A stretch of DNA of 64,000 nucleotides from positions 1 to 64,000 of the forward strand of contig JAADDZ010000026.1 in assembly GCA_013153635.1 (NCBI GenBank). Direction: 5' to 3'. This DNA is from Aquificota bacterium. Its GTDB lineage: Bacteria > Aquificota > Aquificia > Aquificales > Hydrogenothermaceae. A program made the position numbers and the translations under genes. Of the stretch, positions 1 through 64,000 are shown piece after piece. Every line of letters starts with the position of its first letter. Position 1 is the first letter of the stretch. The notes under the pieces were generated by a model that made no database searches, was not told where the DNA came from, and saw only the letters and a list, made by a program, of their open reading frames with translations.

Positions 1-35
1 ATTCGGCGGTATATTTTTTAGCGGAAGTTATTGAG

Positions 36-122
36 TGGTGCGAGCGGCGGGAGTCGAACCCGCACGGCCTTTCGGCCAAGGGATTTTAAGTCCCTCGCGT
101 CTGCCAGTTCCGCCACGCTCGC
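36..122 (-). tRNA. tRNA-Leu (anticodon UAA)
   Basis: Read on the minus strand this is a class II tRNA. The acceptor stem GCGAGCG pairs with CGCTCGC, followed by discriminator A and a genome-encoded CCA (complement of bases 36-38). The anticodon loop CTTAAAA sits on an AGGGA/TCCCT stem and gives anticodon TAA. A long variable arm (GGCCGAAAGGCC) and the T-arm GTTCGACTC are present. The long variable arm together with the UAA anticodon identifies leucine. Confidence 0.97.
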
Positions 123-220
123 ATAATTGATTCGCAGTTTAATATTATATAAAATCCTAAAGAAAATACAACTCTATTATAATGTTTTTCGTAGGGTTAT
201 GGAAATGTTGAGGTAATTTT

Positions 221-835
221 ATGGCTGAAGATGTATTTTTTGTTATGAATATTATTGGGTTGGTTGCTTTTGCTATAACTGGGGCTATTAAGTCAATAAG
301 AGAAAATTTGGATTTGTTTGGTATTACTACTTTGGGAATTATGACGGCTTTAGGTGGTGGTATAACAAGAGATTTATTAGTGAATAATATTCCTAATGCT
401 TTAAGGTCTGTTGGAGATATGAGTTTTGCTTTGGTAGGGGTATGGCTTGCGGTTGTACTTCATAAGCTTTTTAAGGAGGATATTAGGAATAGATATTTTA
501 TTCTAATTCCTGATGCTATTGGACTTTCTGCGTTTACCACTACTGGAGCTATTATTGCCTATAATAGTGATGTTTCTTTTTTTGGGATAATTATTCTGGC
601 TACTCTTACTGGTGTAGGAGGGGGTATTATAAGTGATATTTTGCTAGGTAAGATTCCTTCTGTACTTCGTGATGATTTTTATGCTAGTTGTGCGATTATT
701 GGTGCTATAGTGTTTTATGTTGCTATTGTTTCTGGCTTGGATACTGGTTCTGCTGGGCTTTTATGTAGTGCGGTTGTTTTTATGATAAGGATTGTTGCTA
801 TTTTGTATGATTGGAAACTTCCTAGAATAGAATAA
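221..835 (+). CDS. TRIC / UPF0126 family membrane protein (YicG-like)
   Basis: This 204-residue, very hydrophobic protein has two repeated halves of about three transmembrane helices. Each half carries the glycine-rich signature of the prokaryotic TRIC (UPF0126) family: TALGGGITRDLL near residues 42-53 and TGVGGGIISDILLG in the second half. Family members are trimeric monovalent-cation channels; the physiological substrate in bacteria is uncertain. The length matches the usual 200-210 residues. The ATG start follows a GAGG Shine-Dalgarno. It is followed 35 bases later by a 40-codon membrane-peptide gene on the same strand, so the two may be co-transcribed. Confidence 0.9.
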   Translation: MAEDVFFVMNIIGLVAFAITGAIKSIRENLDLFGITTLGIMTALGGGITRDLLVNNIPNALRSVGDMSFALVGVWLAVVLHKLFKEDIRNRYFILIPDAIGLSAFTTTGAIIAYNSDVSFFGIIILATLTGVGGGIISDILLGKIPSVLRDDFYASCAIIGAIVFYVAIVSGLDTGSAGLLCSAVVFMIRIVAILYDWKLPRIE

Positions 836-870
836 TATTTTGTTTTAATAAATGTGTAGGAGAGGTTTTT

Positions 871-993
871 ATGCAAGATTTTAATTTGTTTGGGGTTTTG
901 AGCATTATTTTGGCATTTATTTTTTTGGTTGTCATTTTTTCTTTATTTAGGGCTTCTAAAAAACTCTATAAGGCACTAAAGTCTAAAGGTTAG
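871..993 (+). CDS. Small single-helix membrane protein (40 aa), unknown
   Basis: A 40-codon reading frame begins with ATG about five bases after a strong Shine-Dalgarno (TAGGAGAGG) and ends at a TAG at 991-993. The product has a short polar start (MQDFNLFG), one strongly hydrophobic helix (about residues 9-27) and a lysine/arginine-rich tail (RASKKLYKALKSKG), so it should be a cytoplasm-facing single-pass protein. It follows the TRIC gene on the same strand and its stop overlaps the stop end of the opposing mtaB gene by four bases. I do not recognise a family. CcoQ-like oxidase peptides have a similar size and shape, but nothing else links it to an oxidase. Confidence 0.55.
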   Translation: MQDFNLFGVLSIILAFIFLVVIFSLFRASKKLYKALKSKG

Positions 994-2297
994 ATTTCGA
1001 TAGCTATGTTTGATTCTTTTTGCTTGTCTATTTTTTGTAGTTTTACATTTATAAGTTGATTTATGTCTTTTTTTGTTTGTATATACATATGAATGTAGTT
1101 CCCAGATAGTCCTATTTTTTGCCCATTTTTTTGTGAAATTATGAGTACATCTTTTAGTTCTTTGTTTAAAAATTTTTTTCTGAATTGAAAGTTTTTTTGT
1201 TCTGATAGTTCTATGAGTTCTTTGGTTCGTGCTTTTTTTTCTGTATATGATACTTTGTCGTTTAGTTTTGTTGCTTTCGTGTTTTTTCTAGGGGAGTAGG
1301 TAAATACATGTATGTATGCTAAGGGCAGGTTTTGTAATAATTTTTTTGTATTTTGGAATGCTTCTTTTGTTTCTGTTGGAAAGCCTGTTATTATGTCTGT
1401 TCCTATTGCTGTGTCAGGTCTTTTTTTGATGATTGTGTTTATTATGTTTTCGTACTGTTTTACTGTATATCCTCTTTTCATGTCTTTTAGTATTTGGTCG
1501 TCTCCTGATTGGAGCGATAGATGAAAGTGGGGGGCTATTTTTTCTTCTTGGGTTATTATGTCTAATAGCTGGTTGTCTATTTCGTTTATTCCCATTGAGG
1601 ATAGTCTTATCCTTTTTAGGTTTTTTATTTTTATGAGATCTAATAATAGGTCTGCTAAGTATCCTTCTTTGTGGTCATAACCAAATTGGGAAAGCTGTGT
1701 TCCTGTTAAGACTATTTCTTTGTATCCTTTTTCTACTAGGATTTGGGCTTGATTTATTATTTCTTGTATTTTTGCGCTTCTTACTTTTCCTCTGGCATAG
1801 GGTATGATGCAAAAGGTACAAAAGCTGTTACACCCTTCTTGTACTTTTAATATAGGTCTAGCCCCTTCGTAGAAGGTACTTATTTGAAATGTTTTTAGTT
1901 CGTTTTCTTTAAAGATGTTGTCTATATATATCTTTTCTTCTCTTTTTTGGTTTATGTAGTCTTCAATTAGTTCTAATACGGCACTTTTATAGGAGTTTCC
2001 TATAACGAGGTCTATTTCTTCTATTTTTGCTAGTTCTTCTGGGGATACTTGGGCATAACAACCAGTAGCTACTACTACTGCTTTTGGATTTCGTCTTTTT
2101 GCTTGTCTTATGGTTTTCCGTGAGGTTCTATCTGCATCGTTGGTTACTGTACATGTATTTATTACATAAATATCTGCTGTATTTTTAAAGTCTGTAATCT
2201 GATAGCCTTTTTTTTCGAATTGTTCTTCTATCATTGACGTTTCAAACTGGTTCATTCTACAACCTAAGGTTGTAAATGCAACTTTTATTTTTTTCAA
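990..2297 (-). CDS. mtaB: tRNA t6A37 methylthiotransferase MtaB
   Basis: A radical-SAM methylthiotransferase of 435 residues that should convert t6A37 to ms2t6A in ANN-decoding tRNAs. The N-terminal UPF0004 domain has its three cluster cysteines at C13 (TLGCRMNQ), C49 (NTCTVT) and C80 (TGCYAQ). The radical-SAM CxxxCxxC motif follows in EGCNSFCTFCIIPYARG near residue 155, and a TRAM-like domain closes the protein. The TLGCRMNQ and NTCTVTNDAD forms point to MtaB rather than MiaB or RimO. The start is TTG, seven bases after a GAGG. The gene is convergent with the small membrane-protein gene downstream. Confidence 0.93.
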   Translation of the reverse strand: MKKIKVAFTTLGCRMNQFETSMIEEQFEKKGYQITDFKNTADIYVINTCTVTNDADRTSRKTIRQAKRRNPKAVVVATGCYAQVSPEELAKIEEIDLVIGNSYKSAVLELIEDYINQKREEKIYIDNIFKENELKTFQISTFYEGARPILKVQEGCNSFCTFCIIPYARGKVRSAKIQEIINQAQILVEKGYKEIVLTGTQLSQFGYDHKEGYLADLLLDLIKIKNLKRIRLSSMGINEIDNQLLDIITQEEKIAPHFHLSLQSGDDQILKDMKRGYTVKQYENIINTIIKKRPDTAIGTDIITGFPTETKEAFQNTKKLLQNLPLAYIHVFTYSPRKNTKATKLNDKVSYTEKKARTKELIELSEQKNFQFRKKFLNKELKDVLIISQKNGQKIGLSGNYIHMYIQTKKDINQLINVKLQKIDKQKESNIAIEI

Positions 2298-2358
2298 TAT
2301 GCACCTCTATTGGCAAAAATTTTTAATAAGATATTTAGATTTTAGCTATTGTGCAACT

Positions 2359-4281
2359 TTATAGGTTTATTTCAAAAATAACGAAGTATTCTCTGTCAAA
2401 TGAAGGTACATATATAACATCATTTGTTAGGTTGTTTATGAAGGGATATTTTATCCCTTTGCCTAGTATGTTTTGACCTTTTAGGATTATTGATTTTTTT
2501 CTATCTATTTTGTATCTGAATGATAGATTTAGGTCGTAGCTGTCATCTAGGTACAAGTCTGTATTTTTTATAGTGAAACCTTTTCTATAGATAAGTTCTG
2601 TATAAAAATCGTATTTGTGATTGTATTTTAGGTATTTTAAAAATCCACCTTCTAATGGTGAGTAAGCATTTATGTTAAACATTTTGAAGTAATTAAAGCT
2701 GAATTTGGAGTTTTTGTATTTTTTTTGATAGATAAGGTTTAAACTGGAGGGGTAATAACTTTTATCTACATTCACAAATCTTAATGTTTGTATGTCCATC
2801 GCTATACTGTCTTTTATTTTTGCATAAGCGTAAAGTACACTTATTTTTTGGTTGTGGGTTTTATATTGGAGTTCTGCAGATATATAAAAAGGGATTTTTT
2901 GGGTGTCTAAGTCTTTTCCGGCAAAATCTAAATGATAAAAGAAAGGAACAAAATAATGTCTTTGGATAAAGGTTTTCATCATTATTTCCTTGGAAAATGT
3001 ATGTATATACCCTAACCTAGATATATATTCTTTATAGTCTTTAAAACCTCCATTTCTATCATATATGTCGTACCTAAATGTCAAGATAGCTAGATTCTTT
3101 TTATCTATGTTTAAAATGTCTTCTACTATAAGAGAGTAGACTTTCTCTTTTGAGAAGGGTGTAATGTAATTTTTGTAAATAGATTCTCCTAAAGCTGTTA
3201 TATAGTTTCTATTTCGGATTTTATAGTTATAGTACTTGTAATTTATGCCTAGTATAAGGTTGTGTTTCTTTGTTTTTATCTCTTTACTTATAAATGCTGT
3301 ATATTTAAAGAAGTTTATTTTTTCTGTATAAAATACAGGATTATTAAATAGGTTGTTATTATCCCAAAAAGCCGGAATAAATATCAGATTTTGATTATAT
3401 TCGTAGTAGTCTCTATTGTTGTTATCAACTGATAACTGAACTTTGAGGGATTTATTTTCTAAGAGTTTTTGAGTGATTTGCAAATATCTTTCACTTATTT
3501 TTAGCTTGGCTTCATCTGGAGCTTTATCTAGTGATAACCCAAAGAAAGAATAACGATTCACATGCCCATCTGCATACTCTATAGAAGTATCTTTATAATT
3601 TAGATGGAAAAATATGTACCTATTTAAAGAATCTCTTTTTATCTTTTTAGAAAAAAAGGAAAAATCTTTCCTTTCTATAAAACTTTGATTAATCAAAAAT
3701 AGATAAGATAAGTCTTTTGAAGGTCTATCAGTAATTAATACTGCACCATCATAACTACTTCTACTGCTTATTCCAAAACGAGAACTCAAAATAACATTTT
3801 CTTTGGAGGGGTCTTTTGTATACAGTTTTATTATTAGTCCGGCAGGTTCATTACCTAATGATGTAGCTCCTGAAAAATAATATATCTCTATATGATTGAT
3901 GTTATCCAAAGGTATATTTTCCCATACTAAAAAAGGAGACCCAAAATACAAAGAAGAGACCTCATGGTCGTTTATATAAAGTTTTACATAAAAAGGAACA
4001 TAGTCATACAAACCAGCATAATTATAAGTATTAAAGCCAAACAAGTTAGGAAGGACATTTCCTAAGGGAATTGATTTTAAAACATCTATTAATCTATAAA
4101 AACCCATTTTCTCAATATCTTCTCTAGTAAAAACTATGTAATGCCCCAAACTTTCACGAATAGTTTTTTTAGAAGGTTCAGATACCTCTATGTACTCTTC
4201 TAATAGAGTATCTAACTCTTGAGAATATACATTTATATTAAATATTATTATAAAAATCAGTAAAAATTTTAAAATTTTCAT
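2359..4281 (-). CDS. Plug-domain outer-membrane beta-barrel (TonB-receptor-like), paralogue A
   Basis: A probable outer-membrane protein of about 640 residues. It has a signal peptide (MKILKFLLIFIIIFNINVYS), then a plug-like domain (about residues 40-160) with GHYIVFTREDIEKMG, a DVLKSIP segment, YINDHEVSS and NIPLDNINHIEIYY, followed by about 450 residues of alternating beta-strand sequence ending in an aromatic-rich strand. I chose ATG at 4281 because it starts a clean signal peptide; a GTG at 4293 is in frame, and neither has a clear Shine-Dalgarno. No convincing TonB box follows the signal peptide, so true TonB-dependent import is not shown. It is clearly related to the divergent gene at 4623 and shares NIPLDN, HIEIY and LYTKDPSKENV with it. 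Confidence 0.75.
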   Translation of the reverse strand: MKILKFLLIFIIIFNINVYSQELDTLLEEYIEVSEPSKKTIRESLGHYIVFTREDIEKMGFYRLIDVLKSIPLGNVLPNLFGFNTYNYAGLYDYVPFYVKLYINDHEVSSLYFGSPFLVWENIPLDNINHIEIYYFSGATSLGNEPAGLIIKLYTKDPSKENVILSSRFGISSRSSYDGAVLITDRPSKDLSYLFLINQSFIERKDFSFFSKKIKRDSLNRYIFFHLNYKDTSIEYADGHVNRYSFFGLSLDKAPDEAKLKISERYLQITQKLLENKSLKVQLSVDNNNRDYYEYNQNLIFIPAFWDNNNLFNNPVFYTEKINFFKYTAFISKEIKTKKHNLILGINYKYYNYKIRNRNYITALGESIYKNYITPFSKEKVYSLIVEDILNIDKKNLAILTFRYDIYDRNGGFKDYKEYISRLGYIHTFSKEIMMKTFIQRHYFVPFFYHLDFAGKDLDTQKIPFYISAELQYKTHNQKISVLYAYAKIKDSIAMDIQTLRFVNVDKSYYPSSLNLIYQKKYKNSKFSFNYFKMFNINAYSPLEGGFLKYLKYNHKYDFYTELIYRKGFTIKNTDLYLDDSYDLNLSFRYKIDRKKSIILKGQNILGKGIKYPFINNLTNDVIYVPSFDREYFVIFEINL

Positions 4282-4622
4282 AAATAACAACACACAAAAG
4301 TGTTATTTTCACTAACAATTTTATCACTTGAAATAAATTTTGTAACTTTATAGCTTATTTAATTATAAAAATTATCAATATTTCAATTAAATATTTAAAA
4401 ATTCCACAAAAAAATATACATTATAAAACCTTACCCAAAAAACAAATCTGTGTTTTTGCACATAAAGCCTATATTACTTTAACTTAGTACAATATTACGC
4501 TATTATACTATCTAAAATAGACAAATATATCTTTTATAGAAAATTATAAAAAGCCGAAAAGTATTTTAAAAATTAACATCAATTTTGATGATAACCATTA
4601 AAATTTAAATTTAGAGGAATAA
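4282..4622. promoter_or_regulatory. Divergent regulatory region between the two barrel genes
   Basis: This is 341 bases of very AT-rich DNA between two divergently transcribed genes, with no open frame of note. It must hold both promoters, but no unambiguous -35/-10 pair stands out; TATTATACT near 4501 is a possible -10. Two dyads are visible. CATCAATTTTGATG at 4577-4590 is a perfect inverted repeat 32 bases upstream of the plus-strand ATG. A weaker ATAACA...TGTTAT pair lies at 4284-4306, at the start of the minus-strand gene. Either could be an operator. An AGAGG Shine-Dalgarno precedes the ATG at 4623. Confidence 0.4.
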
Positions 4623-6491
4623 ATGAAGAAAATTTTCACATTATTAGGTTTGGTTTCAACATCTCTTGCAGATGAAAGTATTTCAGCTCTGCTTGAAAAG
4701 TACGAACAAGCTGGTCGCTTAGAGTACAAAACCGTCCAAGAGGGAGAAGGACATGTAATTCTATTCTCTAAAGAAGACTTAGAGAGAATGCAAGCCTACA
4801 CTCTAAAAGACGTTCTAAAAACAATAAAGTTTTACCACGTATATTCAGACAGATACGGCAGGTATCTTTTTAACTACTCTCTCTTATTTTCACAAAACGT
4901 AACCACTGTAAGACTATTCATAAACGACCATGAGGTTAGTGCAGTATCTACAAGAACACCATTTAGCATATGGGATAACATACCTTTAGACAATATCGAC
5001 CACATAGAAATATATCTTGGAGAATCTGCAATAAAATTTGGGAACGAATATGCAAGTGTTCTTATAAAGCTATACACAAAAGACCCTTCAAAAGAAAATG
5101 TTATCTATACACGAATATCTAAAGACCTAAAGAGTGGATACGGTTTTAGCATATACGATGCTAGAGAAGTAAGAAGTAATCTATCTTATATGCTCATGTT
5201 TAACATATCGAAATTTGATAGGAAATCTTTTGATTCTCTATCAAGAGATGCCCAAATCCATTACGGCTATCTACATATAGACTACAGCAACTTACATCTA
5301 GAAGCTAGTTATATATCAAAAGATTCTGACATATTTTTAGGCTCTGCCTTAGACAATAGACTAGACGATGGTAATTTTGAAGGAAATCATAAATATATAT
5401 CACTCACAACCCGCCTCTTAGAAGACAAATCCCTAAAATTAACAGTATCCTTTGATGAAATCAAAACTTACACATATGAAAAAGACCAAAATGGACTTTT
5501 AAGCTGTATCCCTAATCCTTCTATCATATTTCAAACAGCAAAAGTTAAAACATTAGAAAATTCATCAAATATATTTATCCAAAAAGAATACACCTTTGAC
5601 AATAACAAACTTTTGATTTCAGGCATATACAAAAATAGAAGATACGAGCTAAAAAAAGAAGGTATATTGATAAACACTATCCCCCTATACACAAAAGGCA
5701 AAGCAGATGAAGAATACTTCTCGTTATTAATGCAAGGTGAGTCAAAAATCAACAAAAACATATTTTTCGTTGCAGGTATCAGGTATGATAATTATCAAAG
5801 ACCAAGTAATTTTGAAGATATACAAGGATTTATGATAAAAGGAGAATTCGTTCACAAACTACCAAAAAACATATACTACAAAATATTTGGAGGTAGTTTC
5901 TTCGTACCAACAGCATTTATAGAGGTTGCAAATAATCCAAATCTCCAAGTTCAGAAAAACAAATTTATAACTGTAGAGCTAGAGAAAAAATACAAGAAAA
6001 GTGATATAATCCTTGCAGTAGGACATACCTCTATTAAAGATGGAATATACTTCAATCCATGGACATTAAAATTCCAAAATCTACAAGAAGAACTTAGCTT
6101 CACATTCTACTCAATATACGCAAAACTCAAAATAAGTAAAACAGGAAAAATACTTCTTGATATATTCAAAATAGACCCAAACAAAGATATACTCCCATTT
6201 TCTTCAAAAGAGGGTGCAGGCTTACATGTATTTGAAAAAATTGGAAAATTTGACACATATATTGGTATAATTTACAGAGATGGATACCTATTTGACAACA
6301 TAGAGATAGACGATGGGATAGACCTAACAGTAGCAGTAAAATACAGATTAAACGACAAAATCAACATAGGGATTAAAGGAGAAAACCTATTAAACAAAGC
6401 CTTAAAAGTCCCTTATGTAGGTATATCCCAGATAGATACATATCCATCAATTGATAGGAAAATATATATAACATTAGTGAGTAGCTTTTAA
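4623..6491 (+). CDS. Plug-domain outer-membrane beta-barrel (TonB-receptor-like), paralogue B
   Basis: A 622-residue probable outer-membrane receptor. A short signal peptide (MKKIFTLLGLVSTSLA) precedes DESISALLEKYEQAG, then a plug domain with EGHVILFSKEDLERMQAYT, LKDVLKTI, RLFINDHEVS and NIPLDNIDHIEIY (about residues 40-150). A long barrel region follows and ends in the aromatic/hydrophobic strand KIYITLVSSF, typical of outer-membrane insertion signals. No clear TonB box is visible. It heads an operon: the next gene starts three bases after its stop and the third overlaps the second. That context points to a sensory or transport barrel coupled to c-di-GMP signalling. It is a diverged paralogue of the minus-strand gene ending at 2359. 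Confidence 0.8.
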   Translation: MKKIFTLLGLVSTSLADESISALLEKYEQAGRLEYKTVQEGEGHVILFSKEDLERMQAYTLKDVLKTIKFYHVYSDRYGRYLFNYSLLFSQNVTTVRLFINDHEVSAVSTRTPFSIWDNIPLDNIDHIEIYLGESAIKFGNEYASVLIKLYTKDPSKENVIYTRISKDLKSGYGFSIYDAREVRSNLSYMLMFNISKFDRKSFDSLSRDAQIHYGYLHIDYSNLHLEASYISKDSDIFLGSALDNRLDDGNFEGNHKYISLTTRLLEDKSLKLTVSFDEIKTYTYEKDQNGLLSCIPNPSIIFQTAKVKTLENSSNIFIQKEYTFDNNKLLISGIYKNRRYELKKEGILINTIPLYTKGKADEEYFSLLMQGESKINKNIFFVAGIRYDNYQRPSNFEDIQGFMIKGEFVHKLPKNIYYKIFGGSFFVPTAFIEVANNPNLQVQKNKFITVELEKKYKKSDIILAVGHTSIKDGIYFNPWTLKFQNLQEELSFTFYSIYAKLKISKTGKILLDIFKIDPNKDILPFSSKEGAGLHVFEKIGKFDTYIGIIYRDGYLFDNIEIDDGIDLTVAVKYRLNDKINIGIKGENLLNKALKVPYVGISQIDTYPSIDRKIYITLVSSF

Positions 6492-6494
6492 AAA

Positions 6495-6962
6495 ATGAAC
6501 AGACACATAATCTTTGTTTTTTTATTCGTACTTAATATCTGCAACAATATAGTAAAAGCAGAACCATTAAGGTCTGAACAAGAAATAAAGATAGAAGTTA
6601 AAATTCTAGAGAAAATATCCGTAGATATAGTAAAGAAAAACCCTGTAAAAGTATATGTAATTGGATACAACAAAAACTATCTCAAAAAATACGCCAAAAA
6701 ACTCTTAGTAGTAGAAAACTGCAACGAAGCAGACATCATAATAGCAAAAGAAAACAACGAACAACTTAAAAATACTTGCAAGAAAAAAATCCCGGGAATA
6801 GCTCTTAACTACCTTCTATTAAAAGAAAATCCAAACTTCATAGGAGCTTTATTTTGGTATAAAGGTAGACCAAACTTAGTATTTATCAGTTTTCGACTAG
6901 AAAAATTTAAAATAAAACTCCCAAAAAGCTACGGAAGATACATAGAAGAGAAAATATGGTGA
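6495..6962 (+). CDS. Small exported periplasmic protein, YfiR-like by context
   Basis: A 155-residue protein with an N-terminal signal peptide (hydrophobic to about residue 22, ending NNIVKAEP). The mature part reads as a small alpha/beta fold: NPVKVYVIGY, a helix, EADIIIAKENN, then a segment with FIGALFWYKGRPNLVF and a final helical GRYIEEK. Two mature cysteines could form a disulfide. Its place between a barrel receptor and a membrane GGDEF-EAL protein resembles YfiR-type periplasmic regulators of diguanylate cyclases such as YfiN. The sequence resemblance is weak by eye, so YfiR-like is inferred mainly from context. It overlaps the downstream gene by seven bases, which suggests translational coupling. 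Confidence 0.6.
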   Translation: MNRHIIFVFLFVLNICNNIVKAEPLRSEQEIKIEVKILEKISVDIVKKNPVKVYVIGYNKNYLKKYAKKLLVVENCNEADIIIAKENNEQLKNTCKKKIPGIALNYLLLKENPNFIGALFWYKGRPNLVFISFRLEKFKIKLPKSYGRYIEEKIW

Positions 6963-8881
6963 CAAAAAATAATAATCTACTTAACAAACCATACATATTA
7001 GTAATATCTTTGATAGTTACTATATCGATACTCACTAGTCTATACATAGCCGCCCCCGCGTTTAAGAAAAAACTAGAAGATGAACTAAGTAGATTAGTAA
7101 TTGACGAAATTACAACAATCGTAAATAACACCAAAAAAATAATATTAAAAAAGACCCAAAACACAAATATAGTAAAAGCACTCTTAAACAATCCAAAACT
7201 AAGAGAAGAAATAGAAACAATACTATCCCTATTAGTAACCAACAACATAAAATACGTTTATATAATATTCAAAGACAAAGACGGTAAATTCAGATTCTTA
7301 GCTGACGGTTCAAAAGAGGAAAAAGCCATACCCGGTCAAAAATTCGATGTATTCAACCCCCAATGGTATGAAATATTCACAACCAAAAAAGACGTACTAA
7401 TAAAACAATCAAAACTAAAAAGCTTATGGGTTACATACCTATCCCCAATAATACAAAATGGAGAAGTCAGAGCCATACTAGCAGTAGATTTTTCTATATC
7501 CAAACTAAAACAGATAAATGCCTTAATAGACAACCTAAGAATGTTTATCTTTATATTTATAGTTCTCACACTAGGACTACTAGGATTTGTAATATTTCAA
7601 TTCTATAAATATTCCACCCTTAGAAGAAAAACATTTATAGACCCTCTTACTGGAGTCTACAACAGAAACTACCTAAATGACATAAGCCCTTATATAGACC
7701 TATCATCATACGCCATAGCATTAATAGACCTAGACAATTTCAAAACAATAAATGACACATACGGACACGACGTAGGAGACATAATACTTAAAACTGTAGC
7801 AGAAAGACTAAAAGAAACCTTACAAGATATTGAACACTTCATAATAAGATATGGAGGAGAAGAATTCCTCATTTTTATCAGAAAAGACTCAATAGAGCCT
7901 GTTAAAATCCTCGAAAAACTTAGACAAGCAATAGGCAACAAACCAATCAAAATAAATGAAAACGAAAAATTAAAAATCACCGTTTCCATAGGTCTATACG
8001 AAGATGTAGACAAAGCACGTTCCCTAGAACAAGCAATAAAAACAGCAGATATAGCCCTTTACAAAGCTAAAAAAGAAGGAAAGAATAGACTTATAAAATA
8101 TACAGAAACAATAGGCACAGGATTTTATTCTATAAACGATATAAAAGACGCCCTTGAAGAAGATAGGATAATATGCGAATACCAACCTATACTAAACCTA
8201 GAAACAGGAGAAATACTCCACTACGAAGCATTAGTGAGAATACTAGATAAAAAAGGAAAACTGATATATCCATCTCAATTCCTATTTGAAATAAAAGGAA
8301 CCTTACTATACTCCCAACTAACCCAAAAAGTATTAGAAAAGAACTTCCAAATACTGAAAAATAACCCTTCTATCAAAATAGCTATAAACCTATCAGCAGA
8401 AGACATAGTAAACCAATCTATACTAGACTTCTTAAAGAAAATCTCCACCGAAGACAAAATCCTCGTATCGAGAGTAGTACTAGAGATACTAGAAACAGAA
8501 GAAATAACAAACTACAACCTATTTAGAGACATCATAAAAGACCTAAAAAACTCTGGATACAAAATAGCCATAGATGATTTTGGCTCCGGTTACTCAAACT
8601 TCACCCACCTAATAAACCTAAATGTAGATTACCTTAAAATCGACGCTTCCTTAATTAAAAACATAGTAAAAGACAGACTAATATACCAAACAGTTAAAAC
8701 AATCCATGATTTTTCCACCAACATAGGAGTAACAACTATAGCAGAATTCATATCATCAGAAGAAATACTAAAGAAAGTAAAAGAGATAGGCATAAAATAC
8801 GGACAAGGATTCTACTTAGCAAAGCCAATGCCATACCATAAACTAAAAGAATTCGAAAAAAGGAGAAAACTAGCCAGCTAA
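6956..8881 (+). CDS. Membrane Cache-GGDEF-EAL c-di-GMP turnover protein
   Basis: A 641-residue two-pass sensor. Transmembrane helix 1 spans about residues 12-33. An extracytoplasmic Cache-like sensor follows (about 34-190, with NPQWYE and WVTYLSPI...AILAVDFSI), then helix 2 at about 195-217. The GGDEF domain (about 225-385) has an intact GGEEF at 300-304; the usual RxxD inhibitory site upstream reads DIEH, so product inhibition may be absent. The EAL domain (about 395-635) keeps YEALVR, NLSAED, LEILETE, DDFGSGYS, LKIDAS, an AEF motif and GQGFYL, so phosphodiesterase activity is plausible. Either or both activities may operate. It is the last gene of the barrel operon, so its sensor probably reads the periplasmic partner. 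Confidence 0.93.
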   Translation: MVTKNNNLLNKPYILVISLIVTISILTSLYIAAPAFKKKLEDELSRLVIDEITTIVNNTKKIILKKTQNTNIVKALLNNPKLREEIETILSLLVTNNIKYVYIIFKDKDGKFRFLADGSKEEKAIPGQKFDVFNPQWYEIFTTKKDVLIKQSKLKSLWVTYLSPIIQNGEVRAILAVDFSISKLKQINALIDNLRMFIFIFIVLTLGLLGFVIFQFYKYSTLRRKTFIDPLTGVYNRNYLNDISPYIDLSSYAIALIDLDNFKTINDTYGHDVGDIILKTVAERLKETLQDIEHFIIRYGGEEFLIFIRKDSIEPVKILEKLRQAIGNKPIKINENEKLKITVSIGLYEDVDKARSLEQAIKTADIALYKAKKEGKNRLIKYTETIGTGFYSINDIKDALEEDRIICEYQPILNLETGEILHYEALVRILDKKGKLIYPSQFLFEIKGTLLYSQLTQKVLEKNFQILKNNPSIKIAINLSAEDIVNQSILDFLKKISTEDKILVSRVVLEILETEEITNYNLFRDIIKDLKNSGYKIAIDDFGSGYSNFTHLINLNVDYLKIDASLIKNIVKDRLIYQTVKTIHDFSTNIGVTTIAEFISSEEILKKVKEIGIKYGQGFYLAKPMPYHKLKEFEKRRKLAS

Positions 8882-8952
8882 TATTCTTGCTAAATTTAAA
8901 GATAAAGATTAAAATTTTATAACAGCGTTTGAGAAATTTTTGGAGTAGATAC

Positions 8953-10689
8953 ATGTCTTGGATAAGTGTAGAAAAAGCAGAAAAGCTAAAACAAAAATTT
9001 GAAAACCTAACAATAGAAGAAAACAACGGATACTTGACAGTAGAAACACCAAAAGAAAACCTTATAAACCTACTAAAAACCCTAAAAGAAGACCCTGAAT
9101 ACCAATTTAAAATGTTCATAGACTTTACCATAATAGACCACGACACAAAATCAAATCCAAGATTCCAAGGAGTGTACATACTATACTCTCCCCAGTACAA
9201 AGAAAGAATCATAATAAAAACATGGGCTATCAACGAAGAACTACCCACCCTTACCACCCTTTGGACTGGAGCAAAATGGGCAGAAAGAGAAGCCTACGAC
9301 ATGTTCGGAATAAAATTCGAAGGACACGAAAACCTCGTTAGAATGTTCATGTGGGAAAACTACCCATACTATCCACTTAGAAAAGACTTCCCATTAAAAG
9401 GATATGAAGAAGTAGAACTACCCTCCCTAAATGAAGAAGAAAGAGGAGACCAATTAGAAGGTTTATTCAACTACTCGAGAATGCATACAGCAATACCAAC
9501 ACTACAAGACCTAGAGATAACCCAAAAAGCAAGAATGCCCAAAAAAAGCTCCCAAATAGTACTAAACTGGGGACCATTACACCCGGGAACTCACGGAACC
9601 ATATGGTTCTTATTTGACTTAGACGGAGAATACGTACAAAAATGCGACATAATAATAGGACAATTACACAGAGGAGTAGAAAAAATAGCAGAAAACATAG
9701 GCTACCAACAATTTATCCCATATACAGACAGAATGGACTACATAGCATCAATAAATGAAAATCATGCATATGTAATAGCCGCAGAGAAGCTAATGGACAT
9801 ACATGACAAAATACCAGAAAAAGCAAAATGGATTAGAACTCTGATGGCAGAACTCTCTAGAATAAACTCCCATCTTCTATGGCTAGGAACATACGCCCTA
9901 GACTTAGGAGCTTTAACTATGTTCCTATACACCTTCAGAGAAAGAGAAAAAATTATGGACATCTTTGAAGGTATCACCGGAGCAAGATTCACCATAAACT
10001 ACTTTAGAATAGGAGGAGTCTTTGCAGACTTACCATACGGAGCATTAGATGCCATCGAATCATTTATAAAAGAGTTACCAAAAAGAGTAGACGACTACGA
10101 GAGACTCCTCACAAGAAATAGAATATGGGTAAGCAGAAATAAAGACATCTGCGTAATAACAGAAGAAGATGTATATGACTATGGTTTGACAGGTGCAGTA
10201 GCTAGAGCTTCAGGAGTACCATACGACCTTAGGAAGATAGACCCATACGATATGTACACAGAAGTAGACTTTGACATACCAGTAGGAGACAAAGGAGACT
10301 CATACGACAGATACTTAGTAAGAATGGAAGAAATCAGACAAAGTAGCAAAATAGTACATCAATGTATAGAAAAACTTAGAAAATTTTCAAAAAATGACCC
10401 ATATTTCTTCCAATCAGAAGACCCAAAAAAATTAAAAATATCTATAGACGGAAGAGGAATGAAACTCCCCCAAGGAGAAGTATACGCATCAACAGACAAC
10501 CCAAGAGGAGAACTAGGCTTTTATATATTCAATAAAAAAGCAGGAATTAAACCGTATAGAGTAAGAATAAGGTCAGGAGCCTTCTACAATCTACAGATAT
10601 TTACAAAAGCCATAATAGGTAGACCTATAGCAGATGCCATAACACTACTATCTACATTAGACCCAGTAGTAGGAGAAACAGACAGATAA
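8953..10689 (+). CDS. nuoCD: NADH-quinone oxidoreductase subunit C/D fusion
   Basis: A fused complex I hydrophilic subunit of 578 residues. The N-terminal NuoC part contains EREAYDMFGIKFEGH and the YYPLRKDFPLKG signature near residues 110-165. The NuoD part begins around residue 190 with NWGPLHPGTHGT and continues through the quinone-site region to the C-terminal DPVVGETDR. I chose the ATG at 8953 (MSWISVEK), which has a GGAG seven bases upstream, over an in-frame TTG at 8929. Fifteen bases of spacing separate it from nuoI, so the two are likely co-transcribed. No other nuo gene lies nearby, so the rest of the complex must be encoded elsewhere. Confidence 0.95.
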   Translation: MSWISVEKAEKLKQKFENLTIEENNGYLTVETPKENLINLLKTLKEDPEYQFKMFIDFTIIDHDTKSNPRFQGVYILYSPQYKERIIIKTWAINEELPTLTTLWTGAKWAEREAYDMFGIKFEGHENLVRMFMWENYPYYPLRKDFPLKGYEEVELPSLNEEERGDQLEGLFNYSRMHTAIPTLQDLEITQKARMPKKSSQIVLNWGPLHPGTHGTIWFLFDLDGEYVQKCDIIIGQLHRGVEKIAENIGYQQFIPYTDRMDYIASINENHAYVIAAEKLMDIHDKIPEKAKWIRTLMAELSRINSHLLWLGTYALDLGALTMFLYTFREREKIMDIFEGITGARFTINYFRIGGVFADLPYGALDAIESFIKELPKRVDDYERLLTRNRIWVSRNKDICVITEEDVYDYGLTGAVARASGVPYDLRKIDPYDMYTEVDFDIPVGDKGDSYDRYLVRMEEIRQSSKIVHQCIEKLRKFSKNDPYFFQSEDPKKLKISIDGRGMKLPQGEVYASTDNPRGELGFYIFNKKAGIKPYRVRIRSGAFYNLQIFTKAIIGRPIADAITLLSTLDPVVGETDR

Positions 10690-10702
10690 AAGGAGGCAAA
10701 AA

Positions 10703-11416
10703 ATGGGTATCAAAAAAGTAGGAACAAAATCACAAACAATAATAGAAAAAATATTCTTTTTAGACTTTATGAAAGGTCTAAGCACTACTATAAAACACCT
10801 ATTCAAAAGAACCATAACAGTAACCTTCCCATACGAAATCCTTGAGCCTACTATAAGATTTAGAGGAGTCCACGGTCTTAGAAATGTAGACGGAACAGAA
10901 GCAGATGATTTTATGTCATGGATAAAAAAACTAAAAATAAAACCTCCTGAAAAAGGAGAAACAAGATGTATAGCCTGCAAATTCTGCCAAGCCGCATGCC
11001 CGGTACCTGAATTATTCACAATAAAAGCAGAAAAACTAAACGTACCAGAAGACCACCCACACCACGGACTAAAAATATTAGCTGTATTCGATATGGATTT
11101 ATCAAAATGTATGTTTTGTGGACTATGTACACAAGCCTGTCCAACAGATTGTATAATCCATACAGACATATACGACCTATCATCATACACTAGAAGAAAC
11201 TGGGTATTAAACAAAGAAATGCTCTCCCAAATAGCAGACGACTTCATAGCAAGGAGAGGAAAAGAAAAGTTTGATGAGAAATCAAAATGGAGAGAAGACC
11301 AAACAGTATGGCCACTACACGAAGAAGACCTAAAAATCAGAGCAAAACTATGGGACGGAAATATACCTCAACTTGGACCTAATTACTACGACCAATCAGA
11401 CAAAACCACAAACTAA
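10703..11416 (+). CDS. nuoI: NADH-quinone oxidoreductase subunit I (2x[4Fe-4S])
   Basis: A ferredoxin-like complex I subunit of 237 residues. The first cluster motif has C89, C92, C95 and C99 (CIACKFCQAACP). The second has C136, C139, C142 and C146 (CMFCGLCTQACP). Each fourth cysteine of one motif should ligate the other cluster, giving the N6a/N6b pair that passes electrons toward the quinone site. The N-terminal amphipathic region and GVHGLR match NuoI. The C-terminal tail of about 60 residues is charged and longer than in short NuoI proteins. AGGAGG precedes the ATG. It follows nuoCD directly and is followed by a strong stem-loop. Confidence 0.95.
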   Translation: MGIKKVGTKSQTIIEKIFFLDFMKGLSTTIKHLFKRTITVTFPYEILEPTIRFRGVHGLRNVDGTEADDFMSWIKKLKIKPPEKGETRCIACKFCQAACPVPELFTIKAEKLNVPEDHPHHGLKILAVFDMDLSKCMFCGLCTQACPTDCIIHTDIYDLSSYTRRNWVLNKEMLSQIADDFIARRGKEKFDEKSKWREDQTVWPLHEEDLKIRAKLWDGNIPQLGPNYYDQSDKTTN

Positions 11417-11418
11417 TC

Positions 11419-11437
11419 AGGGGAAAAAACTTCCCCT
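11419..11437 (+). other. Stem-loop after nuoI
   Basis: AGGGGAA and TTCCCCT form a perfect 7-bp stem around an AAAAC loop, two bases after the nuoI stop and five bases before the next ATG. No U-run follows, so it is not a textbook terminator. It could stabilise the upstream mRNA 3' end or reduce read-through into the cell-wall genes. The next gene has no visible Shine-Dalgarno, because the 3' arm of the stem occupies that place. Confidence 0.45.
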
Positions 11438-11442
11438 CCAAT

Positions 11443-12309
11443 ATGAAAATATCACACAAAAAAGAAATCTTAATAGTCTTTTCCCTACTTATTGGCTCTT
11501 CAGCAGTAATACTTATCATAATATTGTCCCACTTCGTTACCAAAACATACACAGAACCATACTATAGAGAAACAGGACTCCAAAGAATAGCTATAATATA
11601 CAAAGAAGCCTATCAAATAAAAGACATTATTAAAATAGAATGTTCACAAGTCCTACCAGTAGTTTATAAAAAAGTACCTCCCCTTGCAGACTTTCCAGTA
11701 AAAGAAAAAAAAGAAAAATTTATCCAAATAATTCTACCCTCAATACTTATAGCAAACCTAAGAATATCCACAAAAAGAGCAAAAATAATAAAACTAAGAA
11801 AAAAACTAGAAAAAGGGAAAAAATTAACATACACAGAAAAAAGATTTTTAACAGAACTCCTTAAAGAATACAAAACAGATACAATAGACGAACTTTTAAA
11901 AAGACTCAATATCGTTCCTGTAAGTATAGCAATAGCTCAAGCCGCCATAGAAAGTGGGTGGGGAAGTTCCAGATTCTTCACAGAAGGAAACAACGTGTAC
12001 GGTATGTGGACATTCAAAAAAGAAAGAAAAAATAAACTAAAAGCCAAAAAAAACAAAGTATACCTAAAAACCTACCCAGATATTCTATCCTCTGTAGAAG
12101 ACTATATATATAGCCTAAACGTTAGCTGGGCATACGAAAAATTGAGATTCGTAAGACTCAAAAGTACAGACCCAATGATTCTCTCAAACTATCTTGAAAA
12201 ATACTCGATACTTAGAAAAAAATATGTTAAAAGAGTAAAAACCGTAATAATGGAGAATAAACTTGAAGAATATGACAGTTGTAAAATTCACCCTGCTTAT
12301 ATTTATTAG
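11443..12309 (+). CDS. Bax-like mannosyl-glycoprotein endo-beta-N-acetylglucosaminidase domain protein
   Basis: A 288-residue membrane-anchored peptidoglycan hydrolase candidate. One N-terminal transmembrane helix (about residues 9-33, VFSLLIGSSAVILIIILSHF) is followed by a charged helical spacer. The glucosaminidase domain contains AIAQAAIESGWGSSRF, with the likely catalytic glutamate in IESGWG, then EGNNVYGMWTF. This matches the Bax/FlgJ-C type of glucosaminidase that cleaves the glycan strand. The catalytic domain faces the periplasm. The last 47 bases overlap the next gene, a polysaccharide deacetylase, so two cell-wall carbohydrate enzymes are translationally coupled. Confidence 0.85.
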   Translation: MKISHKKEILIVFSLLIGSSAVILIIILSHFVTKTYTEPYYRETGLQRIAIIYKEAYQIKDIIKIECSQVLPVVYKKVPPLADFPVKEKKEKFIQIILPSILIANLRISTKRAKIIKLRKKLEKGKKLTYTEKRFLTELLKEYKTDTIDELLKRLNIVPVSIAIAQAAIESGWGSSRFFTEGNNVYGMWTFKKERKNKLKAKKNKVYLKTYPDILSSVEDYIYSLNVSWAYEKLRFVRLKSTDPMILSNYLEKYSILRKKYVKRVKTVIMENKLEEYDSCKIHPAYIY

Positions 12310-13309
12310 CATAACGACTCTTGTAAAAGCAAACACCAACAACTACGCAACAATACTCATCTATCACAAATTTGGAGAACAAAAATCTCCCTCTACCTCT
12401 ATACCACTAGAAACATTCAAAAAACAGATGGAATTCCTCAAAAAAAATCACTATAACGTAGTCTCTCTAAAAAAACTTCTCCAATACCTAAAAACAGGCA
12501 AAATTCCGCCAAAAACAGTGATAATAACAATAGATGACGGATACAAATCCACTATGAAAGCGTACAGAATCCTAAAAAATTATAACTTTCCTTTTACAGT
12601 ATTTTTGTATATGGAAGCCATCGCAAAATATCCAGACTTTCTAACCAAAGAACAGATACAAATCCTAAAATCTTACAAAAAGATAGAATTCGGAAACCAT
12701 TCCTATGCACATAAGAGATTCGCAAAAATTCCCAAAAATACAGATATAAAAATCTATAAACAAAACCTATTACAAGACATAAAAAAAGCAGAAGAAAAAT
12801 TTAAAGCCTTGATAGGTTACAAACCAAAATATTTCGCATATCCATATGGAGAATACAACGAAATCTTTGTAGAAGCAGTCAAAGAAACATCTTACAAAAT
12901 AGCTCTAACCCAAGACCCCTATAATGTAGGAATATTCACAAACTTATATCTGACCCCTAGACAGCCAATAGTAGGAAAATGGTCTACTATGACCCACTTC
13001 AAAAGAATACTAGAAACAGAACCACTAAATATAACACCAATTAACCCAAAATTTGGGTACTTGAAAAAAAATCCACCGGGACAATTCAAAGGCATACTAA
13101 AAAATCCAACAAATTATGAAAACTGTAAGCTTTACGTATCAGAACTTGGCTGGATAAATCTAAAAAAAGAAGGAAACTTCCTAATATCTCCAAACCTACC
13201 ATACCTAAAAAGATGGAAAAACAGAATTGGAGTAAAATGTAAAAATATAAAAACCAAAAAAGACGCTACCTACTTTTATATGATACTAAAAAAGGAGAAA
13301 AACCATTGA
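12263..13309 (+). CDS. Exported polysaccharide deacetylase (carbohydrate esterase 4 type)
   Basis: A 348-residue protein with a signal peptide (hydrophobic from about residue 5, ending TTLVKA) and a NodB-homology domain. Motif 1 is TIDDGYKST with the DD metal/base pair, motif 2 is GNHSYAHKRF (HxxxH), and motif 3 is FAYPYGEYNE. It probably removes acetyl groups from N-acetylglucosamine in peptidoglycan or surface polysaccharide. About 90 residues after the catalytic core look like a separate small beta domain with two cysteines. The TTG at 12263 has a GGAG seven bases upstream; an ATG at 12272 is the alternative start. It overlaps both neighbours, by 47 and 4 bases. Confidence 0.85.
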   Translation: MKNMTVVKFTLLIFISITTLVKANTNNYATILIYHKFGEQKSPSTSIPLETFKKQMEFLKKNHYNVVSLKKLLQYLKTGKIPPKTVIITIDDGYKSTMKAYRILKNYNFPFTVFLYMEAIAKYPDFLTKEQIQILKSYKKIEFGNHSYAHKRFAKIPKNTDIKIYKQNLLQDIKKAEEKFKALIGYKPKYFAYPYGEYNEIFVEAVKETSYKIALTQDPYNVGIFTNLYLTPRQPIVGKWSTMTHFKRILETEPLNITPINPKFGYLKKNPPGQFKGILKNPTNYENCKLYVSELGWINLKKEGNFLISPNLPYLKRWKNRIGVKCKNIKTKKDATYFYMILKKEKNH

Positions 13310-14193
13310 TTAATTACGAACAGATAAAACAAGACTACCAATTTACTCAAGAAGACATAAAAAATATACTCAAAATGAGAGACAGCTTACTCAAATATGA
13401 AGAAGAATTCCTTGATGAGTTTTATAGATTTATTTTCCACATGCCAGATACCAAAAAATACCTAACAAAAGAAAAGCTAAAAAAACATAGAGAAAAGCTA
13501 AGACAATGGTACAGAGACCTCCTATCGGGAAGATATGATAAAAAGTACTTCCAAAACCTGTACAGAATAGGAGAAAAACATGTAGAAATTGGATTACCCA
13601 CCCACTATGTAAATGCAAGCTTTAACTTTATAAGAAGATTCTTCATAAAGAAAATCAACCAAGAATACGGTTTTAGCGAAGAAGGAAACAAACTTATAGA
13701 ATCTATATCAAAACTACTAGATATAAACCTAGATGTTCTAACCAGTGCTTACAGAGAAGAAGAATTGAATAGATATAAATCTATATCTCTAGTAGAGAAG
13801 AGTCTTATAAAACTATCACAGAAGTTTGCCGATATATTAGATTTCACACTTGTTATAGCCTTAATTATCGTATCCTTTTTTGTAATCGGTCTTTTTGTAT
13901 ACGATATATACGAATTAGTTTTCCAAAAAGTACCTTTGGAACATGGAATAATCAAAGTTTTAGGTAGTTTACTAATTCTATGGGCAGTTAGTGAACTAAT
14001 GACAGAAGAGATAAAACATCTCAAAGGAGGAGGTTTTGCCCTTGGAGCATTTATAGGTCTCGCTCTTGCCGCAATGATAAGAAAAATACTTATAGCCTCT
14101 CTATCAGTTAGTAAAATACCAGAATTATTATCATACAGCGTGATAGTCCTTGCTCTAGGGATAGTGTATTGGTTGATTTCGAGAAAAAGATAA
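13306..14193 (+). CDS. Protoglobin (globin-sensor) domain fused to a PsiE-like membrane domain
   Basis: A 295-residue two-domain protein. Residues 1-155 read as a protoglobin/globin-coupled-sensor domain. The segment YRIGEKHVEIGLPTHYV (about 86-102) matches the proximal-histidine helix of that family and places the heme ligand at H92. Residues about 170-295 hold four hydrophobic helices (178-200, 216-232, 244-262, 276-292) with FADILDF, VSELMTEEIKH and MIRKILI, resembling the PsiE family. No kinase, cyclase or methyl-accepting output is present. The TTG/ATG region overlaps the deacetylase stop by four bases. It is convergent with the cbb3 oxidase operon, which suggests oxygen or nitric oxide sensing; the function is otherwise unknown. 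Confidence 0.8.
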   Translation: MINYEQIKQDYQFTQEDIKNILKMRDSLLKYEEEFLDEFYRFIFHMPDTKKYLTKEKLKKHREKLRQWYRDLLSGRYDKKYFQNLYRIGEKHVEIGLPTHYVNASFNFIRRFFIKKINQEYGFSEEGNKLIESISKLLDINLDVLTSAYREEELNRYKSISLVEKSLIKLSQKFADILDFTLVIALIIVSFFVIGLFVYDIYELVFQKVPLEHGIIKVLGSLLILWAVSELMTEEIKHLKGGGFALGAFIGLALAAMIRKILIASLSVSKIPELLSYSVIVLALGIVYWLISRKR

Positions 14194-14197
14194 AAAG

Positions 14198-14215
14198 AGG
14201 GGTCAAAAGACCCCT
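14198..14215. terminator. Bidirectional terminator hairpin
   Basis: AGGGGTC (14198-14204), an AAAA loop and GACCCCT (14209-14215) form a perfect 7-bp GC-rich stem between two convergent genes. Short A-rich and T-rich runs flank it (AAAAAG before, TTTAGA after), so it can serve both the globin-PsiE gene and the oxidase operon, more strongly in the minus direction. Confidence 0.8.
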
Positions 14216-14228
14216 TTAGATAATATAA

Positions 14229-14447
14229 TTATTCTCTCATTAATTCTCTTTGCCACAAATATTTATCTGCGGCTTCTGGACCTTGTCCTATAATAGACAT
14301 CCACCCAACAAAATCAGGTATCCATTCTAAAACAATATAAGAAACTGCAAAAATGATATAACCAATCCAGAACAACATCCACCATGTAGGAACTGCATCT
14401 GTTACATAAGTAATTTTATCTACTGCTTTTGGATTTTCAACAGCCAT
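14229..14447 (-). CDS. Stand-alone CcoP/FixP N-terminal-like membrane subunit
   Basis: A 72-residue single-helix protein, the last gene of the oxidase operon. The segment VPTWWMLFWIGYIIFAVSYIV resembles the membrane anchor at the start of CcoP (FixP_N), where a P-x-WW motif precedes one transmembrane helix. No heme motif is present. A plausible reading is that the CcoP anchor is a separate polypeptide here, while a separate diheme cytochrome c at the head of the operon carries the redox centres. A good Shine-Dalgarno (GGAGGG) precedes the ATG. Its start touches the stop of the 94-residue gene upstream. Confidence 0.7.
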   Translation of the reverse strand: MAVENPKAVDKITYVTDAVPTWWMLFWIGYIIFAVSYIVLEWIPDFVGWMSIIGQGPEAADKYLWQRELMRE

Positions 14448-14731
14448 TACTTTTTCCCTCCTTTTTCTGCTTGCTGAATTTTCTCTTCTAGCTCCAAAAC
14501 ATCATACTTAGGAGCCTCTATGTCTTTAAAATCTCCTTTTAGATAAGAATAGATAAACAAGAAAAACCAACCTGTCAATGCTATAACATAAGTAATCACT
14601 TCAACTAAAAAACCCTTCAACTCAAAACCAGCTTGGAGATAAGCAACCGTTCTTGTAGCTATTACTGTTCCCACTACAAAGATAAAGATAAACAAAGTGA
14701 GTAAAGCTACAAGATTCTTGCTAATTTTCAT
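14447..14731 (-). CDS. Small two-helix membrane subunit in the cbb3 operon, unknown
   Basis: A 94-residue protein with two predicted transmembrane helices (about residues 8-27 and 40-63) and a charged cytoplasmic tail rich in Glu and Lys (KYDVLELEEKIQQAEKGGKK). I do not recognise a family. It sits between ccoO and the CcoP-anchor-like gene, each with its own Shine-Dalgarno and almost no spacing. It is therefore probably an accessory or assembly subunit of the oxidase, perhaps in the place of CcoQ/CcoH. CcoQ is normally shorter with one helix, so the match is not direct. Confidence 0.7.
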   Translation of the reverse strand: MKISKNLVALLTLFIFIFVVGTVIATRTVAYLQAGFELKGFLVEVITYVIALTGWFFLFIYSYLKGDFKDIEAPKYDVLELEEKIQQAEKGGKK

Positions 14732-14746
14732 AACTTAATCCTCCAC

Positions 14747-15427
14747 TTAATCCTTTAATGCCCATTCTTTCGTAGGCTTAACTTCCCAAGAACCTAACCA
14801 CATAAGATATATGAGAAGACCTAAACCACGTTCATTAGGCACAATATTTCCATTTTTATCTTTTTCAAAGAACCATGGATAGCCGGGCATATTTGTACCG
14901 GGAGATGTAGACTCTGGATTATAAAGGTGTGCAACCTGCCAACCTATATCATGAACCGCCGCCTCTCTTATTAAATCTGGACCAACCCTTTTTGTTCCCC
15001 ATAGAACTGGAGCTTGAAGTTCGTTTTGATACTCTGAAGGATAAGAAACAGTATTAGAAACTCCCGGAATTCCAAATCTAAGAGTTTCGTTAGAAACAGG
15101 TCTTATAACCTGTGAATGACAGTTCCAGCAACCTTCAGCAACATACCAATGGTGTCCAATCTTTAAAGCTTTTGCAAAAGCTTCTTCTGTAGGTTCTTTA
15201 TAGTACTTTTTAAACTGTTCAGGATAATACAGTTTAGCGATTCTTAAAAAGTCTGACCACGCAGAAGTGTTCTTAGCTTTGGCTTCTGCGGCTAGGTCTT
15301 CTACTTTTTTCATAGGAATATCCTTTAAAACGAACATCGGTAAAGCCCACGATACAAAATCTGCAAAAAGGAAGAATATAATACCAGCTACAAGTGCAAC
15401 GAATGAAAATCTTTCCATTTTTCCCAT
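14747..15427 (-). CDS. ccoO: cbb3-type cytochrome c oxidase subunit II (CcoO)
   Basis: A membrane-anchored monoheme cytochrome c subunit of 226 residues. One N-terminal helix (about residues 7-30) is followed by a periplasmic domain with the heme motif CWNCHSQVIRPV. The signatures YVAEGCWNCHSQ, GPDLIREA and SPGTNMPGYPW match CcoO/FixO, with a likely axial methionine in NMPGYP. It accepts electrons from the c-type subunit and passes them to CcoN. It lies 12 bases downstream of ccoN and has a GGAGGG Shine-Dalgarno. Confidence 0.95.
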   Translation of the reverse strand: MGKMERFSFVALVAGIIFFLFADFVSWALPMFVLKDIPMKKVEDLAAEAKAKNTSAWSDFLRIAKLYYPEQFKKYYKEPTEEAFAKALKIGHHWYVAEGCWNCHSQVIRPVSNETLRFGIPGVSNTVSYPSEYQNELQAPVLWGTKRVGPDLIREAAVHDIGWQVAHLYNPESTSPGTNMPGYPWFFEKDKNGNIVPNERGLGLLIYLMWLGSWEVKPTKEWALKD

Positions 15428-15439
15428 ATCAAACCCTCC

Positions 15440-16834
15440 TTATACTGACTCTGATTTGAGTTCAGCAGTTAATCCTTTAGCAGTTGTAGCTGTTTTGTAG
15501 AAGTTTATAGCGTACATAAGTAATCCAGTAAGCATCATAATTCCAGTGATACTTCTAAAGTACCAGAAAGGCTTTGAGAAGTTTACAGAATCAATCCATG
15601 GGTTCAGTCCTATCCAATCAAACCCTTGAACCAGCCCTGCGGCTGTGAGGTCAAAGAACATAGCAAATACACCAATAGTCAATAACCAGTATGCTCCTTC
15701 TGACATTCCTTTTGAATACATAGTCTCTTTTCCAAATAGTTTAGGCCATACATATTCCGCCATTCCAAGAACCCATAAACCGAACGTTCCAAACATTATA
15801 AGGTGAGCATGTCCAGTGACCCAGTCTGTAAAGTGGATAACTTTTTGGAATGTGAGTGTAACATGGAAAGCACATTGGAAACATGTAATCCAATAGAAGA
15901 TTGCACCTGTATACATGTATCTAAGAGGAACATTATATTTTAGCTGTTCTGCAGAACCTCTAATAGTCATCATAAAGTTGATAAGAACAGAAGTAACAGC
16001 GAACTCAATGGCAACAGTTGCAAATACCGCTGAATACTGGGCAAACATTGGGATTGGAGACCAAAGGAAGTGGTGAACTCCATTCATTGGGTAGAAGAAA
16101 GCAAGTCCCCAAAAACCAAGTAGAGAAAGCCCATGAGACCACATCGGTTTTTTAAGGATTATTGGAACGAAGTAGTACATAAGTCCCCATGCAACTGGAG
16201 TAACATATAATCCAACTAGGTCGTGGATAAAGGTTGATTGCACTGCACCTGCACCTGTACCAGCTGACCAAAATCTTGGAATAAGATTACCCATAAATAC
16301 AACAAGTGGAGTCCATACTAACATAGCAGATATATACCAACCAGAAACATATAGAGGACCTCTTTGAGAAGCCTTAAATAAAGGTGCTCCAAATTGAACT
16401 AGATGTAAAAGCAACCAGAAAACTATTATAGGGTCTATCCACCAAGGTGTTTCACCCCATTCTACGTTATCAGCTTGTCCTAAGAACAAAATAGCTACCA
16501 CTGTGATAAGTACCGCCGCTTGGAGAGCTATAAACATAAACCACCCAAGTGCATCACTTAACACTCTGTAACCAGTAAATCTTGGAAGTGCCCAATACAA
16601 TAGACCTGTAAATAGGTTTACCAAGAAACCATAAGCCGCACCGGCAGTATGAATCATTCTAACTCTTCCCGGAGATAAAAACTCTATACCCGGAAAAGGA
16701 TATATACCGTCTAGCTGTAGGGAATATAAGAAACCCATAATAGCTACTATAATAAAAAATACAAGCCCCATTGCGATATGGGCTTTCACTAACCCATAGT
16801 TAACTAGGTTAGTAAGCTCTTGATTGTTAGCCAT
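15440..16834 (-). CDS. ccoN: cbb3-type cytochrome c oxidase catalytic subunit I (CcoN)
   Basis: A heme-copper oxidase catalytic subunit of 464 residues with about 12 transmembrane helices. Metal ligands are visible: MIHTAGAAYG (low-spin heme histidine), the FIHDLVGLYVTPVAWG helix, the NGVHHFLW pair for CuB, and DWVTGHAHLIMFG with the heme histidines. The overall pattern is the C-type (cbb3) family, which has high oxygen affinity and suits microaerophilic growth. It is preceded by a GGAGGG Shine-Dalgarno. It is the second gene of the operon, after a diheme cytochrome c. Confidence 0.95.
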   Translation of the reverse strand: MANNQELTNLVNYGLVKAHIAMGLVFFIIVAIMGFLYSLQLDGIYPFPGIEFLSPGRVRMIHTAGAAYGFLVNLFTGLLYWALPRFTGYRVLSDALGWFMFIALQAAVLITVVAILFLGQADNVEWGETPWWIDPIIVFWLLLHLVQFGAPLFKASQRGPLYVSGWYISAMLVWTPLVVFMGNLIPRFWSAGTGAGAVQSTFIHDLVGLYVTPVAWGLMYYFVPIILKKPMWSHGLSLLGFWGLAFFYPMNGVHHFLWSPIPMFAQYSAVFATVAIEFAVTSVLINFMMTIRGSAEQLKYNVPLRYMYTGAIFYWITCFQCAFHVTLTFQKVIHFTDWVTGHAHLIMFGTFGLWVLGMAEYVWPKLFGKETMYSKGMSEGAYWLLTIGVFAMFFDLTAAGLVQGFDWIGLNPWIDSVNFSKPFWYFRSITGIMMLTGLLMYAINFYKTATTAKGLTAELKSESV

Positions 16835-16850
16835 TTTTTATCCCTCCTTA

Positions 16851-17615
16851 TTATTTGCCTTTATTCATTAGATAGGCTATGTAAGATACCAAGTGCCATC
16901 TGTCTTCTTCAGAAAGATAACTAAAAGCTGGCATTGGAGAACCTTCAAGACCTACTGTTAGAACTCTAAATGTATCCTCTGGTTTTGGACCAGCACTTCT
17001 TACTGGATAAGTCAAATCAGTTGGAGGAACAGGTAAAGTTGCCGCAACGGGACCATCTCCCCTTCCTTCTTGACCGTGACACGCGGCACAGTTAGTAGCA
17101 TAGAGCTGTTTTCCTTTTTCTACAGATGCTTGGGTACCAAAAAATTCTGGAGTACCTTTGATGTCTTTGTAAACTGACACACCGGATTTTTCGTTTTTCC
17201 ATCTGTCTGAAAATGTTTTGATGTAGGCTATAACCGCTCTTTTTTGAGTTTCAGGTACTAATGCAAAAGAAGGCATTGGTGTTTGTGGAAGTCCCCAGTT
17301 TAGAACATGCATAAGGTCTTCATCTGTAGGTAGTGTACCTTCTGGAGTTGATTTCCATCTGAAGATTGCAGTTCTGAAATTGGGGGGTTTGTTTTTAAAA
17401 AACGGTGCCGCTAGGCTATTTCCATCACCATTTGCTCCGTGACAGCCTACACAAAACTTGTTATACACTTTCCTTCCTGCTTCTTCCATCGCAGTAAGTT
17501 CAGCAGATTTTTTTGCTTGGGCTGGCTTTGAAGAATAAACATGCATTAAGCCATAAATGAACACTGCTGGGAGGAAGAAAAATAGAATCCACCTCAAAAT
17601 ACTATTCTCTCCCAT
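16851..17615 (-). CDS. Membrane-anchored diheme cytochrome c (CcoP-like electron donor)
   Basis: A 254-residue protein with an N-terminal anchor helix (about residues 7-27) and two class I cytochrome c domains, marked by CVGCHGANGDG and CAACHGQEGRGDGP. Each domain has a likely axial methionine (TPMPSF and SPMPAF). It is the first gene of the oxidase operon and should feed electrons to CcoO/CcoN, as the diheme part of CcoP does. Its N-terminus lacks the WW anchor motif of normal CcoP, which is instead found in the separate 72-residue gene at the operon end. AGGAGG precedes the ATG. Confidence 0.9.
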   Translation of the reverse strand: MGENSILRWILFFFLPAVFIYGLMHVYSSKPAQAKKSAELTAMEEAGRKVYNKFCVGCHGANGDGNSLAAPFFKNKPPNFRTAIFRWKSTPEGTLPTDEDLMHVLNWGLPQTPMPSFALVPETQKRAVIAYIKTFSDRWKNEKSGVSVYKDIKGTPEFFGTQASVEKGKQLYATNCAACHGQEGRGDGPVAATLPVPPTDLTYPVRSAGPKPEDTFRVLTVGLEGSPMPAFSYLSEEDRWHLVSYIAYLMNKGK

Positions 17616-17910
17616 AGGGATACCTCCTTAAACATATATAGTTAGTATTTATTTAAATTTTAATTCTAAATAGTCCTAAATTCTTTTTCAATTTAAAAAT
17701 TTTCAACATTTAAACGTTAAATTAACACAAAATTTTTTCAACCTATTAGTACAAAACGGTTACGTCTACATCTACCATTATATAATTTTTTAATTTAAGA
17801 GGTTAGTAAAAATTAGCTCTTTGTAACATATTCAAATTTTTCTAAAAATTCAATTATTGAAATTTTGTATATCAATTTTATAATTTTAAATTAATTTTTT
17901 CCTTATCGAC
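17616..17910. promoter_or_regulatory. AT-rich upstream region of the cbb3 operon
   Basis: These 295 bases have no gene and very low G+C. The oxidase promoter must lie here (transcribed leftward), and the end of the DUF2905 transcript enters from the right. I see no canonical FNR box (TTGAT-N4-ATCAA); TTGA and TCAA half sites occur near 17855 and 17872 but at the wrong spacing. No terminator hairpin is clear. Confidence 0.4.
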
Positions 17911-18150
17911 TTATCTGCTAAATATTTTAATTAGTACATTTATCAAAATGGTTAAAAATACACTTATCAGTATAGATGATACGATAGGAAAATATATTAC
18001 ATAGTTATCTCTCTTGATGTATATGTCACCGGGTAATCTACCTATACTAAGGGGAAGTTTTTCAAAGAACAGTAATAAAATTCCTATAAATAGAAAAATT
18101 ATGCCAAATAGAATGAATACTCTTGCTAAGAAACTACTAATATCTTCCAA
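17911..18150 (-). CDS. DUF2905 family small membrane protein
   Basis: A 79-residue protein with two transmembrane helices separated by a short loop that carries GRLPGDIYIKRDNYVIYFPI. This sequence is the recognisable core of the DUF2905 family of small bacterial inner-membrane proteins. The function of the family is unknown. The start is TTG with an AAGG upstream. It follows rfbD on the same strand with a 63-base gap and may be the tail of that operon. Confidence 0.85.
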   Translation of the reverse strand: MEDISSFLARVFILFGIIFLFIGILLLFFEKLPLSIGRLPGDIYIKRDNYVIYFPIVSSILISVFLTILINVLIKIFSR

Positions 18151-18213
18151 GTTTGCTTACCTTTTTGTATGTTTTGAAAAATATTTTAGGTCTAATTTGT
18201 GGATAATCAATAT

Positions 18214-19062
18214 TTAGGTTCTATAGTTTTTCAAAAATTTTTCTACAGATTCTTCCCATGTAGGAATCTTTACATTTAGAGCTTTTGATAACTTTGAGTT
18301 ATCCATAGCCGAAAATTTTGGTCTTTGGGCAGGTAAATTAAAACTTTCAGCTGATACAGGGTAGATAAATTTATCTATTCCTAGAGTGTTAAACACAAAT
18401 TTAGCTAGTTCAAATCTTGAACAATAACCAGTATTTGTCAAATGGTACAGACCAGTTAGTTTTTGGTCTATCGCTTTTAGTGTTAATCCTGCTATTACCT
18501 CTGTATAAGTAGGTACAGAAATCTCGTCGTAAGATATTTTTAGATATGGATTTTGCTCTGCCCATTTTAGTAACTTGTATATAAAGTTCTGTTCTCCATC
18601 TCCGAATACCCAGCTAACTCTAAATAAAAGATAGTTGTCTGTTTCTTCTTGAAGATAAATCTCTCCTACATATTTACTTTTTGCATATTCGTTTATAGGA
18701 ACAGGGGTATCTTCCTCTGTATAAAGTCCTTCTTCTTTTTTTCCATCAAATATATAATCTGTGCTGTAATGGACGATAAAGGCTTTGTGTATTCTACTTG
18801 CGTATGCTAGATTTTTTATACCTACTGCATTGGTTCTATAAGCTGTAGAATAATCTGTTTCTGCTTTATCTACAAGATTGTATGCCGCACAGTTTATAAT
18901 TACTTGAGGTTTAATCTCTTCAAAAATACTAAGGGTTTGGTGGATATTACCTATGTCTAATTCTTTGTGTCCTAAAGCTACAAAGTCTGCATCTGTTTTT
19001 TGGAGTATACGAACAAACTCCCTACCTAACTGTCCATTTTTTCCTACGATGAGGTATCTCAA
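18214..19062 (-). CDS. rfbD: dTDP-4-dehydrorhamnose reductase
   Basis: An SDR-type reductase of about 282 residues for the last step of dTDP-L-rhamnose synthesis. It has an N-terminal RYLIVGKNGQLGRE nucleotide-binding motif, the NCAAYNLVDKAE segment, STDYIFDGK and the active-site YAKSKYVGE. The TTG at 19062 overlaps the rfbB stop as TTGA and gives a start right at RYLIVG; an upstream TTG at 19080 would add six residues. The overlap points to translational coupling with rfbB. It should act after RfbC and RfbB, encoded just upstream. Confidence 0.93.
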   Translation of the reverse strand: MRYLIVGKNGQLGREFVRILQKTDADFVALGHKELDIGNIHQTLSIFEEIKPQVIINCAAYNLVDKAETDYSTAYRTNAVGIKNLAYASRIHKAFIVHYSTDYIFDGKKEEGLYTEEDTPVPINEYAKSKYVGEIYLQEETDNYLLFRVSWVFGDGEQNFIYKLLKWAEQNPYLKISYDEISVPTYTEVIAGLTLKAIDQKLTGLYHLTNTGYCSRFELAKFVFNTLGIDKFIYPVSAESFNLPAQRPKFSAMDNSKLSKALNVKIPTWEESVEKFLKNYRT

Positions 19063-20051
19063 CTGTAAACTTTCTCCCAATATTCTTTAAGAGTTTTTAG
19101 TTTTCTTTCTACCCAGTCTATATTATTAAGATACCAATTTACAGTTTTTCTTATACCTTCTTCGAATTTAACTTTAGCTTCCCAGCCTAATTCTTTTTTT
19201 ATCTTATCTACATTTAGAGAATATCTAAAATCATGACCAGGTCTATCTTTTACAAACTGAATTAAACTTTGAGGTTTTCCTAATATCTGGAGTATCGAAG
19301 TTACTACATCGATATTTCTCTTTTCTTGTCCACTTCCTACATTATAAATCTCTCCTACTTTTCCTTTTTCTATAATATGGAATACTGCATCTGCGCAGTC
19401 TGACACATACAACCATTCTCTTACATTTTCTCCTGTACCGTACACAGGAATTGGTTCGTTTTTTAATGCTTTTAGTATTACAACAGGTATTAACTTTTCT
19501 GGATACTGCCATGGACCGTAGTTGTTAGATGGTCTAACAGTAACAACAGGTAGGTTGAATGTTCTATAGTAGGCTCTACCTAACATATCTGCTGAAGCTT
19601 TACTAGCTGAATAGGGAGAGTTTGGATTTAAAGGGGTTGTTTCATAAAACTGTCCTCGTTCGCCAAGTTCTCCATACACTTCATCTGTAGCTATATTGAC
19701 AAATAAAGATATATCTGAATTTTTTGCTAAATCTAAGAGGACTTGTGTCCCTTTAACATTTGCATCTATAAAAGGGGTAGCGTCTAGTATACTTCTATCT
19801 ACATGACTTTCTGCCGCCCAATGGACTACTATGTCTGGTTTTTCTTTTTTATATATGTATTCTACAAATTCTCTATTGGTTATGTCAGCCTTATAGAAGT
19901 TTATTTTATCTCCTACAGAGGATAGTCTTTCTAAGTCTCCTGCATATGTTAATTTGTCTACTACTACTGTTTCATAACCTTTTTCTACTGCTTGTCTTAC
20001 AAATTCACTTCCTATAAAACCTGCTCCTCCGGTAACTAAAAGCTTTGCCAT
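19059..20051 (-). CDS. rfbB: dTDP-glucose 4,6-dehydratase
   Basis: A 330-residue NAD-dependent extended SDR. The Rossmann motif is LVTGGAGFIGSEFVR. The active site includes NIATDEVYGE and SPYSASKASADML (YxxxK), and the sugar-binding region has RPSNNYGPWQYPEKLIP. It converts dTDP-glucose to the 4-keto-6-deoxy intermediate. It lies between rfbC (12 bases upstream) and rfbD (overlapping). An rfbA nucleotidyltransferase is not in the cluster. The ATG has an AGAGG Shine-Dalgarno. Confidence 0.95.
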   Translation of the reverse strand: MAKLLVTGGAGFIGSEFVRQAVEKGYETVVVDKLTYAGDLERLSSVGDKINFYKADITNREFVEYIYKKEKPDIVVHWAAESHVDRSILDATPFIDANVKGTQVLLDLAKNSDISLFVNIATDEVYGELGERGQFYETTPLNPNSPYSASKASADMLGRAYYRTFNLPVVTVRPSNNYGPWQYPEKLIPVVILKALKNEPIPVYGTGENVREWLYVSDCADAVFHIIEKGKVGEIYNVGSGQEKRNIDVVTSILQILGKPQSLIQFVKDRPGHDFRYSLNVDKIKKELGWEAKVKFEEGIRKTVNWYLNNIDWVERKLKTLKEYWEKVYS

Positions 20052-20062
20052 TTTTTTCCTCT

Positions 20063-20620
20063 CTATTCAAAAATTTCAGCGTCTTTTAAAAAAGGTAGAT
20101 TTCTATCTTTTTCTGAAAGGAGAATCTCTTCAATCTCTTCTAAAGGCCATTTTATATTTATGTCTGGGTCATTCCATATTATACCTCTATCTAATTCAGG
20201 AGCATATTCATCAGTTGTTTTATATAAGACTTCTGCAAAATCTGTAAGTGTCAAAAAACCGTGTGCAAACCCTTCTGGTATATATAACATATGTTTGTTC
20301 TCTTCGCTAAGAGTTACTCCAACCCATTTTCTAAAAGTTTTAGAGCTTTTTCTTATATCTACTGCAACATCGAATATCTTGCCTTTTACACATCTTATAA
20401 GTTTTCCTTGAGCTTTTGGCGGTAGTTGGTAGTGGAGTCCTCTTAAAACCCCTTTTACTGATTTTGAGTGGTTATCCTGAACGAAATCTTTGGTTATTCC
20501 ACTTTTTACAAAATCAGATTTCTTGTAGCTTTCAAGAAAAAAACCTCTATCATCAGAAAAAACTTTTGGCTTTATTAAAACTACCTCTGGTATGTCTAAT
20601 CTCTCAAATTCAAAAGGCAT
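20063..20620 (-). CDS. rfbC: dTDP-4-dehydrorhamnose 3,5-epimerase
   Basis: A 185-residue cupin-fold epimerase. Diagnostic segments are VLIKPKVFSDDRGFF, FVQDNHSKSVKGVLRGLHYQ, KLIRCVKGKIFDVAVDIR and the catalytic region YIPEGFAHGFLTL. The catalytic His-Asp arrangement looks intact. It is the first gene of the rhamnose cluster and starts 18 bases after hisIE ends on the same strand, so hisIE may share its transcript. The length is normal for the family. Confidence 0.95.
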   Translation of the reverse strand: MPFEFERLDIPEVVLIKPKVFSDDRGFFLESYKKSDFVKSGITKDFVQDNHSKSVKGVLRGLHYQLPPKAQGKLIRCVKGKIFDVAVDIRKSSKTFRKWVGVTLSEENKHMLYIPEGFAHGFLTLTDFAEVLYKTTDEYAPELDRGIIWNDPDINIKWPLEEIEEILLSEKDRNLPFLKDAEIFE

Positions 20621-20638
20621 AACAGCTACTCCATTAGC

Positions 20639-21271
20639 TTATTTATATCTACTTAGTAACTCTTCTTGAATATCTTCTAATTTTACATTTTTATCCACAA
20701 AAGCAATCAAAAGGTGAAATAATAGGTCTGAACTTTCATAAACAATTTCGCGTTTATCGTTATTTTTCAATGCTATAATCGTTTCTATAGATTCCTCTCC
20801 TACTTTCTGTATTATTTTATCACTTCCTTTTTCAAAAAGTTTAACAATATATGAGTTTTTAGGTTTATTTTGCTTCCTTTCTAGTATTTTTGTGTATAAG
20901 GCTGGTAATATTTCATAAGCATCTGGTTTTCGGTTTTCTTTTTTTAGAATACTTCGATAAAAACAACTCTCTTCTCCTGTATGACAAGCTACTCCGTAAT
21001 CTTTTACTAGGTATAGTAAACTGTCCATATCACAATCTATTTTTATATCTACTATTTTTTGTTTATTTCCAGAGGTTTCTCCTTTAGTCCAGAGTTTTTG
21101 TCTTTTTCTAGAAAAATATGTAGCATACCCTGTATTTATGGTAGTTTCTATAGCTTTTTTATCTGCATAAGCTTGCATAAGGACTTTTCCAGTATAATAA
21201 CTTTGGGTTGTTACAGGTATTAAACCATTTGCATCAAATTTTAATTCGTCTAAATTTATTGAAATATCCAA
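20639..21271 (-). CDS. hisIE: Bifunctional phosphoribosyl-AMP cyclohydrolase / phosphoribosyl-ATP pyrophosphatase
   Basis: A 210-residue fusion for two early steps of histidine synthesis. The HisI half holds GYATYFSRKRQKLWTKG, the zinc-binding DIKIDCDMDSLL and CHTGEESCF. The HisE half (from about residue 120) holds the MazG-like helical motif KVGEESIETIIALKN. It starts with TTG, with a GAGG eight bases upstream. It is divergent from dxs and followed by rfbC. Confidence 0.93.
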   Translation of the reverse strand: MDISINLDELKFDANGLIPVTTQSYYTGKVLMQAYADKKAIETTINTGYATYFSRKRQKLWTKGETSGNKQKIVDIKIDCDMDSLLYLVKDYGVACHTGEESCFYRSILKKENRKPDAYEILPALYTKILERKQNKPKNSYIVKLFEKGSDKIIQKVGEESIETIIALKNNDKREIVYESSDLLFHLLIAFVDKNVKLEDIQEELLSRYK

Positions 21272-21334
21272 ACTGAATACCTCATCTGTAATGATGATAA
21301 TATTTATTATAAACCTCGAAGAAGGGTTAGGAAA

Positions 21335-23230
21335 ATGAAAGATTATAAAGTCTTAGGTAGAGTAAACAGCTATAAGGATTTACAGAATCTATCTCCTGAA
21401 GAGATAAAACAATTAGCAGAAGAAGTTCGTAACTATATCATAGATATAACATCAAAAAAGGGAGGTCATATAGGACCGTCTCTTGGTGTTGTAGAGCTGA
21501 CTATAGCTCTATTACTTAGTTTTGACCCTATAAAAGACAAAATCGTTTGGGACATAGGACATCAAGCCTATGCCTACAAAATACTAACAGATAGAAAGGA
21601 GAGATTTAAAACTCTTAGAGACTATGGAGGTATATCTGGCTTCACTAAAATAAAAGAAAGTATCTATGACCATTTTGGAGCTGGACACAGTAGTACATCT
21701 ATCTCTGCCGCTTTAGGTATGAGAATAGGGAAAGATTTGAAAAATAAAGATGGATACACAGTAGCGGTTATTGGAGATGGAGCAATGACCGCTGGTCAAG
21801 CATTTGAAGGCTTGAATAATGCTGGTTGGCTAGACCCTTCAAAATTTATCATTATCTTGAATGACAATCAGATGTCTATCTCTGCAAATGTGGGCGCTAT
21901 CTATACTTATTTTAATAGAATAATCACTAACAAGGTTTTTCAAAAGCCAAGAAGAGCTTTAAAAGTAGCCGCAAATAAGCTTTTTGGTAAATCTGCAGTA
22001 TCCATATTGAGAAAACTAGAGGAATACGCAAAAGGACTGTTCACTCCGGGAATTATTTTTGAAGAGTTAGGTTTTAATTACATTGGTCCTATAGATGGAC
22101 ATTCTATCTTTTCTTTAAAAGAAACATTTGAAAATATAAAAAATATGCAAGGACCTATTTTGATACATGTTATCACAAAAAAAGGCAAAGGATATAAACC
22201 TGCAGAAGAAAATCCTATCTCTTACCATGGTATGTCTCCTTTTGACAAGATAACAGGAGTCCCTGTTAAAAAGAAAACAAATCAACCTACATGGAGCGAA
22301 ATTTTTGGAAATGCTCTAGTAGAACTCGCTTCGAAAGATGAAAAAATCGTAGCGATAACCCCTGCCATGAAGGAAGGTTCTGGTTTGGTGAATTTTGCAA
22401 AAAACTTTCCTGATAGATTCTTTGACGTAGGTATTGCTGAACAGCATGCGGCTACCTTTGCTGGAGGGCTTGCTATAGAAGGATTAAAACCTGTATTAGC
22501 TTACTATTCTACTTTTTTACAGAGGGGGTACGACCAAGTTATTCACGATTTGGCTCTTCAAGAGCTTCCAGTCTTGTTAGCTATAGATAGAGCGGGATTA
22601 GTAGGGGAAGATGGTCCTACTCATCATGGGGTTTTTGACATTGCCTTTTTAAGATGTATCCCTAATATCGTAATCTGTGCTCCAAAAGATGCAAAAGAAT
22701 TGAGAGATTTACTATTCACAGGTATAAATTCGGGTAAATTGTTCGCTATCCGCTATCCTCGAGGAACAGCCTATGGTAAGAGTGATACTCCTTTTGAAAA
22801 GATAAAGATTGGTTCTTGGGAAATCCTTGAAGAAGGAAGAGATATTGCTGTACTAGCCACTGGGAAATATGTATATCGAGGATTAAAGGTAAGAGAGATT
22901 TTAAAGAAAAAAGGCTTAAACCCGACTATCGTAAATGCAAGATTCATAAAACCTTTTGACACAGAGATTTTAGACAAAATCTTAAAAACTCACGAGTACA
23001 TTGTGACGTTAGAAGATGGAGTTCTTAGTGGAGGATTTGGCTCTAGTATGATAGAATATATAACTGATAATAATTATAAAAATATAATTACACGATTTGG
23101 TATTCCTGATAGGTTTATTGAACACGGGAAAATCGATATATTAGAGGAGAAGTTAGGACTTACTTCAGAAGCTATCGCTAACCGAATAGAAAGTTTCATT
23201 CAAGATAAAAGCTTTAAGATTGTTAGCTAA
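21335..23230 (+). CDS. dxs: 1-deoxy-D-xylulose-5-phosphate synthase
   Basis: A 631-residue thiamine-diphosphate enzyme that condenses pyruvate and glyceraldehyde 3-phosphate, the entry to the MEP isoprenoid pathway. The sequence shows GGHIGPSLGVVELT, WDIGHQAYAYKIL, the TPP/Mg motif GDGAMTAGQAFEGLNNAG, and in the pyrimidine domain DVGIAEQHAATFAGG and DRAGLVGEDGPTHHG. The transketolase C-terminal domain follows. The length is standard. It is divergent from hisIE, with the promoter in the 63-base gap, and is followed 26 bases later by a sigma-54 activator. Confidence 0.96.
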   Translation: MKDYKVLGRVNSYKDLQNLSPEEIKQLAEEVRNYIIDITSKKGGHIGPSLGVVELTIALLLSFDPIKDKIVWDIGHQAYAYKILTDRKERFKTLRDYGGISGFTKIKESIYDHFGAGHSSTSISAALGMRIGKDLKNKDGYTVAVIGDGAMTAGQAFEGLNNAGWLDPSKFIIILNDNQMSISANVGAIYTYFNRIITNKVFQKPRRALKVAANKLFGKSAVSILRKLEEYAKGLFTPGIIFEELGFNYIGPIDGHSIFSLKETFENIKNMQGPILIHVITKKGKGYKPAEENPISYHGMSPFDKITGVPVKKKTNQPTWSEIFGNALVELASKDEKIVAITPAMKEGSGLVNFAKNFPDRFFDVGIAEQHAATFAGGLAIEGLKPVLAYYSTFLQRGYDQVIHDLALQELPVLLAIDRAGLVGEDGPTHHGVFDIAFLRCIPNIVICAPKDAKELRDLLFTGINSGKLFAIRYPRGTAYGKSDTPFEKIKIGSWEILEEGRDIAVLATGKYVYRGLKVREILKKKGLNPTIVNARFIKPFDTEILDKILKTHEYIVTLEDGVLSGGFGSSMIEYITDNNYKNIITRFGIPDRFIEHGKIDILEEKLGLTSEAIANRIESFIQDKSFKIVS

Positions 23231-23256
23231 TTTTAATTATTTTACTGGGGGGTAAT

Positions 23257-24699
23257 ATGAGAATAGCTCCGCGTATATCTTATACCAAACCTTCCATGTT
23301 GGAGGTAAATGGTGAGATTTACAAATGTATACCTGAAGATTTATCTTTGTTTGGTATCAAATTTAGAGATAATATAGCCAATCTTGAGATTGGAGATGAT
23401 GTTATAGTTCATCTTGAGCTTAATGATGAAGTGTCCTTAAATGGTATGGTATCTAGACTAATAGAGTCTGGATTTGTGGTAATGTTTAACGAAGACCCAG
23501 AAGTAATCGCAAACACTGTAGGTAAATATCTCACTGACAAAATCTTTGAATCAAAGGCATGTCCTTACTGTGGTCAGTTTCTAAAAAAGAAAGTAGAGAT
23601 ATGCTCAAAATGTGGTATGTACTTAGATTTTTCTAAAAAAGAAGTGGTAAAAATCACTAAAGATTTAAAATTAGGAAACTTCATATCAAAGCTGGTACAC
23701 GAAAAAAGAGTAGATTACGGTGCTTTATGTACTGAAGAAAATATAGAGATGGTTGGTTCTAGTCCAAAGATGAAGCAAGTATTTTCACTTATAAGAAAGT
23801 ATGCACAGACAGACTATCCGGTACTAATCCTTGGGGAAACAGGGACAGGCAAAGAGCTAACCGCTAGGGCTATTCATGAGAGAAGCAGAAGGAAAAATAA
23901 ACCATTTGTAGTGGTAAACTGTGCGGCAATTCCTGAAGATTTATTAGAAGCAGAATTGTTTGGTTATGAAAAAGGAGCTTTTACTGGCGCACACCACAGG
24001 AAGATAGGAAGGGTAGAAACCGCTGATGGGGGAACTCTTTTCCTTGATGAGATTGGAGACCTACCTTACAATCTCCAAGCTAAACTCCTTAGATTCTTAC
24101 AAGATGGCACTTTTGAAAGGCTTGGAGGTAATAAAACTCATAAAGTAGATGTAAGGATTATCGCCGCAACTAATATAAATTTGAAAAAAGCTATAGAGAA
24201 AGAGCGCTTTAGAAAAGACCTGTACTATCGATTATCTTCTTTGAGCATAGAGCTTCCTCCTTTAAGAGAAAGAGGTAACGATGTTATAGTACTAGCGAAG
24301 TATTTCTTAACTAAATTCTGCAAAGAGCAAAATAAAACTAATGTTATTGGTTTTACTAAAGAAGCATTAGAGTTAATGAAAAGTTATACATGGCCCGGGA
24401 ACATAAGAGAGCTGATAAATGTGATAAGAAAGACCTGTGTATTAGTTGAGAAAGATATTATTGATGTGAACGATTTAGATATAAGGTTTGAAAATATAAA
24501 CTTAGCAGAAGCAGAAGAGGGAATCCTCAACTTAAATAAACATATAGAAAATCTAGAGAAAGAGTTAGTAAAAAAAGCTTTTATCTTAGCTGGGGGAAAT
24601 ATTACAAAAATGGCTTCTTTACTATCTGTTAGCAGACCAAAGGTGTATAAACTTATAGAAAAATACAAAATTGGAAGGGTAAAAGAGAATATTAATTAA
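23257..24699 (+). CDS. PilZ-zinc ribbon-sigma54 activator (AAA+/Fis HTH)
   Basis: A 480-residue bacterial enhancer-binding protein with an unusual input region. Residues 1-95 look like a PilZ domain: RIAPR (R2, R6) gives RxxxR and DLSLFG (D28-G33) gives DxSxxG, the two c-di-GMP-binding motifs. A zinc ribbon follows (C102, C105, C116, C119). The AAA+ domain begins near residue 163, with Walker A GETGTGKE at 193-200, ELFGYEKGAFTGA (the sigma-54 contact loop at 240-245) and an arginine-finger region. A Fis-type helix-turn-helix ends the protein. No response-regulator receiver is present. A GGGGGG-type Shine-Dalgarno precedes the ATG. Its last four bases overlap the end of rnc, a convergent gene. 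Confidence 0.9.
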   Translation: MRIAPRISYTKPSMLEVNGEIYKCIPEDLSLFGIKFRDNIANLEIGDDVIVHLELNDEVSLNGMVSRLIESGFVVMFNEDPEVIANTVGKYLTDKIFESKACPYCGQFLKKKVEICSKCGMYLDFSKKEVVKITKDLKLGNFISKLVHEKRVDYGALCTEENIEMVGSSPKMKQVFSLIRKYAQTDYPVLILGETGTGKELTARAIHERSRRKNKPFVVVNCAAIPEDLLEAELFGYEKGAFTGAHHRKIGRVETADGGTLFLDEIGDLPYNLQAKLLRFLQDGTFERLGGNKTHKVDVRIIAATNINLKKAIEKERFRKDLYYRLSSLSIELPPLRERGNDVIVLAKYFLTKFCKEQNKTNVIGFTKEALELMKSYTWPGNIRELINVIRKTCVLVEKDIIDVNDLDIRFENINLAEAEEGILNLNKHIENLEKELVKKAFILAGGNITKMASLLSVSRPKVYKLIEKYKIGRVKENIN

Positions 24700-25433
24700 C
24701 GATTTTCTTCTTCGTTTAAGATTTCATAGGCTTCTTTTGCGGCTTTGATTTCTGCTTCTTTTTTAGACCTACCTTTTCCTCTCGTTTTTAGAGCCTTATC
24801 TACTATACATTCCATCTCAAAAATTTTTTCGTGTTCTGGACCTTTTGCAGAGATAAATCTATATTTTGGTACAGTTCCAAATTTCCTTTGGGTTATTATC
24901 TGAAGTAGAGACTTGTAGTCTCTAGGGATTTTCCCTTTTTCTATACTTTCTATAATAAAATCCTTGAATAGTTTATTAAATATCTGCCTTGGAGGGTCAA
25001 TAAAGTAGTCACTGTCTACATAGATAGCTCCAAAAACAGCTTCAAATACATCACACAAAAGAGAATCTCTTTCCATTCCTCTTTGGGCTATCTCTCCTTT
25101 GCTAAGTAAAACGACTTCTTGGAGATTTATCTTTCGTGCTAATTTTGATAGGAAAGCTTCACTAACTATTGCAGACCTAAGTTGAGATAGCTCCCCTTCT
25201 CTAGCTTGGGGATACTTTTTGATTAGTATTTCACTAACTATAAGTGATAAAACTGCGTCGCCTAAGAACTCAAGAACTTCGTAGTCTTCTAGTCCTTTAT
25301 TACTCTCTGCAATAAAAGACTTGTGGGTTATTGCAGACAAGGCTAACTTTTTATTTTTGAATGTATATCCTAACTTTTTCTCTAAAAGCTCTATTTTTTT
25401 TCTAAATTCTGGATTCGAGAGAATATCATTCAT
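24696..25433 (-). CDS. rnc: Ribonuclease III
   Basis: A double-strand RNA endonuclease of 245 residues. The RNase III signature ending in [11 protein letters not shown] holds the catalytic acidic residues. A C-terminal dsRNA-binding domain ([11 protein letters not shown] ... [19 protein letters not shown]) follows. It processes rRNA precursors and structured mRNAs. The ATG overlaps the fabF stop by eight bases, and the order acpP-fabF-rnc is a common bacterial arrangement. Confidence 0.95.
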
Positions 25434-26667
25434 ACGCCTTAAATACTAAACATGCATTTGTTCCACCAAAGCCAAAAGAGTTTGACACTGCAACTTTGAC
25501 AGGATATTCAATAGCTTTATTTGGAACATAGTCTAAATCACATTCCGGGTCAGGATATTCGTAGTTTATAGTAGGAGGAATGATACCTTCTTTTATAGTT
25601 TTTACTGTAGCTATCGCTTCTACAGCTCCAGCGGCTCCTAGAAGGTGACCTATCATAGATTTTATAGAGCTTATTTTTAACTCGTAGGCGTGTTTTCCAA
25701 AAACTTCTTTTATTGCAAGAGTTTCTACCCTGTCATTAAGAGGGGTCGATGTTCCGTGAGCATTTATGTAATCTACTTCTGGAGGGTTTATTCTTGCATC
25801 GTTTAAAGCCATTTTGATAACTCTAACTGCTCCATCAGCATCAGCACAAGGAGCGGTGATGTGATATGCATCTCCAGTCATTCCATATCCTAATACTTCT
25901 GCATATATCTTTGCTCCTCTCTTTTTTGCGTGTTCTAACTCTTCTAAAATGAGAATCCCAGAGCCTTCACCCATAACAAACCCATCTCTTTGAGCGTCAA
26001 ACGGTCTAGATGCTTTTTGAGGTTCTTCATTTCTCGTGGATAAGGCTTTCATACTTGCAAATCCTGCTAACCCTAGAGGAGTTATAGCCGCTTCAGAACC
26101 TCCAGCTATCATTATGTCTGCATCGCCTCTTTGGATTATTTTAAGGGCATCTCCTACCGCATGAGTACCTGTTGCACAAGCGGTGACCACACAAGTGTTT
26201 GGACCTTTAAATCCGTATTCTATGGAGATATACCCAGAAGCTATATTTGATATACCAGAAGGTATAAAGAACGGAGAGACTCTTCTAGCTCCTTTTTCTA
26301 GTATAACAGAATGCTGTGCCTCTATATCTCTCAATCCTCCTATGCCGGTACCTACGATTACTCCTGCTTTATTATGGTCTATTTTGTCTAATTCTAGTCC
26401 TGAATCTTTCATGGCTTCTTTCGCGGCGGCAAAGGCATATTGTACATATCTGCTCATTCGTTTTGCATCTTTGGCGTCCATATAATCAGAAGGATTAAAA
26501 TTTTTTATCTCTGCTCCTATCTTTACAGATAGATTATAGTCTTCAGGGTTAAACTCTTTTATGTAGTCTACACCGCTTTTTCCTTCTATTAATCCTTGCC
26601 AAAATTCTTCTACACTGTTGCCTAGGGGGGTGACAGCACCAACCCCTGTTACAACAACTCTCCTCAT
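25426..26667 (-). CDS. fabF: 3-oxoacyl-[acyl-carrier-protein] synthase II
   Basis: A 413-residue condensing enzyme of fatty acid elongation. The catalytic Cys-His-His triad is visible in [23 protein letters not shown] and [12 protein letters not shown]. The N-terminus [15 protein letters not shown] and the C-terminal [11 protein letters not shown] are typical. The gene starts three bases after acpP stops, so it is translated on the same mRNA as its acyl-carrier substrate. Confidence 0.96.
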
Positions 26668-26670
26668 ATA

Positions 26671-26913
26671 TTATGCTCCCTGTTTTTCTCTGATATAGTT
26701 AAGTACGTCTCCTACTGTCGCAATTTTTTCTGCATCTTCATCTGGAATTTCTATTCCAAACTCTTCTTCAAAAGCCATTATTAGCTCTACTACATCTAAA
26801 GAGTCTGCTCCAAGGTCGTCTACAAATTTTGATTCAGGTTTTATCTGCTCAATGTCTACTCCTAGCTGGTCTGCAATTATTTCTTTAACTCTTTGCTCGA
26901 TATTATTTGCCAT
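26671..26913 (-). CDS. acpP: Acyl carrier protein
   Basis: An 80-residue, strongly acidic protein with the phosphopantetheine attachment site [13 protein letters not shown], where the serine of DSL is modified. Helix I ([13 protein letters not shown]) and the ending [10 protein letters not shown] match AcpP. It carries the growing acyl chain for FabG and FabF, encoded on either side. A strong AGGAGG Shine-Dalgarno is present, as expected for an abundant protein. Confidence 0.97.
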
Positions 26914-26939
26914 ATTTATACCTCCTATAATTATTATTT

Positions 26940-27674
26940 TTAATACATACCACCATTTACATGGATTGTTTCACCTGTTATGTAAGATGCCATATCTGAC
27001 GCTAAGAATAAAACTGCATCTGCTACATCTCTTGGTTTGCCAAATCTTTTTAGAGGAATCTGGTCTAGATATTTTTCTTTTAGCTCTGCTGGAAGGTTTT
27101 CTGTCATGTCTGTTTCTATAAATCCGGGGGCAACTGCATTAACAGTTATATTTCTTGGGGCTAGCTCTTTTGCTAGGGATTTTGTAAATCCGATTAACCC
27201 TGCTTTTGTGGTAGCGTAGTTTGTTTGACCTACATTCCCTATAAATCCTATAATAGAGGATATATTGATGATTTTTCCTGTTTTTCTCTTTATCATGTCT
27301 TTTACTACTAGTTTTGTTATCTTGAACGTTCCATTTAGATTTACATTTATAACTTGTTCCCAGTCTTCATCTTTCATTCTTATAAAGAGGGTATCTTTGG
27401 TGATACCTGCATTGTTTACGAGTATGTCGACAAAGTCTACATGTTTTTTTATCTCCTGCCACGCTGTTTCTACATCTGAACTAAGGTCTAATGTAAATCC
27501 GTACGCATTGACTCCATATTCGTTTTTTATATTGTCTGCTACTATCTGGGTAGTTCCTTTATCTCTTCCTGTTATAATGACATCTGCACCTTTTTCTGCA
27601 AATGCAGATGCTATGGCTTTTCCTATACCTCGGGTAGACCCTGTTACTAGAACTGTTTTCCCTTTAAAGTCCAC
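26940..27674 (-). CDS. fabG: 3-oxoacyl-[acyl-carrier-protein] reductase
   Basis: A 244-residue classical SDR that uses NADPH to reduce beta-ketoacyl-ACP. The sequence shows the [13 protein letters not shown] cofactor motif, [10 protein letters not shown], the catalytic serine in INISSIIG and YATTKAGL (YxxxK). The end [10 protein letters not shown] is typical of FabG. It begins with GTG. It is the first gene of the fabG-acpP-fabF-rnc cluster, 58 bases after the reverse gyrase stop. Confidence 0.95.
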
Positions 27675-27732
27675 TTAATATCCTCTTAGATTTCGATATT
27701 TGAATCATTATATCAAATTGTTACTAAAAACT

Positions 27733-30700
27733 CTATTTTCTTAATGGTTTTATCTCTTTGTAATGTTTTAGAATCACTTCCTTAAAAAGCTCGTCTAAAA
27801 TTTTTTCATAATCTATCTGATTTTTTTCTACTTTGTCCATGAGTTCTTCTAATTCTCTTGTGAAGTTTTCGTTTACAAATCTGTAAAAGTCTTCTCTAGC
27901 TTTTATAATTTTTATTACTAGCCTTCCTAGTTTTGTTGGGAATAAGTATCCGTTTCTTTCTATTATGTAATGTTTTTCTAGTAGTTTTTCTATGGTTACT
28001 GCATATGTTGATGGTCTTCCTATACCTTTTTCTTTCATATCTTGTATAACTGTAGCATATGTGTAGTAGGGTACTTTTGGTTTTAGGCTAAATTTTTTGG
28101 TATTTGTTACTTCGTATTTTCCTGCTTCTATTTTGTAGGTTTTTATAGGAAGGATAAGGTTGTATCCATCTTTTATGATATTGGTTATGACTTCTTCTGT
28201 TTTTTCTATATTTTGTGCTTTTATTATATATACTGTTTTTTCTACTACTGTTTCTCTCATCTGGGAAGCGATAAACTGTCTAAATATTAGGTCGTATAGG
28301 TTTATGTGGTCTTTTGTTATGTTTGATATGTTCATGGTTATAATGACAGATTTTAGCTCTTCTGCATCTATTGGACGGGTAGGTCTTATACATTCATGAG
28401 CTCCTCCTGCTGTAGAGAAAGTCCTTATTTTTAGATATTCTTCTCCAAAGTTATCTATTATGTACTCTTTTGCTACAGATACCCCTACAGGGGATACTCT
28501 TATGCTGTCTGTTCTGTGATATGTTATAAATCCTGTCTCAAATAGTTCTTGGGCTAGCTCCATCGTTTTTTGGGGAGGATATTTTAGTTTTGATGAGGCT
28601 TGTGATAGTAGAGTATCTGTAGAAAATGGTTTTTCAAAAAGCTCTTCTGATTTTTTTTCTTTTTCTTCTATGGTTATAGATTCTAAGGTTTTGAAGAACT
28701 GTTTTCCCTCTTTTTTATCTTCGAATATGAACTCTATTGGGTAATCTTGGATTAGGATTCTAATTACAGCTACTTTTTGTTTTGCTTCATCTGTTCTGTT
28801 TACTATCCATTCTAGTACTGGTGTCTGTACTCTTCCTGCTGATAACCAGTGTTTGTGAAGTTTCTTCTGTACATACTGGGATATGGTAAATCCTATCCAC
28901 CTGTCTGCGATTCTCCTTACGAGCTGGGCTTTTACTAGGGATTCGTCAATCTCTCGTGGATATTGTATCGCTTCTAGAAAAGCTTTTTTTGTTACTTCGT
29001 GGAATTCTGCTCTTTTGATGGTTGGGTTGTACGGTAGTGAATTTAGAAATATGTCAAACGCTATTTTCTCTCCTTCTGTGTCTGGGTCTGTTGCTATGAA
29101 TATCTCTTTTACTTCAAGGTCTAGTTCTCTAATACTGTCTATAATATCTTTTTTGTTTTGATTGTTTTCTTCTATTGGTTCAAATATAGGTATATATATG
29201 TTTTCTTTTTTTAGAACTCCGTAATAATACTGCTCTTTGTTTAGGTCGTAAAGGTGACCTTTACTTGCTACTATTGTTAGGAATCTCTCTCCTACTGCTA
29301 TCTCATAAGCATCTACATGTTTTAGTTTTCTTCTTAGAGGTCTTCCAAAGAAAGAAGATATTGTCCTTGCTTTGTTAGGGGATTCTACTATAATTAAAGT
29401 GGTTTTAAATGACTGTTTTTCTTCTGGTATATACTCTCCTGCTAGGAGCTTTTTTACTTTTTCCCTGTCTTTATCTATCATTTTTAGTATCTGTTTTAGG
29501 TTTACTTGAGATACTGGTTTGAATTCTATATCTTCACTAAACCATCTTACTTTTTTCTGTAGGGAAAAAAATGCCTTTTCATCATCTACTAGAAGGTAAG
29601 AAAGACCTTTTGTTAGACCTCCGGGATATAGTCTAGATGTTCTACCTGATGCTTGAATATAGCCAGTAACGTCTGCTGTTATTAATATAAAATTCCCCTG
29701 CTCTTCTTTTATTGTAACTTCTGGGGAGTTTTTAATCGCATTAAAAATCTCTTCTTGCTGGAGAAGGGATATTGTGAACTGCTGTATCTCCTTTAGTTTT
29801 TGGAGTTTGTCTTGGGGGAGTTTTTCTACAGGTAGGAAACTGTAATTTTTTAAAAAGTTTATATTTTCGTACAGTTTTGTTTGGGTTTTCCAATCTATCA
29901 ATCTCTTTTTGACTAAGAATGGGGTAATAATAAGTAAAAAGTAATAAAGGTGTGTAAATTTCTCTTCTATTGATATATTAAACATCAGTTTTGGGACTCC
30001 AATAAAAAGGGCATATCTGATTACATCTGGTAAGTCTACGCCTCTGGCAAGAGGGTTTCTATAGCTGGCAAATCCTACAGCTACAGGAGCTTTACCGCTT
30101 CTAAACTCATCTATTCTATCCCAAAATTCTTCATAATGAATCGCATTTATACCGTTTGATTTTAGAAATTGTATGTATCTGTTTAGGTTTTCTCTTGTTT
30201 CTGAAGAGGACATAAACACTAAACCACCTGTACCTAACTGTTTTATCTTTTTTATCGATTCTTCCCATAACTTGTCTATTGGTAGCTTCTCGTATACATC
30301 CTCTATATTTCGTAAGGTTAAGGAAGGTCTTCCAACCTCAAATCCTAAAAGCTCCCTAAATAGAAGAACTCTTTTGGAACGAGGATTTGAAGTTGCTGAA
30401 GATACTATTAAAACTCCTTTTCTCTTTTTTGCTATGTTTTCTATCTTTTTTTGGAAATTTTGGTATATCTCTAATATTTTTTCGTCAGGTTGTCCTTGGG
30501 AAAATATTTTCTGTTTAAAATTTATAAATTTTAAAGTTTGCTCTATATCTTCTTCAGAAAATCCAAGTAACATTAAAACTTTATCTATATTTTTTGCACT
30601 TTTTAAAATACTGTCCACATCATCGATGAATACTAATTGATAGATTCCTTTTGGTATAATGTCTATGTTTTTGTACAGGAACATAGATGTAGTTATCAAG

Positions 30701-31227
30701 ATTTTGAAATCTTGATTTTTTATCTTCTCTTTTAGTGTTTCTTTTTTGGATTTTGTTTTTGCAAACTTTGAGGAGTAAGCTACTATATCCTCTGGGGATA
30801 CTCCAAATTTTATAAGCCTATCATAAGCTTGATTGACTAGTATCTGGGTGGGAAATATAAGATACACTTTTTGGTTTTTCTTTTCTATCAAATACTTGGA
30901 TAAAACGAGACCAAATGTAGTTTTTCCTATACCGGTTGGTGCTAAAAGTGCATGAGATATTCCCAAAAAGAATCTAATCGCCCATGTTTCTTGAACAGAC
31001 CACAGGTCATTTTTTACTAGGGACTTAAAATATTCATTAAAATCTTTTATTGTTTCCCAAAGGCTACAGACTGTTTTAAACTGTCCATGCTCTATATATC
31101 TACACAGCTGTTCTCTTGGTACTTCTTGGGGCAGACATCTTTCACATACGAGTCCTTTGTATAATCTATCTGATGTTATATCCCCCTCACAGTTTGGACA
31201 CATATTTTTATATATAACAGGTACCAT
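27733..31227 (-). CDS. rgy: Reverse gyrase (helicase-topoisomerase IA fusion)
   Basis: A 1164-residue ATP-dependent enzyme that introduces positive supercoils, a hallmark of hyperthermophiles and some thermophiles. An N-terminal zinc finger (C10, C13, C28, C31) is followed by an SF2 helicase module with Walker A APTGIGKT at 96-103 and the Walker B-type FIDDVDS. Helicase motifs continue to the GYIQASGRTSRLYPGG segment. From about residue 610 the topoisomerase IA half begins with TLIIVESPNKARTI (Toprim), IATDPDTEGEKIAFD and the active-site Y903 in ITYHRTDSIRVSP. The second zinc finger often found in the Toprim region is not visible. A GGAGGGG Shine-Dalgarno precedes the ATG. Confidence 0.97.
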   Translation of the reverse strand: MVPVIYKNMCPNCEGDITSDRLYKGLVCERCLPQEVPREQLCRYIEHGQFKTVCSLWETIKDFNEYFKSLVKNDLWSVQETWAIRFFLGISHALLAPTGIGKTTFGLVLSKYLIEKKNQKVYLIFPTQILVNQAYDRLIKFGVSPEDIVAYSSKFAKTKSKKETLKEKIKNQDFKILITTSMFLYKNIDIIPKGIYQLVFIDDVDSILKSAKNIDKVLMLLGFSEEDIEQTLKFINFKQKIFSQGQPDEKILEIYQNFQKKIENIAKKRKGVLIVSSATSNPRSKRVLLFRELLGFEVGRPSLTLRNIEDVYEKLPIDKLWEESIKKIKQLGTGGLVFMSSSETRENLNRYIQFLKSNGINAIHYEEFWDRIDEFRSGKAPVAVGFASYRNPLARGVDLPDVIRYALFIGVPKLMFNISIEEKFTHLYYFLLIITPFLVKKRLIDWKTQTKLYENINFLKNYSFLPVEKLPQDKLQKLKEIQQFTISLLQQEEIFNAIKNSPEVTIKEEQGNFILITADVTGYIQASGRTSRLYPGGLTKGLSYLLVDDEKAFFSLQKKVRWFSEDIEFKPVSQVNLKQILKMIDKDREKVKKLLAGEYIPEEKQSFKTTLIIVESPNKARTISSFFGRPLRRKLKHVDAYEIAVGERFLTIVASKGHLYDLNKEQYYYGVLKKENIYIPIFEPIEENNQNKKDIIDSIRELDLEVKEIFIATDPDTEGEKIAFDIFLNSLPYNPTIKRAEFHEVTKKAFLEAIQYPREIDESLVKAQLVRRIADRWIGFTISQYVQKKLHKHWLSAGRVQTPVLEWIVNRTDEAKQKVAVIRILIQDYPIEFIFEDKKEGKQFFKTLESITIEEKEKKSEELFEKPFSTDTLLSQASSKLKYPPQKTMELAQELFETGFITYHRTDSIRVSPVGVSVAKEYIIDNFGEEYLKIRTFSTAGGAHECIRPTRPIDAEELKSVIITMNISNITKDHINLYDLIFRQFIASQMRETVVEKTVYIIKAQNIEKTEEVITNIIKDGYNLILPIKTYKIEAGKYEVTNTKKFSLKPKVPYYTYATVIQDMKEKGIGRPSTYAVTIEKLLEKHYIIERNGYLFPTKLGRLVIKIIKAREDFYRFVNENFTRELEELMDKVEKNQIDYEKILDELFKEVILKHYKEIKPLRK

Positions 31228-31265
31228 AACCCCTCCTAACTACTTTTACCATTATTTTGATATAA

Positions 31266-31922
31266 TTAACGGCTTTTTTCTACACCTACTTTCTCACAGT
31301 ATTTTCCTACTGGACATTTTGAGCAGATTGGAGATATAGGTTTACATATAGTTTGTCCAAAGGCTACTAGTATTTCATTTAGTTTTGACCAGTAATCTTT
31401 AGGAACTTTTTTCATAAGCTCAAACTCTGTTTCTTCAGGAGTCTTAGTTTGAACAAAACCTAATCTGTTCGTTATTCTGTGAACATGGGTATCTACACAT
31501 ATCGCTGGTTTTTGGTATCCTTTGCTTAAGACAAGATTTGCTGTTTTTCTACCTACACCTTTTAGCTTTAGAAGCTGGTCTAACGTATCTGGGACTTTTC
31601 CTCCAAAGTTCTGTATAAGGTTTTGGGAAATCTCCTTTATGATTTTTGCTTTGTTTTTATAGAAACCTGCAGGATATATCAGTTTTTGGATTTCTTCTTC
31701 GGAGAGATTCACCATTTTATATGGATTATCTGCTTTTTTAAAAAGCTTTTTAGATACTTCGTGGGTAACTTCATCTCTCGTTCTTAAACTTATTATTGTA
31801 GAAATTAATACTTTATAGGGGTCTTTTGTTTCGTCTGCCAAGTTTGCAACCACTGGAGCATTCCATTTTTTATACTCCCTTTCTAAGGTATGCAAAACCT
31901 TCAAAAATGTGTCTTTATCCAT
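31266..31922 (-). CDS. nth: Endonuclease III (DNA glycosylase/AP lyase)
   Basis: A base-excision repair enzyme of 218 residues that removes oxidised pyrimidines. The helix-hairpin-helix [16 protein letters not shown] carries the catalytic lysine, and [14 protein letters not shown] carries the catalytic aspartate. The [4Fe-4S] loop at the C-terminus has four cysteines ([17 protein letters not shown]). It lies 38 bases upstream of reverse gyrase on the same strand, so two DNA-maintenance genes may share a transcript. Confidence 0.95.
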
Positions 31923-31992
31923 GTTTACTGCTCTTTTCTGTGAGTATTTATTGCATATCTTATTTTATGCTAATTTTTGATTGAGGTTCTGC

Positions 31993-32400
31993 ATGAAACA
32001 TACAAACGCTCAAACGGTCTTTATTGTAGAAAATTGTCTATTTTTACTTATAAAAGAAAAAGAGATGTTTAATTACATCAATACAATCAAAAATTATGAT
32101 ATTGGACTGAAAATAAAAAAACCAAAAGAGCAGACAGTTCCTCTTTATTTTTATATCTTGTTAAAAGACAGACATACAGAAGAAAGTTTTAAGATAAATA
32201 TAAACATAAATGAAAAAATGTTAAAAACCTTATCTTCTTCTCTCGACTTTGTAGAGAATATAGTGTTTGTAGACCAAGAATCTGGGAAAATGACAAAAGC
32301 TTACAAAATCAATAAATTTTTGAAAAAAAATTGGAATGAGAGTATAAAAGCCCTACAAGAGATATATCTGCTAAAGAAGATGCTAAGAGAGATTAGATAA
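31993..32400 (+). CDS. Hypothetical protein (135 aa)
   Basis: An unrecognised, lysine-rich soluble protein of 135 residues with no signal peptide or membrane helix. The middle has beta-like segments (QTVPLYFYILLKD, SFKINININ) and the C-terminal third is helical and basic (KINKFLKKNWNESIKALQE). I chose ATG at 31993, six bases after an AGG; a TTG at 31981 is in frame. It is divergent from nth and its last 18 bases overlap the convergent dehydrogenase gene. No function can be given. Confidence 0.65.
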   Translation: MKHTNAQTVFIVENCLFLLIKEKEMFNYINTIKNYDIGLKIKKPKEQTVPLYFYILLKDRHTEESFKINININEKMLKTLSSSLDFVENIVFVDQESGKMTKAYKINKFLKKNWNESIKALQEIYLLKKMLREIR

Positions 32401-33246
32401 TTTCTTGTATACTTCTAAAACTGCAGAAAAATCCAAATCACCAAGATTATAAGCCCTTGCACCATTGTAGAGCTGATGAGAAGTTGAAGTGATAACGATA
32501 GGTACTTTTACCTCTTGGGCTAAATCTACAGCGTAGCTAAGGTCTTTATGTATCAAGTTTACTGAAAAATGAGTCTGATAATCTTCATTTAAGAGTTTTT
32601 CCATTTTAGCATCTAAAATCATAGATTTTCCTGCACCATTTGCCAGTACACTAAGAGCCATTTTTCTTGATATTCCAGATTTTTCTGCAAGCACTAACGC
32701 CTCACACAAAGAAGAAAGAAAATTTCCCAATACAGTATTATTAACCAATTTCATAGTGGAAGCCATACCATAATCACCAAGATAAAAAATCTGCTTACCT
32801 AAAACAGAAAATATATCATAATACCTTTCAAATATCTCCTTATCCCCACTTACAACGATAGTGAGCAATCCCTTTTCAGCTGGAATTACACTTCCTATAA
32901 CAGGAGCTTCTAAAAATTCAGCTCCTTCTTTTATCAACATCTCTGCTATTCTTTTTGCTGTTTCTGGATATATAGTGGTCATATCTATGAAAACTTTTCC
33001 TTTTATAGATTTTCCGCTATTAATAATCTTTTGATATACCTCTTCTACAGAGCTTGAATCAAACAACATAGTTATTATCACATCTCTATCTTCTAATAAA
33101 TCTTCCAAAGATTCTACATAAGGTAGTCCACTTTCTATAGCCTTTCCTAGACTTCTATTCCACACTTTTACATCGTAACCAGCTTTATACAGGTTAGTTG
33201 CCATAGGAAGCCCCATATGTCCTAAGCCTATCCACCCTATTTTCAC
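32383..33246 (-). CDS. NAD(P)-dependent beta-hydroxyacid dehydrogenase (HIBADH family)
   Basis: A 287-residue oxidoreductase with the N-terminal Rossmann motif KIGWIGLGHMGLPMATNL, the substrate-site segment EAPVIGSVIPAEKG and the catalytic-lysine helix MKLVNNTVLGN. This is the 3-hydroxyisobutyrate / glyoxylate-succinic semialdehyde reductase family. Small bacterial members often reduce glyoxylate or succinic semialdehyde. The substrate cannot be decided from sequence. The start is GTG with GAGG eight bases upstream. Confidence 0.85.
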   Translation of the reverse strand: MKIGWIGLGHMGLPMATNLYKAGYDVKVWNRSLGKAIESGLPYVESLEDLLEDRDVIITMLFDSSSVEEVYQKIINSGKSIKGKVFIDMTTIYPETAKRIAEMLIKEGAEFLEAPVIGSVIPAEKGLLTIVVSGDKEIFERYYDIFSVLGKQIFYLGDYGMASTMKLVNNTVLGNFLSSLCEALVLAEKSGISRKMALSVLANGAGKSMILDAKMEKLLNEDYQTHFSVNLIHKDLSYAVDLAQEVKVPIVITSTSHQLYNGARAYNLGDLDFSAVLEVYKKLSNLS

Positions 33247-33320
33247 AGTGATAACCTCTACTCAAAGTTTTTAAAATTATACTACCGAAAAAAGACAAAG
33301 ATGGAAGGAAATAAATTGAA

Positions 33321-33722
33321 TTACAAAGAGACATTCCTTTTTTTTAGTAAGTATCTTAGCTCTTCACATTTCTTTGTCCATGTTCCTCTCTTTCTCCTAA
33401 AAACACCTACAAAATCGAGGGATATTTCATCTGCACAGTACAAGTCCACTAATATATAAATCTGACTGATAATACTACTTGACTCGAATTTAATACTGTA
33501 TTTGTCTATGATAGTAAAAAATTTTTCTGGTTCACAGAAAAGCACATATATATATAAAACTGCTTTTTCTTTTTGATTTAATTCCAGTAACTTAATATTA
33601 CTTTTTAGTAATTTTTCTTTAAAATCTTTCTTATTTATACCAAACAAATCACATAATTCGTCCAAATTATTAATAGTCCTATCAAATCCTAATTCAGATT
33701 CAGAAAAAGCAAACTGTCTCAT
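33321..33722 (-). CDS. Hypothetical protein (133 aa)
   Basis: An unrecognised soluble protein of 133 residues. The N-terminal half is acidic (FSESELGFDRTINNLDELCD) and the C-terminus is basic (RRKRGTWTKKCEELRYLLKK). It is mostly helical in appearance, without a signal peptide or membrane helix. I chose ATG at 33722, which has GGGG six bases upstream (TTGGGGCTAAAT); an in-frame TTG at 33734 is possible. It lies 57 bases downstream of another unknown gene on the same strand. No family is recognised. Confidence 0.6.
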   Translation of the reverse strand: MRQFAFSESELGFDRTINNLDELCDLFGINKKDFKEKLLKSNIKLLELNQKEKAVLYIYVLFCEPEKFFTIIDKYSIKFESSSIISQIYILVDLYCADEISLDFVGVFRRKRGTWTKKCEELRYLLKKRNVSL

Positions 33723-33779
33723 ATTTAGCCCCAAATTCGTTTTTAACTGATTTTATTTTCGGAATAACCTAAAGGAAAT

Positions 33780-34181
33780 TTAATCAGGAATTTTACCAGA
33801 TAAAATTGCAGAAATTTCAGATACTTCATCTAGGATATGTTTAATTTCGATGATTTTTTCCAAAAATTTTGGCTCTTTTTTAAAAGAAAGAACAAAATCA
33901 TTAATCAATTCATCTACACCCTTTTTCTCTTTTAACCAATATTCTATATCTAGACTGTTTATCAACCTTTCTATTCCTTCTAAGGCAAACTGAATCCAGT
34001 TATAAACAGATACACTATCAGTAAGAGTTTCGTGGTGTTCTTTTATAGAGTCTAGGATTTTTTTCAGTTTGAATAACTGTCTATCCAAAAGATAGTACAG
34101 ATTAGGGTTGGTAGATTTTAAAGCTAAAAGACTAGCTTTTGTATTATCTATTTTTGAAAATAAAAAAGATGCCTTTTCCAT
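33780..34181 (-). CDS. Hypothetical helical protein (133 aa)
   Basis: A 133-residue protein that reads as an all-helical, coiled-coil-like soluble protein with many Leu/Ile heptad positions (LFKLKKILDSIKEHHETL, FLEKIIEIKHILDEVSEIS). It has no cysteine, no signal and no catalytic motif. It starts with ATG without an obvious Shine-Dalgarno, in the divergent region shared with the sugar epimerase gene at 34234. It may be co-transcribed with the 133-residue gene downstream. The function is unknown; HEPN-like or adaptor helical bundles are possible but not supported. Confidence 0.6.
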   Translation of the reverse strand: MEKASFLFSKIDNTKASLLALKSTNPNLYYLLDRQLFKLKKILDSIKEHHETLTDSVSVYNWIQFALEGIERLINSLDIEYWLKEKKGVDELINDFVLSFKKEPKFLEKIIEIKHILDEVSEISAILSGKIPD

Positions 34182-34233
34182 AAAGGAATTATATCATAAT
34201 TATGATAGATAAAATCTAAGCTGGAGGAATAAA

Positions 34234-35205
34234 TTGAAAAATATACTAGTTACTGGTATCGCTGGTTTTATAGGTTGGAAAACAGGAGAAAAACTATTAG
34301 AAAAAGGTATAAACGTTATAGGTATTGACAATATGAATGATTACTATGATGTAAGATTGAAAGAATGGAGGTTAAACCAACTAAAAAAATACGAAAATTT
34401 TAAGTTTTATCATACAGATATAGAGAATCTTGGAGCTTTGGAAGTGCTATTTAACGACAACAAGATAGACGCAGTTATAAATCTTGCCGCAAGAGCCGGC
34501 GTAAGATACAGTATAATAAATCCCCACATATACATGAGTACTAATGCTCAAGGTACCTTAAATCTACTAGAAGTAATGAAAAAACATCATATAAAAAAAA
34601 TGGTTCTAGCTTCTACATCTTCCCTATACGCTGGACAACCTATGCCATTTAAAGAAGATTTGCCAGTTAACACCCCCATATCACCATACGCCGCATCAAA
34701 AAAAGCCGCCGAAGTTACCGCCTACACTTATCACTATCTATACGGGATAGATGTAACAATAGTTAGATATTTCACCGTTTACGGACCTGCAGGAAGACCT
34801 GATATGAGTATCTTCAGGTTTATAAAATGGGTAGATGAGGGAACACCTATAGAGCTTTTTGGAGACGGCTCTCAATCTAGAGATTTTACATATGTAGACG
34901 ATATTGCAGAAGGTACTATCAAAGCACTCAAAGAAGTTGGATATGAGATTATAAACCTCGGAGGGGGAAAGAATCCTATATCTTTAAACTATGTAATTAG
35001 TAAAATAGAAGAATACCTAGGAAAAAAGGCTAAAATAGAATACAAACCTTTCCACAAAGCAGACCTAAAAGAGACATGGGCAGACATAACAAAAGCAGAA
35101 AAGATACTCAACTGGAAACCTAAAATAACGTTTGAAGAAGGATTAAAAAGAACAATAGAATGGTATTTAGAAAACAAAGATTGGTTAAAAGATATAAAAC
35201 TATAA
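34234..35205 (+). CDS. NAD-dependent sugar-nucleotide epimerase (UDP-glucuronate 4-epimerase-like)
   Basis: A 323-residue extended SDR. It shows VTGIAGFIGWKTGEKLL (cofactor motif), NLAARAGVRYSI, LASTSSLYAG with the catalytic Thr/Ser and SPYAASKKAAEV (YxxxK). NLAARAGVRYS and RYFTVYGPAGRPDMSIF are typical of UDP-glucuronate 4-epimerases (CapI/LspL type). It probably supplies UDP-galacturonate for surface polysaccharide. The TTG start has GGAGG eight bases upstream. It is followed ten bases later by the yjbQ-like gene. Confidence 0.88.
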   Translation: MKNILVTGIAGFIGWKTGEKLLEKGINVIGIDNMNDYYDVRLKEWRLNQLKKYENFKFYHTDIENLGALEVLFNDNKIDAVINLAARAGVRYSIINPHIYMSTNAQGTLNLLEVMKKHHIKKMVLASTSSLYAGQPMPFKEDLPVNTPISPYAASKKAAEVTAYTYHYLYGIDVTIVRYFTVYGPAGRPDMSIFRFIKWVDEGTPIELFGDGSQSRDFTYVDDIAEGTIKALKEVGYEIINLGGGKNPISLNYVISKIEEYLGKKAKIEYKPFHKADLKETWADITKAEKILNWKPKITFEEGLKRTIEWYLENKDWLKDIKL

Positions 35206-35215
35206 GGAGATAAAG

Positions 35216-35614
35216 ATGATTAAATACTTAGAAATCTATACAGAAAAAAGAACTCACTTTGTAGACATCACAGACGAAATAAAAAAATTAGTAGAAGAAA
35301 GTGCCGTCTTAGAAGGGGTATGCTACATATATGTACCCCATACAACCGCTGGTATCTTCATAAATGAAAATGCTGACCCTGATGTAAAATGGGACATAGA
35401 AAATACATTAGAAAAATTGATACCTTGGGAAAACAACTATCAACATTTAGAAGGAAATGCGGCGGCTCACATTAAATCAGTGTTAGTAGGAACAAACACC
35501 TCAATTCCTATTTTAAAAGGACATCTTCTACTTGGAACTTGGCAAGGTATATTCTTTGCAGAATTCGATGGTCCAAGAACAAGAAAAGTAATAGTTAAAA
35601 TTATGCAGGGATAA
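35216..35614 (+). CDS. YjbQ / UPF0047 family protein
   Basis: A 132-residue single-domain protein of the UPF0047 (YjbQ) family. The conserved residues appear in GVCYIYVPHTTAGIFINENADPDV, the central HLEGNAAAHIKSVLVG and the ending GTWQGIFFAEFDGPR. The histidines in VPHTTA and NAAAH probably bind metal. Some members show weak thiamine-phosphate synthase activity, so databases call them secondary thiamine-phosphate synthase enzymes. The real role is uncertain. An AAGGAG Shine-Dalgarno precedes the ATG. Confidence 0.92.
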   Translation: MIKYLEIYTEKRTHFVDITDEIKKLVEESAVLEGVCYIYVPHTTAGIFINENADPDVKWDIENTLEKLIPWENNYQHLEGNAAAHIKSVLVGTNTSIPILKGHLLLGTWQGIFFAEFDGPRTRKVIVKIMQG

Positions 35615-35658
35615 ATATATAATATAACCACCTAATATCTATCAAGTGAGGCTTTAAC

Positions 35659-37011
35659 TTGCTAAAAAATATTAAGAGGATTCTAATAGCTAACAGAGGC
35701 GAAATAGCTGTTAGAGCAATACGGTCTGTAAGAGAATTAGGAGGAGAATCCATAGCGATATACTCTGAAGCTGACAGAGATTCGATGCATCAAAAGCTTG
35801 CAGATATATCTATATGTATCGGCGCACCTCCAACAGAACAAAGCTATCTAAACATACCCTCAATTCTCGCGGCTGTAGAGATTACAAACGCTGACGCAAT
35901 TTATCCCGGGTATGGCTTTCTAGCAGAAAATCCAAGATTTGCAGAGATATGTGAAAAAAGTGAGATAAAATTCATAGGACCTCCTTCCCAAACGATAAAA
36001 TTAACAGGGGACAAAGCCGCCGCAAGAGAAGCCGCTATAGAAGCAGGAGTACCTGTAATCCCCGGAAGCCCCCCAGTCAAAACACTAAAAGATGCGTTAA
36101 AATCTGCCAAAGAGATTGGTTACCCTGTTCTTATAAAAGCGGCCGCTGGAGGCGGTGGCAGAGGAATGAGAGTAGCCCACAACGAACAAGAACTAACAAG
36201 ACTACTTCCTATCGCTCAAAGAGAAGCAGAAACCTCTTTTGGAGATTCTCGGGTCTACATAGAAAAATTTATACTAGACCCAAAGCATGTAGAAGTACAA
36301 ATACTAGCAGACGAATATGGAAATGTAATATACCTTGGAGATAGAGAATGTTCTATCCAGCGTAGACATCAGAAATTGTTAGAAGAGTCTCCATCTCCAT
36401 TTATAACCCAAGAAATCAGGAAAAAAATGGGAGATGCGGCTGTAAAATTTGCAAAACATGTAAATTTTATCGGAGCAGGAACAGTAGAGTTCATTGTAGA
36501 TAAACAGATGAACTTCTATTTTATAGAGATGAACGGAAGAATCCAAGTAGAACACCCTGTAACAGAAATGGTTACAGGAATAGATATAGTAGCTTGGCAG
36601 TTGAAAATAGCAGATGGTCAAAAACTAACGATAAACCAAAAAGATATAAACCTAAAAGGTCACTCTATAGAATTTAGAATAAATGCAGAAAATCCAAATA
36701 CTTTCATACCAAACCCCGGAACAGTAGAAAAACTATACCTTCCGGGAGGATACGGTATCAGAGTAGATACACATATCTACCAAGGATACAAAATACCTCC
36801 ATATTACGACTCCTTAGTGGCAAAACTCATAGTATGGGGAAAAGATAGAGAAGAAGCTATAAGGAGAGGAAGAAGAGCTTTAAAAGAGTTTATCCTAAAG
36901 GGCTTTGATACAACGATACCTTTTCATAAGAAAATTTTACAAGATAAAGAATTTTTAGATGGAAGTTACACCACAACCCTTGTAGATAGCAAATATATCA
37001 AAAGTAAATAA
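35659..37011 (+). CDS. accC: Biotin carboxylase subunit (AccC-like)
   Basis: A 450-residue ATP-grasp enzyme that carboxylates biotin. Visible motifs are ILIANRGEIAVRAIR, YPGYGFLAENPRFAE, the ATP-binding AAAGGGGRGMRV loop, VEVQILADEYGN, ECSIQRRHQKLLEESPSP and EMNGRIQVEHPVTEM with the catalytic region. The length equals that of AccC and lacks the biotinyl and transferase domains. No accB or other carboxylase gene is adjacent. In this lineage similar subunits also serve pyruvate or 2-oxoglutarate carboxylase, so the partner is open. The TTG start has GAGG seven bases upstream. Confidence 0.9.
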   Translation: MLKNIKRILIANRGEIAVRAIRSVRELGGESIAIYSEADRDSMHQKLADISICIGAPPTEQSYLNIPSILAAVEITNADAIYPGYGFLAENPRFAEICEKSEIKFIGPPSQTIKLTGDKAAAREAAIEAGVPVIPGSPPVKTLKDALKSAKEIGYPVLIKAAAGGGGRGMRVAHNEQELTRLLPIAQREAETSFGDSRVYIEKFILDPKHVEVQILADEYGNVIYLGDRECSIQRRHQKLLEESPSPFITQEIRKKMGDAAVKFAKHVNFIGAGTVEFIVDKQMNFYFIEMNGRIQVEHPVTEMVTGIDIVAWQLKIADGQKLTINQKDINLKGHSIEFRINAENPNTFIPNPGTVEKLYLPGGYGIRVDTHIYQGYKIPPYYDSLVAKLIVWGKDREEAIRRGRRALKEFILKGFDTTIPFHKKILQDKEFLDGSYTTTLVDSKYIKSK

Positions 37012-37043
37012 TTTATAATACCTAAAATCAAAAAGGAGTCCCA

Positions 37044-37676
37044 ATGATAAAAGTTTTTGCTGTAGGACCTTTACAAGAAAATACAGTGATAATAGCTGAC
37101 GACACTACAAAAGAAGCTGTTATAGTAGACCCGGGAGCAGAAGGAGAGAAAATCTTATCAAAATTAGAAGGGTTAAAACCAGTAGCTATAATAAATACCC
37201 ACGGTCATCTAGACCATGTAGGACAAGTTGGTTTTTTGAAAAAAAAGCTAGATATACCCTTTTATCTAAACAAAAAAGATACCTATCTGATAAACAACGA
37301 CATATTTCCCGGTTTTGCTCAACTCATAGGTGCTGTACCTTGTCCAGCACCAGACTACAACTTAGAAGAAGGAGATGAGATTCCTTTTGGAAAAAGAAAA
37401 TTCGTCGTAATCGAAACACCGGGACACACCCCCGGAGGAGTTTGTTTTTATGACCCAGATAACAAAATCCTTATATCTGGAGACACACTCTTTAGAAGAG
37501 GAGTAGGGAGAACAGACCTACCCGGTGGAGATGCAGATACATTAAAAAACTCTCTAAAAAAACTTATGGAACTCCCCGAAGACACAGTGGTCATAGCAGG
37601 ACACGGAGATACCACCACTATAGGAGAAGAAAAACACCACAATCCCTTTATAACAGGAAGGATAGAGTTATGGTAA
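37044..37676 (+). CDS. Metallo-beta-lactamase-fold hydrolase (glyoxalase II-like)
   Basis: A 210-residue MBL-fold protein with the HxHxDH metal motif in NTHGHLDHVG, a second metal ligand in TPGHTPGGVC and further ligands in ISGDTLF and IAGHGDTT. It resembles YcbL-type short glyoxalase II proteins that lack the C-terminal glutathione-binding helices, so the natural thioester or other substrate is unknown. An AAGGAG Shine-Dalgarno precedes the ATG. The gene overlaps nfo by seven bases. Confidence 0.9.
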   Translation: MIKVFAVGPLQENTVIIADDTTKEAVIVDPGAEGEKILSKLEGLKPVAIINTHGHLDHVGQVGFLKKKLDIPFYLNKKDTYLINNDIFPGFAQLIGAVPCPAPDYNLEEGDEIPFGKRKFVVIETPGHTPGGVCFYDPDNKILISGDTLFRRGVGRTDLPGGDADTLKNSLKKLMELPEDTVVIAGHGDTTTIGEEKHHNPFITGRIELW

Positions 37677-38536
37677 GAATAGGCGCTCACGTCTCATCAT
37701 CTAAATCATTAGACCTAGTATTCGACAGAGCTATAGATATTGGAGCTGATACTATACAGTTTTTTCTAAATTCTCCTCGTTCATGGAAAACCAAAACAAG
37801 AACAGAACAAGAAATAGAAGATTTTCACACAAAAAAAAATAAATACAAAATAAAACCAACCGTTGTACACGCATCTTATCTGTACAATCTTGCATCAGAA
37901 GATAAACACCTAAGAGAAAAATCCATAAAAGGTGTGATAAACGACCTTCACCTTTGTGAAGAACTAGATATAGATTATTACGTGATTCACCCGGGAAAAG
38001 CAAAAGGACAGACAGAGCAACAAGCTATAGAACACATAAAACGCTCACTAGATTATATTTTTTCAAAAACTCAAACAAAAACAGTTTTTCTATTAGAAAC
38101 CCTAGCAGGACAAAAAGGAGAAATAGGGAAAACTACCCAAGAACTAAAAGAACTTCTAGAAGCTGTGCCAGACCAAAGAGCAGGGATATGTATAGATACC
38201 TGTCACATATTTTCAGCAGGATACAGAATAAATACAGAAGAAGGATTTGATGCATACAAAACAGAACTGGAAGCATTAATAGGACTAGACAGAGTAAAAC
38301 TTATCCACTGTAACGACTCAAAAACTCCTTTTAACTCAAGGAAAGACAGACACCAGCATATAGGAGAAGGATACATAGGTATAAAAGGATTTGAAATATT
38401 CTTAAATGATTCATATCTTGGAAAGTTACCATATATAATAGAAACTCCAAAAGTAGGAAACTATGACCAGATTAATATAGAAAAATTAAGAAAAACTGTA
38501 AAATATGCACAATGCGTCCGTAGCTCAAATGGATAG
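37670..38536 (+). CDS. nfo: Endonuclease IV (AP endonuclease)
   Basis: A 288-residue TIM-barrel zinc enzyme that cuts at abasic sites. The family motifs are visible: IGAHVSSSKSL, the VVHASYLYNLAS region, GICIDTCHIFSAGYRI, KLIHCNDSKTPFNSRKDRHQHIGEG and the ending IIETP. Metal-binding His, Asp and Glu residues are retained. The last 23 bases, including the TAG stop at 38534-38536, lie inside the tRNA-Arg gene, so the C-terminal tail (CVRSSNG) is encoded by the tRNA 5' half. The start overlaps the MBL gene by seven bases. Confidence 0.95.
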   Translation: MVRIGAHVSSSKSLDLVFDRAIDIGADTIQFFLNSPRSWKTKTRTEQEIEDFHTKKNKYKIKPTVVHASYLYNLASEDKHLREKSIKGVINDLHLCEELDIDYYVIHPGKAKGQTEQQAIEHIKRSLDYIFSKTQTKTVFLLETLAGQKGEIGKTTQELKELLEAVPDQRAGICIDTCHIFSAGYRINTEEGFDAYKTELEALIGLDRVKLIHCNDSKTPFNSRKDRHQHIGEGYIGIKGFEIFLNDSYLGKLPYIIETPKVGNYDQINIEKLRKTVKYAQCVRSSNG

Positions 38537-38587
38537 AGCATCAGCCTCCGGAGCTGATGGTTGCGGGTTCAAATCCCGCCGGACGCA
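38514..38587 (+). tRNA. tRNA-Arg (anticodon CCG)
   Basis: The acceptor stem GCGTCCG pairs with CGGACGC, with discriminator A and no encoded CCA. The D-arm is AGCTCAAATGGATAGAGC. The anticodon stem TCAGC/GCTGA encloses loop CTCCGGA, giving anticodon CCG. The T-arm reads GCGGGTTCAAATCCCGC. The 5' part overlaps the end of nfo by 23 bases, and the tRNA ends 15 bases before the next ATG. Confidence 0.97.
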
Positions 38588-38602
38588 TAAAGAGGTATAA
38601 AT

Positions 38603-39562
38603 ATGGAAATAAAAACTAGCGAAATAAAGAAAATTGAAGATGAGCTTTCAAAGTACATCGATTCAAATGTAGAATTCATACTAAAAATAGGTAATTATAT
38701 ACTCTCTAGTGGAGGAAAACGTCTTAGACCTATACTTGTACTAACCTTTTCAAAAGGACTAAAAGGAGAAAACTCCCCAAACGATTACCCTATAGCTATA
38801 GCTATGGAATACCTACATACAGCATCACTACTACACGATGACGTGGTTGACGGAGCGAAATTAAGGAGAAAAAAACCTTCGGCAAATGTAGTATTTGGGA
38901 ATGACACAGTTGTACTAACTGGAGACTACATGTATGCAAATGCATTATATCTATTTTCTATCTACGGAAATATAGATATGATAAAAAATGTAAGTAATAC
39001 TGTGAAGAAAATGGCAGAAGGTCAGCTATTAGAATTAAAAAGCATTGGAGACCTAAATATAACCATGCAAGACTATTACCAGATAATAGAAGGTAAAACA
39101 GCCGTCTTATTTGCAAGCTGTTGTTATGTGGGTGCAGAGCTTGCGAATGCTGATAATAAAATCAAACAAAATGCGTATAACTATGGTTTGTACCTTGGCT
39201 ATGCATTCCAGATTATCGATGACCTTTTAGACTACATAGGAAATAAAAATAAAGTAGGTAAACCTGTATTCAATGACCTAAGAGAAGGAAAAGTGACCTA
39301 TCCACTACTGTCTATAAAAGATAAACTAAGCCAAGATGAAAAAGAATTTGTCAAAAAAACGATAAGAACCCAAAATCCTGATGAAAAACATATTGAAAAA
39401 GTGGTAAATATGGTAATAGATAAAGGTGGCGTAGAAAACTCCTTAGGCAAAGCAAAAGAATACGTTAATAAAGCTATAAGAGAACTTGATATTTTTCCAC
39501 AAAACGAATATTTTTCTAATCTAAGAAAACTAGCAAAATACATTGTAGAGAGGGAATTTTAA
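38603..39562 (+). CDS. Long-chain trans-polyprenyl diphosphate synthase
   Basis: A 319-residue isoprenyl synthase with both aspartate-rich motifs, [20 protein letters not shown] (first) and [12 protein letters not shown] (second), plus [10 protein letters not shown] for pyrophosphate binding. It should extend farnesyl or geranylgeranyl diphosphate to make the quinone side chain. Residues upstream of the first motif ([14 protein letters not shown]) are fairly small, which fits long products, similar to IspB. An AGAGG Shine-Dalgarno precedes the ATG, and the stop overlaps the panD start as TAATG. Confidence 0.9.
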
Positions 39563-39954
39563 TGAGAAGAATTTTGTTAAAATCAAAAGTACACAGACTC
39601 ACTGTCACAGGAGCAGACCTTCATTATGAAGGAAGTTTAACTCTTGATGAAGCTCTAATGGAAGCCGCTAACCTCGTTCCTTTTGAAAAAGTAGAAGTTT
39701 ATAACATAAATAACGGAAAGAGATTTTCCACATATGTAATTCCCGGAGTAAGATACGGAGGAGAATGTATCTTAAACGGTGCCGCCGCAAGAATGGGACA
39801 CTACGGAGACCTTATTATCATAGCCTCTTATGCAGATGTAGACGACAAAGAACTAAAAAATTACAGTGTAGATTTGGTATTTGTTGACGATAACAATAAT
39901 ATAAAAGAGCATAAAAAAGTCCCTATCTTCTCACAAGAGCTTGCAAGAGACTAA
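39562..39954 (+). CDS. panD: Aspartate 1-decarboxylase
   Basis: A 130-residue pyruvoyl enzyme that makes beta-alanine for coenzyme A. The self-cleavage site G24-S25 is visible in [12 protein letters not shown]; the serine becomes the pyruvoyl group. [12 protein letters not shown], the RFSTYVIPG strand and [11 protein letters not shown] are all typical, and the length is normal. Its ATG overlaps the stop of the prenyl synthase gene by one base, so it is coupled to it. It is followed by a lytic transglycosylase. Confidence 0.96.
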
Positions 39955-39969
39955 GGCGGAGATAGAAAA

Positions 39970-41154
39970 ATGACAAAAAAAGGCTGGATAATTTCTATCA
40001 TATGTATGCCAGCCTTAATTTTTTCCTGTAGTCCACAGAAAAAAGATATAGCAGTATATTACGAAGAAAAACCATACCTTCTCTTGAAAGATTCTAATCC
40101 AAAAAGAATACCACCAGTACCAGCATTTGATATAGCACTTTTAAAACTACAAGGAAAAGAGCTAAAAATAGACCTAGACGAAGAAGAAGAGCAGTTTCTT
40201 ATATACGAATCTCACAAATTTGGGATTAAAATCCCTCCAAAAAGAGATATTAAAAAGTATCTATACTACTACGCAGTAAAAAACAAAAAATTCACTGAAA
40301 ATGCCCTACAAAGAGGAGTATATTTCATTCCTCTAATCAAACAGATATTCAAAGAACATAACCTACCCCCAGAGCTAGCGTATCTGCCTGTTATAGAGAG
40401 TGGGTTTAACCCCTTTGCCACTTCAAAAACAGGAGCCGCAGGGATATGGCAGTTTGTACCATCAACCGCTAAAAGATTTGGACTAAAGATAAATTCAAAA
40501 GTCGATGAAAGGAGAGACCCCTACAAATCAACTGTAGCCGCCGCAAAATATCTACAATATCTGTACAAATATCTAAAAAAATGGGATTTAGCCATTGCCG
40601 CATACAACTGTGGAGAAGGGTGTATAAAAGAAAAATTAGGTATATTCTCTAACAACTTCTGGGATATAAAGCACAAACTACCAAAACAGACAAGGGAATA
40701 CGTACCCCGTTTTTATGCTATAGCCTTAATAATAAGAAAACCTGAAAAGTATGGAATACACATAGATGGTAAAAGTTACAATCTAAAAAGGAAACTAGCA
40801 AAAAGAAACCTACCTTTAAAAACCCTAAGCAAAATATACAGCATGGACTATCAGACCCTAAAGCTATATAATGCACACTTCATAAAAAAAATAGCTATAA
40901 AAGGATATTACGTAAATATCCCTACAACTTCAATAAGACTAACCCTTAAAACATCTGACAAAATAAAGAAAGTGTCCTACAAAAGAAATTATCTATACTA
41001 CAAAGTAAAAAAAGGAGATACCCTCTACAAAGTAGCAAAAAAGTTTAATATATCTATAAACAAAATAAAACAGATAAACAAACTAAAGAAAAATACAATA
41101 TATGAAGGGCAAATCTTAAAAATACCTAGCAAAAAATACAGTCTAAATTTTTAA
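39970..41154 (+). CDS. Membrane-bound lytic murein transglycosylase (MltD-like) with LysM
   Basis: A 394-residue lipoprotein candidate with lipobox LIFSC (C20) after a short signal peptide. The SLT domain (about residues 130-260) contains AYLPVIESGFNPFATSKTGAAGIWQF, with the catalytic glutamate in VIESGFNP, then AIAAYNCGEGCIK and the TREYVPRFYA segment. One C-terminal LysM repeat (YKVKKGDTLYKVAKKFNIS) should bind peptidoglycan. It cleaves glycan strands to 1,6-anhydro products. It starts 15 bases after panD ends. Confidence 0.92.
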   Translation: MTKKGWIISIICMPALIFSCSPQKKDIAVYYEEKPYLLLKDSNPKRIPPVPAFDIALLKLQGKELKIDLDEEEEQFLIYESHKFGIKIPPKRDIKKYLYYYAVKNKKFTENALQRGVYFIPLIKQIFKEHNLPPELAYLPVIESGFNPFATSKTGAAGIWQFVPSTAKRFGLKINSKVDERRDPYKSTVAAAKYLQYLYKYLKKWDLAIAAYNCGEGCIKEKLGIFSNNFWDIKHKLPKQTREYVPRFYAIALIIRKPEKYGIHIDGKSYNLKRKLAKRNLPLKTLSKIYSMDYQTLKLYNAHFIKKIAIKGYYVNIPTTSIRLTLKTSDKIKKVSYKRNYLYYKVKKGDTLYKVAKKFNISINKIKQINKLKKNTIYEGQILKIPSKKYSLNF

Positions 41155-41191
41155 AAATTTCTTTGGTAAATCTAACGGAGGTCGTCAACTA

Positions 41192-42430
41192 TTGGAAATA
41201 AAAAAAGTCCGTGGATTTCAAGACATCTATGGAAAAGAAGCAAAAAAATACAGATACATAGTAGACACAGCAAGGAACATTTTTGAAAATTATAACTTTG
41301 AAGAAATAATACTTCCATACATAGAAGATATATCTTTATTCATACGTTCTGTAGGAGAAGCAACAGATATAGTCCAAAAAGAGATGTACACTTTTGAAGA
41401 CAAAGGCGGAAGAAAAGTCGCCCTTAGACCAGAAGGGACTGCTTCAGCAGTTAGAGCTTTTATAGAAAATAAACTATACACAAAAGGTAGCTATCACAAA
41501 CTCTTTTATGAAGGAGCGATGTTTAGGTATGAAAGACCCCAAGCAGGAAGATATAGACAGTTCCACCAGATAGGAGCTGAAATCTTTGGAGTAGAAACAC
41601 CACTAGCCGATGCAGAACTGATTAAAATGGTAAAAGACCTTCTTGATAGATTATCAATAAATGCAAGACTAGAGATAAATACCCTTGGAGATTTTGAATC
41701 TAGGAAGAGATACATACAAACATTAAAAGAGTATTTAAACAAAACAAAAGAAAATCTGTGTGATGTTTGTAAGACAAGGATAGATACAAATCCCCTTAGA
41801 GTACTGGATTGTAAAGTAAAAGCCTGTAAACAATCAATCAAAGATGCTCCAAAACTTATAGATTTTCTTCCAGAAGAAAGCTTAAAAAGATACCAAAGAC
41901 TAAAAGAATATCTAAAAGAACTAAAAATTGAGTTTGTAGAAAACCCAAGACTCGTTAGAGGGTTAGACTACTACACAGATACAGTGTTTGAATTTGTATC
42001 TGATGAGATAGGAGCCCAAGGAACTATTGCGGCAGGAGGGAGATACGATAACCTCGTAGAACAACTAGGAGGTCCTCCTACCCCAGCTTTAGGATTTGCG
42101 GCGGGAATAGAAAGATTAATGATACTTCTAAAGCAGACACCTCCAGAAAAACAGTTAACTGTAATCATACCTATGATACAGGAGTTTGAGCCACAAGCTC
42201 TAAAATTAGCCTCTTTACTTAGAAAAAAAGACCTAAGAACAGAACTTTTACTAAAAACAGGAAGTCTAAAATCAAAAATGAAAACAGCAAATAAACTTGG
42301 AGCTAAATATGTCATTTTCTTACACGAAAAACCAGAACTAAAAGATATGGAAACAGGAGAACAAGAGATTTTTCAAACAGAAGAAGATTTGGTAGATGTA
42401 TTGTTAAAAAGAACCACTCAAACTTCGTGA
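41192..42430 (+). CDS. hisS: Histidyl-tRNA synthetase
   Basis: A 412-residue class II aminoacyl-tRNA synthetase. The N-terminus KKVRGFQDIYGKEAKKYRYI, the motif 2 region ALRPEGTASAVRAFI and MFRYERPQAGRYRQFHQIGAEIFG, the histidine-specific RGLDYYTDTVFEF and motif 3 ALGFAAGIERLM are present. A C-terminal anticodon-binding domain completes the protein. Four cysteines between about residues 190 and 215 (CDVCKTR, DCKVKAC) could bind zinc. The start is TTG, with GGAGG ten bases upstream; no better start is available. Confidence 0.95.
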   Translation: MEIKKVRGFQDIYGKEAKKYRYIVDTARNIFENYNFEEIILPYIEDISLFIRSVGEATDIVQKEMYTFEDKGGRKVALRPEGTASAVRAFIENKLYTKGSYHKLFYEGAMFRYERPQAGRYRQFHQIGAEIFGVETPLADAELIKMVKDLLDRLSINARLEINTLGDFESRKRYIQTLKEYLNKTKENLCDVCKTRIDTNPLRVLDCKVKACKQSIKDAPKLIDFLPEESLKRYQRLKEYLKELKIEFVENPRLVRGLDYYTDTVFEFVSDEIGAQGTIAAGGRYDNLVEQLGGPPTPALGFAAGIERLMILLKQTPPEKQLTVIIPMIQEFEPQALKLASLLRKKDLRTELLLKTGSLKSKMKTANKLGAKYVIFLHEKPELKDMETGEQEIFQTEEDLVDVLLKRTTQTS

Positions 42431-42431
42431 A

Positions 42432-44011
<1,580 letters not shown>

Positions 44012-44069
44012 CTAAAAGGAAAAATCAAAAACCTATAAATTATACATATTTGTTATTAAATTTCAAAAA

Positions 44070-44420
44070 TTACTTTTTTTCTAAAACGATATTTATCTCT
44101 TCAGGTAAATCCCACATAGCTCCTGTCTTATAATCCACAATCATTCCTAGCGGGAAAAATAGCAGGTTCGCCCAAAACCATGAAGATACTTTTTTCTCCA
44201 ATTTTACCTCTTTTGGAGGAAAACCTTTTTTGTATAGGTACAGTTTCTCTACCTTTCGTGATACTTCTACATCACAAGGGGTTAGACATGTCTTCCCATC
44301 TATATAAACTGTTGCAGAAGAAGGCTGACTGAATATAGAGATTTCTTTTTTTGAACCTTCTACATAAGAAGCACAAGAGACAACTAAAAAAGACACAGCT
44401 AATAGAAGTTTAACCTTCAT
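44070..44420 (-). CDS. PEGA-domain lipoprotein
   Basis: A 116-residue putative lipoprotein with lipobox VVSC (C16) after [12 protein letters not shown]. Residues about 27-70 form a PEGA-like beta domain ([27 protein letters not shown]), with two extra cysteines that may pair. A hydrophobic segment ([17 protein letters not shown]) follows, as in small lipoproteins of this type that end near a membrane. It overlaps the end of rph by 11 bases. The role is unknown, probably envelope-associated. Confidence 0.78.
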
Positions 44421-45189
44421 CTAAAAATTTAAACTCTTTAATGTCTTTTCTTTCCCAATGGTTCAAAGACGGTACCCCTTCTATAAACTGCTTTTGAACT
44501 TTTAGAAGTTTTTCTATGCCAATCTTTCCATAATCTAACATCTTATTGAACTGTTCTTGAGAAAAAGAATATTCTTCGCCTGTAGCTTGAACTTCTACAT
44601 ATTCTCCTTTTCCTGTCATAACTAGATTCATATCTACTTTTGCTGATGAGTCTTCTTTAAAATTCAAATCTAAAACTACTTCTTTTCCAACCACTCCTAC
44701 GCTAATAGCACTGACAAAATCTTTTAGAGGGTTTTGCTTTAGTACTCCTTTTTGGGTAAGTTTTATCATTGCATCTGCAACCGCTATAAAAGCTCCTGTT
44801 ATGGAAGCAACTCTTGTTCCTCCATCTGCCTGAATAACATCACAATCTACCCAAAGAGTTCTCTCTCCAAGTTTTCTAAGGTCTACCACACCTCTTAGAG
44901 AACGCCCTATTAGCCTTTGAATCTCTTGAGTTCTACCAGAAGGAGAGCCTTTTACAACCTCTCTTATACTTCTACTCTCTGTTGCTCTAGGCAACATAGA
45001 ATATTCTGCAGTTATCCAACCTTGTCCTGAACCTTTTAAAAAAGGTGGGACTTTCTCATCTACAGAAGCAGTAATAATAACTTTTGTATTTCCCATCTCT
45101 ATGAGTACAGAGCCTTCTGCATAAATATTAAAATCTCTTACAACCCTTATTGGTCTTAATTGGGTAGGCTTTCTTCCATCTGGACGCAA
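44410..45189 (-). CDS. rph: Ribonuclease PH
   Basis: A 259-residue phosphorolytic 3'-5' exonuclease that trims tRNA 3' ends. Clear signatures are [57 protein letters not shown], the [12 protein letters not shown] active site and [20 protein letters not shown]. The TTG start has GGAGGA seven bases upstream. The length is typical or slightly longer at the C-terminus. It is co-directional with ftsY and purA. Confidence 0.96.
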
Positions 45190-45236
45190 AATCTTTTCCT
45201 CCGATTATTTTTGCAGGGTAACATTTTATCACAAGC

Positions 45237-46151
45237 CTAATCTAGAAGTGCATTAACAAATGTTTCTGGGTCAAAGGGCAGTAAATCTTCTACAGATTCT
45301 CCTACCCCTATAAATTTTATTGGAATTTTTAGTTTCTGACAGATAGGTATAACAGCTCCTCCTTTTGCAGTACCATCTAATTTTGTGATTATTATCCCTG
45401 TAACATCTGTAGCTTCTTTGAACACTTTTGCTTGATTTATAGAATTCTGTCCTATTGTCCCATCTAAAACAAGCAATGTTTCACAAGGTTGATTTGGGGA
45501 AAATTTTTTTATAGTTCTTTTTATCTTTTGGAGTTCTTTTATGAGATGTTCTTTTGTATGTAGTCTCCCAGCTGTATCCACTAGTACTATATCATCTCCT
45601 CTACTCTTTGCACTGTTTACAGCATCGAAAACTACGGCAGAAGGGTCAGCCCCTTGCTGATGTTTTACTATCCTAGCACCTGTTCTTTTAGCCCATACCT
45701 CTAACTGTTCAACCGCCGCCGCTCTAAAAGTATCAGCCGCCGCTAAAACTACTGTCTTTCCTTCTTTTATAAATTTGTAAGCTAGCTTACCAACGGTAGT
45801 AGTTTTGCCACTTCCGTTTATCCCTAAAAACAAAATAACATCTGGTTTCTCTCCTAATAAGTTAAGCTCCCCTTTACAGTGTGAAAGCATAGATATAAGC
45901 TTCTCTTTTAGTAGTTCCTTTAGTTGGTCTCCTGTTTTTAACCCTCTTTTCCTAGATTCTCTTTTTAAAAAATCTATTATCTCTTCAGTGGCTTCTACTC
46001 CAACATCTGCCTTTAGGAGAGCTATCTCTAATTCTTCAAATAATGTTTCATCTATCTGCCTTGATATATTTAATTCGCTAATACCTATTCGGGCTTGTTC
46101 TTTTGTTTTTTCTAGACCTTTTTTAAGATGCTGGTATATTGCCTTAAGCAT
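45237..46151 (-). CDS. ftsY: Signal recognition particle receptor FtsY
   Basis: A 304-residue SRP GTPase. The N-domain helical bundle (residues 1-100) lacks the long acidic A-domain of enterobacteria. G1 is LGINGSGKTTTVGKLA, and DTFRAAAVEQLEVWA, DTAGRLHTKEHL, TKLDGTAKGG and GVGESVEDLLPFDPETFVNAL follow. This last ending is the FtsY signature. It docks ribosome-SRP complexes at the membrane. I chose ATG at 46151, with an AGG six bases upstream, over an in-frame TTG at 46163. Confidence 0.95.
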   Translation of the reverse strand: MLKAIYQHLKKGLEKTKEQARIGISELNISRQIDETLFEELEIALLKADVGVEATEEIIDFLKRESRKRGLKTGDQLKELLKEKLISMLSHCKGELNLLGEKPDVILFLGINGSGKTTTVGKLAYKFIKEGKTVVLAAADTFRAAAVEQLEVWAKRTGARIVKHQQGADPSAVVFDAVNSAKSRGDDIVLVDTAGRLHTKEHLIKELQKIKRTIKKFSPNQPCETLLVLDGTIGQNSINQAKVFKEATDVTGIIITKLDGTAKGGAVIPICQKLKIPIKFIGVGESVEDLLPFDPETFVNALLD

Positions 46152-46234
46152 GATTTTCCTCAAATTTAAATTTATGTAATAATTATTTTAGCACTTGACG
46201 AAAAAAATAATGATAGTCTGTGTGGAGGGAAGTT

Positions 46235-46537
46235 ATGAGAAAATTTATTGCTGTACTTATGTGTGGACTTTTTTATATGTCTTCATATGCTACTGAAGTT
46301 GGGGATACGACTGTTTCAGAACTTTTAGATGAGGCTAGGACTTCTCTAAAAAGGGCATATGAGGTTCAAGCGGATAAAAAAGCCAAATACGAGTTCAATA
46401 GAGCTAAGTCGTTTTTTGAAATAGCTCAAGAACAAACATCAAAGCTAAACCTAAAGGTTGGCAAAGCCGCCGCTCTTGAATCTATAGAGTGGAGTATAAA
46501 AGCTATCTCAAAATCTATTTCAGGGGGGGCAAAATGA
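46235..46537 (+). CDS. Exported helical protein paired with OmpA-family gene
   Basis: A 100-residue protein with a signal peptide (MRKFIAVLMCGLFYMSSYAT) and a helical mature part. The repeated pattern LLDEARTSLKRAYEVQADKKAKYEFNRAKSF is like the DUF4398-type helical proteins that accompany OmpA proteins. I chose ATG at 46235, seven bases after a GGAGG; an in-frame GTG lies at 46220. It overlaps the OmpA gene by ATGA, so the two are co-translated. It probably sits in the periplasm and works with the OmpA partner. Confidence 0.68.
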   Translation: MRKFIAVLMCGLFYMSSYATEVGDTTVSELLDEARTSLKRAYEVQADKKAKYEFNRAKSFFEIAQEQTSKLNLKVGKAAALESIEWSIKAISKSISGGAK

Positions 46538-47334
46538 GAAAGAAAATACTTTTACTAGGGATAGTACTTGGTATAAGTATATCTAGTGTCTATTCAGCTA
46601 CAGAAAAGCTATCTTTAGAAGAAAAAATAAAAAAATTAGAAGAAAATTATGGTCTAGAATGTGCTCCTGAAGAAATAGCTTATGCAAAAACCTACATAGA
46701 AGTGGCAAAAGGTCTTAAGTTAGCAGACGAATCTGTAAAAGTTTCAAAATTTGACAGATATAAACTACTAAAAAACGCTGAATTGAAGCTAGAGCTAGCT
46801 GAAGCAAAAATAAACGCTGATTTTGATAGAGATGGGGTTCCTTGTTATTTAGAGGTAAAAAATGGAACAGACCCCTTTAAACCAGATATTGCAAGAACAG
46901 ACACCTCTCCTAAAGTTTCCCAAGAAAAACAAGATAAAGAGATTTCAAAAGAAGAAAAGAAATCTCAAGTTAAAGCTGTAACAGAAGAACCTCTAAAACT
47001 CCATGCTAGAGTACATTTTGAGTTTGATAAAGCTAATATTAAAAGAGAGTATCTACCTTACTTAAATGTTATTGTTAGGTACTTGAAAAGACACCCAGAT
47101 ATTAAAATCAAGATAGTAGGTTATACAGACAGCATAGGGTCAAAAGCTTACAACGAAAAGCTAGCTCTAAAAAGAGCAAAATCTGTTAAACAGTACCTTG
47201 TAAAAAGAGGTATATCCCCTTCTAGAATAGAAATAGAAGGAATAGGAAAGGACAAGTATCTGTTTGACAATAAAACCGCTTTAAATAGATTTACTAACAG
47301 AAGGGCAGAATTCTTTATAATGAAGATAGATTAG
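46534..47334 (+). CDS. OmpA-family periplasmic/outer-membrane protein
   Basis: A 266-residue protein with a signal peptide (KILLLGIVLGISISSVYSA), a helical N-terminal half that resembles the preceding small protein in composition, a DFDRDGVPCYLE segment like a calcium-binding repeat, and a C-terminal OmpA domain (about residues 155-266). The peptidoglycan-binding pattern is VHFEFDKANIK, YTDSIGSKAYNEKLALKRA and FTNRRAEFFI, with the Asp and Arg that contact diaminopimelate. No transmembrane barrel precedes it, so anchoring is uncertain. The start at 46534 overlaps the previous stop. Confidence 0.9.
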   Translation: MRKKILLLGIVLGISISSVYSATEKLSLEEKIKKLEENYGLECAPEEIAYAKTYIEVAKGLKLADESVKVSKFDRYKLLKNAELKLELAEAKINADFDRDGVPCYLEVKNGTDPFKPDIARTDTSPKVSQEKQDKEISKEEKKSQVKAVTEEPLKLHARVHFEFDKANIKREYLPYLNVIVRYLKRHPDIKIKIVGYTDSIGSKAYNEKLALKRAKSVKQYLVKRGISPSRIEIEGIGKDKYLFDNKTALNRFTNRRAEFFIMKID

Positions 47335-47342
47335 GTTAGGCG

Positions 47343-47837
47343 TTGGCTTCAGGTAGAACTCACGATATAATAAACCTTCTTGCTTTACCTCCATTAGTAT
47401 ATTACCTGAAGCCTTCTGATTATATAGGTTTTTCTACTGGTTATCTGATAGGGACTTTTTTCTTATCTCCAGATAACGATATATATCATTCTCTACCAAA
47501 TAAAAGATGGAAATTTTTGAAGGTCTTATGGAAGCCTTATACTAAGCTTTTCTCTCATAGAGGTATATCTCATCTACCAGTAGTAGGTGTCCTATCTAAG
47601 CTTTTGTACCTTTTTTTTATTTTTTTTGTAATAGTTTTGTCTGTTTATATATTGTTAGGATATTTTTATCCAGAGGGAAAAAAAGCTGTTTCTAAGATAG
47701 CTATTGACTATTCTTATTTAACTTCTCCTTTTTTCGTATCTTTTTTGGTTGGTTTGTTTCTATCTGAAATCATACACATATTAACAGATATAGTGTATTC
47801 TCTTTTTAAAAAGTTATTTCCTAAAAGGATACTGTAA
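47343..47837 (+). CDS. DUF2227-like metal-binding membrane protein
   Basis: A 164-residue protein with an N-terminal GRTHDIINLLALPP, an SPDNDIYHSLPNKRW motif and a central KLFSHRGISHLPV; conserved His/Asp residues are spaced as in the DUF2227 and YfhO/YdjM-like putative metal-dependent families. Three to four hydrophobic helices suggest an integral membrane hydrolase, function unknown. The start is TTG (MASGRTHD). It is followed directly by the site-2 protease gene, whose ATG overlaps its TAA. Confidence 0.8.
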   Translation: MASGRTHDIINLLALPPLVYYLKPSDYIGFSTGYLIGTFFLSPDNDIYHSLPNKRWKFLKVLWKPYTKLFSHRGISHLPVVGVLSKLLYLFFIFFVIVLSVYILLGYFYPEGKKAVSKIAIDYSYLTSPFFVSFLVGLFLSEIIHILTDIVYSLFKKLFPKRIL

Positions 47838-48943
47838 TGTTTGCAAAAACGATTCCTCTTTTTAGATTGTTTGGAATCCAAATAAATCTTGATTACAGCT
47901 GGTTTATCGTTTTTTTTCTAATTACTTCTGTGTTAGCTTTGGGATATTTTCCTTATGCTTATCCTCATTACCCTTTTATAGTCTATTGGATAGTAGGTGC
48001 TTTTTCTGCTGTATTACTCTTTTTGTCTGTGTTGCTCCATGAGTTAGCCCATTCTTTGGTAGCTTTGAGATTTGGCTTAACAGTAAAAGAGATAGACCTT
48101 TTTATATTTGGTGGGGTTGCTTTGATAGAAGAAGAAGCTCCCAATCCAAAGGTTGAGTTCCTAATTGCTATCGCAGGACCTATCGCAAGCTTTTTTATTG
48201 GTAGTTTTTTCTTTTTGTTAGCTGTTTTATATCCGGTAGATGACATCATAAATGGTGTTATAAATTATCTCATGTTTGTGAATTTTATTATAGCTTTGTT
48301 CAACTTGGTACCTGCATTTCCCCTTGACGGGGGAAGGATACTTAGAGCTATTATCTGGGCGAAAAAAGACCTTTTGACAGCTACAAAGATAAGTGCCAAA
48401 ACAGGCACTATCTTTGCTTATTTTTTGATGTTTATGGGTCTGCTATCCCTTTTTAAGGGAAATTTTTTAAACGGTATGTGGTATGGCTTAATCGGACTTT
48501 TCTTAAAACAAGCCTCCCAAAGGAGTTACGAACAAACAAAAATATCTTATATATTATCCAAATACAAAGTTCAGCATTTCTTAGTTACAGTAAAACCTCT
48601 ACTACCAGAACAAACTCTTTATGAAGTCTTTAGTTATTACTACCCTTTTTATCACCTAAGGATATACCCTGTAATAGGTAAAGATGGAAAAATATATGTG
48701 ATAGACATCTTAAAGTTCAAAAACCTACCTCAAGAACAATTAATGAAAATAAAAGTAGGAGATGTAGCAGAACCTATAAAAGTCTATGTTTCACCTTTTG
48801 ACAATCTAACAAAAGCCCTTAGACTAATGAATAAATATGGATCAGATGAACTTCCAGTTATCTATGAAAATACGATTCTAGGAGTGATTAGAAGGATTAC
48901 TATAGAATCTGTTATAGAAAAAGAGCTTTCAAAAGGGGCGTAA
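47837..48943 (+). CDS. Site-2 protease family (M50) metalloprotease with CBS pair
   Basis: A 368-residue integral membrane protease. The zinc motif HELAHSLVALRFG and the second metal-site motif NLVPAFPLDGGRIL identify the M50 family, SpoIVFB-like group. About six transmembrane helices fill residues 1-215. The last 130 residues form two CBS-like repeats, probably cytoplasmic nucleotide-binding regulators. No PDZ domain is visible. It starts on the stop of the DUF2227-like gene (TAATG). Its own TAA is the loop of a terminator hairpin. Confidence 0.93.
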   Translation: MFAKTIPLFRLFGIQINLDYSWFIVFFLITSVLALGYFPYAYPHYPFIVYWIVGAFSAVLLFLSVLLHELAHSLVALRFGLTVKEIDLFIFGGVALIEEEAPNPKVEFLIAIAGPIASFFIGSFFFLLAVLYPVDDIINGVINYLMFVNFIIALFNLVPAFPLDGGRILRAIIWAKKDLLTATKISAKTGTIFAYFLMFMGLLSLFKGNFLNGMWYGLIGLFLKQASQRSYEQTKISYILSKYKVQHFLVTVKPLLPEQTLYEVFSYYYPFYHLRIYPVIGKDGKIYVIDILKFKNLPQEQLMKIKVGDVAEPIKVYVSPFDNLTKALRLMNKYGSDELPVIYENTILGVIRRITIESVIEKELSKGA

Positions 48944-48957
48944 CGCCCCCTTTCTTT
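48935..48957 (+). terminator. Terminator hairpin containing the stop codon
   Basis: GGGGCG (48935-48940), loop TAA and CGCCCC (48944-48949) form a perfect 6-bp GC stem, extended by AAA/TTT with one bulged C, and followed by TTTCTTT. The TAA loop is the stop codon of the site-2 protease gene. The opposing cytochrome gene ends at 48956, so the hairpin may serve both directions. Confidence 0.75.
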
Positions 48958-51043
48958 AATTATTCCTTTTTCTGATGATAAAAATTCCTAAGACAGCTAT
49001 AAGAGATAATATCAACCCTGCATCAGTATACCTACTGCTCAATGTACAACCACCTCCACTATCAATCGTTTTTGAAACTTCTCCTGTTACATATACAGGT
49101 AAACTCTGTGCTTCTACCGCTTCTAAGTCTATCCATTCATCTTCCGTTACAGGTACTATACCTGTTGCACCTATTTTGTGATAGTACGCTTTTAACTCTG
49201 CCTTTATACCATCTTTGTCTACTCCTTCTGGTAGCTCAAACTCTACTTCATAAATCTCTATCTCATTTGGAGATAGTCTATTGTCTTTGGAGGTATTTGC
49301 CGCAAAACCCGGTTGTATTATCCCTGTATTTATGTCAAACAGTTCTCTACCATATACCCGGGCAAATTTGTATTGAGTTTTGTCACATTCATCTATTATC
49401 CTTTTTGTTCCTGTTGATGTTTGAATATCAAAGTCTATCCATTGAGAGCATACAGTATCTCCCTCTAAATCAGGAACTTTTCCAAGAAAGTCTACTGTTT
49501 CATCTCTCTTTTTTACTTCTACATTTATCTCTTGGGCAAAACCTTCTTTGTTGTATGTATATACTACATCTTGAAAATCAGATATTCCTGTAGCAGAAAG
49601 TAATTTTAGCGGATTTCCTTCTTTGTCATACACTTTTAGTATAGTAATAACCCTTCTCATTGGATGTGCGCCGGGGAACATATGTGCAGTTTTATTTTTA
49701 AGATGATATTTAACCTTTACTTTTCCATCTTCTACAGAAAGGTCTAATATCTTTATCTCCATACCAGAAGCGACTTTGTCTGGGTAAGAAGCCCCTTCAA
49801 ACCCATGACTATAGAATATTCCTTCTTGTGCTATCTTCTTTATACCATCTGTTGGAATCGCATCTATATCCCATGCTACCCCTTCTTTTTTCCATTGATT
49901 GATAAGGATACCATCTCTAGCTTCCATATGACATTTTGTACATTTTGGAGTGTATTCTGTGGATTCTGGATTTTGGTCTATAGCATTAAAAGTAGTACAA
50001 AGCTCCATAAATAGCCCTAAGGTATTATCTGGATTTTGGTCTATAGTTCCTGCTGACCTTTGGTGACAAGATAAACACAGAGTCTTAACATATTCATAGT
50101 AATGGTTTTTTTCAGGCAAAAATCCAGAATTGTTTGCTATAGCCTCTCTATCTGTAGCATCATCATCTTCTATGTTATCAAGGGCTGTAACTCCAAAAGG
50201 TCCGTAGTATGGACCTCCTGCATAGTAAATCCCTGCTACCCCATACAAGAATATAGGCTTTATTCTAAATCTACCGTCTCTAATTTTTTGTGAGTTTCTC
50301 GTGTCATAATATTCTAAGTACATTTCAGGACCTACAATTTTGAAAAAAGCATTCATCTCTTTTAAATCTCCATAATGAAGAACTGTTCCTGCGTCGAAGA
50401 CTATAGGTCCTATAGGACCTATCTTTATAGGAGCGGTGAGGGTATATGTATCTCCCGGGTGAGCCATCTTTATTTCTTCTATACTGTGACATAATGCACA
50501 ATTTATACCCTCCCTGTTATTTGGGTTTCCAATGTGATAAGAAATTTTGTATGTTTTCCCATTTCCTTGATTTGTAGCATACAAGATAGATAACAAATTA
50601 GGGTCAAAAGAAGAATATAGATTTTGTTCAGGACCAACTTGGGATACTTCCTCTATCTCAATCTTAAAATCTTGAGAATACAAAGCATTTGGAGCGTGAC
50701 AACCTAAGCATATCTTTCCAAGCTTTTCTGCTGTAGCTTCAGTAAAAGTCCCAGTTGGACCTGTAGCTCCTAGCTTATTCATCACCATGTACTTTAAAAA
50801 TGCTTGATACAATTTTTGAAATATTGGGTCTTGCCAAGAATTAGCATGCATAGATTTAGACCATGTATCATGAAGGTCATAATGACAATGCATACAATAC
50901 TCATTTGCACTCTCAAAAAGAGTGTTACCGTATCCAATACTAGCTCTAGGTGGTGTGTAGTCTTGTTTTACTTCAGGAGGAACTTCACCAAAGGAACTAC
51001 TAGCCAAAACGATAGAAAAAAAGCTCAAAACAAACTTCCTCAT
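48956..51043 (-). CDS. Pentaheme cytochrome c with C-terminal sorting-like tail
   Basis: A 695-residue exported multiheme protein. The signal peptide (MRKFVLSFFSIVLASSSFG) is followed by five CxxCH motifs with heme histidines at H54, H116, H186, H327 and H372, the first in CMHCHYDLHDTWSKSMHA, reminiscent of the cytochrome c554 family. Residues about 400-650 have no heme motif and look beta-rich (LKNKTAHMFPGAHPMRRVITI). The C-terminus is SGGGC, then a polar linker, a hydrophobic helix and RKRNN, the layout of exosortase/rhombosortase-type CTERM signals. ATG at 51043 has a perfect AGGAGGT Shine-Dalgarno; an in-frame ATG at 51061 would weaken the signal peptide. The redox substrate is unknown. 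Confidence 0.85.
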   Translation of the reverse strand: MRKFVLSFFSIVLASSSFGEVPPEVKQDYTPPRASIGYGNTLFESANEYCMHCHYDLHDTWSKSMHANSWQDPIFQKLYQAFLKYMVMNKLGATGPTGTFTEATAEKLGKICLGCHAPNALYSQDFKIEIEEVSQVGPEQNLYSSFDPNLLSILYATNQGNGKTYKISYHIGNPNNREGINCALCHSIEEIKMAHPGDTYTLTAPIKIGPIGPIVFDAGTVLHYGDLKEMNAFFKIVGPEMYLEYYDTRNSQKIRDGRFRIKPIFLYGVAGIYYAGGPYYGPFGVTALDNIEDDDATDREAIANNSGFLPEKNHYYEYVKTLCLSCHQRSAGTIDQNPDNTLGLFMELCTTFNAIDQNPESTEYTPKCTKCHMEARDGILINQWKKEGVAWDIDAIPTDGIKKIAQEGIFYSHGFEGASYPDKVASGMEIKILDLSVEDGKVKVKYHLKNKTAHMFPGAHPMRRVITILKVYDKEGNPLKLLSATGISDFQDVVYTYNKEGFAQEINVEVKKRDETVDFLGKVPDLEGDTVCSQWIDFDIQTSTGTKRIIDECDKTQYKFARVYGRELFDINTGIIQPGFAANTSKDNRLSPNEIEIYEVEFELPEGVDKDGIKAELKAYYHKIGATGIVPVTEDEWIDLEAVEAQSLPVYVTGEVSKTIDSGGGCTLSSRYTDAGLILSLIAVLGIFIIRKRNN

Positions 51044-51162
51044 ACTGTTACCTCCTAACATCTAATTTTCATTTAAATTTCATAACTTAAAATTCTCATG
51101 TCAATCCTAAATTAAGGATAAAATATTAAGTAAAGCTAAACTTTGGAGGAAATATAAAAAAG

Positions 51163-52413
51163 ATGAAAATAGTGAGTGGTATGAGACCTACTGGAAGACT
51201 TCATCTTGGTCATTATTTTGGAGTTATAAAAAATTGGCTAGAACTGCAAGAAAAACACGAATGTTTGTTTTTTATCGCTGACTGGCATGCACTAACAAAC
51301 AAATACAAAGACACTTCAGACCTTAAAGAAAACATAAAACAGATGATAATAGATTGGCTATCTACAGGAATAAATCCAGAAAAATCGATACTTTTTATCC
51401 AATCTGGGGTAAAAGAACACGCAGAACTTGCTCTCCTATTTAGCATGTTTACTCCAAAAAGCTGGCTAGAACTAAATCCTACCTACAAAGATTTAAAATT
51501 TAATCTATTTTTCCAATATTTAAAAGATTTCTTAATCGGTAAAAAGATAAAGATAAACAATATTACCCCTTCAGAGAGCTTAGATATAGCTTTAGAAAAA
51601 GCTACAGGAAAACAAAAAAATAAAATCTTTGAAGACTATTTAAGAGAGCTATTCTTTCGAGCTTTTTATAATCAAAAGGGAATAGACTTTAAAAGTCTAA
51701 AAGAAAACCTAATAAAGTTAGGTCTAAATAGAAGAGTAGTTGAAGAAGCGATAAACAGTTTAGAAAAAGGGGACATAGGAAAAGATATAGACACTTTAGG
51801 TTTTCTATCATACCCAGTCCTACAAGCCGCAGACATATTAATTTACAAGGCAGATGCCGTCCCTGTAGGAGAAGACCAACTTCCTCACATTGAGTTAACT
51901 AGAGAAATAGCTAGGAGATTCAATAGTTTATACAAACATATATTCCCAGAGCCAAAGCATATAATAACCGAAGAGGCTAAATTAGTAGGTATAGACGGTA
52001 GAAAAATGTCAAAATCTTATAATAACGCTATATATCTATCTGACGATGAAAAAACTGTTACAGAAAAAGTTTTACAGATGAAAACAGACCCTCAAAGAGT
52101 AAAAAAAACTGACAAAGGAAATCCTGATGTATGTACTGTATTTAGTTACCATAAATTATTCACAGACCAAAAAACAGTTCAAGACATAGACAAAAAGTGT
52201 AGAAATGCAGAGATAGGGTGTGTAGACTGCAAAAAAATACTTGCTGAAAATATAAACAGATTTTTAACTCCTATAAGGAAGAAAAGAGCAGAAATAGAAA
52301 AAGATATAGATAGATACGAAAAATTATTCTTAGAAGGTACTTTAACTGCTAGGAAATTGGCAAAGACAACGATGAAAGAAGTTAGAAAAGCTATGAATCT
52401 ATATGATATATAA
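51163..52413 (+). CDS. trpS: Tryptophanyl-tRNA synthetase with insertion and Fe-S-like Cys motif
   Basis: A 416-residue class Ic synthetase. The HIGH motif is HLGH (14-17) in MRPTGRLHLGHYFG, and KMSKS is at 281-285 (GRKMSKSYNN). TrpRS is usually about 330 residues; here residues about 111-207 form an extra helical insertion between PTYKD and the FLSYPVLQAADILIY segment. Cysteines at 324, 346, 353 and 356 (C-x21-C-x6-C-x2-C) nearly match the [4Fe-4S] motif known from Thermotoga maritima TrpRS (C-x22-C-x6-C-x2-C). Function should be normal tRNA-Trp charging. The start ATG is preceded by a GGAGG 17 bases away, so the initiation signal is weak. Confidence 0.93.
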   Translation: MKIVSGMRPTGRLHLGHYFGVIKNWLELQEKHECLFFIADWHALTNKYKDTSDLKENIKQMIIDWLSTGINPEKSILFIQSGVKEHAELALLFSMFTPKSWLELNPTYKDLKFNLFFQYLKDFLIGKKIKINNITPSESLDIALEKATGKQKNKIFEDYLRELFFRAFYNQKGIDFKSLKENLIKLGLNRRVVEEAINSLEKGDIGKDIDTLGFLSYPVLQAADILIYKADAVPVGEDQLPHIELTREIARRFNSLYKHIFPEPKHIITEEAKLVGIDGRKMSKSYNNAIYLSDDEKTVTEKVLQMKTDPQRVKKTDKGNPDVCTVFSYHKLFTDQKTVQDIDKKCRNAEIGCVDCKKILAENINRFLTPIRKKRAEIEKDIDRYEKLFLEGTLTARKLAKTTMKEVRKAMNLYDI

Positions 52414-52417
52414 GAAA

Positions 52418-52735
52418 TTAATGTGAAAAATAAACTCGAGCTAATATTAAAACAACAACAATAAACCCAAAAAACAAAGATAGTTTTACAGATTTGATAT
52501 GTCTATATTTCCACACAATAAAACTGCCTACAGCAGACCAAATCGTAAAAAAAATAAGATACCCAGATGGAGCTGTAGAAATAAAAGAATCCCTCATCTG
52601 TCTACTAAATATAACTTCTGTTAATTCATAAGAAATAAAACCTATCTTGTATCCTAAAATAACACAGCACCAAAAAATAGCCGGAAAGAGGGAGAAAGCT
52701 ACAAAATTAATTATAAACTTCTCCCTACTTTCCAT
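52418..52735 (-). CDS. Small three-helix membrane protein (105 aa), unknown
   Basis: A 105-residue protein with three predicted transmembrane helices (about residues 9-31, 55-75 and 84-102). Loops carry EVIFSRQMRDSF and KYRHIKS. I recognise no family. It begins five bases after the stop of the giant lipoprotein gene, with no intervening terminator, and is probably co-transcribed with it. It is convergent with trpS. A role in export or display of the lipoprotein is only a guess. Confidence 0.65.
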   Translation of the reverse strand: MESREKFIINFVAFSLFPAIFWCCVILGYKIGFISYELTEVIFSRQMRDSFISTAPSGYLIFFTIWSAVGSFIVWKYRHIKSVKLSLFFGFIVVVLILARVYFSH

Positions 52736-52740
52736 TTTAT

Positions 52741-55700
52741 TTATTCCTTCATTATTGGGAAAACAAATCGGTCAGTAGATTGTAAACTCTGGCTGTTAGT
52801 ATCTCCTACAACTTCAATAACCCATATTTTGGTAACACCAGCAGTAAGGTCTGTACCACTAGTAGGAGGTCCTGAAATTATCCTTACATTACTTGAAAAG
52901 TATATGCAATAAGTCCCAATATTATCAGGTGCAGTTATACCTACTAATCTAACTTCATGAGTACCAACAGATAAGCTAACATTTACATCAAAAGGTCTTG
53001 CTGGTGCAGACATGCTATATTCTAATTCTCCATCTATATATAGAGCGAAGGTATCATCATTAACAGGACCACAATCTCCAAATGTTATAGTTACGTTCGC
53101 TTTTTCTACAGTAAATAACAGACTATTGCTAACAGCATCTTTTACTTTGACATATACATCTCCAGTAACTACTCCATTAGGAACTACTACCTCTAGGACT
53201 CCACTAGAAGACCTTAATACAAAACCTCTAATTTCTTCTCCATTCTCTCCAGAGAAATAAACTTCATTTAAGGAAGGATCATAACTAAAACCACAACCAT
53301 ATATTTTTATCACATCTCCCTCTTGTCCCTTCGATGGTTCTAAATTGGTTATTCTAATCTTATTTTCTCCAAGAATTTCAATCTCTTCATTAAAGGTAGC
53401 TTCTTGCCCTTGATGCTTAACCTTAACTGAATAATTACCATCAGAAAAGTCGTTGATATTAAATATTGAATGAATCAATGTACCATCTTGATTTACATTA
53501 AATACTTTACCCTTAACATTACCCAAATAAACCTCTGGATAAATAGTCTTTTTAAAGAAAAGAATGCCTTCTGAATATGGAGTAAATCCTTTACCTTCTA
53601 TTAAAAGAGCAAATTTATCCAATAAATACTCGTTTTTACTAACACAAAGAGGTTTAACATCTGTAATCTCTAGAGGAAAATCTACTTCAAACTCTACATA
53701 TCCGGGAGTTTTCATCATATCTGATATAGTAACTAAAACCCCAGAAACAGTATTAACCGCTCCGAGGACGTCTAGAGCTAATTTTATTTGACCTATAGCT
53801 GGAGTTAATCTAGCCGCTATCTCCTTGCCAATTGTTTTTGTTAACAAGTTAAATATCGTATCTTGATTAATACCAGCAACTCTGGCAATACCTATTGCCA
53901 ACTGTTGACATGTAGCTCCAGGAGGAATTTGAAGACAACTGTCAACTGCTACTTTAAAAGGACTCAAAATATAATCTTCCACCGCTTTTCCTATGCTATC
54001 TGGAGAAGGATTACTAATCAAGGTAGATACCAATTCTGCAAATGAATCCAAACGACCCTTATTTAACTCGAGGATTATCGATGCTATGGCATCACTTCCA
54101 AGTTTTTTACCTAATAGTTTTTGGAAAACAAAGTCATTTAAAGGTGGATATACTATACCATCAAAAATCGTTCTAAATATCACATACCTATAAGCATCTA
54201 CAAGCTGTTTAGGGTCTATTAGACCAGAGGTAATCACTTCTACTTCCGAATCTCTACCTGATGTTTTAATGTCAGTTTTCTTTGCTAAGAACAATAGTCC
54301 TCCCCATTGAGGGCCAACTATATTTTTATCCCAAGGACTACTGATATGTTTTCTTATTTCAGTTCCTGTTTTGGTTTTAGCTTGAACACTTAAAAACAGT
54401 TTTGTGTCATTTGCTAATTCTATATCAGCTCCTTTTGGGGTTAAAGATATATCATATTGAACATCAGAAGGTCTAATTTCTGGCTCTAATTCCAAAGTAG
54501 ATAAAAAGTTAGAAACATTATTTATAACTGCTTGCAAAGCAGTTTTATATTTTTCATGAAGAGTTGGGTCATCAAACTTATATAAAGCCGAAATGTCGTT
54601 GGACAATAGCTCATCTATATAGTCTGCTAAATCATCTACCTCTGGGGTCGTTTCTATCACAGATTTTATATTTCCCCACTGACTAGGAGGTTGGGTCAAG
54701 TGGTATCCAAGTATAAAGAACATCCACTTTACAGCTGTGGTTTTACTATCTAAAACTACATAAGTATCAGTTGGCAAAACTATACCTTCATAAAAAGGTA
54801 AAATATCTATATTTCCATCATTATCTATATCTTGTTCTATAGATGTTGTGATAAACTCCACAAAGTTATTCTCTACTGGTATCTGGGTTGAATAGCTACT
54901 ATCAAAGGTAAATTCATTTCCTTTTGTATATATCCTTAATAAATCATTACTAACATCTATTGAAGAAGGAATCTGTAAGCTTACATTTACATTTCTATTT
55001 ACTACAACTGGAATTTTATTACTTTGTTTATTTCCTATTTGTACATACAGTAAACCACTAACCGCATCATAAGGTACAGAAAATTCTATTTGAGTTCCAT
55101 TTGACCTTCCTATTACTGATACAGTATTAATTCCATTTGTAAAGATAAGGGTAACATCACCAGATAATAAATTTAATCCTTCGATAGTTACATACTCACC
55201 AGGAGTTAGTATCCTTTCTAAAGGATATATAATTGGGTCTACATTTTTGTTCTTAACTTCTATATATAAGCCATTACTTAACTTATTATTCTTATTGTCA
55301 TACAGATATATATATCCATCTACTACATTATTTGGAACTTTAACTATAAGAGTTCCTTTTTGAATATCTATGTTATCTGGTAGAACAGCTATAGTACCTG
55401 TCTCTATAGGAAAAATTACATATAGAGAATCTGGTAGATTCAAAGCATATATTCTCAAAGATTCTCCGGGAATCATAATATCCTTTATCACATAATTTTC
55501 TAAAACTGTTTCAGCTTGAGATATATAAATAGCACCGTTTTCAAAGATATAGTTAGAAATCGTTTGCTGTTCATTATTAGCATCTATATTATTTGGAATA
55601 CCGTCATTATCTATATCCATATCAGCAAAATCAAATATTCCGTCACCATCTACATCTGAAGGTGTTTGGAAACTTTCTCCAGCCTCTTTTGTATCTGGAA

Positions 55701-56685
55701 TATCATCTTGATTAGAATCTGTATCTAGAAAGTTAGGGATAAAATCAAAATCATTATCCGATGCTCCTTCTATCCTATCTGGTGGTCCATCTCCATCTGA
55801 ATCCACATCATACCAGTTTGGGATATTATCCTTATCCATATCCCACCACTGAACATCAGCAGAATTTGTAGATGTACATTTATTAAAAAGTCCACCATCA
55901 CTACCTAGGAATACATAAACTTCTTCAAAATCACTAATCCCATCACTATCAGTATCCTGTAGATTCTCATTAGAATTTAAAACTTTTTCTAATAAGTCAC
56001 TAACACCATCTAAATCCTTATCTTCTTGAATCAATATCACATACGGATAATTGTAATTTTTAGAGAAAATCTGCTCACTTGATATTTCTAAGTAAAAATC
56101 CCCATCATAAGGAAGAACCACACCAATTCCACTTATACCAATATCTGTTTTGTCTATAATCTGCAAACCTGCTACCTTTTTACCGGTATTAGTCAAAAGA
56201 GCTAATTTAAATTGTATTTTATCTTGAGGAATGGTTATCTCTAAACCACTACTATTTTGATTTATTTCCCCGTTAAAAGCTACTATAGATAGTCTATCCC
56301 CCTTTTTCCCAGTTATTTTGAAAACATCATTATCATAGTAATAGTTTGTACCTTCTGCTAAGCTTCCTACTACCACCACAGGATACGTGCCTCCATTAGC
56401 TAAATCTGTAGCATCAACAATATTATTGTTAAACTCAACCTCGGAACTAATAGTAGGTAAACTTTTCGTGTTATCACTAGGATACAAATCTACATAATCA
56501 CAAATCCCATCTCCATCACTATCTTGTGTTAAAAGAACAGGATTTCCCGTATAAGCTGGTTGTTCTTCATAGTCAGTTGGAAGAATTGTTTGACTATCTC
56601 CTCCGCTACATGATGAAATGAAAGAGATAATTAAGATAGGTAATACTAAAAAAGAAATTAAACGGAAAAATAATCCTTTTGACAT
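52741..56685 (-). CDS. Large surface lipoprotein with calcium-type repeats and IPT/TIG-like domains
   Basis: A 1314-residue exported lipoprotein with lipobox ISSC (C26). Residues about 54-66 (DSDGDGICDYVDL) and 215-365 hold many thrombospondin type 3-like D-x-D-x-D repeats that should bind calcium. Residues about 84-215 resemble a pre-peptidase C-terminal domain (NDVFKITGKKGDRLSIVAFN). Three IPT/TIG-like beta domains are suggested near 375-475, 480-560 and 1100-1190 (ITNLEPSKGQEGDVIKIYG). A central region of about 500 residues has no recognised domain. No catalytic motif is seen. The ATG has AGGAGGGG seven bases upstream. It probably acts in adhesion or cell-surface binding. Confidence 0.85.
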   Translation of the reverse strand: MSKGLFFRLISFLVLPILIISFISSCSGGDSQTILPTDYEEQPAYTGNPVLLTQDSDGDGICDYVDLYPSDNTKSLPTISSEVEFNNNIVDATDLANGGTYPVVVVGSLAEGTNYYYDNDVFKITGKKGDRLSIVAFNGEINQNSSGLEITIPQDKIQFKLALLTNTGKKVAGLQIIDKTDIGISGIGVVLPYDGDFYLEISSEQIFSKNYNYPYVILIQEDKDLDGVSDLLEKVLNSNENLQDTDSDGISDFEEVYVFLGSDGGLFNKCTSTNSADVQWWDMDKDNIPNWYDVDSDGDGPPDRIEGASDNDFDFIPNFLDTDSNQDDIPDTKEAGESFQTPSDVDGDGIFDFADMDIDNDGIPNNIDANNEQQTISNYIFENGAIYISQAETVLENYVIKDIMIPGESLRIYALNLPDSLYVIFPIETGTIAVLPDNIDIQKGTLIVKVPNNVVDGYIYLYDNKNNKLSNGLYIEVKNKNVDPIIYPLERILTPGEYVTIEGLNLLSGDVTLIFTNGINTVSVIGRSNGTQIEFSVPYDAVSGLLYVQIGNKQSNKIPVVVNRNVNVSLQIPSSIDVSNDLLRIYTKGNEFTFDSSYSTQIPVENNFVEFITTSIEQDIDNDGNIDILPFYEGIVLPTDTYVVLDSKTTAVKWMFFILGYHLTQPPSQWGNIKSVIETTPEVDDLADYIDELLSNDISALYKFDDPTLHEKYKTALQAVINNVSNFLSTLELEPEIRPSDVQYDISLTPKGADIELANDTKLFLSVQAKTKTGTEIRKHISSPWDKNIVGPQWGGLLFLAKKTDIKTSGRDSEVEVITSGLIDPKQLVDAYRYVIFRTIFDGIVYPPLNDFVFQKLLGKKLGSDAIASIILELNKGRLDSFAELVSTLISNPSPDSIGKAVEDYILSPFKVAVDSCLQIPPGATCQQLAIGIARVAGINQDTIFNLLTKTIGKEIAARLTPAIGQIKLALDVLGAVNTVSGVLVTISDMMKTPGYVEFEVDFPLEITDVKPLCVSKNEYLLDKFALLIEGKGFTPYSEGILFFKKTIYPEVYLGNVKGKVFNVNQDGTLIHSIFNINDFSDGNYSVKVKHQGQEATFNEEIEILGENKIRITNLEPSKGQEGDVIKIYGCGFSYDPSLNEVYFSGENGEEIRGFVLRSSSGVLEVVVPNGVVTGDVYVKVKDAVSNSLLFTVEKANVTITFGDCGPVNDDTFALYIDGELEYSMSAPARPFDVNVSLSVGTHEVRLVGITAPDNIGTYCIYFSSNVRIISGPPTSGTDLTAGVTKIWVIEVVGDTNSQSLQSTDRFVFPIMKE

Positions 56686-56897
56686 CTAAACCCCTCCTAA
56701 ACTTTTATATAAAAAGTCTTCTTCCACAGTTTTGTTAAGGATTTATATTAAAAGAAATTTCCCCATTTCTATTTTTGTTATCCTAGCTATAAGTTGAAAG
56801 ACAACAAAATTAGGCATTTTTTTATTTATATTTTTGTTTGTTATTTTCGTAGTAGAATTAAATTATAATGACATTTATAAATAAAACAAGACCTAAG

Positions 56898-58166
56898 ATG
56901 AAAAAAATACTGATATATGGAAAAGGAAAAACTGGAGAAGCAGTTAAAAACTTTTGCGATAAAAATAAAATAGAAAATGACCTAGTAGATGACCACACCT
57001 ATAATCCTAATCTACTAAAAAACTATACCACTATAGTAGTGTCTCCCGGGATACCTTTTTTTCATAGAATCTTTAAAGATGCTAAAAAAAACAATAAAGA
57101 AATAATAGGAGAGATTGAGTTTGCATACAGATTCTTAGATAAAAAAAACAAAATAATCGTAATAACAGGAACAGATGGAAAATCCACCACCACAAAATTA
57201 ATAGCCCACATTCTAAAAAGTTTCTACACTGTGTACATAGGAGGTAATTATGGGATTCCTTTTATCCAAATAGTAGACAAAGCAAATAGACAACCGGGAA
57301 TCATAGTCCTAGAACTATCTTCCTTTCAGATATATTCGCTAAAAACTTTTAAACCTGATACTGCTGTGTTTTTGAATTTTTCTAAAGACCATTTAAATTG
57401 GCACAAAAAATTATCTCACTATTTTTTGTCAAAAGAAAAACTTTTTAAGAGGCTAGACAAAATGGGTACTGCTATACTAAATTACGATAATGATTGTATT
57501 AAACATGTAAAGACTTCTGGAAATAAGATGTTTTTCTCCCAAAAAAACCCCCAATCAGATATTTTTATAAAAGATAAAAAAATTCGTATAAATATCCACA
57601 ATCGATTGGTGACAATAGAAAATACAAACAAAAAATTGATAGGTACTCACAATAGTACAAATATTGGAGTATCTTCAGCTATAGCTCTTTTGTACAAAGT
57701 AGATTTAAAAACGATAAAAAAACAAATATCTACTTTTGAACCTCTTCCCCATAGACTCGAATTTGTAAAACAGATAAACGGTGTATCATTTTACAATGAT
57801 TCAAAATCTACCACAGTCCAATCCCTAGAAAGCGCTGTAAAATCTTTTGATAAAGATATAATCTTAATATTAGGTGGAATCAATAAAGGGGGAGAATTTT
57901 CTGCTATAAAAAAACTTCTATCTAAAAAAGTAAAAAAAGCTTTTATTTTAGGTAAAAGCAAAAATGAAATAAAAAATATGATTGAAGGCTGTTGTAAAAT
58001 AGAATTAGTCACTAATATAGAAGAAGCGGTAATAAAAGCTTACAGCAGTGCCGAAACAGGTGATATAGTACTTCTCTCTCCTGCCTGTGCTAGCTTCGAT
58101 ATGTTTAAAAATTATGAAGAAAGAGGGGAAGCTTTTAAAAAAGCCCTTTTTAAGATAGATGGTTAG
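56898..58166 (+). CDS. murD: UDP-N-acetylmuramoyl-L-alanine-D-glutamate ligase
   Basis: A 422-residue Mur ligase that adds D-glutamate to the peptidoglycan precursor. The ATP loop is VITGTDGKSTTTKL; ELSSFQIYSL, FLNFSKDHLNWH, and GVSFYNDSKSTTVQS with ILGGINKGGEF complete the family pattern. I chose ATG at 56898 (MKKILIYGKG) because the ATG at 56868 overlaps a TATAAT (56864-56869) that looks like a -10 element; the longer form would add ten residues. It is the first gene of the window's division cluster, and its end overlaps ftsW by eight bases. Confidence 0.93.
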   Translation: MKKILIYGKGKTGEAVKNFCDKNKIENDLVDDHTYNPNLLKNYTTIVVSPGIPFFHRIFKDAKKNNKEIIGEIEFAYRFLDKKNKIIVITGTDGKSTTTKLIAHILKSFYTVYIGGNYGIPFIQIVDKANRQPGIIVLELSSFQIYSLKTFKPDTAVFLNFSKDHLNWHKKLSHYFLSKEKLFKRLDKMGTAILNYDNDCIKHVKTSGNKMFFSQKNPQSDIFIKDKKIRINIHNRLVTIENTNKKLIGTHNSTNIGVSSAIALLYKVDLKTIKKQISTFEPLPHRLEFVKQINGVSFYNDSKSTTVQSLESAVKSFDKDIILILGGINKGGEFSAIKKLLSKKVKKAFILGKSKNEIKNMIEGCCKIELVTNIEEAVIKAYSSAETGDIVLLSPACASFDMFKNYEERGEAFKKALFKIDG

Positions 58167-59292
58167 AGATTTTTATTTTGATAAAGGCATCTTTATAAGT
58201 TTTCTTTTTTTACTTATAACAGGTCTTATTTTTATGTTTAGTGCCTCTTCCATACATGGAGTAGAAAACAACTCTTTTCCGTATATAGAAAAACATATCA
58301 TCATAGTTATGATAGGTTTTGTAGCTATGTTTATAGCATACCTAATACCTATATCTGTATGGAAAAAGTTTGCCTATCCTTCTATTTTGATAGCTATCTT
58401 TTTACTTATTCTTGTTTTGGTATTACCTCCTATAGAGTTAAAAAGCGGAGCGCAAATCCACAGATGGATAAAAATAGGACCATTTAGCTTTCAGCCGTCA
58501 GAATTCGCAAAATTTGCCATAGTTTTGTTCTTAGCAAGGTTCATAGAACTAAAAAAAGACAGATATTTACAGCAGTTCAAAGCTATCCTTACAGTAGGAT
58601 TTGTTACAAGCATTGTTATGATTCTCATATTAATAGAACCTCATAACAGCGGAGCTTTATTTATCGCATTACTGGTACTTTTAATCATGCTGTCTTCGAA
58701 TTTTTCATTTAAATACATAGCTATACTAGGTTCTATATTTATACCTATAATCATTGTAGGAATACTAACCAACAGCTATGCCCTGAACAGATTTTTATCA
58801 GTGATTGATCCTTTAAAATATAGAAGCTCTGAAACTTATCAGCCTTTCGAAGCTATCTTAGCATTTGTCAAAGGAGGTTTTTTTGGAGAAGGTTTTGGAG
58901 AAGGAACTCAAAAATTCTACTACCTCCCAAAGATTCATACAGACTACATCTACGCTCTTATAGGAGAAGAAACAGGTTTTATTGGAGCAGTGATTGTACT
59001 GATACTATTTTTGTACCTCTTAATAAGAGGTATCTCTATTTCTTTACAAAAAGAAGATAGATTTGTCCAAGCCCTTGGGGTAGGAATCACATACATAATC
59101 TCTCTACAAGCTTTTTTACATATATTGATAAATCTAAGCTTGTTCCCTTCTACCGGATACACTTTACCATTTATTAGCTATGGGGGTTCATCTCTTGTAC
59201 TAAATATGGCATATATAGGCATTTTACTTAGAATATCAAAAGAGAGAAACAAACCTAAACTAGCAGGAGGAATTAATTATCGAAAAAGGTAA
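58159..59292 (+). CDS. ftsW: Peptidoglycan glycosyltransferase / lipid II polymerase FtsW
   Basis: A 377-residue SEDS-family integral membrane protein with about ten helices. Typical segments are LLITGLIFMFSASS, LNRFLSVIDPLKYRS, and the conserved EGFGEGTQKFYYLPKIHTDYIYALIGEE, followed by PSTGYTLPFISYGGSSLVLN. It polymerises lipid II at the septum. The end overlaps murG: the coding sequence runs to TAA at 59290-59292, past the proposed murG start. The murD overlap means the whole cluster is one translational chain. Confidence 0.96.
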   Translation: MVRDFYFDKGIFISFLFLLITGLIFMFSASSIHGVENNSFPYIEKHIIIVMIGFVAMFIAYLIPISVWKKFAYPSILIAIFLLILVLVLPPIELKSGAQIHRWIKIGPFSFQPSEFAKFAIVLFLARFIELKKDRYLQQFKAILTVGFVTSIVMILILIEPHNSGALFIALLVLLIMLSSNFSFKYIAILGSIFIPIIIVGILTNSYALNRFLSVIDPLKYRSSETYQPFEAILAFVKGGFFGEGFGEGTQKFYYLPKIHTDYIYALIGEETGFIGAVIVLILFLYLLIRGISISLQKEDRFVQALGVGITYIISLQAFLHILINLSLFPSTGYTLPFISYGGSSLVLNMAYIGILLRISKERNKPKLAGGINYRKR

Positions 59293-60349
59293 AGTCTTCA
59301 TAGCTGGAGGAGGTACTGGAGGACATTTCTATCCAGCTTTATCCCTTGCGGAAAAGTTATATAACGAAGGGTATCAGATACTATTCCTAGGAGGAGAAAG
59401 AGGAATAGAAGCCGTAGAAAATTTTCCCTATGGGGAAAAACTCTTATTCGACATATCTGCAGTAAGAGGAAAAGATATAAAATCAAAAATAAACTCTATC
59501 TACAGGTTATTAAAATCTTCTCAAAAAGTAAAAAAACTGATAAAAGAAGAAAAACCAATATTCTCCATAGTATTTGGCGGATATACAGCAGTACCTTTAG
59601 GACTTGCCTCTTTTTTTTCAAGAACTCCGCTATTTATACACGAACAAAACTCAATACCCTCCTCTTCCAATCAATTATTATCAAAATTTTCAAAAAAGAT
59701 TTTTTATACTTTTGATTACACTCAAAAATTTTTTAGAAAAAAATCTATAAAATCTGGCATACCTTTAAGAAAGAAAATAAAAGAAAGACTATCCCTATCA
59801 AAACAAGAAGCTAGAAGTATCTTAAACCTCTCCCAAGAAGATAAAATAATACTTATCTTAGGGGGAAGCCAAGGAGCAAAAATATTTGAAGACGTAACTT
59901 GGCGGTTGTCTAAAGAGTTAAAAGATTTTAAATTTATTTTAATACGAGGAAAAAATATAAAAAGAGATTTTTTTGAGAAAAACGTGATTACATATGATTA
60001 TCTTCAAGACATAGGTCTTGTGTATAAGGCTTCTGACCTAGTAATATCAAGAGCTGGAGCAAGTACTGTAAATGAGCTAATCGCTTACGGTAAATACGCA
60101 ATATACATACCTTATCGGTTAGCTACATCAGACCACCAATACTACAACGTGAGATGGTTAGCAGATAAAGGTCTATCAAAAGTTATTAGAGAAGAAGACC
60201 TCTCTATAGAAAGACTAAAAGCAAACATAAATGAATTTTTCAAAAAAAATCCAGAAGATATACAAACAAAACTAAAATCCTATGCCATACTAAATAGTGA
60301 AGAAATAATACTAAGAGAGATAGAAAATGTCATCTTTAAAAAAGATTGA
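59276..60349 (+). CDS. murG: UDP-GlcNAc transferase MurG, apparent ATT start
   Basis: A complete, uninterrupted MurG of about 357 residues, which makes lipid II at the cytoplasmic membrane face. It begins near KVFIAGGGTGGHFYPALSLAE and shows FLGGERGIEA, FGGYTAVPLG, IHEQNSIP, ILGGSQGAK, SRAGASTVNELI and YRLATSDHQYYN. In this frame the last upstream stop is TAG at 59261-59263, and there is no ATG, GTG or TTG before the conserved start region; the first TTG is at 59906, deep in the gene. An AGGAGG at 59265-59270 lies five bases before ATT (59276), so AUU initiation is most likely. ATC at 59279 is an alternative. It overlaps ftsW by 17 bases. Confidence 0.9.
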   Translation: MIEKGKVFIAGGGTGGHFYPALSLAEKLYNEGYQILFLGGERGIEAVENFPYGEKLLFDISAVRGKDIKSKINSIYRLLKSSQKVKKLIKEEKPIFSIVFGGYTAVPLGLASFFSRTPLFIHEQNSIPSSSNQLLSKFSKKIFYTFDYTQKFFRKKSIKSGIPLRKKIKERLSLSKQEARSILNLSQEDKIILILGGSQGAKIFEDVTWRLSKELKDFKFILIRGKNIKRDFFEKNVITYDYLQDIGLVYKASDLVISRAGASTVNELIAYGKYAIYIPYRLATSDHQYYNVRWLADKGLSKVIREEDLSIERLKANINEFFKKNPEDIQTKLKSYAILNSEEIILREIENVIFKKD

Positions 60350-61208
60350 TACCTTAGAAAATGTTAACTTAGAAAAGTTATGTACAATAAAAATTGGAGG
60401 CATCGGTAAACACATTTTTTTCCCAAAAACAGAAGAAGAATTCAAAATAATCCAATCACAATCACTAGACAAGGACAAAAAACTAATCCTCCTAGGTATA
60501 GGAAGCAACACAATTTTTAAAGATGGGAAATTAGATTACTTCTTCATATCAACAAGAAAATTTAAATACATAAAATACTGGGAAAAAGGAGATTACTTTT
60601 ATATACACACATCAGCAGGAGTTTCTTTTAAAGAGATAACATCTATAGTAAAAGAAAAAAACTTAGAAGGTTTTGAGAATCTCGCTGGTATACCAGCAAC
60701 CATCGGAGGGGCTATATCTATGAATGCTGGTGCATTTAACACAGAAATTTTTGATATAGTAGAAAAAGTATACTGGCTAAATAGACATAACGAAATAATC
60801 GAGAGCAAAAAAGAAGACATACTGTATGGATATAGGTATACCCAGTTCCAACAGGAAGGCATAGTACTCTCTGCTATTTTAAAACTAAAAAAAACAAACA
60901 AACCTATCTCAAAAATAATAAAACAGATAATAATAAATAGAAACAAAAAACAGCCAGTAAACATACATACCTGTGGCTCTACCTATAAAAATCCAAAACA
61001 GTACCCTGCTGGATTTTTACTAGAACAATCTGGACTAAAAGGATACAAAATAAAAGAGATAGCCTTCTCTAATAAACACGCAAACTTCCTTGTAAACCTT
61101 GGAAAAGCAACCTACAGCGACTTAATAAAACTGTTAGAATACGCCGAAAATCTTGTAAATTCTAACTTTGGCATAAAACTTCAAAGAGAGGTAAAAATAG
61201 TTGAATAA
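60327..61208 (+). CDS. murB: UDP-N-acetylenolpyruvoylglucosamine reductase
   Basis: A 293-residue FAD enzyme that completes UDP-MurNAc. Family segments include TIKIGGIGKHIFFP, LGIGSNTIFKDG, AGIPATIGGAISMNAGAFN, and CGSTYKNPKQYPAGFLLEQSGLKGY, which resembles type II MurB with the serine proton donor in CGSTYKNP. The last residues QREVKIVE fit the usual end. The ATG lies within murG (23-base overlap), and the end overlaps ddl by eight bases. Confidence 0.95.
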   Translation: MSSLKKIDTLENVNLEKLCTIKIGGIGKHIFFPKTEEEFKIIQSQSLDKDKKLILLGIGSNTIFKDGKLDYFFISTRKFKYIKYWEKGDYFYIHTSAGVSFKEITSIVKEKNLEGFENLAGIPATIGGAISMNAGAFNTEIFDIVEKVYWLNRHNEIIESKKEDILYGYRYTQFQQEGIVLSAILKLKKTNKPISKIIKQIIINRNKKQPVNIHTCGSTYKNPKQYPAGFLLEQSGLKGYKIKEIAFSNKHANFLVNLGKATYSDLIKLLEYAENLVNSNFGIKLQREVKIVE

Positions 61209-62127
61209 AAACTTAAAAATAGCACTTTTATACGGAGGAGCATCTTCAGAAAGAGAAATATCTATAAAAAGTGGAAAAGCGGTAGAAAACTCCCTAAAAA
61301 GACTAGGGATACCTTACAAAGTTTTTGACCCTATAGACAAAAAAAGATTTATAGACAAAATAGTCCAATACCAGCCAGACCTTGCATTTATAGCTCTCCA
61401 CGGTAAAGGAGGAGAAGATGGAACTATTCAAAGTTTACTAGAATTTTTAAACATAAAATATACTGGTTCTGACCCAAAAGCTAGCGCTATAACTATAGAT
61501 AAAAGTATAACAAAAAGTATACTTTCAGCATATAAAATCCCTGTACCAAGTGGAATAACCCTAACTTCTTCCCAAAGAGAGATACCAAAAATAGAATTTC
61601 CAGCTGTAGTAAAACCTGCTACAGAAGGCTCTTCCGTAGGAGTATTTATAGTTAGAAACAGACAGGAACTAGAAAAAGCGGTAAAAGAAGCCTACAAACT
61701 AGATTCTAAAATTGTAATAGAAAAATATATAGAAGGTCGAGAAATTACAGTAGGTATACTAAACGAAGAACCCTTAGAGATTGTAGAAATCTTAGTAGAA
61801 GAAGGTTTTTACGATTACAAAAACAAATATCTATCTACAAAGACAAAATATATCTGTCCAGCAGAAATAGAAAAAAATACATACCAGTTGATAAAAGCAA
61901 TAGCCAAGAGAAGCTGTGAGCTATTAGGAGTAAAAGGAACAGCAAGAGTAGACTTCATTTTAGACAAAAATGATACACCTTATCTACTAGAGATAAATAC
62001 GATACCCGGTATGACAGACCACAGCTTACTGCCAAAATCAGCATTAGCATCAGGATTAGATTTTGATACACTTATAGAAAACATAATAATGGGGGCTTTA
62101 TATGGTAAAGAAAAAAAGAAAACCTAA
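61201..62127 (+). CDS. ddl: D-alanine-D-alanine ligase
   Basis: A 308-residue ATP-grasp ligase that makes the D-Ala-D-Ala dipeptide. GGASSEREISIKSG, ALHGKGGEDGTIQSLLE, VKPATEGSSVGVFIV, EKYIEGREITVG, GTARVDFILD and LLEINTIPGMTDHSLLPKSA are all present. The start is TTG, nine bases after a GAGAGG. It overlaps both murB (eight bases) and ftsQ (26 bases), as in a tight cell-wall gene chain. Confidence 0.96.
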   Translation: MNKNLKIALLYGGASSEREISIKSGKAVENSLKRLGIPYKVFDPIDKKRFIDKIVQYQPDLAFIALHGKGGEDGTIQSLLEFLNIKYTGSDPKASAITIDKSITKSILSAYKIPVPSGITLTSSQREIPKIEFPAVVKPATEGSSVGVFIVRNRQELEKAVKEAYKLDSKIVIEKYIEGREITVGILNEEPLEIVEILVEEGFYDYKNKYLSTKTKYICPAEIEKNTYQLIKAIAKRSCELLGVKGTARVDFILDKNDTPYLLEINTIPGMTDHSLLPKSALASGLDFDTLIENIIMGALYGKEKKKT

Positions 62128-62812
62128 AAAGGTTATAAAACTGCGATTCATACTTGTATCAATCTGGCTTATCATATGTGCATCTTTAGGTTTATTTTTA
62201 CCACAGATACCAATAATAAACGAGCTAATAAAAATCGACAAAATAGAAATAGAAGGATATACCAAAATAAATCAAAAAGAAATAAAAAAAATTTTTGAAA
62301 AAGAAAGCTGGGTATTTTTAAACACAAATAAAATAGAAAAAAAGATAAAAGAAAAATATCCAATATTAGAGAATGTGAACATCAAAGTAATCAAGCCTAA
62401 AGTCATAAAAATAAAACTCCAAAAGAGAACTCCCTTAGCCTTGATTAAATTTAGAAAGGAAAAGTTCGTTTTAGACAACAAATTTGAAATAATTGGTTTA
62501 AAATATTTTAATCAAGAGGATTTAGAAAACATAAAATATAAAATTATTTATAATGATTCTATGATGGATAAAAAAACTATAAAAAATATACAAAAAATAA
62601 GTGAATCGTTTAATGACTTAAATATAAAAAAATATATAATAAATATTAGTCAGATTGCATGTATTTTAGAAGATGGAAAAACGTTAGTATTTAGCAAAGA
62701 AAACTTAAACAAAAGTATAAAAAGGGCGAAAAGCTTTTTTAGAAAAGTAGATATTAGTAAATATAAATATATAGATTTTAGTTTTGATTCAATAGTAGTG
62801 GCAAGGAGATAA
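62102..62812 (+). CDS. ftsQ: Cell division protein FtsQ
   Basis: A 236-residue bitopic protein. A very basic cytoplasmic start (KKKRKPKKVIKLRF) precedes one transmembrane helix (about residues 16-38). A POTRA-like domain begins with INELIKIDKIEIEGYTKI, and the FtsQ/DivIB beta domain follows (KRTPLALIKF, VLDNKFEIIGL). It has the lineage-typical high Lys/Ile content. It recruits FtsL/FtsB/FtsW at the septum. Its position between ddl and ftsA is the classical one. Confidence 0.9.
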   Translation: MVKKKRKPKKVIKLRFILVSIWLIICASLGLFLPQIPIINELIKIDKIEIEGYTKINQKEIKKIFEKESWVFLNTNKIEKKIKEKYPILENVNIKVIKPKVIKIKLQKRTPLALIKFRKEKFVLDNKFEIIGLKYFNQEDLENIKYKIIYNDSMMDKKTIKNIQKISESFNDLNIKKYIINISQIACILEDGKTLVFSKENLNKSIKRAKSFFRKVDISKYKYIDFSFDSIVVARR

Positions 62813-62814
62813 AA

Positions 62815-64000
62815 ATGGAAAAAGAAAAAGTTATAGTAGCTATTGATATTGGAACATCAAAAGTTACTACTGTTGTAGGAGAAGTTGATGAATTAGGAGA
62901 TTTACATATTATTGGATTTGGCGAATCTAAATCAAAAGGCATAGACAAAGGAGTAATCACAAATAGAAACGACGCTATAAAATCAATTAGAGAATCTGTA
63001 AACTTAGCAGAAACAACATCAGGATTTAAAATAGTAGACGCAATAGTAAATATAGGAGGTCCCCACATAGAGTATCAAAACGACAAAGAGTTTTTGACAT
63101 TTGGAGTAAGCCAAAAAGAAATCACACATGAAGATATAGAAAGCCTACACGCAAAAGTTATATCAAAAGCATCAAAAGAAAACTACGAAATAATCCACGC
63201 TCTAGCAAAGAGATACATAATAGACGATGAAAATGATGTTCTTGACCCTGAAGGAATGATAGCATCTAAATTAGAAGCAGAATTTCACATAATATTAGAT
63301 AAACAAACTTCATACTACAACCTCAAAAAAGTTATAGAAAGTGCCGGAATCTTTCCTGCTGAATTCGTTGCAAATTCAGTAGCTTCTGCTACATCAGTTT
63401 TATACAATGAAGAAAAAGAAATGGGAGTTATCCTCTTAGATATAGGAGCTGGCACGACAGACATCGCAATATACATAGAAGGAGCTATAGAATACACAAA
63501 ATCAATACCTATAGGTGGAAACCAGATAACTATGGACATAGCTCATAGATTCAAAGTCTCCAAAGAAGATGCAGAAGCCCTAAAAAAAGAACATGGAGTA
63601 GCGATAGTAGAAGCGGTTGACCCCGAGGAAACTATTAACATATACCCAAGAGGTTACGAAGAACCTATAGAAATAAATAAAAGTTTACTAGTAGAAACAA
63701 TAGAAGCAAGAGTTTTAGACATCTTTGACCTTATCAAAAAAGAACTCCAGTTAACCCAGCTCCTAGGAAAAGTAAACGCAGGAATAGTCATAACAGGAGG
63801 AGTTGCAAATATTCAGCATCTAAAAACCTTAGCAGAAGCTTCCTTTGGAACTGATGTAAGAATAGGAAAACCAAAAGATTACAGAGGATTCAGTGAAAAA
63901 CTATCCTTCCCCCAATACGCAACATCAATAGGAATGTTAACAATGTTAAGAGACAGTACTAATATAATTTCATCTCCAGAACTAAACAGAAATCACGGCT
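62815..64000 (+). CDS. ftsA: Cell division protein FtsA (partial, cut by window end)
   Basis: An actin-like ATPase that anchors FtsZ to the membrane. The reading frame is open from ATG at 62815 to the last base (395 codons visible, no stop). Motifs: VAIDIGTSKVTTVVGE (phosphate 1), a 1C domain with IVDAIVNIGGPHIEY, LLDIGAGTTDIAIYIEG (phosphate 2) and GIVITGGVANIQHL (adenosine). An AGGAG Shine-Dalgarno overlaps the ftsQ end. FtsA is normally about 410-420 residues, so only the membrane-targeting tail should be missing; ftsZ is expected just downstream. Confidence 0.95.
   Translation, partial: MEKEKVIVAIDIGTSKVTTVVGEVDELGDLHIIGFGESKSKGIDKGVITNRNDAIKSIRESVNLAETTSGFKIVDAIVNIGGPHIEYQNDKEFLTFGVSQKEITHEDIESLHAKVISKASKENYEIIHALAKRYIIDDENDVLDPEGMIASKLEAEFHIILDKQTSYYNLKKVIESAGIFPAEFVANSVASATSVLYNEEKEMGVILLDIGAGTTDIAIYIEGAIEYTKSIPIGGNQITMDIAHRFKVSKEDAEALKKEHGVAIVEAVDPEETINIYPRGYEEPIEINKSLLVETIEARVLDIFDLIKKELQLTQLLGKVNAGIVITGGVANIQHLKTLAEASFGTDVRIGKPKDYRGFSEKLSFPQYATSIGMLTMLRDSTNIISSPELNRNHG

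Follow-up and report, generated by a model that had tools for sequence, protein, structure and literature searches.

A protoglobin-PsiE fusion of Aquificota: probably a globin-coupled sensor with a membrane output

INTRODUCTION

HemAT, DosC and AfGcHK are established globin-coupled sensors. The relative of solved structure closest to the protein described here is GsGCS of Geobacter sulfurreducens, whose full-length form presumably carries a transmembrane C-terminal part; the title of a 2009 report by Pesce, as cited in PMC4476040, names the F8 histidine as a heme ligand of GsGCS beside E11. GsGCS coordinates heme via its distal His66(E11) (PMC4476040). Output domains listed for globin-coupled sensors are kinases, cyclases, phosphodiesterases and chemoreceptors (PMC13401364, PMC12805357), with STAS and Roadblock domains as further examples (PMC4476040). 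The globins of AfGcHK (5ohe), DosC and HemAT adopt the same N-terminal sensor-globin fold as our protein, whereas their outputs are a kinase, a cyclase or a chemoreceptor rather than a PsiE membrane domain.

The name PsiE ties this protein family to phosphate starvation. A PsiE-like protein is also part of the tLST stress island, with its orf14 assigned to the oxidative-stress module (PMC8290217). Both associations are compatible with a stress output of PsiE without proving it. A literature search that excluded most subscription journals found no mention of PsiE together with globins and no relevant description of PsiE together with the blue-light sensor domain BLUF.

Here we characterize a gene on a stretch of 64,000 nt of contig JAADDZ010000026.1 from an Aquificota bacterium of the Hydrogenothermaceae. 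This whole stretch is called the window, and the product of the fusion gene the window protein.

RESULTS

A protoglobin and a PsiE domain in one chain

The preliminary description of the locus had read the N-terminal half as a protoglobin and the C-terminal half as PsiE-like with four membrane helices, and had proposed a profile search for both families. In this search both exceed their Pfam gathering cut-offs: Protoglobin (PF11563) scores 95.3 bits against 25 and PsiE (PF06146) 76.1 bits against 23.9. The structural model reproduces the globin fold of 2w31, hydropathy analysis places all of its four membrane segments C-terminally, within PsiE, and leaves the globin free of them, and the model agrees with the four helices, so that both assignments were borne out. 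Each of the 30 relatives in alignment A1 gives a match to both domains; a weak Pfam match of the window protein to Rsbr_N was also found. An N-terminal sensor globin followed by a C-terminal output domain in a single chain is the layout of a globin-coupled sensor. The features of the locus are collected in Table 1.

Table 1. Features of the fusion gene, its product and its surroundings (positions in the window)
Feature	Position	Strand	Evidence and conservation
Shine-Dalgarno-like AAGGAG	13292..13297	+	direct reading, 5′ of the TTG start
Protoglobin-PsiE fusion gene	13306..14193	+	295 aa, TTG start; full length conserved in relatives
Protoglobin (sensor globin) domain, residues 7-153	13324..13764	+	PF11563 E=4.8e-27; Foldseek 2w31 E=3e-7, TMt 0.92
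Tyr40, globin B10, distal pocket	13423..13425	+	Tyr in 87/98 fusions
His61, globin E7, candidate distal heme ligand	13486..13488	+	His at E7 in 59/98 fusions
His92, globin F8, putative proximal heme ligand	13579..13581	+	91/98 fusions; aligns with His93 of 2w31
His100, near-invariant, after the F helix	13603..13605	+	97/98 fusions
Predicted signalling path: globin helix 125-158, then 44-residue helix 162-205 entering the membrane as TM1	13678..13920	+	AlphaFold2 model
PsiE domain, residues 180-294, four transmembrane helices	13843..14187	+	PF06146 E=3.5e-21; hydropathy; model pLDDT 92
Glu230, charged residue, PsiE TM2	13993..13995	+	invariant, 98/98 fusions
Arg259, PsiE TM3	14080..14082	+	invariant in 62-sequence alignment A2, including stand-alone PsiE; 97/98 fusions
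Terminator-like hairpin shared by the fusion gene and the cbb3 oxidase operon that converges on it	14198..14215	.	

Upstream lies a polysaccharide-deacetylase gene, whose stop codon the TTG start overlaps. Because of this overlap and the AAGGAG motif, the fusion gene is probably the end of an operon. Both halves are under purifying selection, with dN/dS against congeners of about 0.05-0.08 for the globin half and 0.03-0.06 for the PsiE half (dS near saturation in both cases). The Pfam scores, the 30 relatives, the hydropathy profile and the dN/dS values therefore confirm that the fusion is real and no chance match.

The PsiE domain shares four helices and the invariant transmembrane arginine with E. 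coli-type PsiE, which stands alone whereas the window domain is fused. The cut-offs of the E. coli PsiE equivalogs (NCBIfam NF002763/NF002765) were not reached, with 23.6 versus 138 and 18 versus 145 bits, respectively; the window domain may therefore differ in function from E. coli PsiE.

Heme pocket and relation to GsGCS

For the comparison of residues we used a set of 98 distinct fusion proteins after removal of duplicates; more turned up afterwards, and the start codons of relatives were picked mechanically. The proximal histidine that had been proposed at position 92, in the motif GEKHVEIGLP, indeed aligns with the F8 histidine of 2w31. His100 is retained even in members that have no heme ligands.

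Crystal structure 2w31, the GsGCS globin, is the best solved relative both by sequence (E=5e-31) and by fold (TMt 0.92, rmsd 1.8), and belongs to the same sensor-globin family. The two proteins differ in the distal pocket: GsGCS has its distal histidine at E11, whereas the window protein carries Leu65 at E11 and a histidine one helical turn earlier, at E7. Among the 98 fusions a distal histidine occupies E11 in 27, and one protein carries both E7 and E11. The E11 type is that of a Geobacter-type subgroup, as in 2w31, and the fusions of family f5 have the F8 histidine and, in most members, the B10 tyrosine with no distal histidine. With the distal histidine at E7, at E11 or absent, one architecture accommodates several heme-pocket types. 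By likeness to the related GsGCS, the window globin probably binds heme b in a six-coordinate His61-Fe-His92 arrangement.

When the GsGCS globin was compared with the genomes searched, its exact sequence was found in none of them, and its closest relatives there (57-68% identity, Geobacter-type) turned out to be the same protoglobin-PsiE fusion. Measured against the GsGCS subgroup, the window protein has no distal histidine at E11, and the PsiE output is present in the Geobacter-family relatives of GsGCS. Since these nearest relatives of GsGCS are fusions of the same kind, the earlier statement that no characterised example is known went too far: for the globin half, 2w31 is a relative of known structure. 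As a kind, the fusion is a globin-coupled sensor, and the new part would be PsiE as a sensor-controlled output class.

Structure of the PsiE domain and the linker

The full-length AlphaFold2 model has a mean pLDDT of 84.8 and a pTM of 0.52; owing to this pTM, the mutual placement of the two domains is uncertain. Modelled alone from 62 sequences, the PsiE domain forms four helices with a pTM of 0.76. In the model the first PsiE helix continues beyond TM1 into the cytosol, where it points back to the final helix of the globin. We infer that the N and C termini of the PsiE domain are cytoplasmic. A search for solved structures resembling PsiE found none by sequence, and the best hit by fold had a non-significant E of 0.52. 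The membrane part has no conserved ligand pair for heme or a metal: His238, the sole commonly conserved histidine of PsiE, is kept in 64 of the 98 fusions.

Distribution of the fusion

Within a partial sampling of genomes, the fusion is common to Aquificota and 'Deltaproteobacteria' and occurs rarely in Pseudomonadota. The closest named records are from Hydrogenothermaceae (82% identity). In the phylum of the window organism 94 of 136 genomes, from several families, contain a match to the fusion or a part of it. Full-length fusions were found in 38 of 297 sampled genomes from the phylum of the 'deltaproteobacterial' relative, plus one interrupted copy. Among 274 genomes searched from the class of a Gallionellaceae relative, that genome is the only one with the fusion; one further pseudomonadote fusion is present in genome G851 (locus L281). 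No plasmid record matched in a search for homologues. In one genome the fusion gene (L217, G009:C1, about 1646135-1647038) is frameshifted within PsiE, which may reflect a pseudogene or a sequencing error.

The genome of the window organism also encodes two stand-alone PsiE paralogues (G000:C19:81972-82286 and G000:C24:45844-46197), and the organism therefore has both sensor-linked and sensor-free PsiE.

Gene neighbourhood

The preliminary description had placed the gene tail to tail with a cbb3 oxidase operon. This position is correct for the window, where CcoN-, FixO- and cytochrome c-like proteins are encoded in the convergent operon, but the adjacency is limited to the genus of the window organism (two congeners). 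With the adjacency restricted to a genus and a hairpin between the two transcription units, we rejected a functional link to the oxidase as general evidence. The cbb3 operon ends, past FixO and before the hairpin, in two small hydrophobic ORFs (14229-14731, minus strand), for which a search yielded no Pfam match.

In deltaproteobacteria the neighbours are ndk, rlmN and a nucleoside phosphorylase; elsewhere, depending on the lineage, cysS-type, folE and pyrH genes were found, mostly housekeeping genes (neighbours outside the Pfam scan were named by reading their sequences). SCO1 lies near the fusion gene in some Hydrogenothermaceae, and in the Geobacter family a ferrochelatase gene is convergent with it in six genomes (L177, L183, L186, L188, L189, L194). 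These two neighbours hint only faintly at a setting of heme or respiration. Across the compared neighbourhoods there was no conserved operon partner or obligate partner gene, and this lack of a constant partner suggests that the fusion is a self-contained device.

The respiratory neighbours bear on the suggestion, already made in the preliminary description, that the protein scavenges O2 or NO. The globin, anchored in the membrane, would then guard the respiratory oxidases as an NO dioxygenase or a scavenger of O2/NO, with PsiE only as anchor or electron entry. NO dioxygenase chemistry is common among globins, and the cbb3 operon in the window genus and SCO1 near some relatives would suit such a role. 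However, neither a reductase domain nor a conserved reductase neighbour was found, PsiE shows no conserved ligands for electron transfer, and the cbb3 adjacency does not extend beyond the genus. We consider a scavenger unlikely and find no positive support for it.

Loss of the globin and retention of PsiE

In an Aquificota-order family (f3, L063-L069) Tyr40, His61 and His92 are lost together, whereas the globin fold, PsiE and His100 are kept; judged by these residues, f3 appears to be a clade of heme-less globins comparable to RsbR. This clade, together with the weak Rsbr_N match, speaks for a fusion that works independently of the heme state, its globin fold serving as a non-gas stress or protein-interaction module as in RsbR and its heme being structural or absent. 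Yet the F8 histidine is present in the window protein and in >90% of the fusions, most of which also keep the distal histidine and the B10 tyrosine, and we regard this possibility as very improbable.

In genus g11 of the Aquificaceae, PsiE-only genes (L072-L075) occupy the locus at which G058 carries the fusion (L060). The coding sequence of the PsiE-only species starts at the linker (MEELK...), and examination of the in-frame upstream region at these loci revealed no globin sequence. In two other g11 species the globin has no residues from about 41-55 and 80-105, which removes the F8 region, and PsiE is complete. Altogether there are nine species in which PsiE has outlasted the globin, seven with PsiE only and two with an F8-less globin, several of them at the identical locus. 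In a PsiE tree, which is a quick tree built from few columns, all nine genes, seven of them PsiE-only and two eroded, are nested among the fusions, beside G058 (SH-aLRT 94). The genus thus presents a graded series (L060, L071-L075, L202-L206) in which the globin is full, half-deleted or absent and PsiE is always kept. The reverse case, a globin kept with PsiE cleanly deleted, was not encountered among the located orthologues in a non-exhaustive search; exceptions are the frameshifted gene of G009 and genes truncated where a contig ends. Stand-alone PsiE is present in many genomes. Because PsiE is kept, it reads as the output of the protein and the globin as an accessory input. Survival of PsiE after loss of the globin is also the opposite of what is expected if PsiE were a mere anchor for a scavenging globin.

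BLUF-PsiE fusions

A second type of fusion was found in Pseudomonadota, in which a BLUF blue-light sensor precedes a C-terminal PsiE domain (L254, L255, L257, L258, L259). Both domains score above the Pfam cut-offs in the four proteins scanned, and the fifth, L259, is near-identical. Like the window protein, these proteins combine an N-terminal cofactor-binding sensor with a C-terminal PsiE domain; unlike it, they take their input from a flavin-based blue-light sensor, which has no relation to globins. Since a flavin photoreceptor occupies the N-terminal slot, the arrangement implies that PsiE receives signals. Other long PsiE frames in several genomes proved to be mostly over-extended starts with no recognisable sensor.

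The BLUF-PsiE proteins are relevant to the direction of signalling. Domain order by itself gives no direction, and a stress-linked membrane domain such as PsiE might sense membrane, ion or phosphate state and tune the ligand affinity of the globin. Against this stand the occurrence of PsiE alone in many genomes, its retention when the globin is lost and the finding that another true sensor, BLUF, fills the same N-terminal slot; we attach hardly any likelihood to a reversed signal flow.

DISCUSSION

Our data favor a globin-coupled sensor in which the state of the heme drives a PsiE four-helix membrane output, a reading that we hold to be likely. In its best form it combines a putative bis-histidyl globin, responsive to redox state, NO, CO or O2, with PsiE as the membrane output. 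The earlier proposal that a globin controls a PsiE-type domain gains evolutionary support from the nested loss of the globin with PsiE kept, the joint loss of the ligands in f3 and the BLUF-PsiE proteins.

A switching mechanism can be sketched by likeness to the established globin-coupled sensors HemAT, DosC and AfGcHK. The cytosolic globin would hold heme b, probably six-coordinate, and His61 would be freed when the heme changes state, either by binding NO, CO or O2 or by being reduced or oxidised. Its release would shift the helices of the globin dimer, the shift would travel via the long helix into TM1, and the movement of TM1 would make the PsiE dimer of the inner membrane more or less active. 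PsiE would be an autonomous membrane effector, run by a heme sensor here, by a BLUF sensor elsewhere or by no fused sensor at all; candidate roles are a channel, a transporter or a partner-binding membrane switch.

Beyond the window protein, we lean towards the view that PsiE is a general sensor-controlled membrane output, of a class absent from the globin and BLUF partners named in the literature consulted. Heme globins would control it in Aquificota and deltaproteobacteria, and BLUF photoreceptors in Pseudomonadota. On the globin side the distal histidine could change place between E7 and E11 or disappear, and the whole globin could be given up with PsiE kept. The fusions and their derivatives offer a natural series for how a sensor is tuned and discarded: proteins with the distal histidine at E7, at E11 or at neither, proteins that have lost their heme ligands, and others that keep half of the globin or none of it. 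If sensors of both kinds, heme and light, plug onto PsiE, it would be a switchable membrane effector whose function is directly testable: BLUF-PsiE should be switchable by blue light and globin-PsiE by CO, NO or a reductant, in the same assay. The fusion also proposes an output for the crystallised GsGCS globin, which has so far been functionally unassigned.
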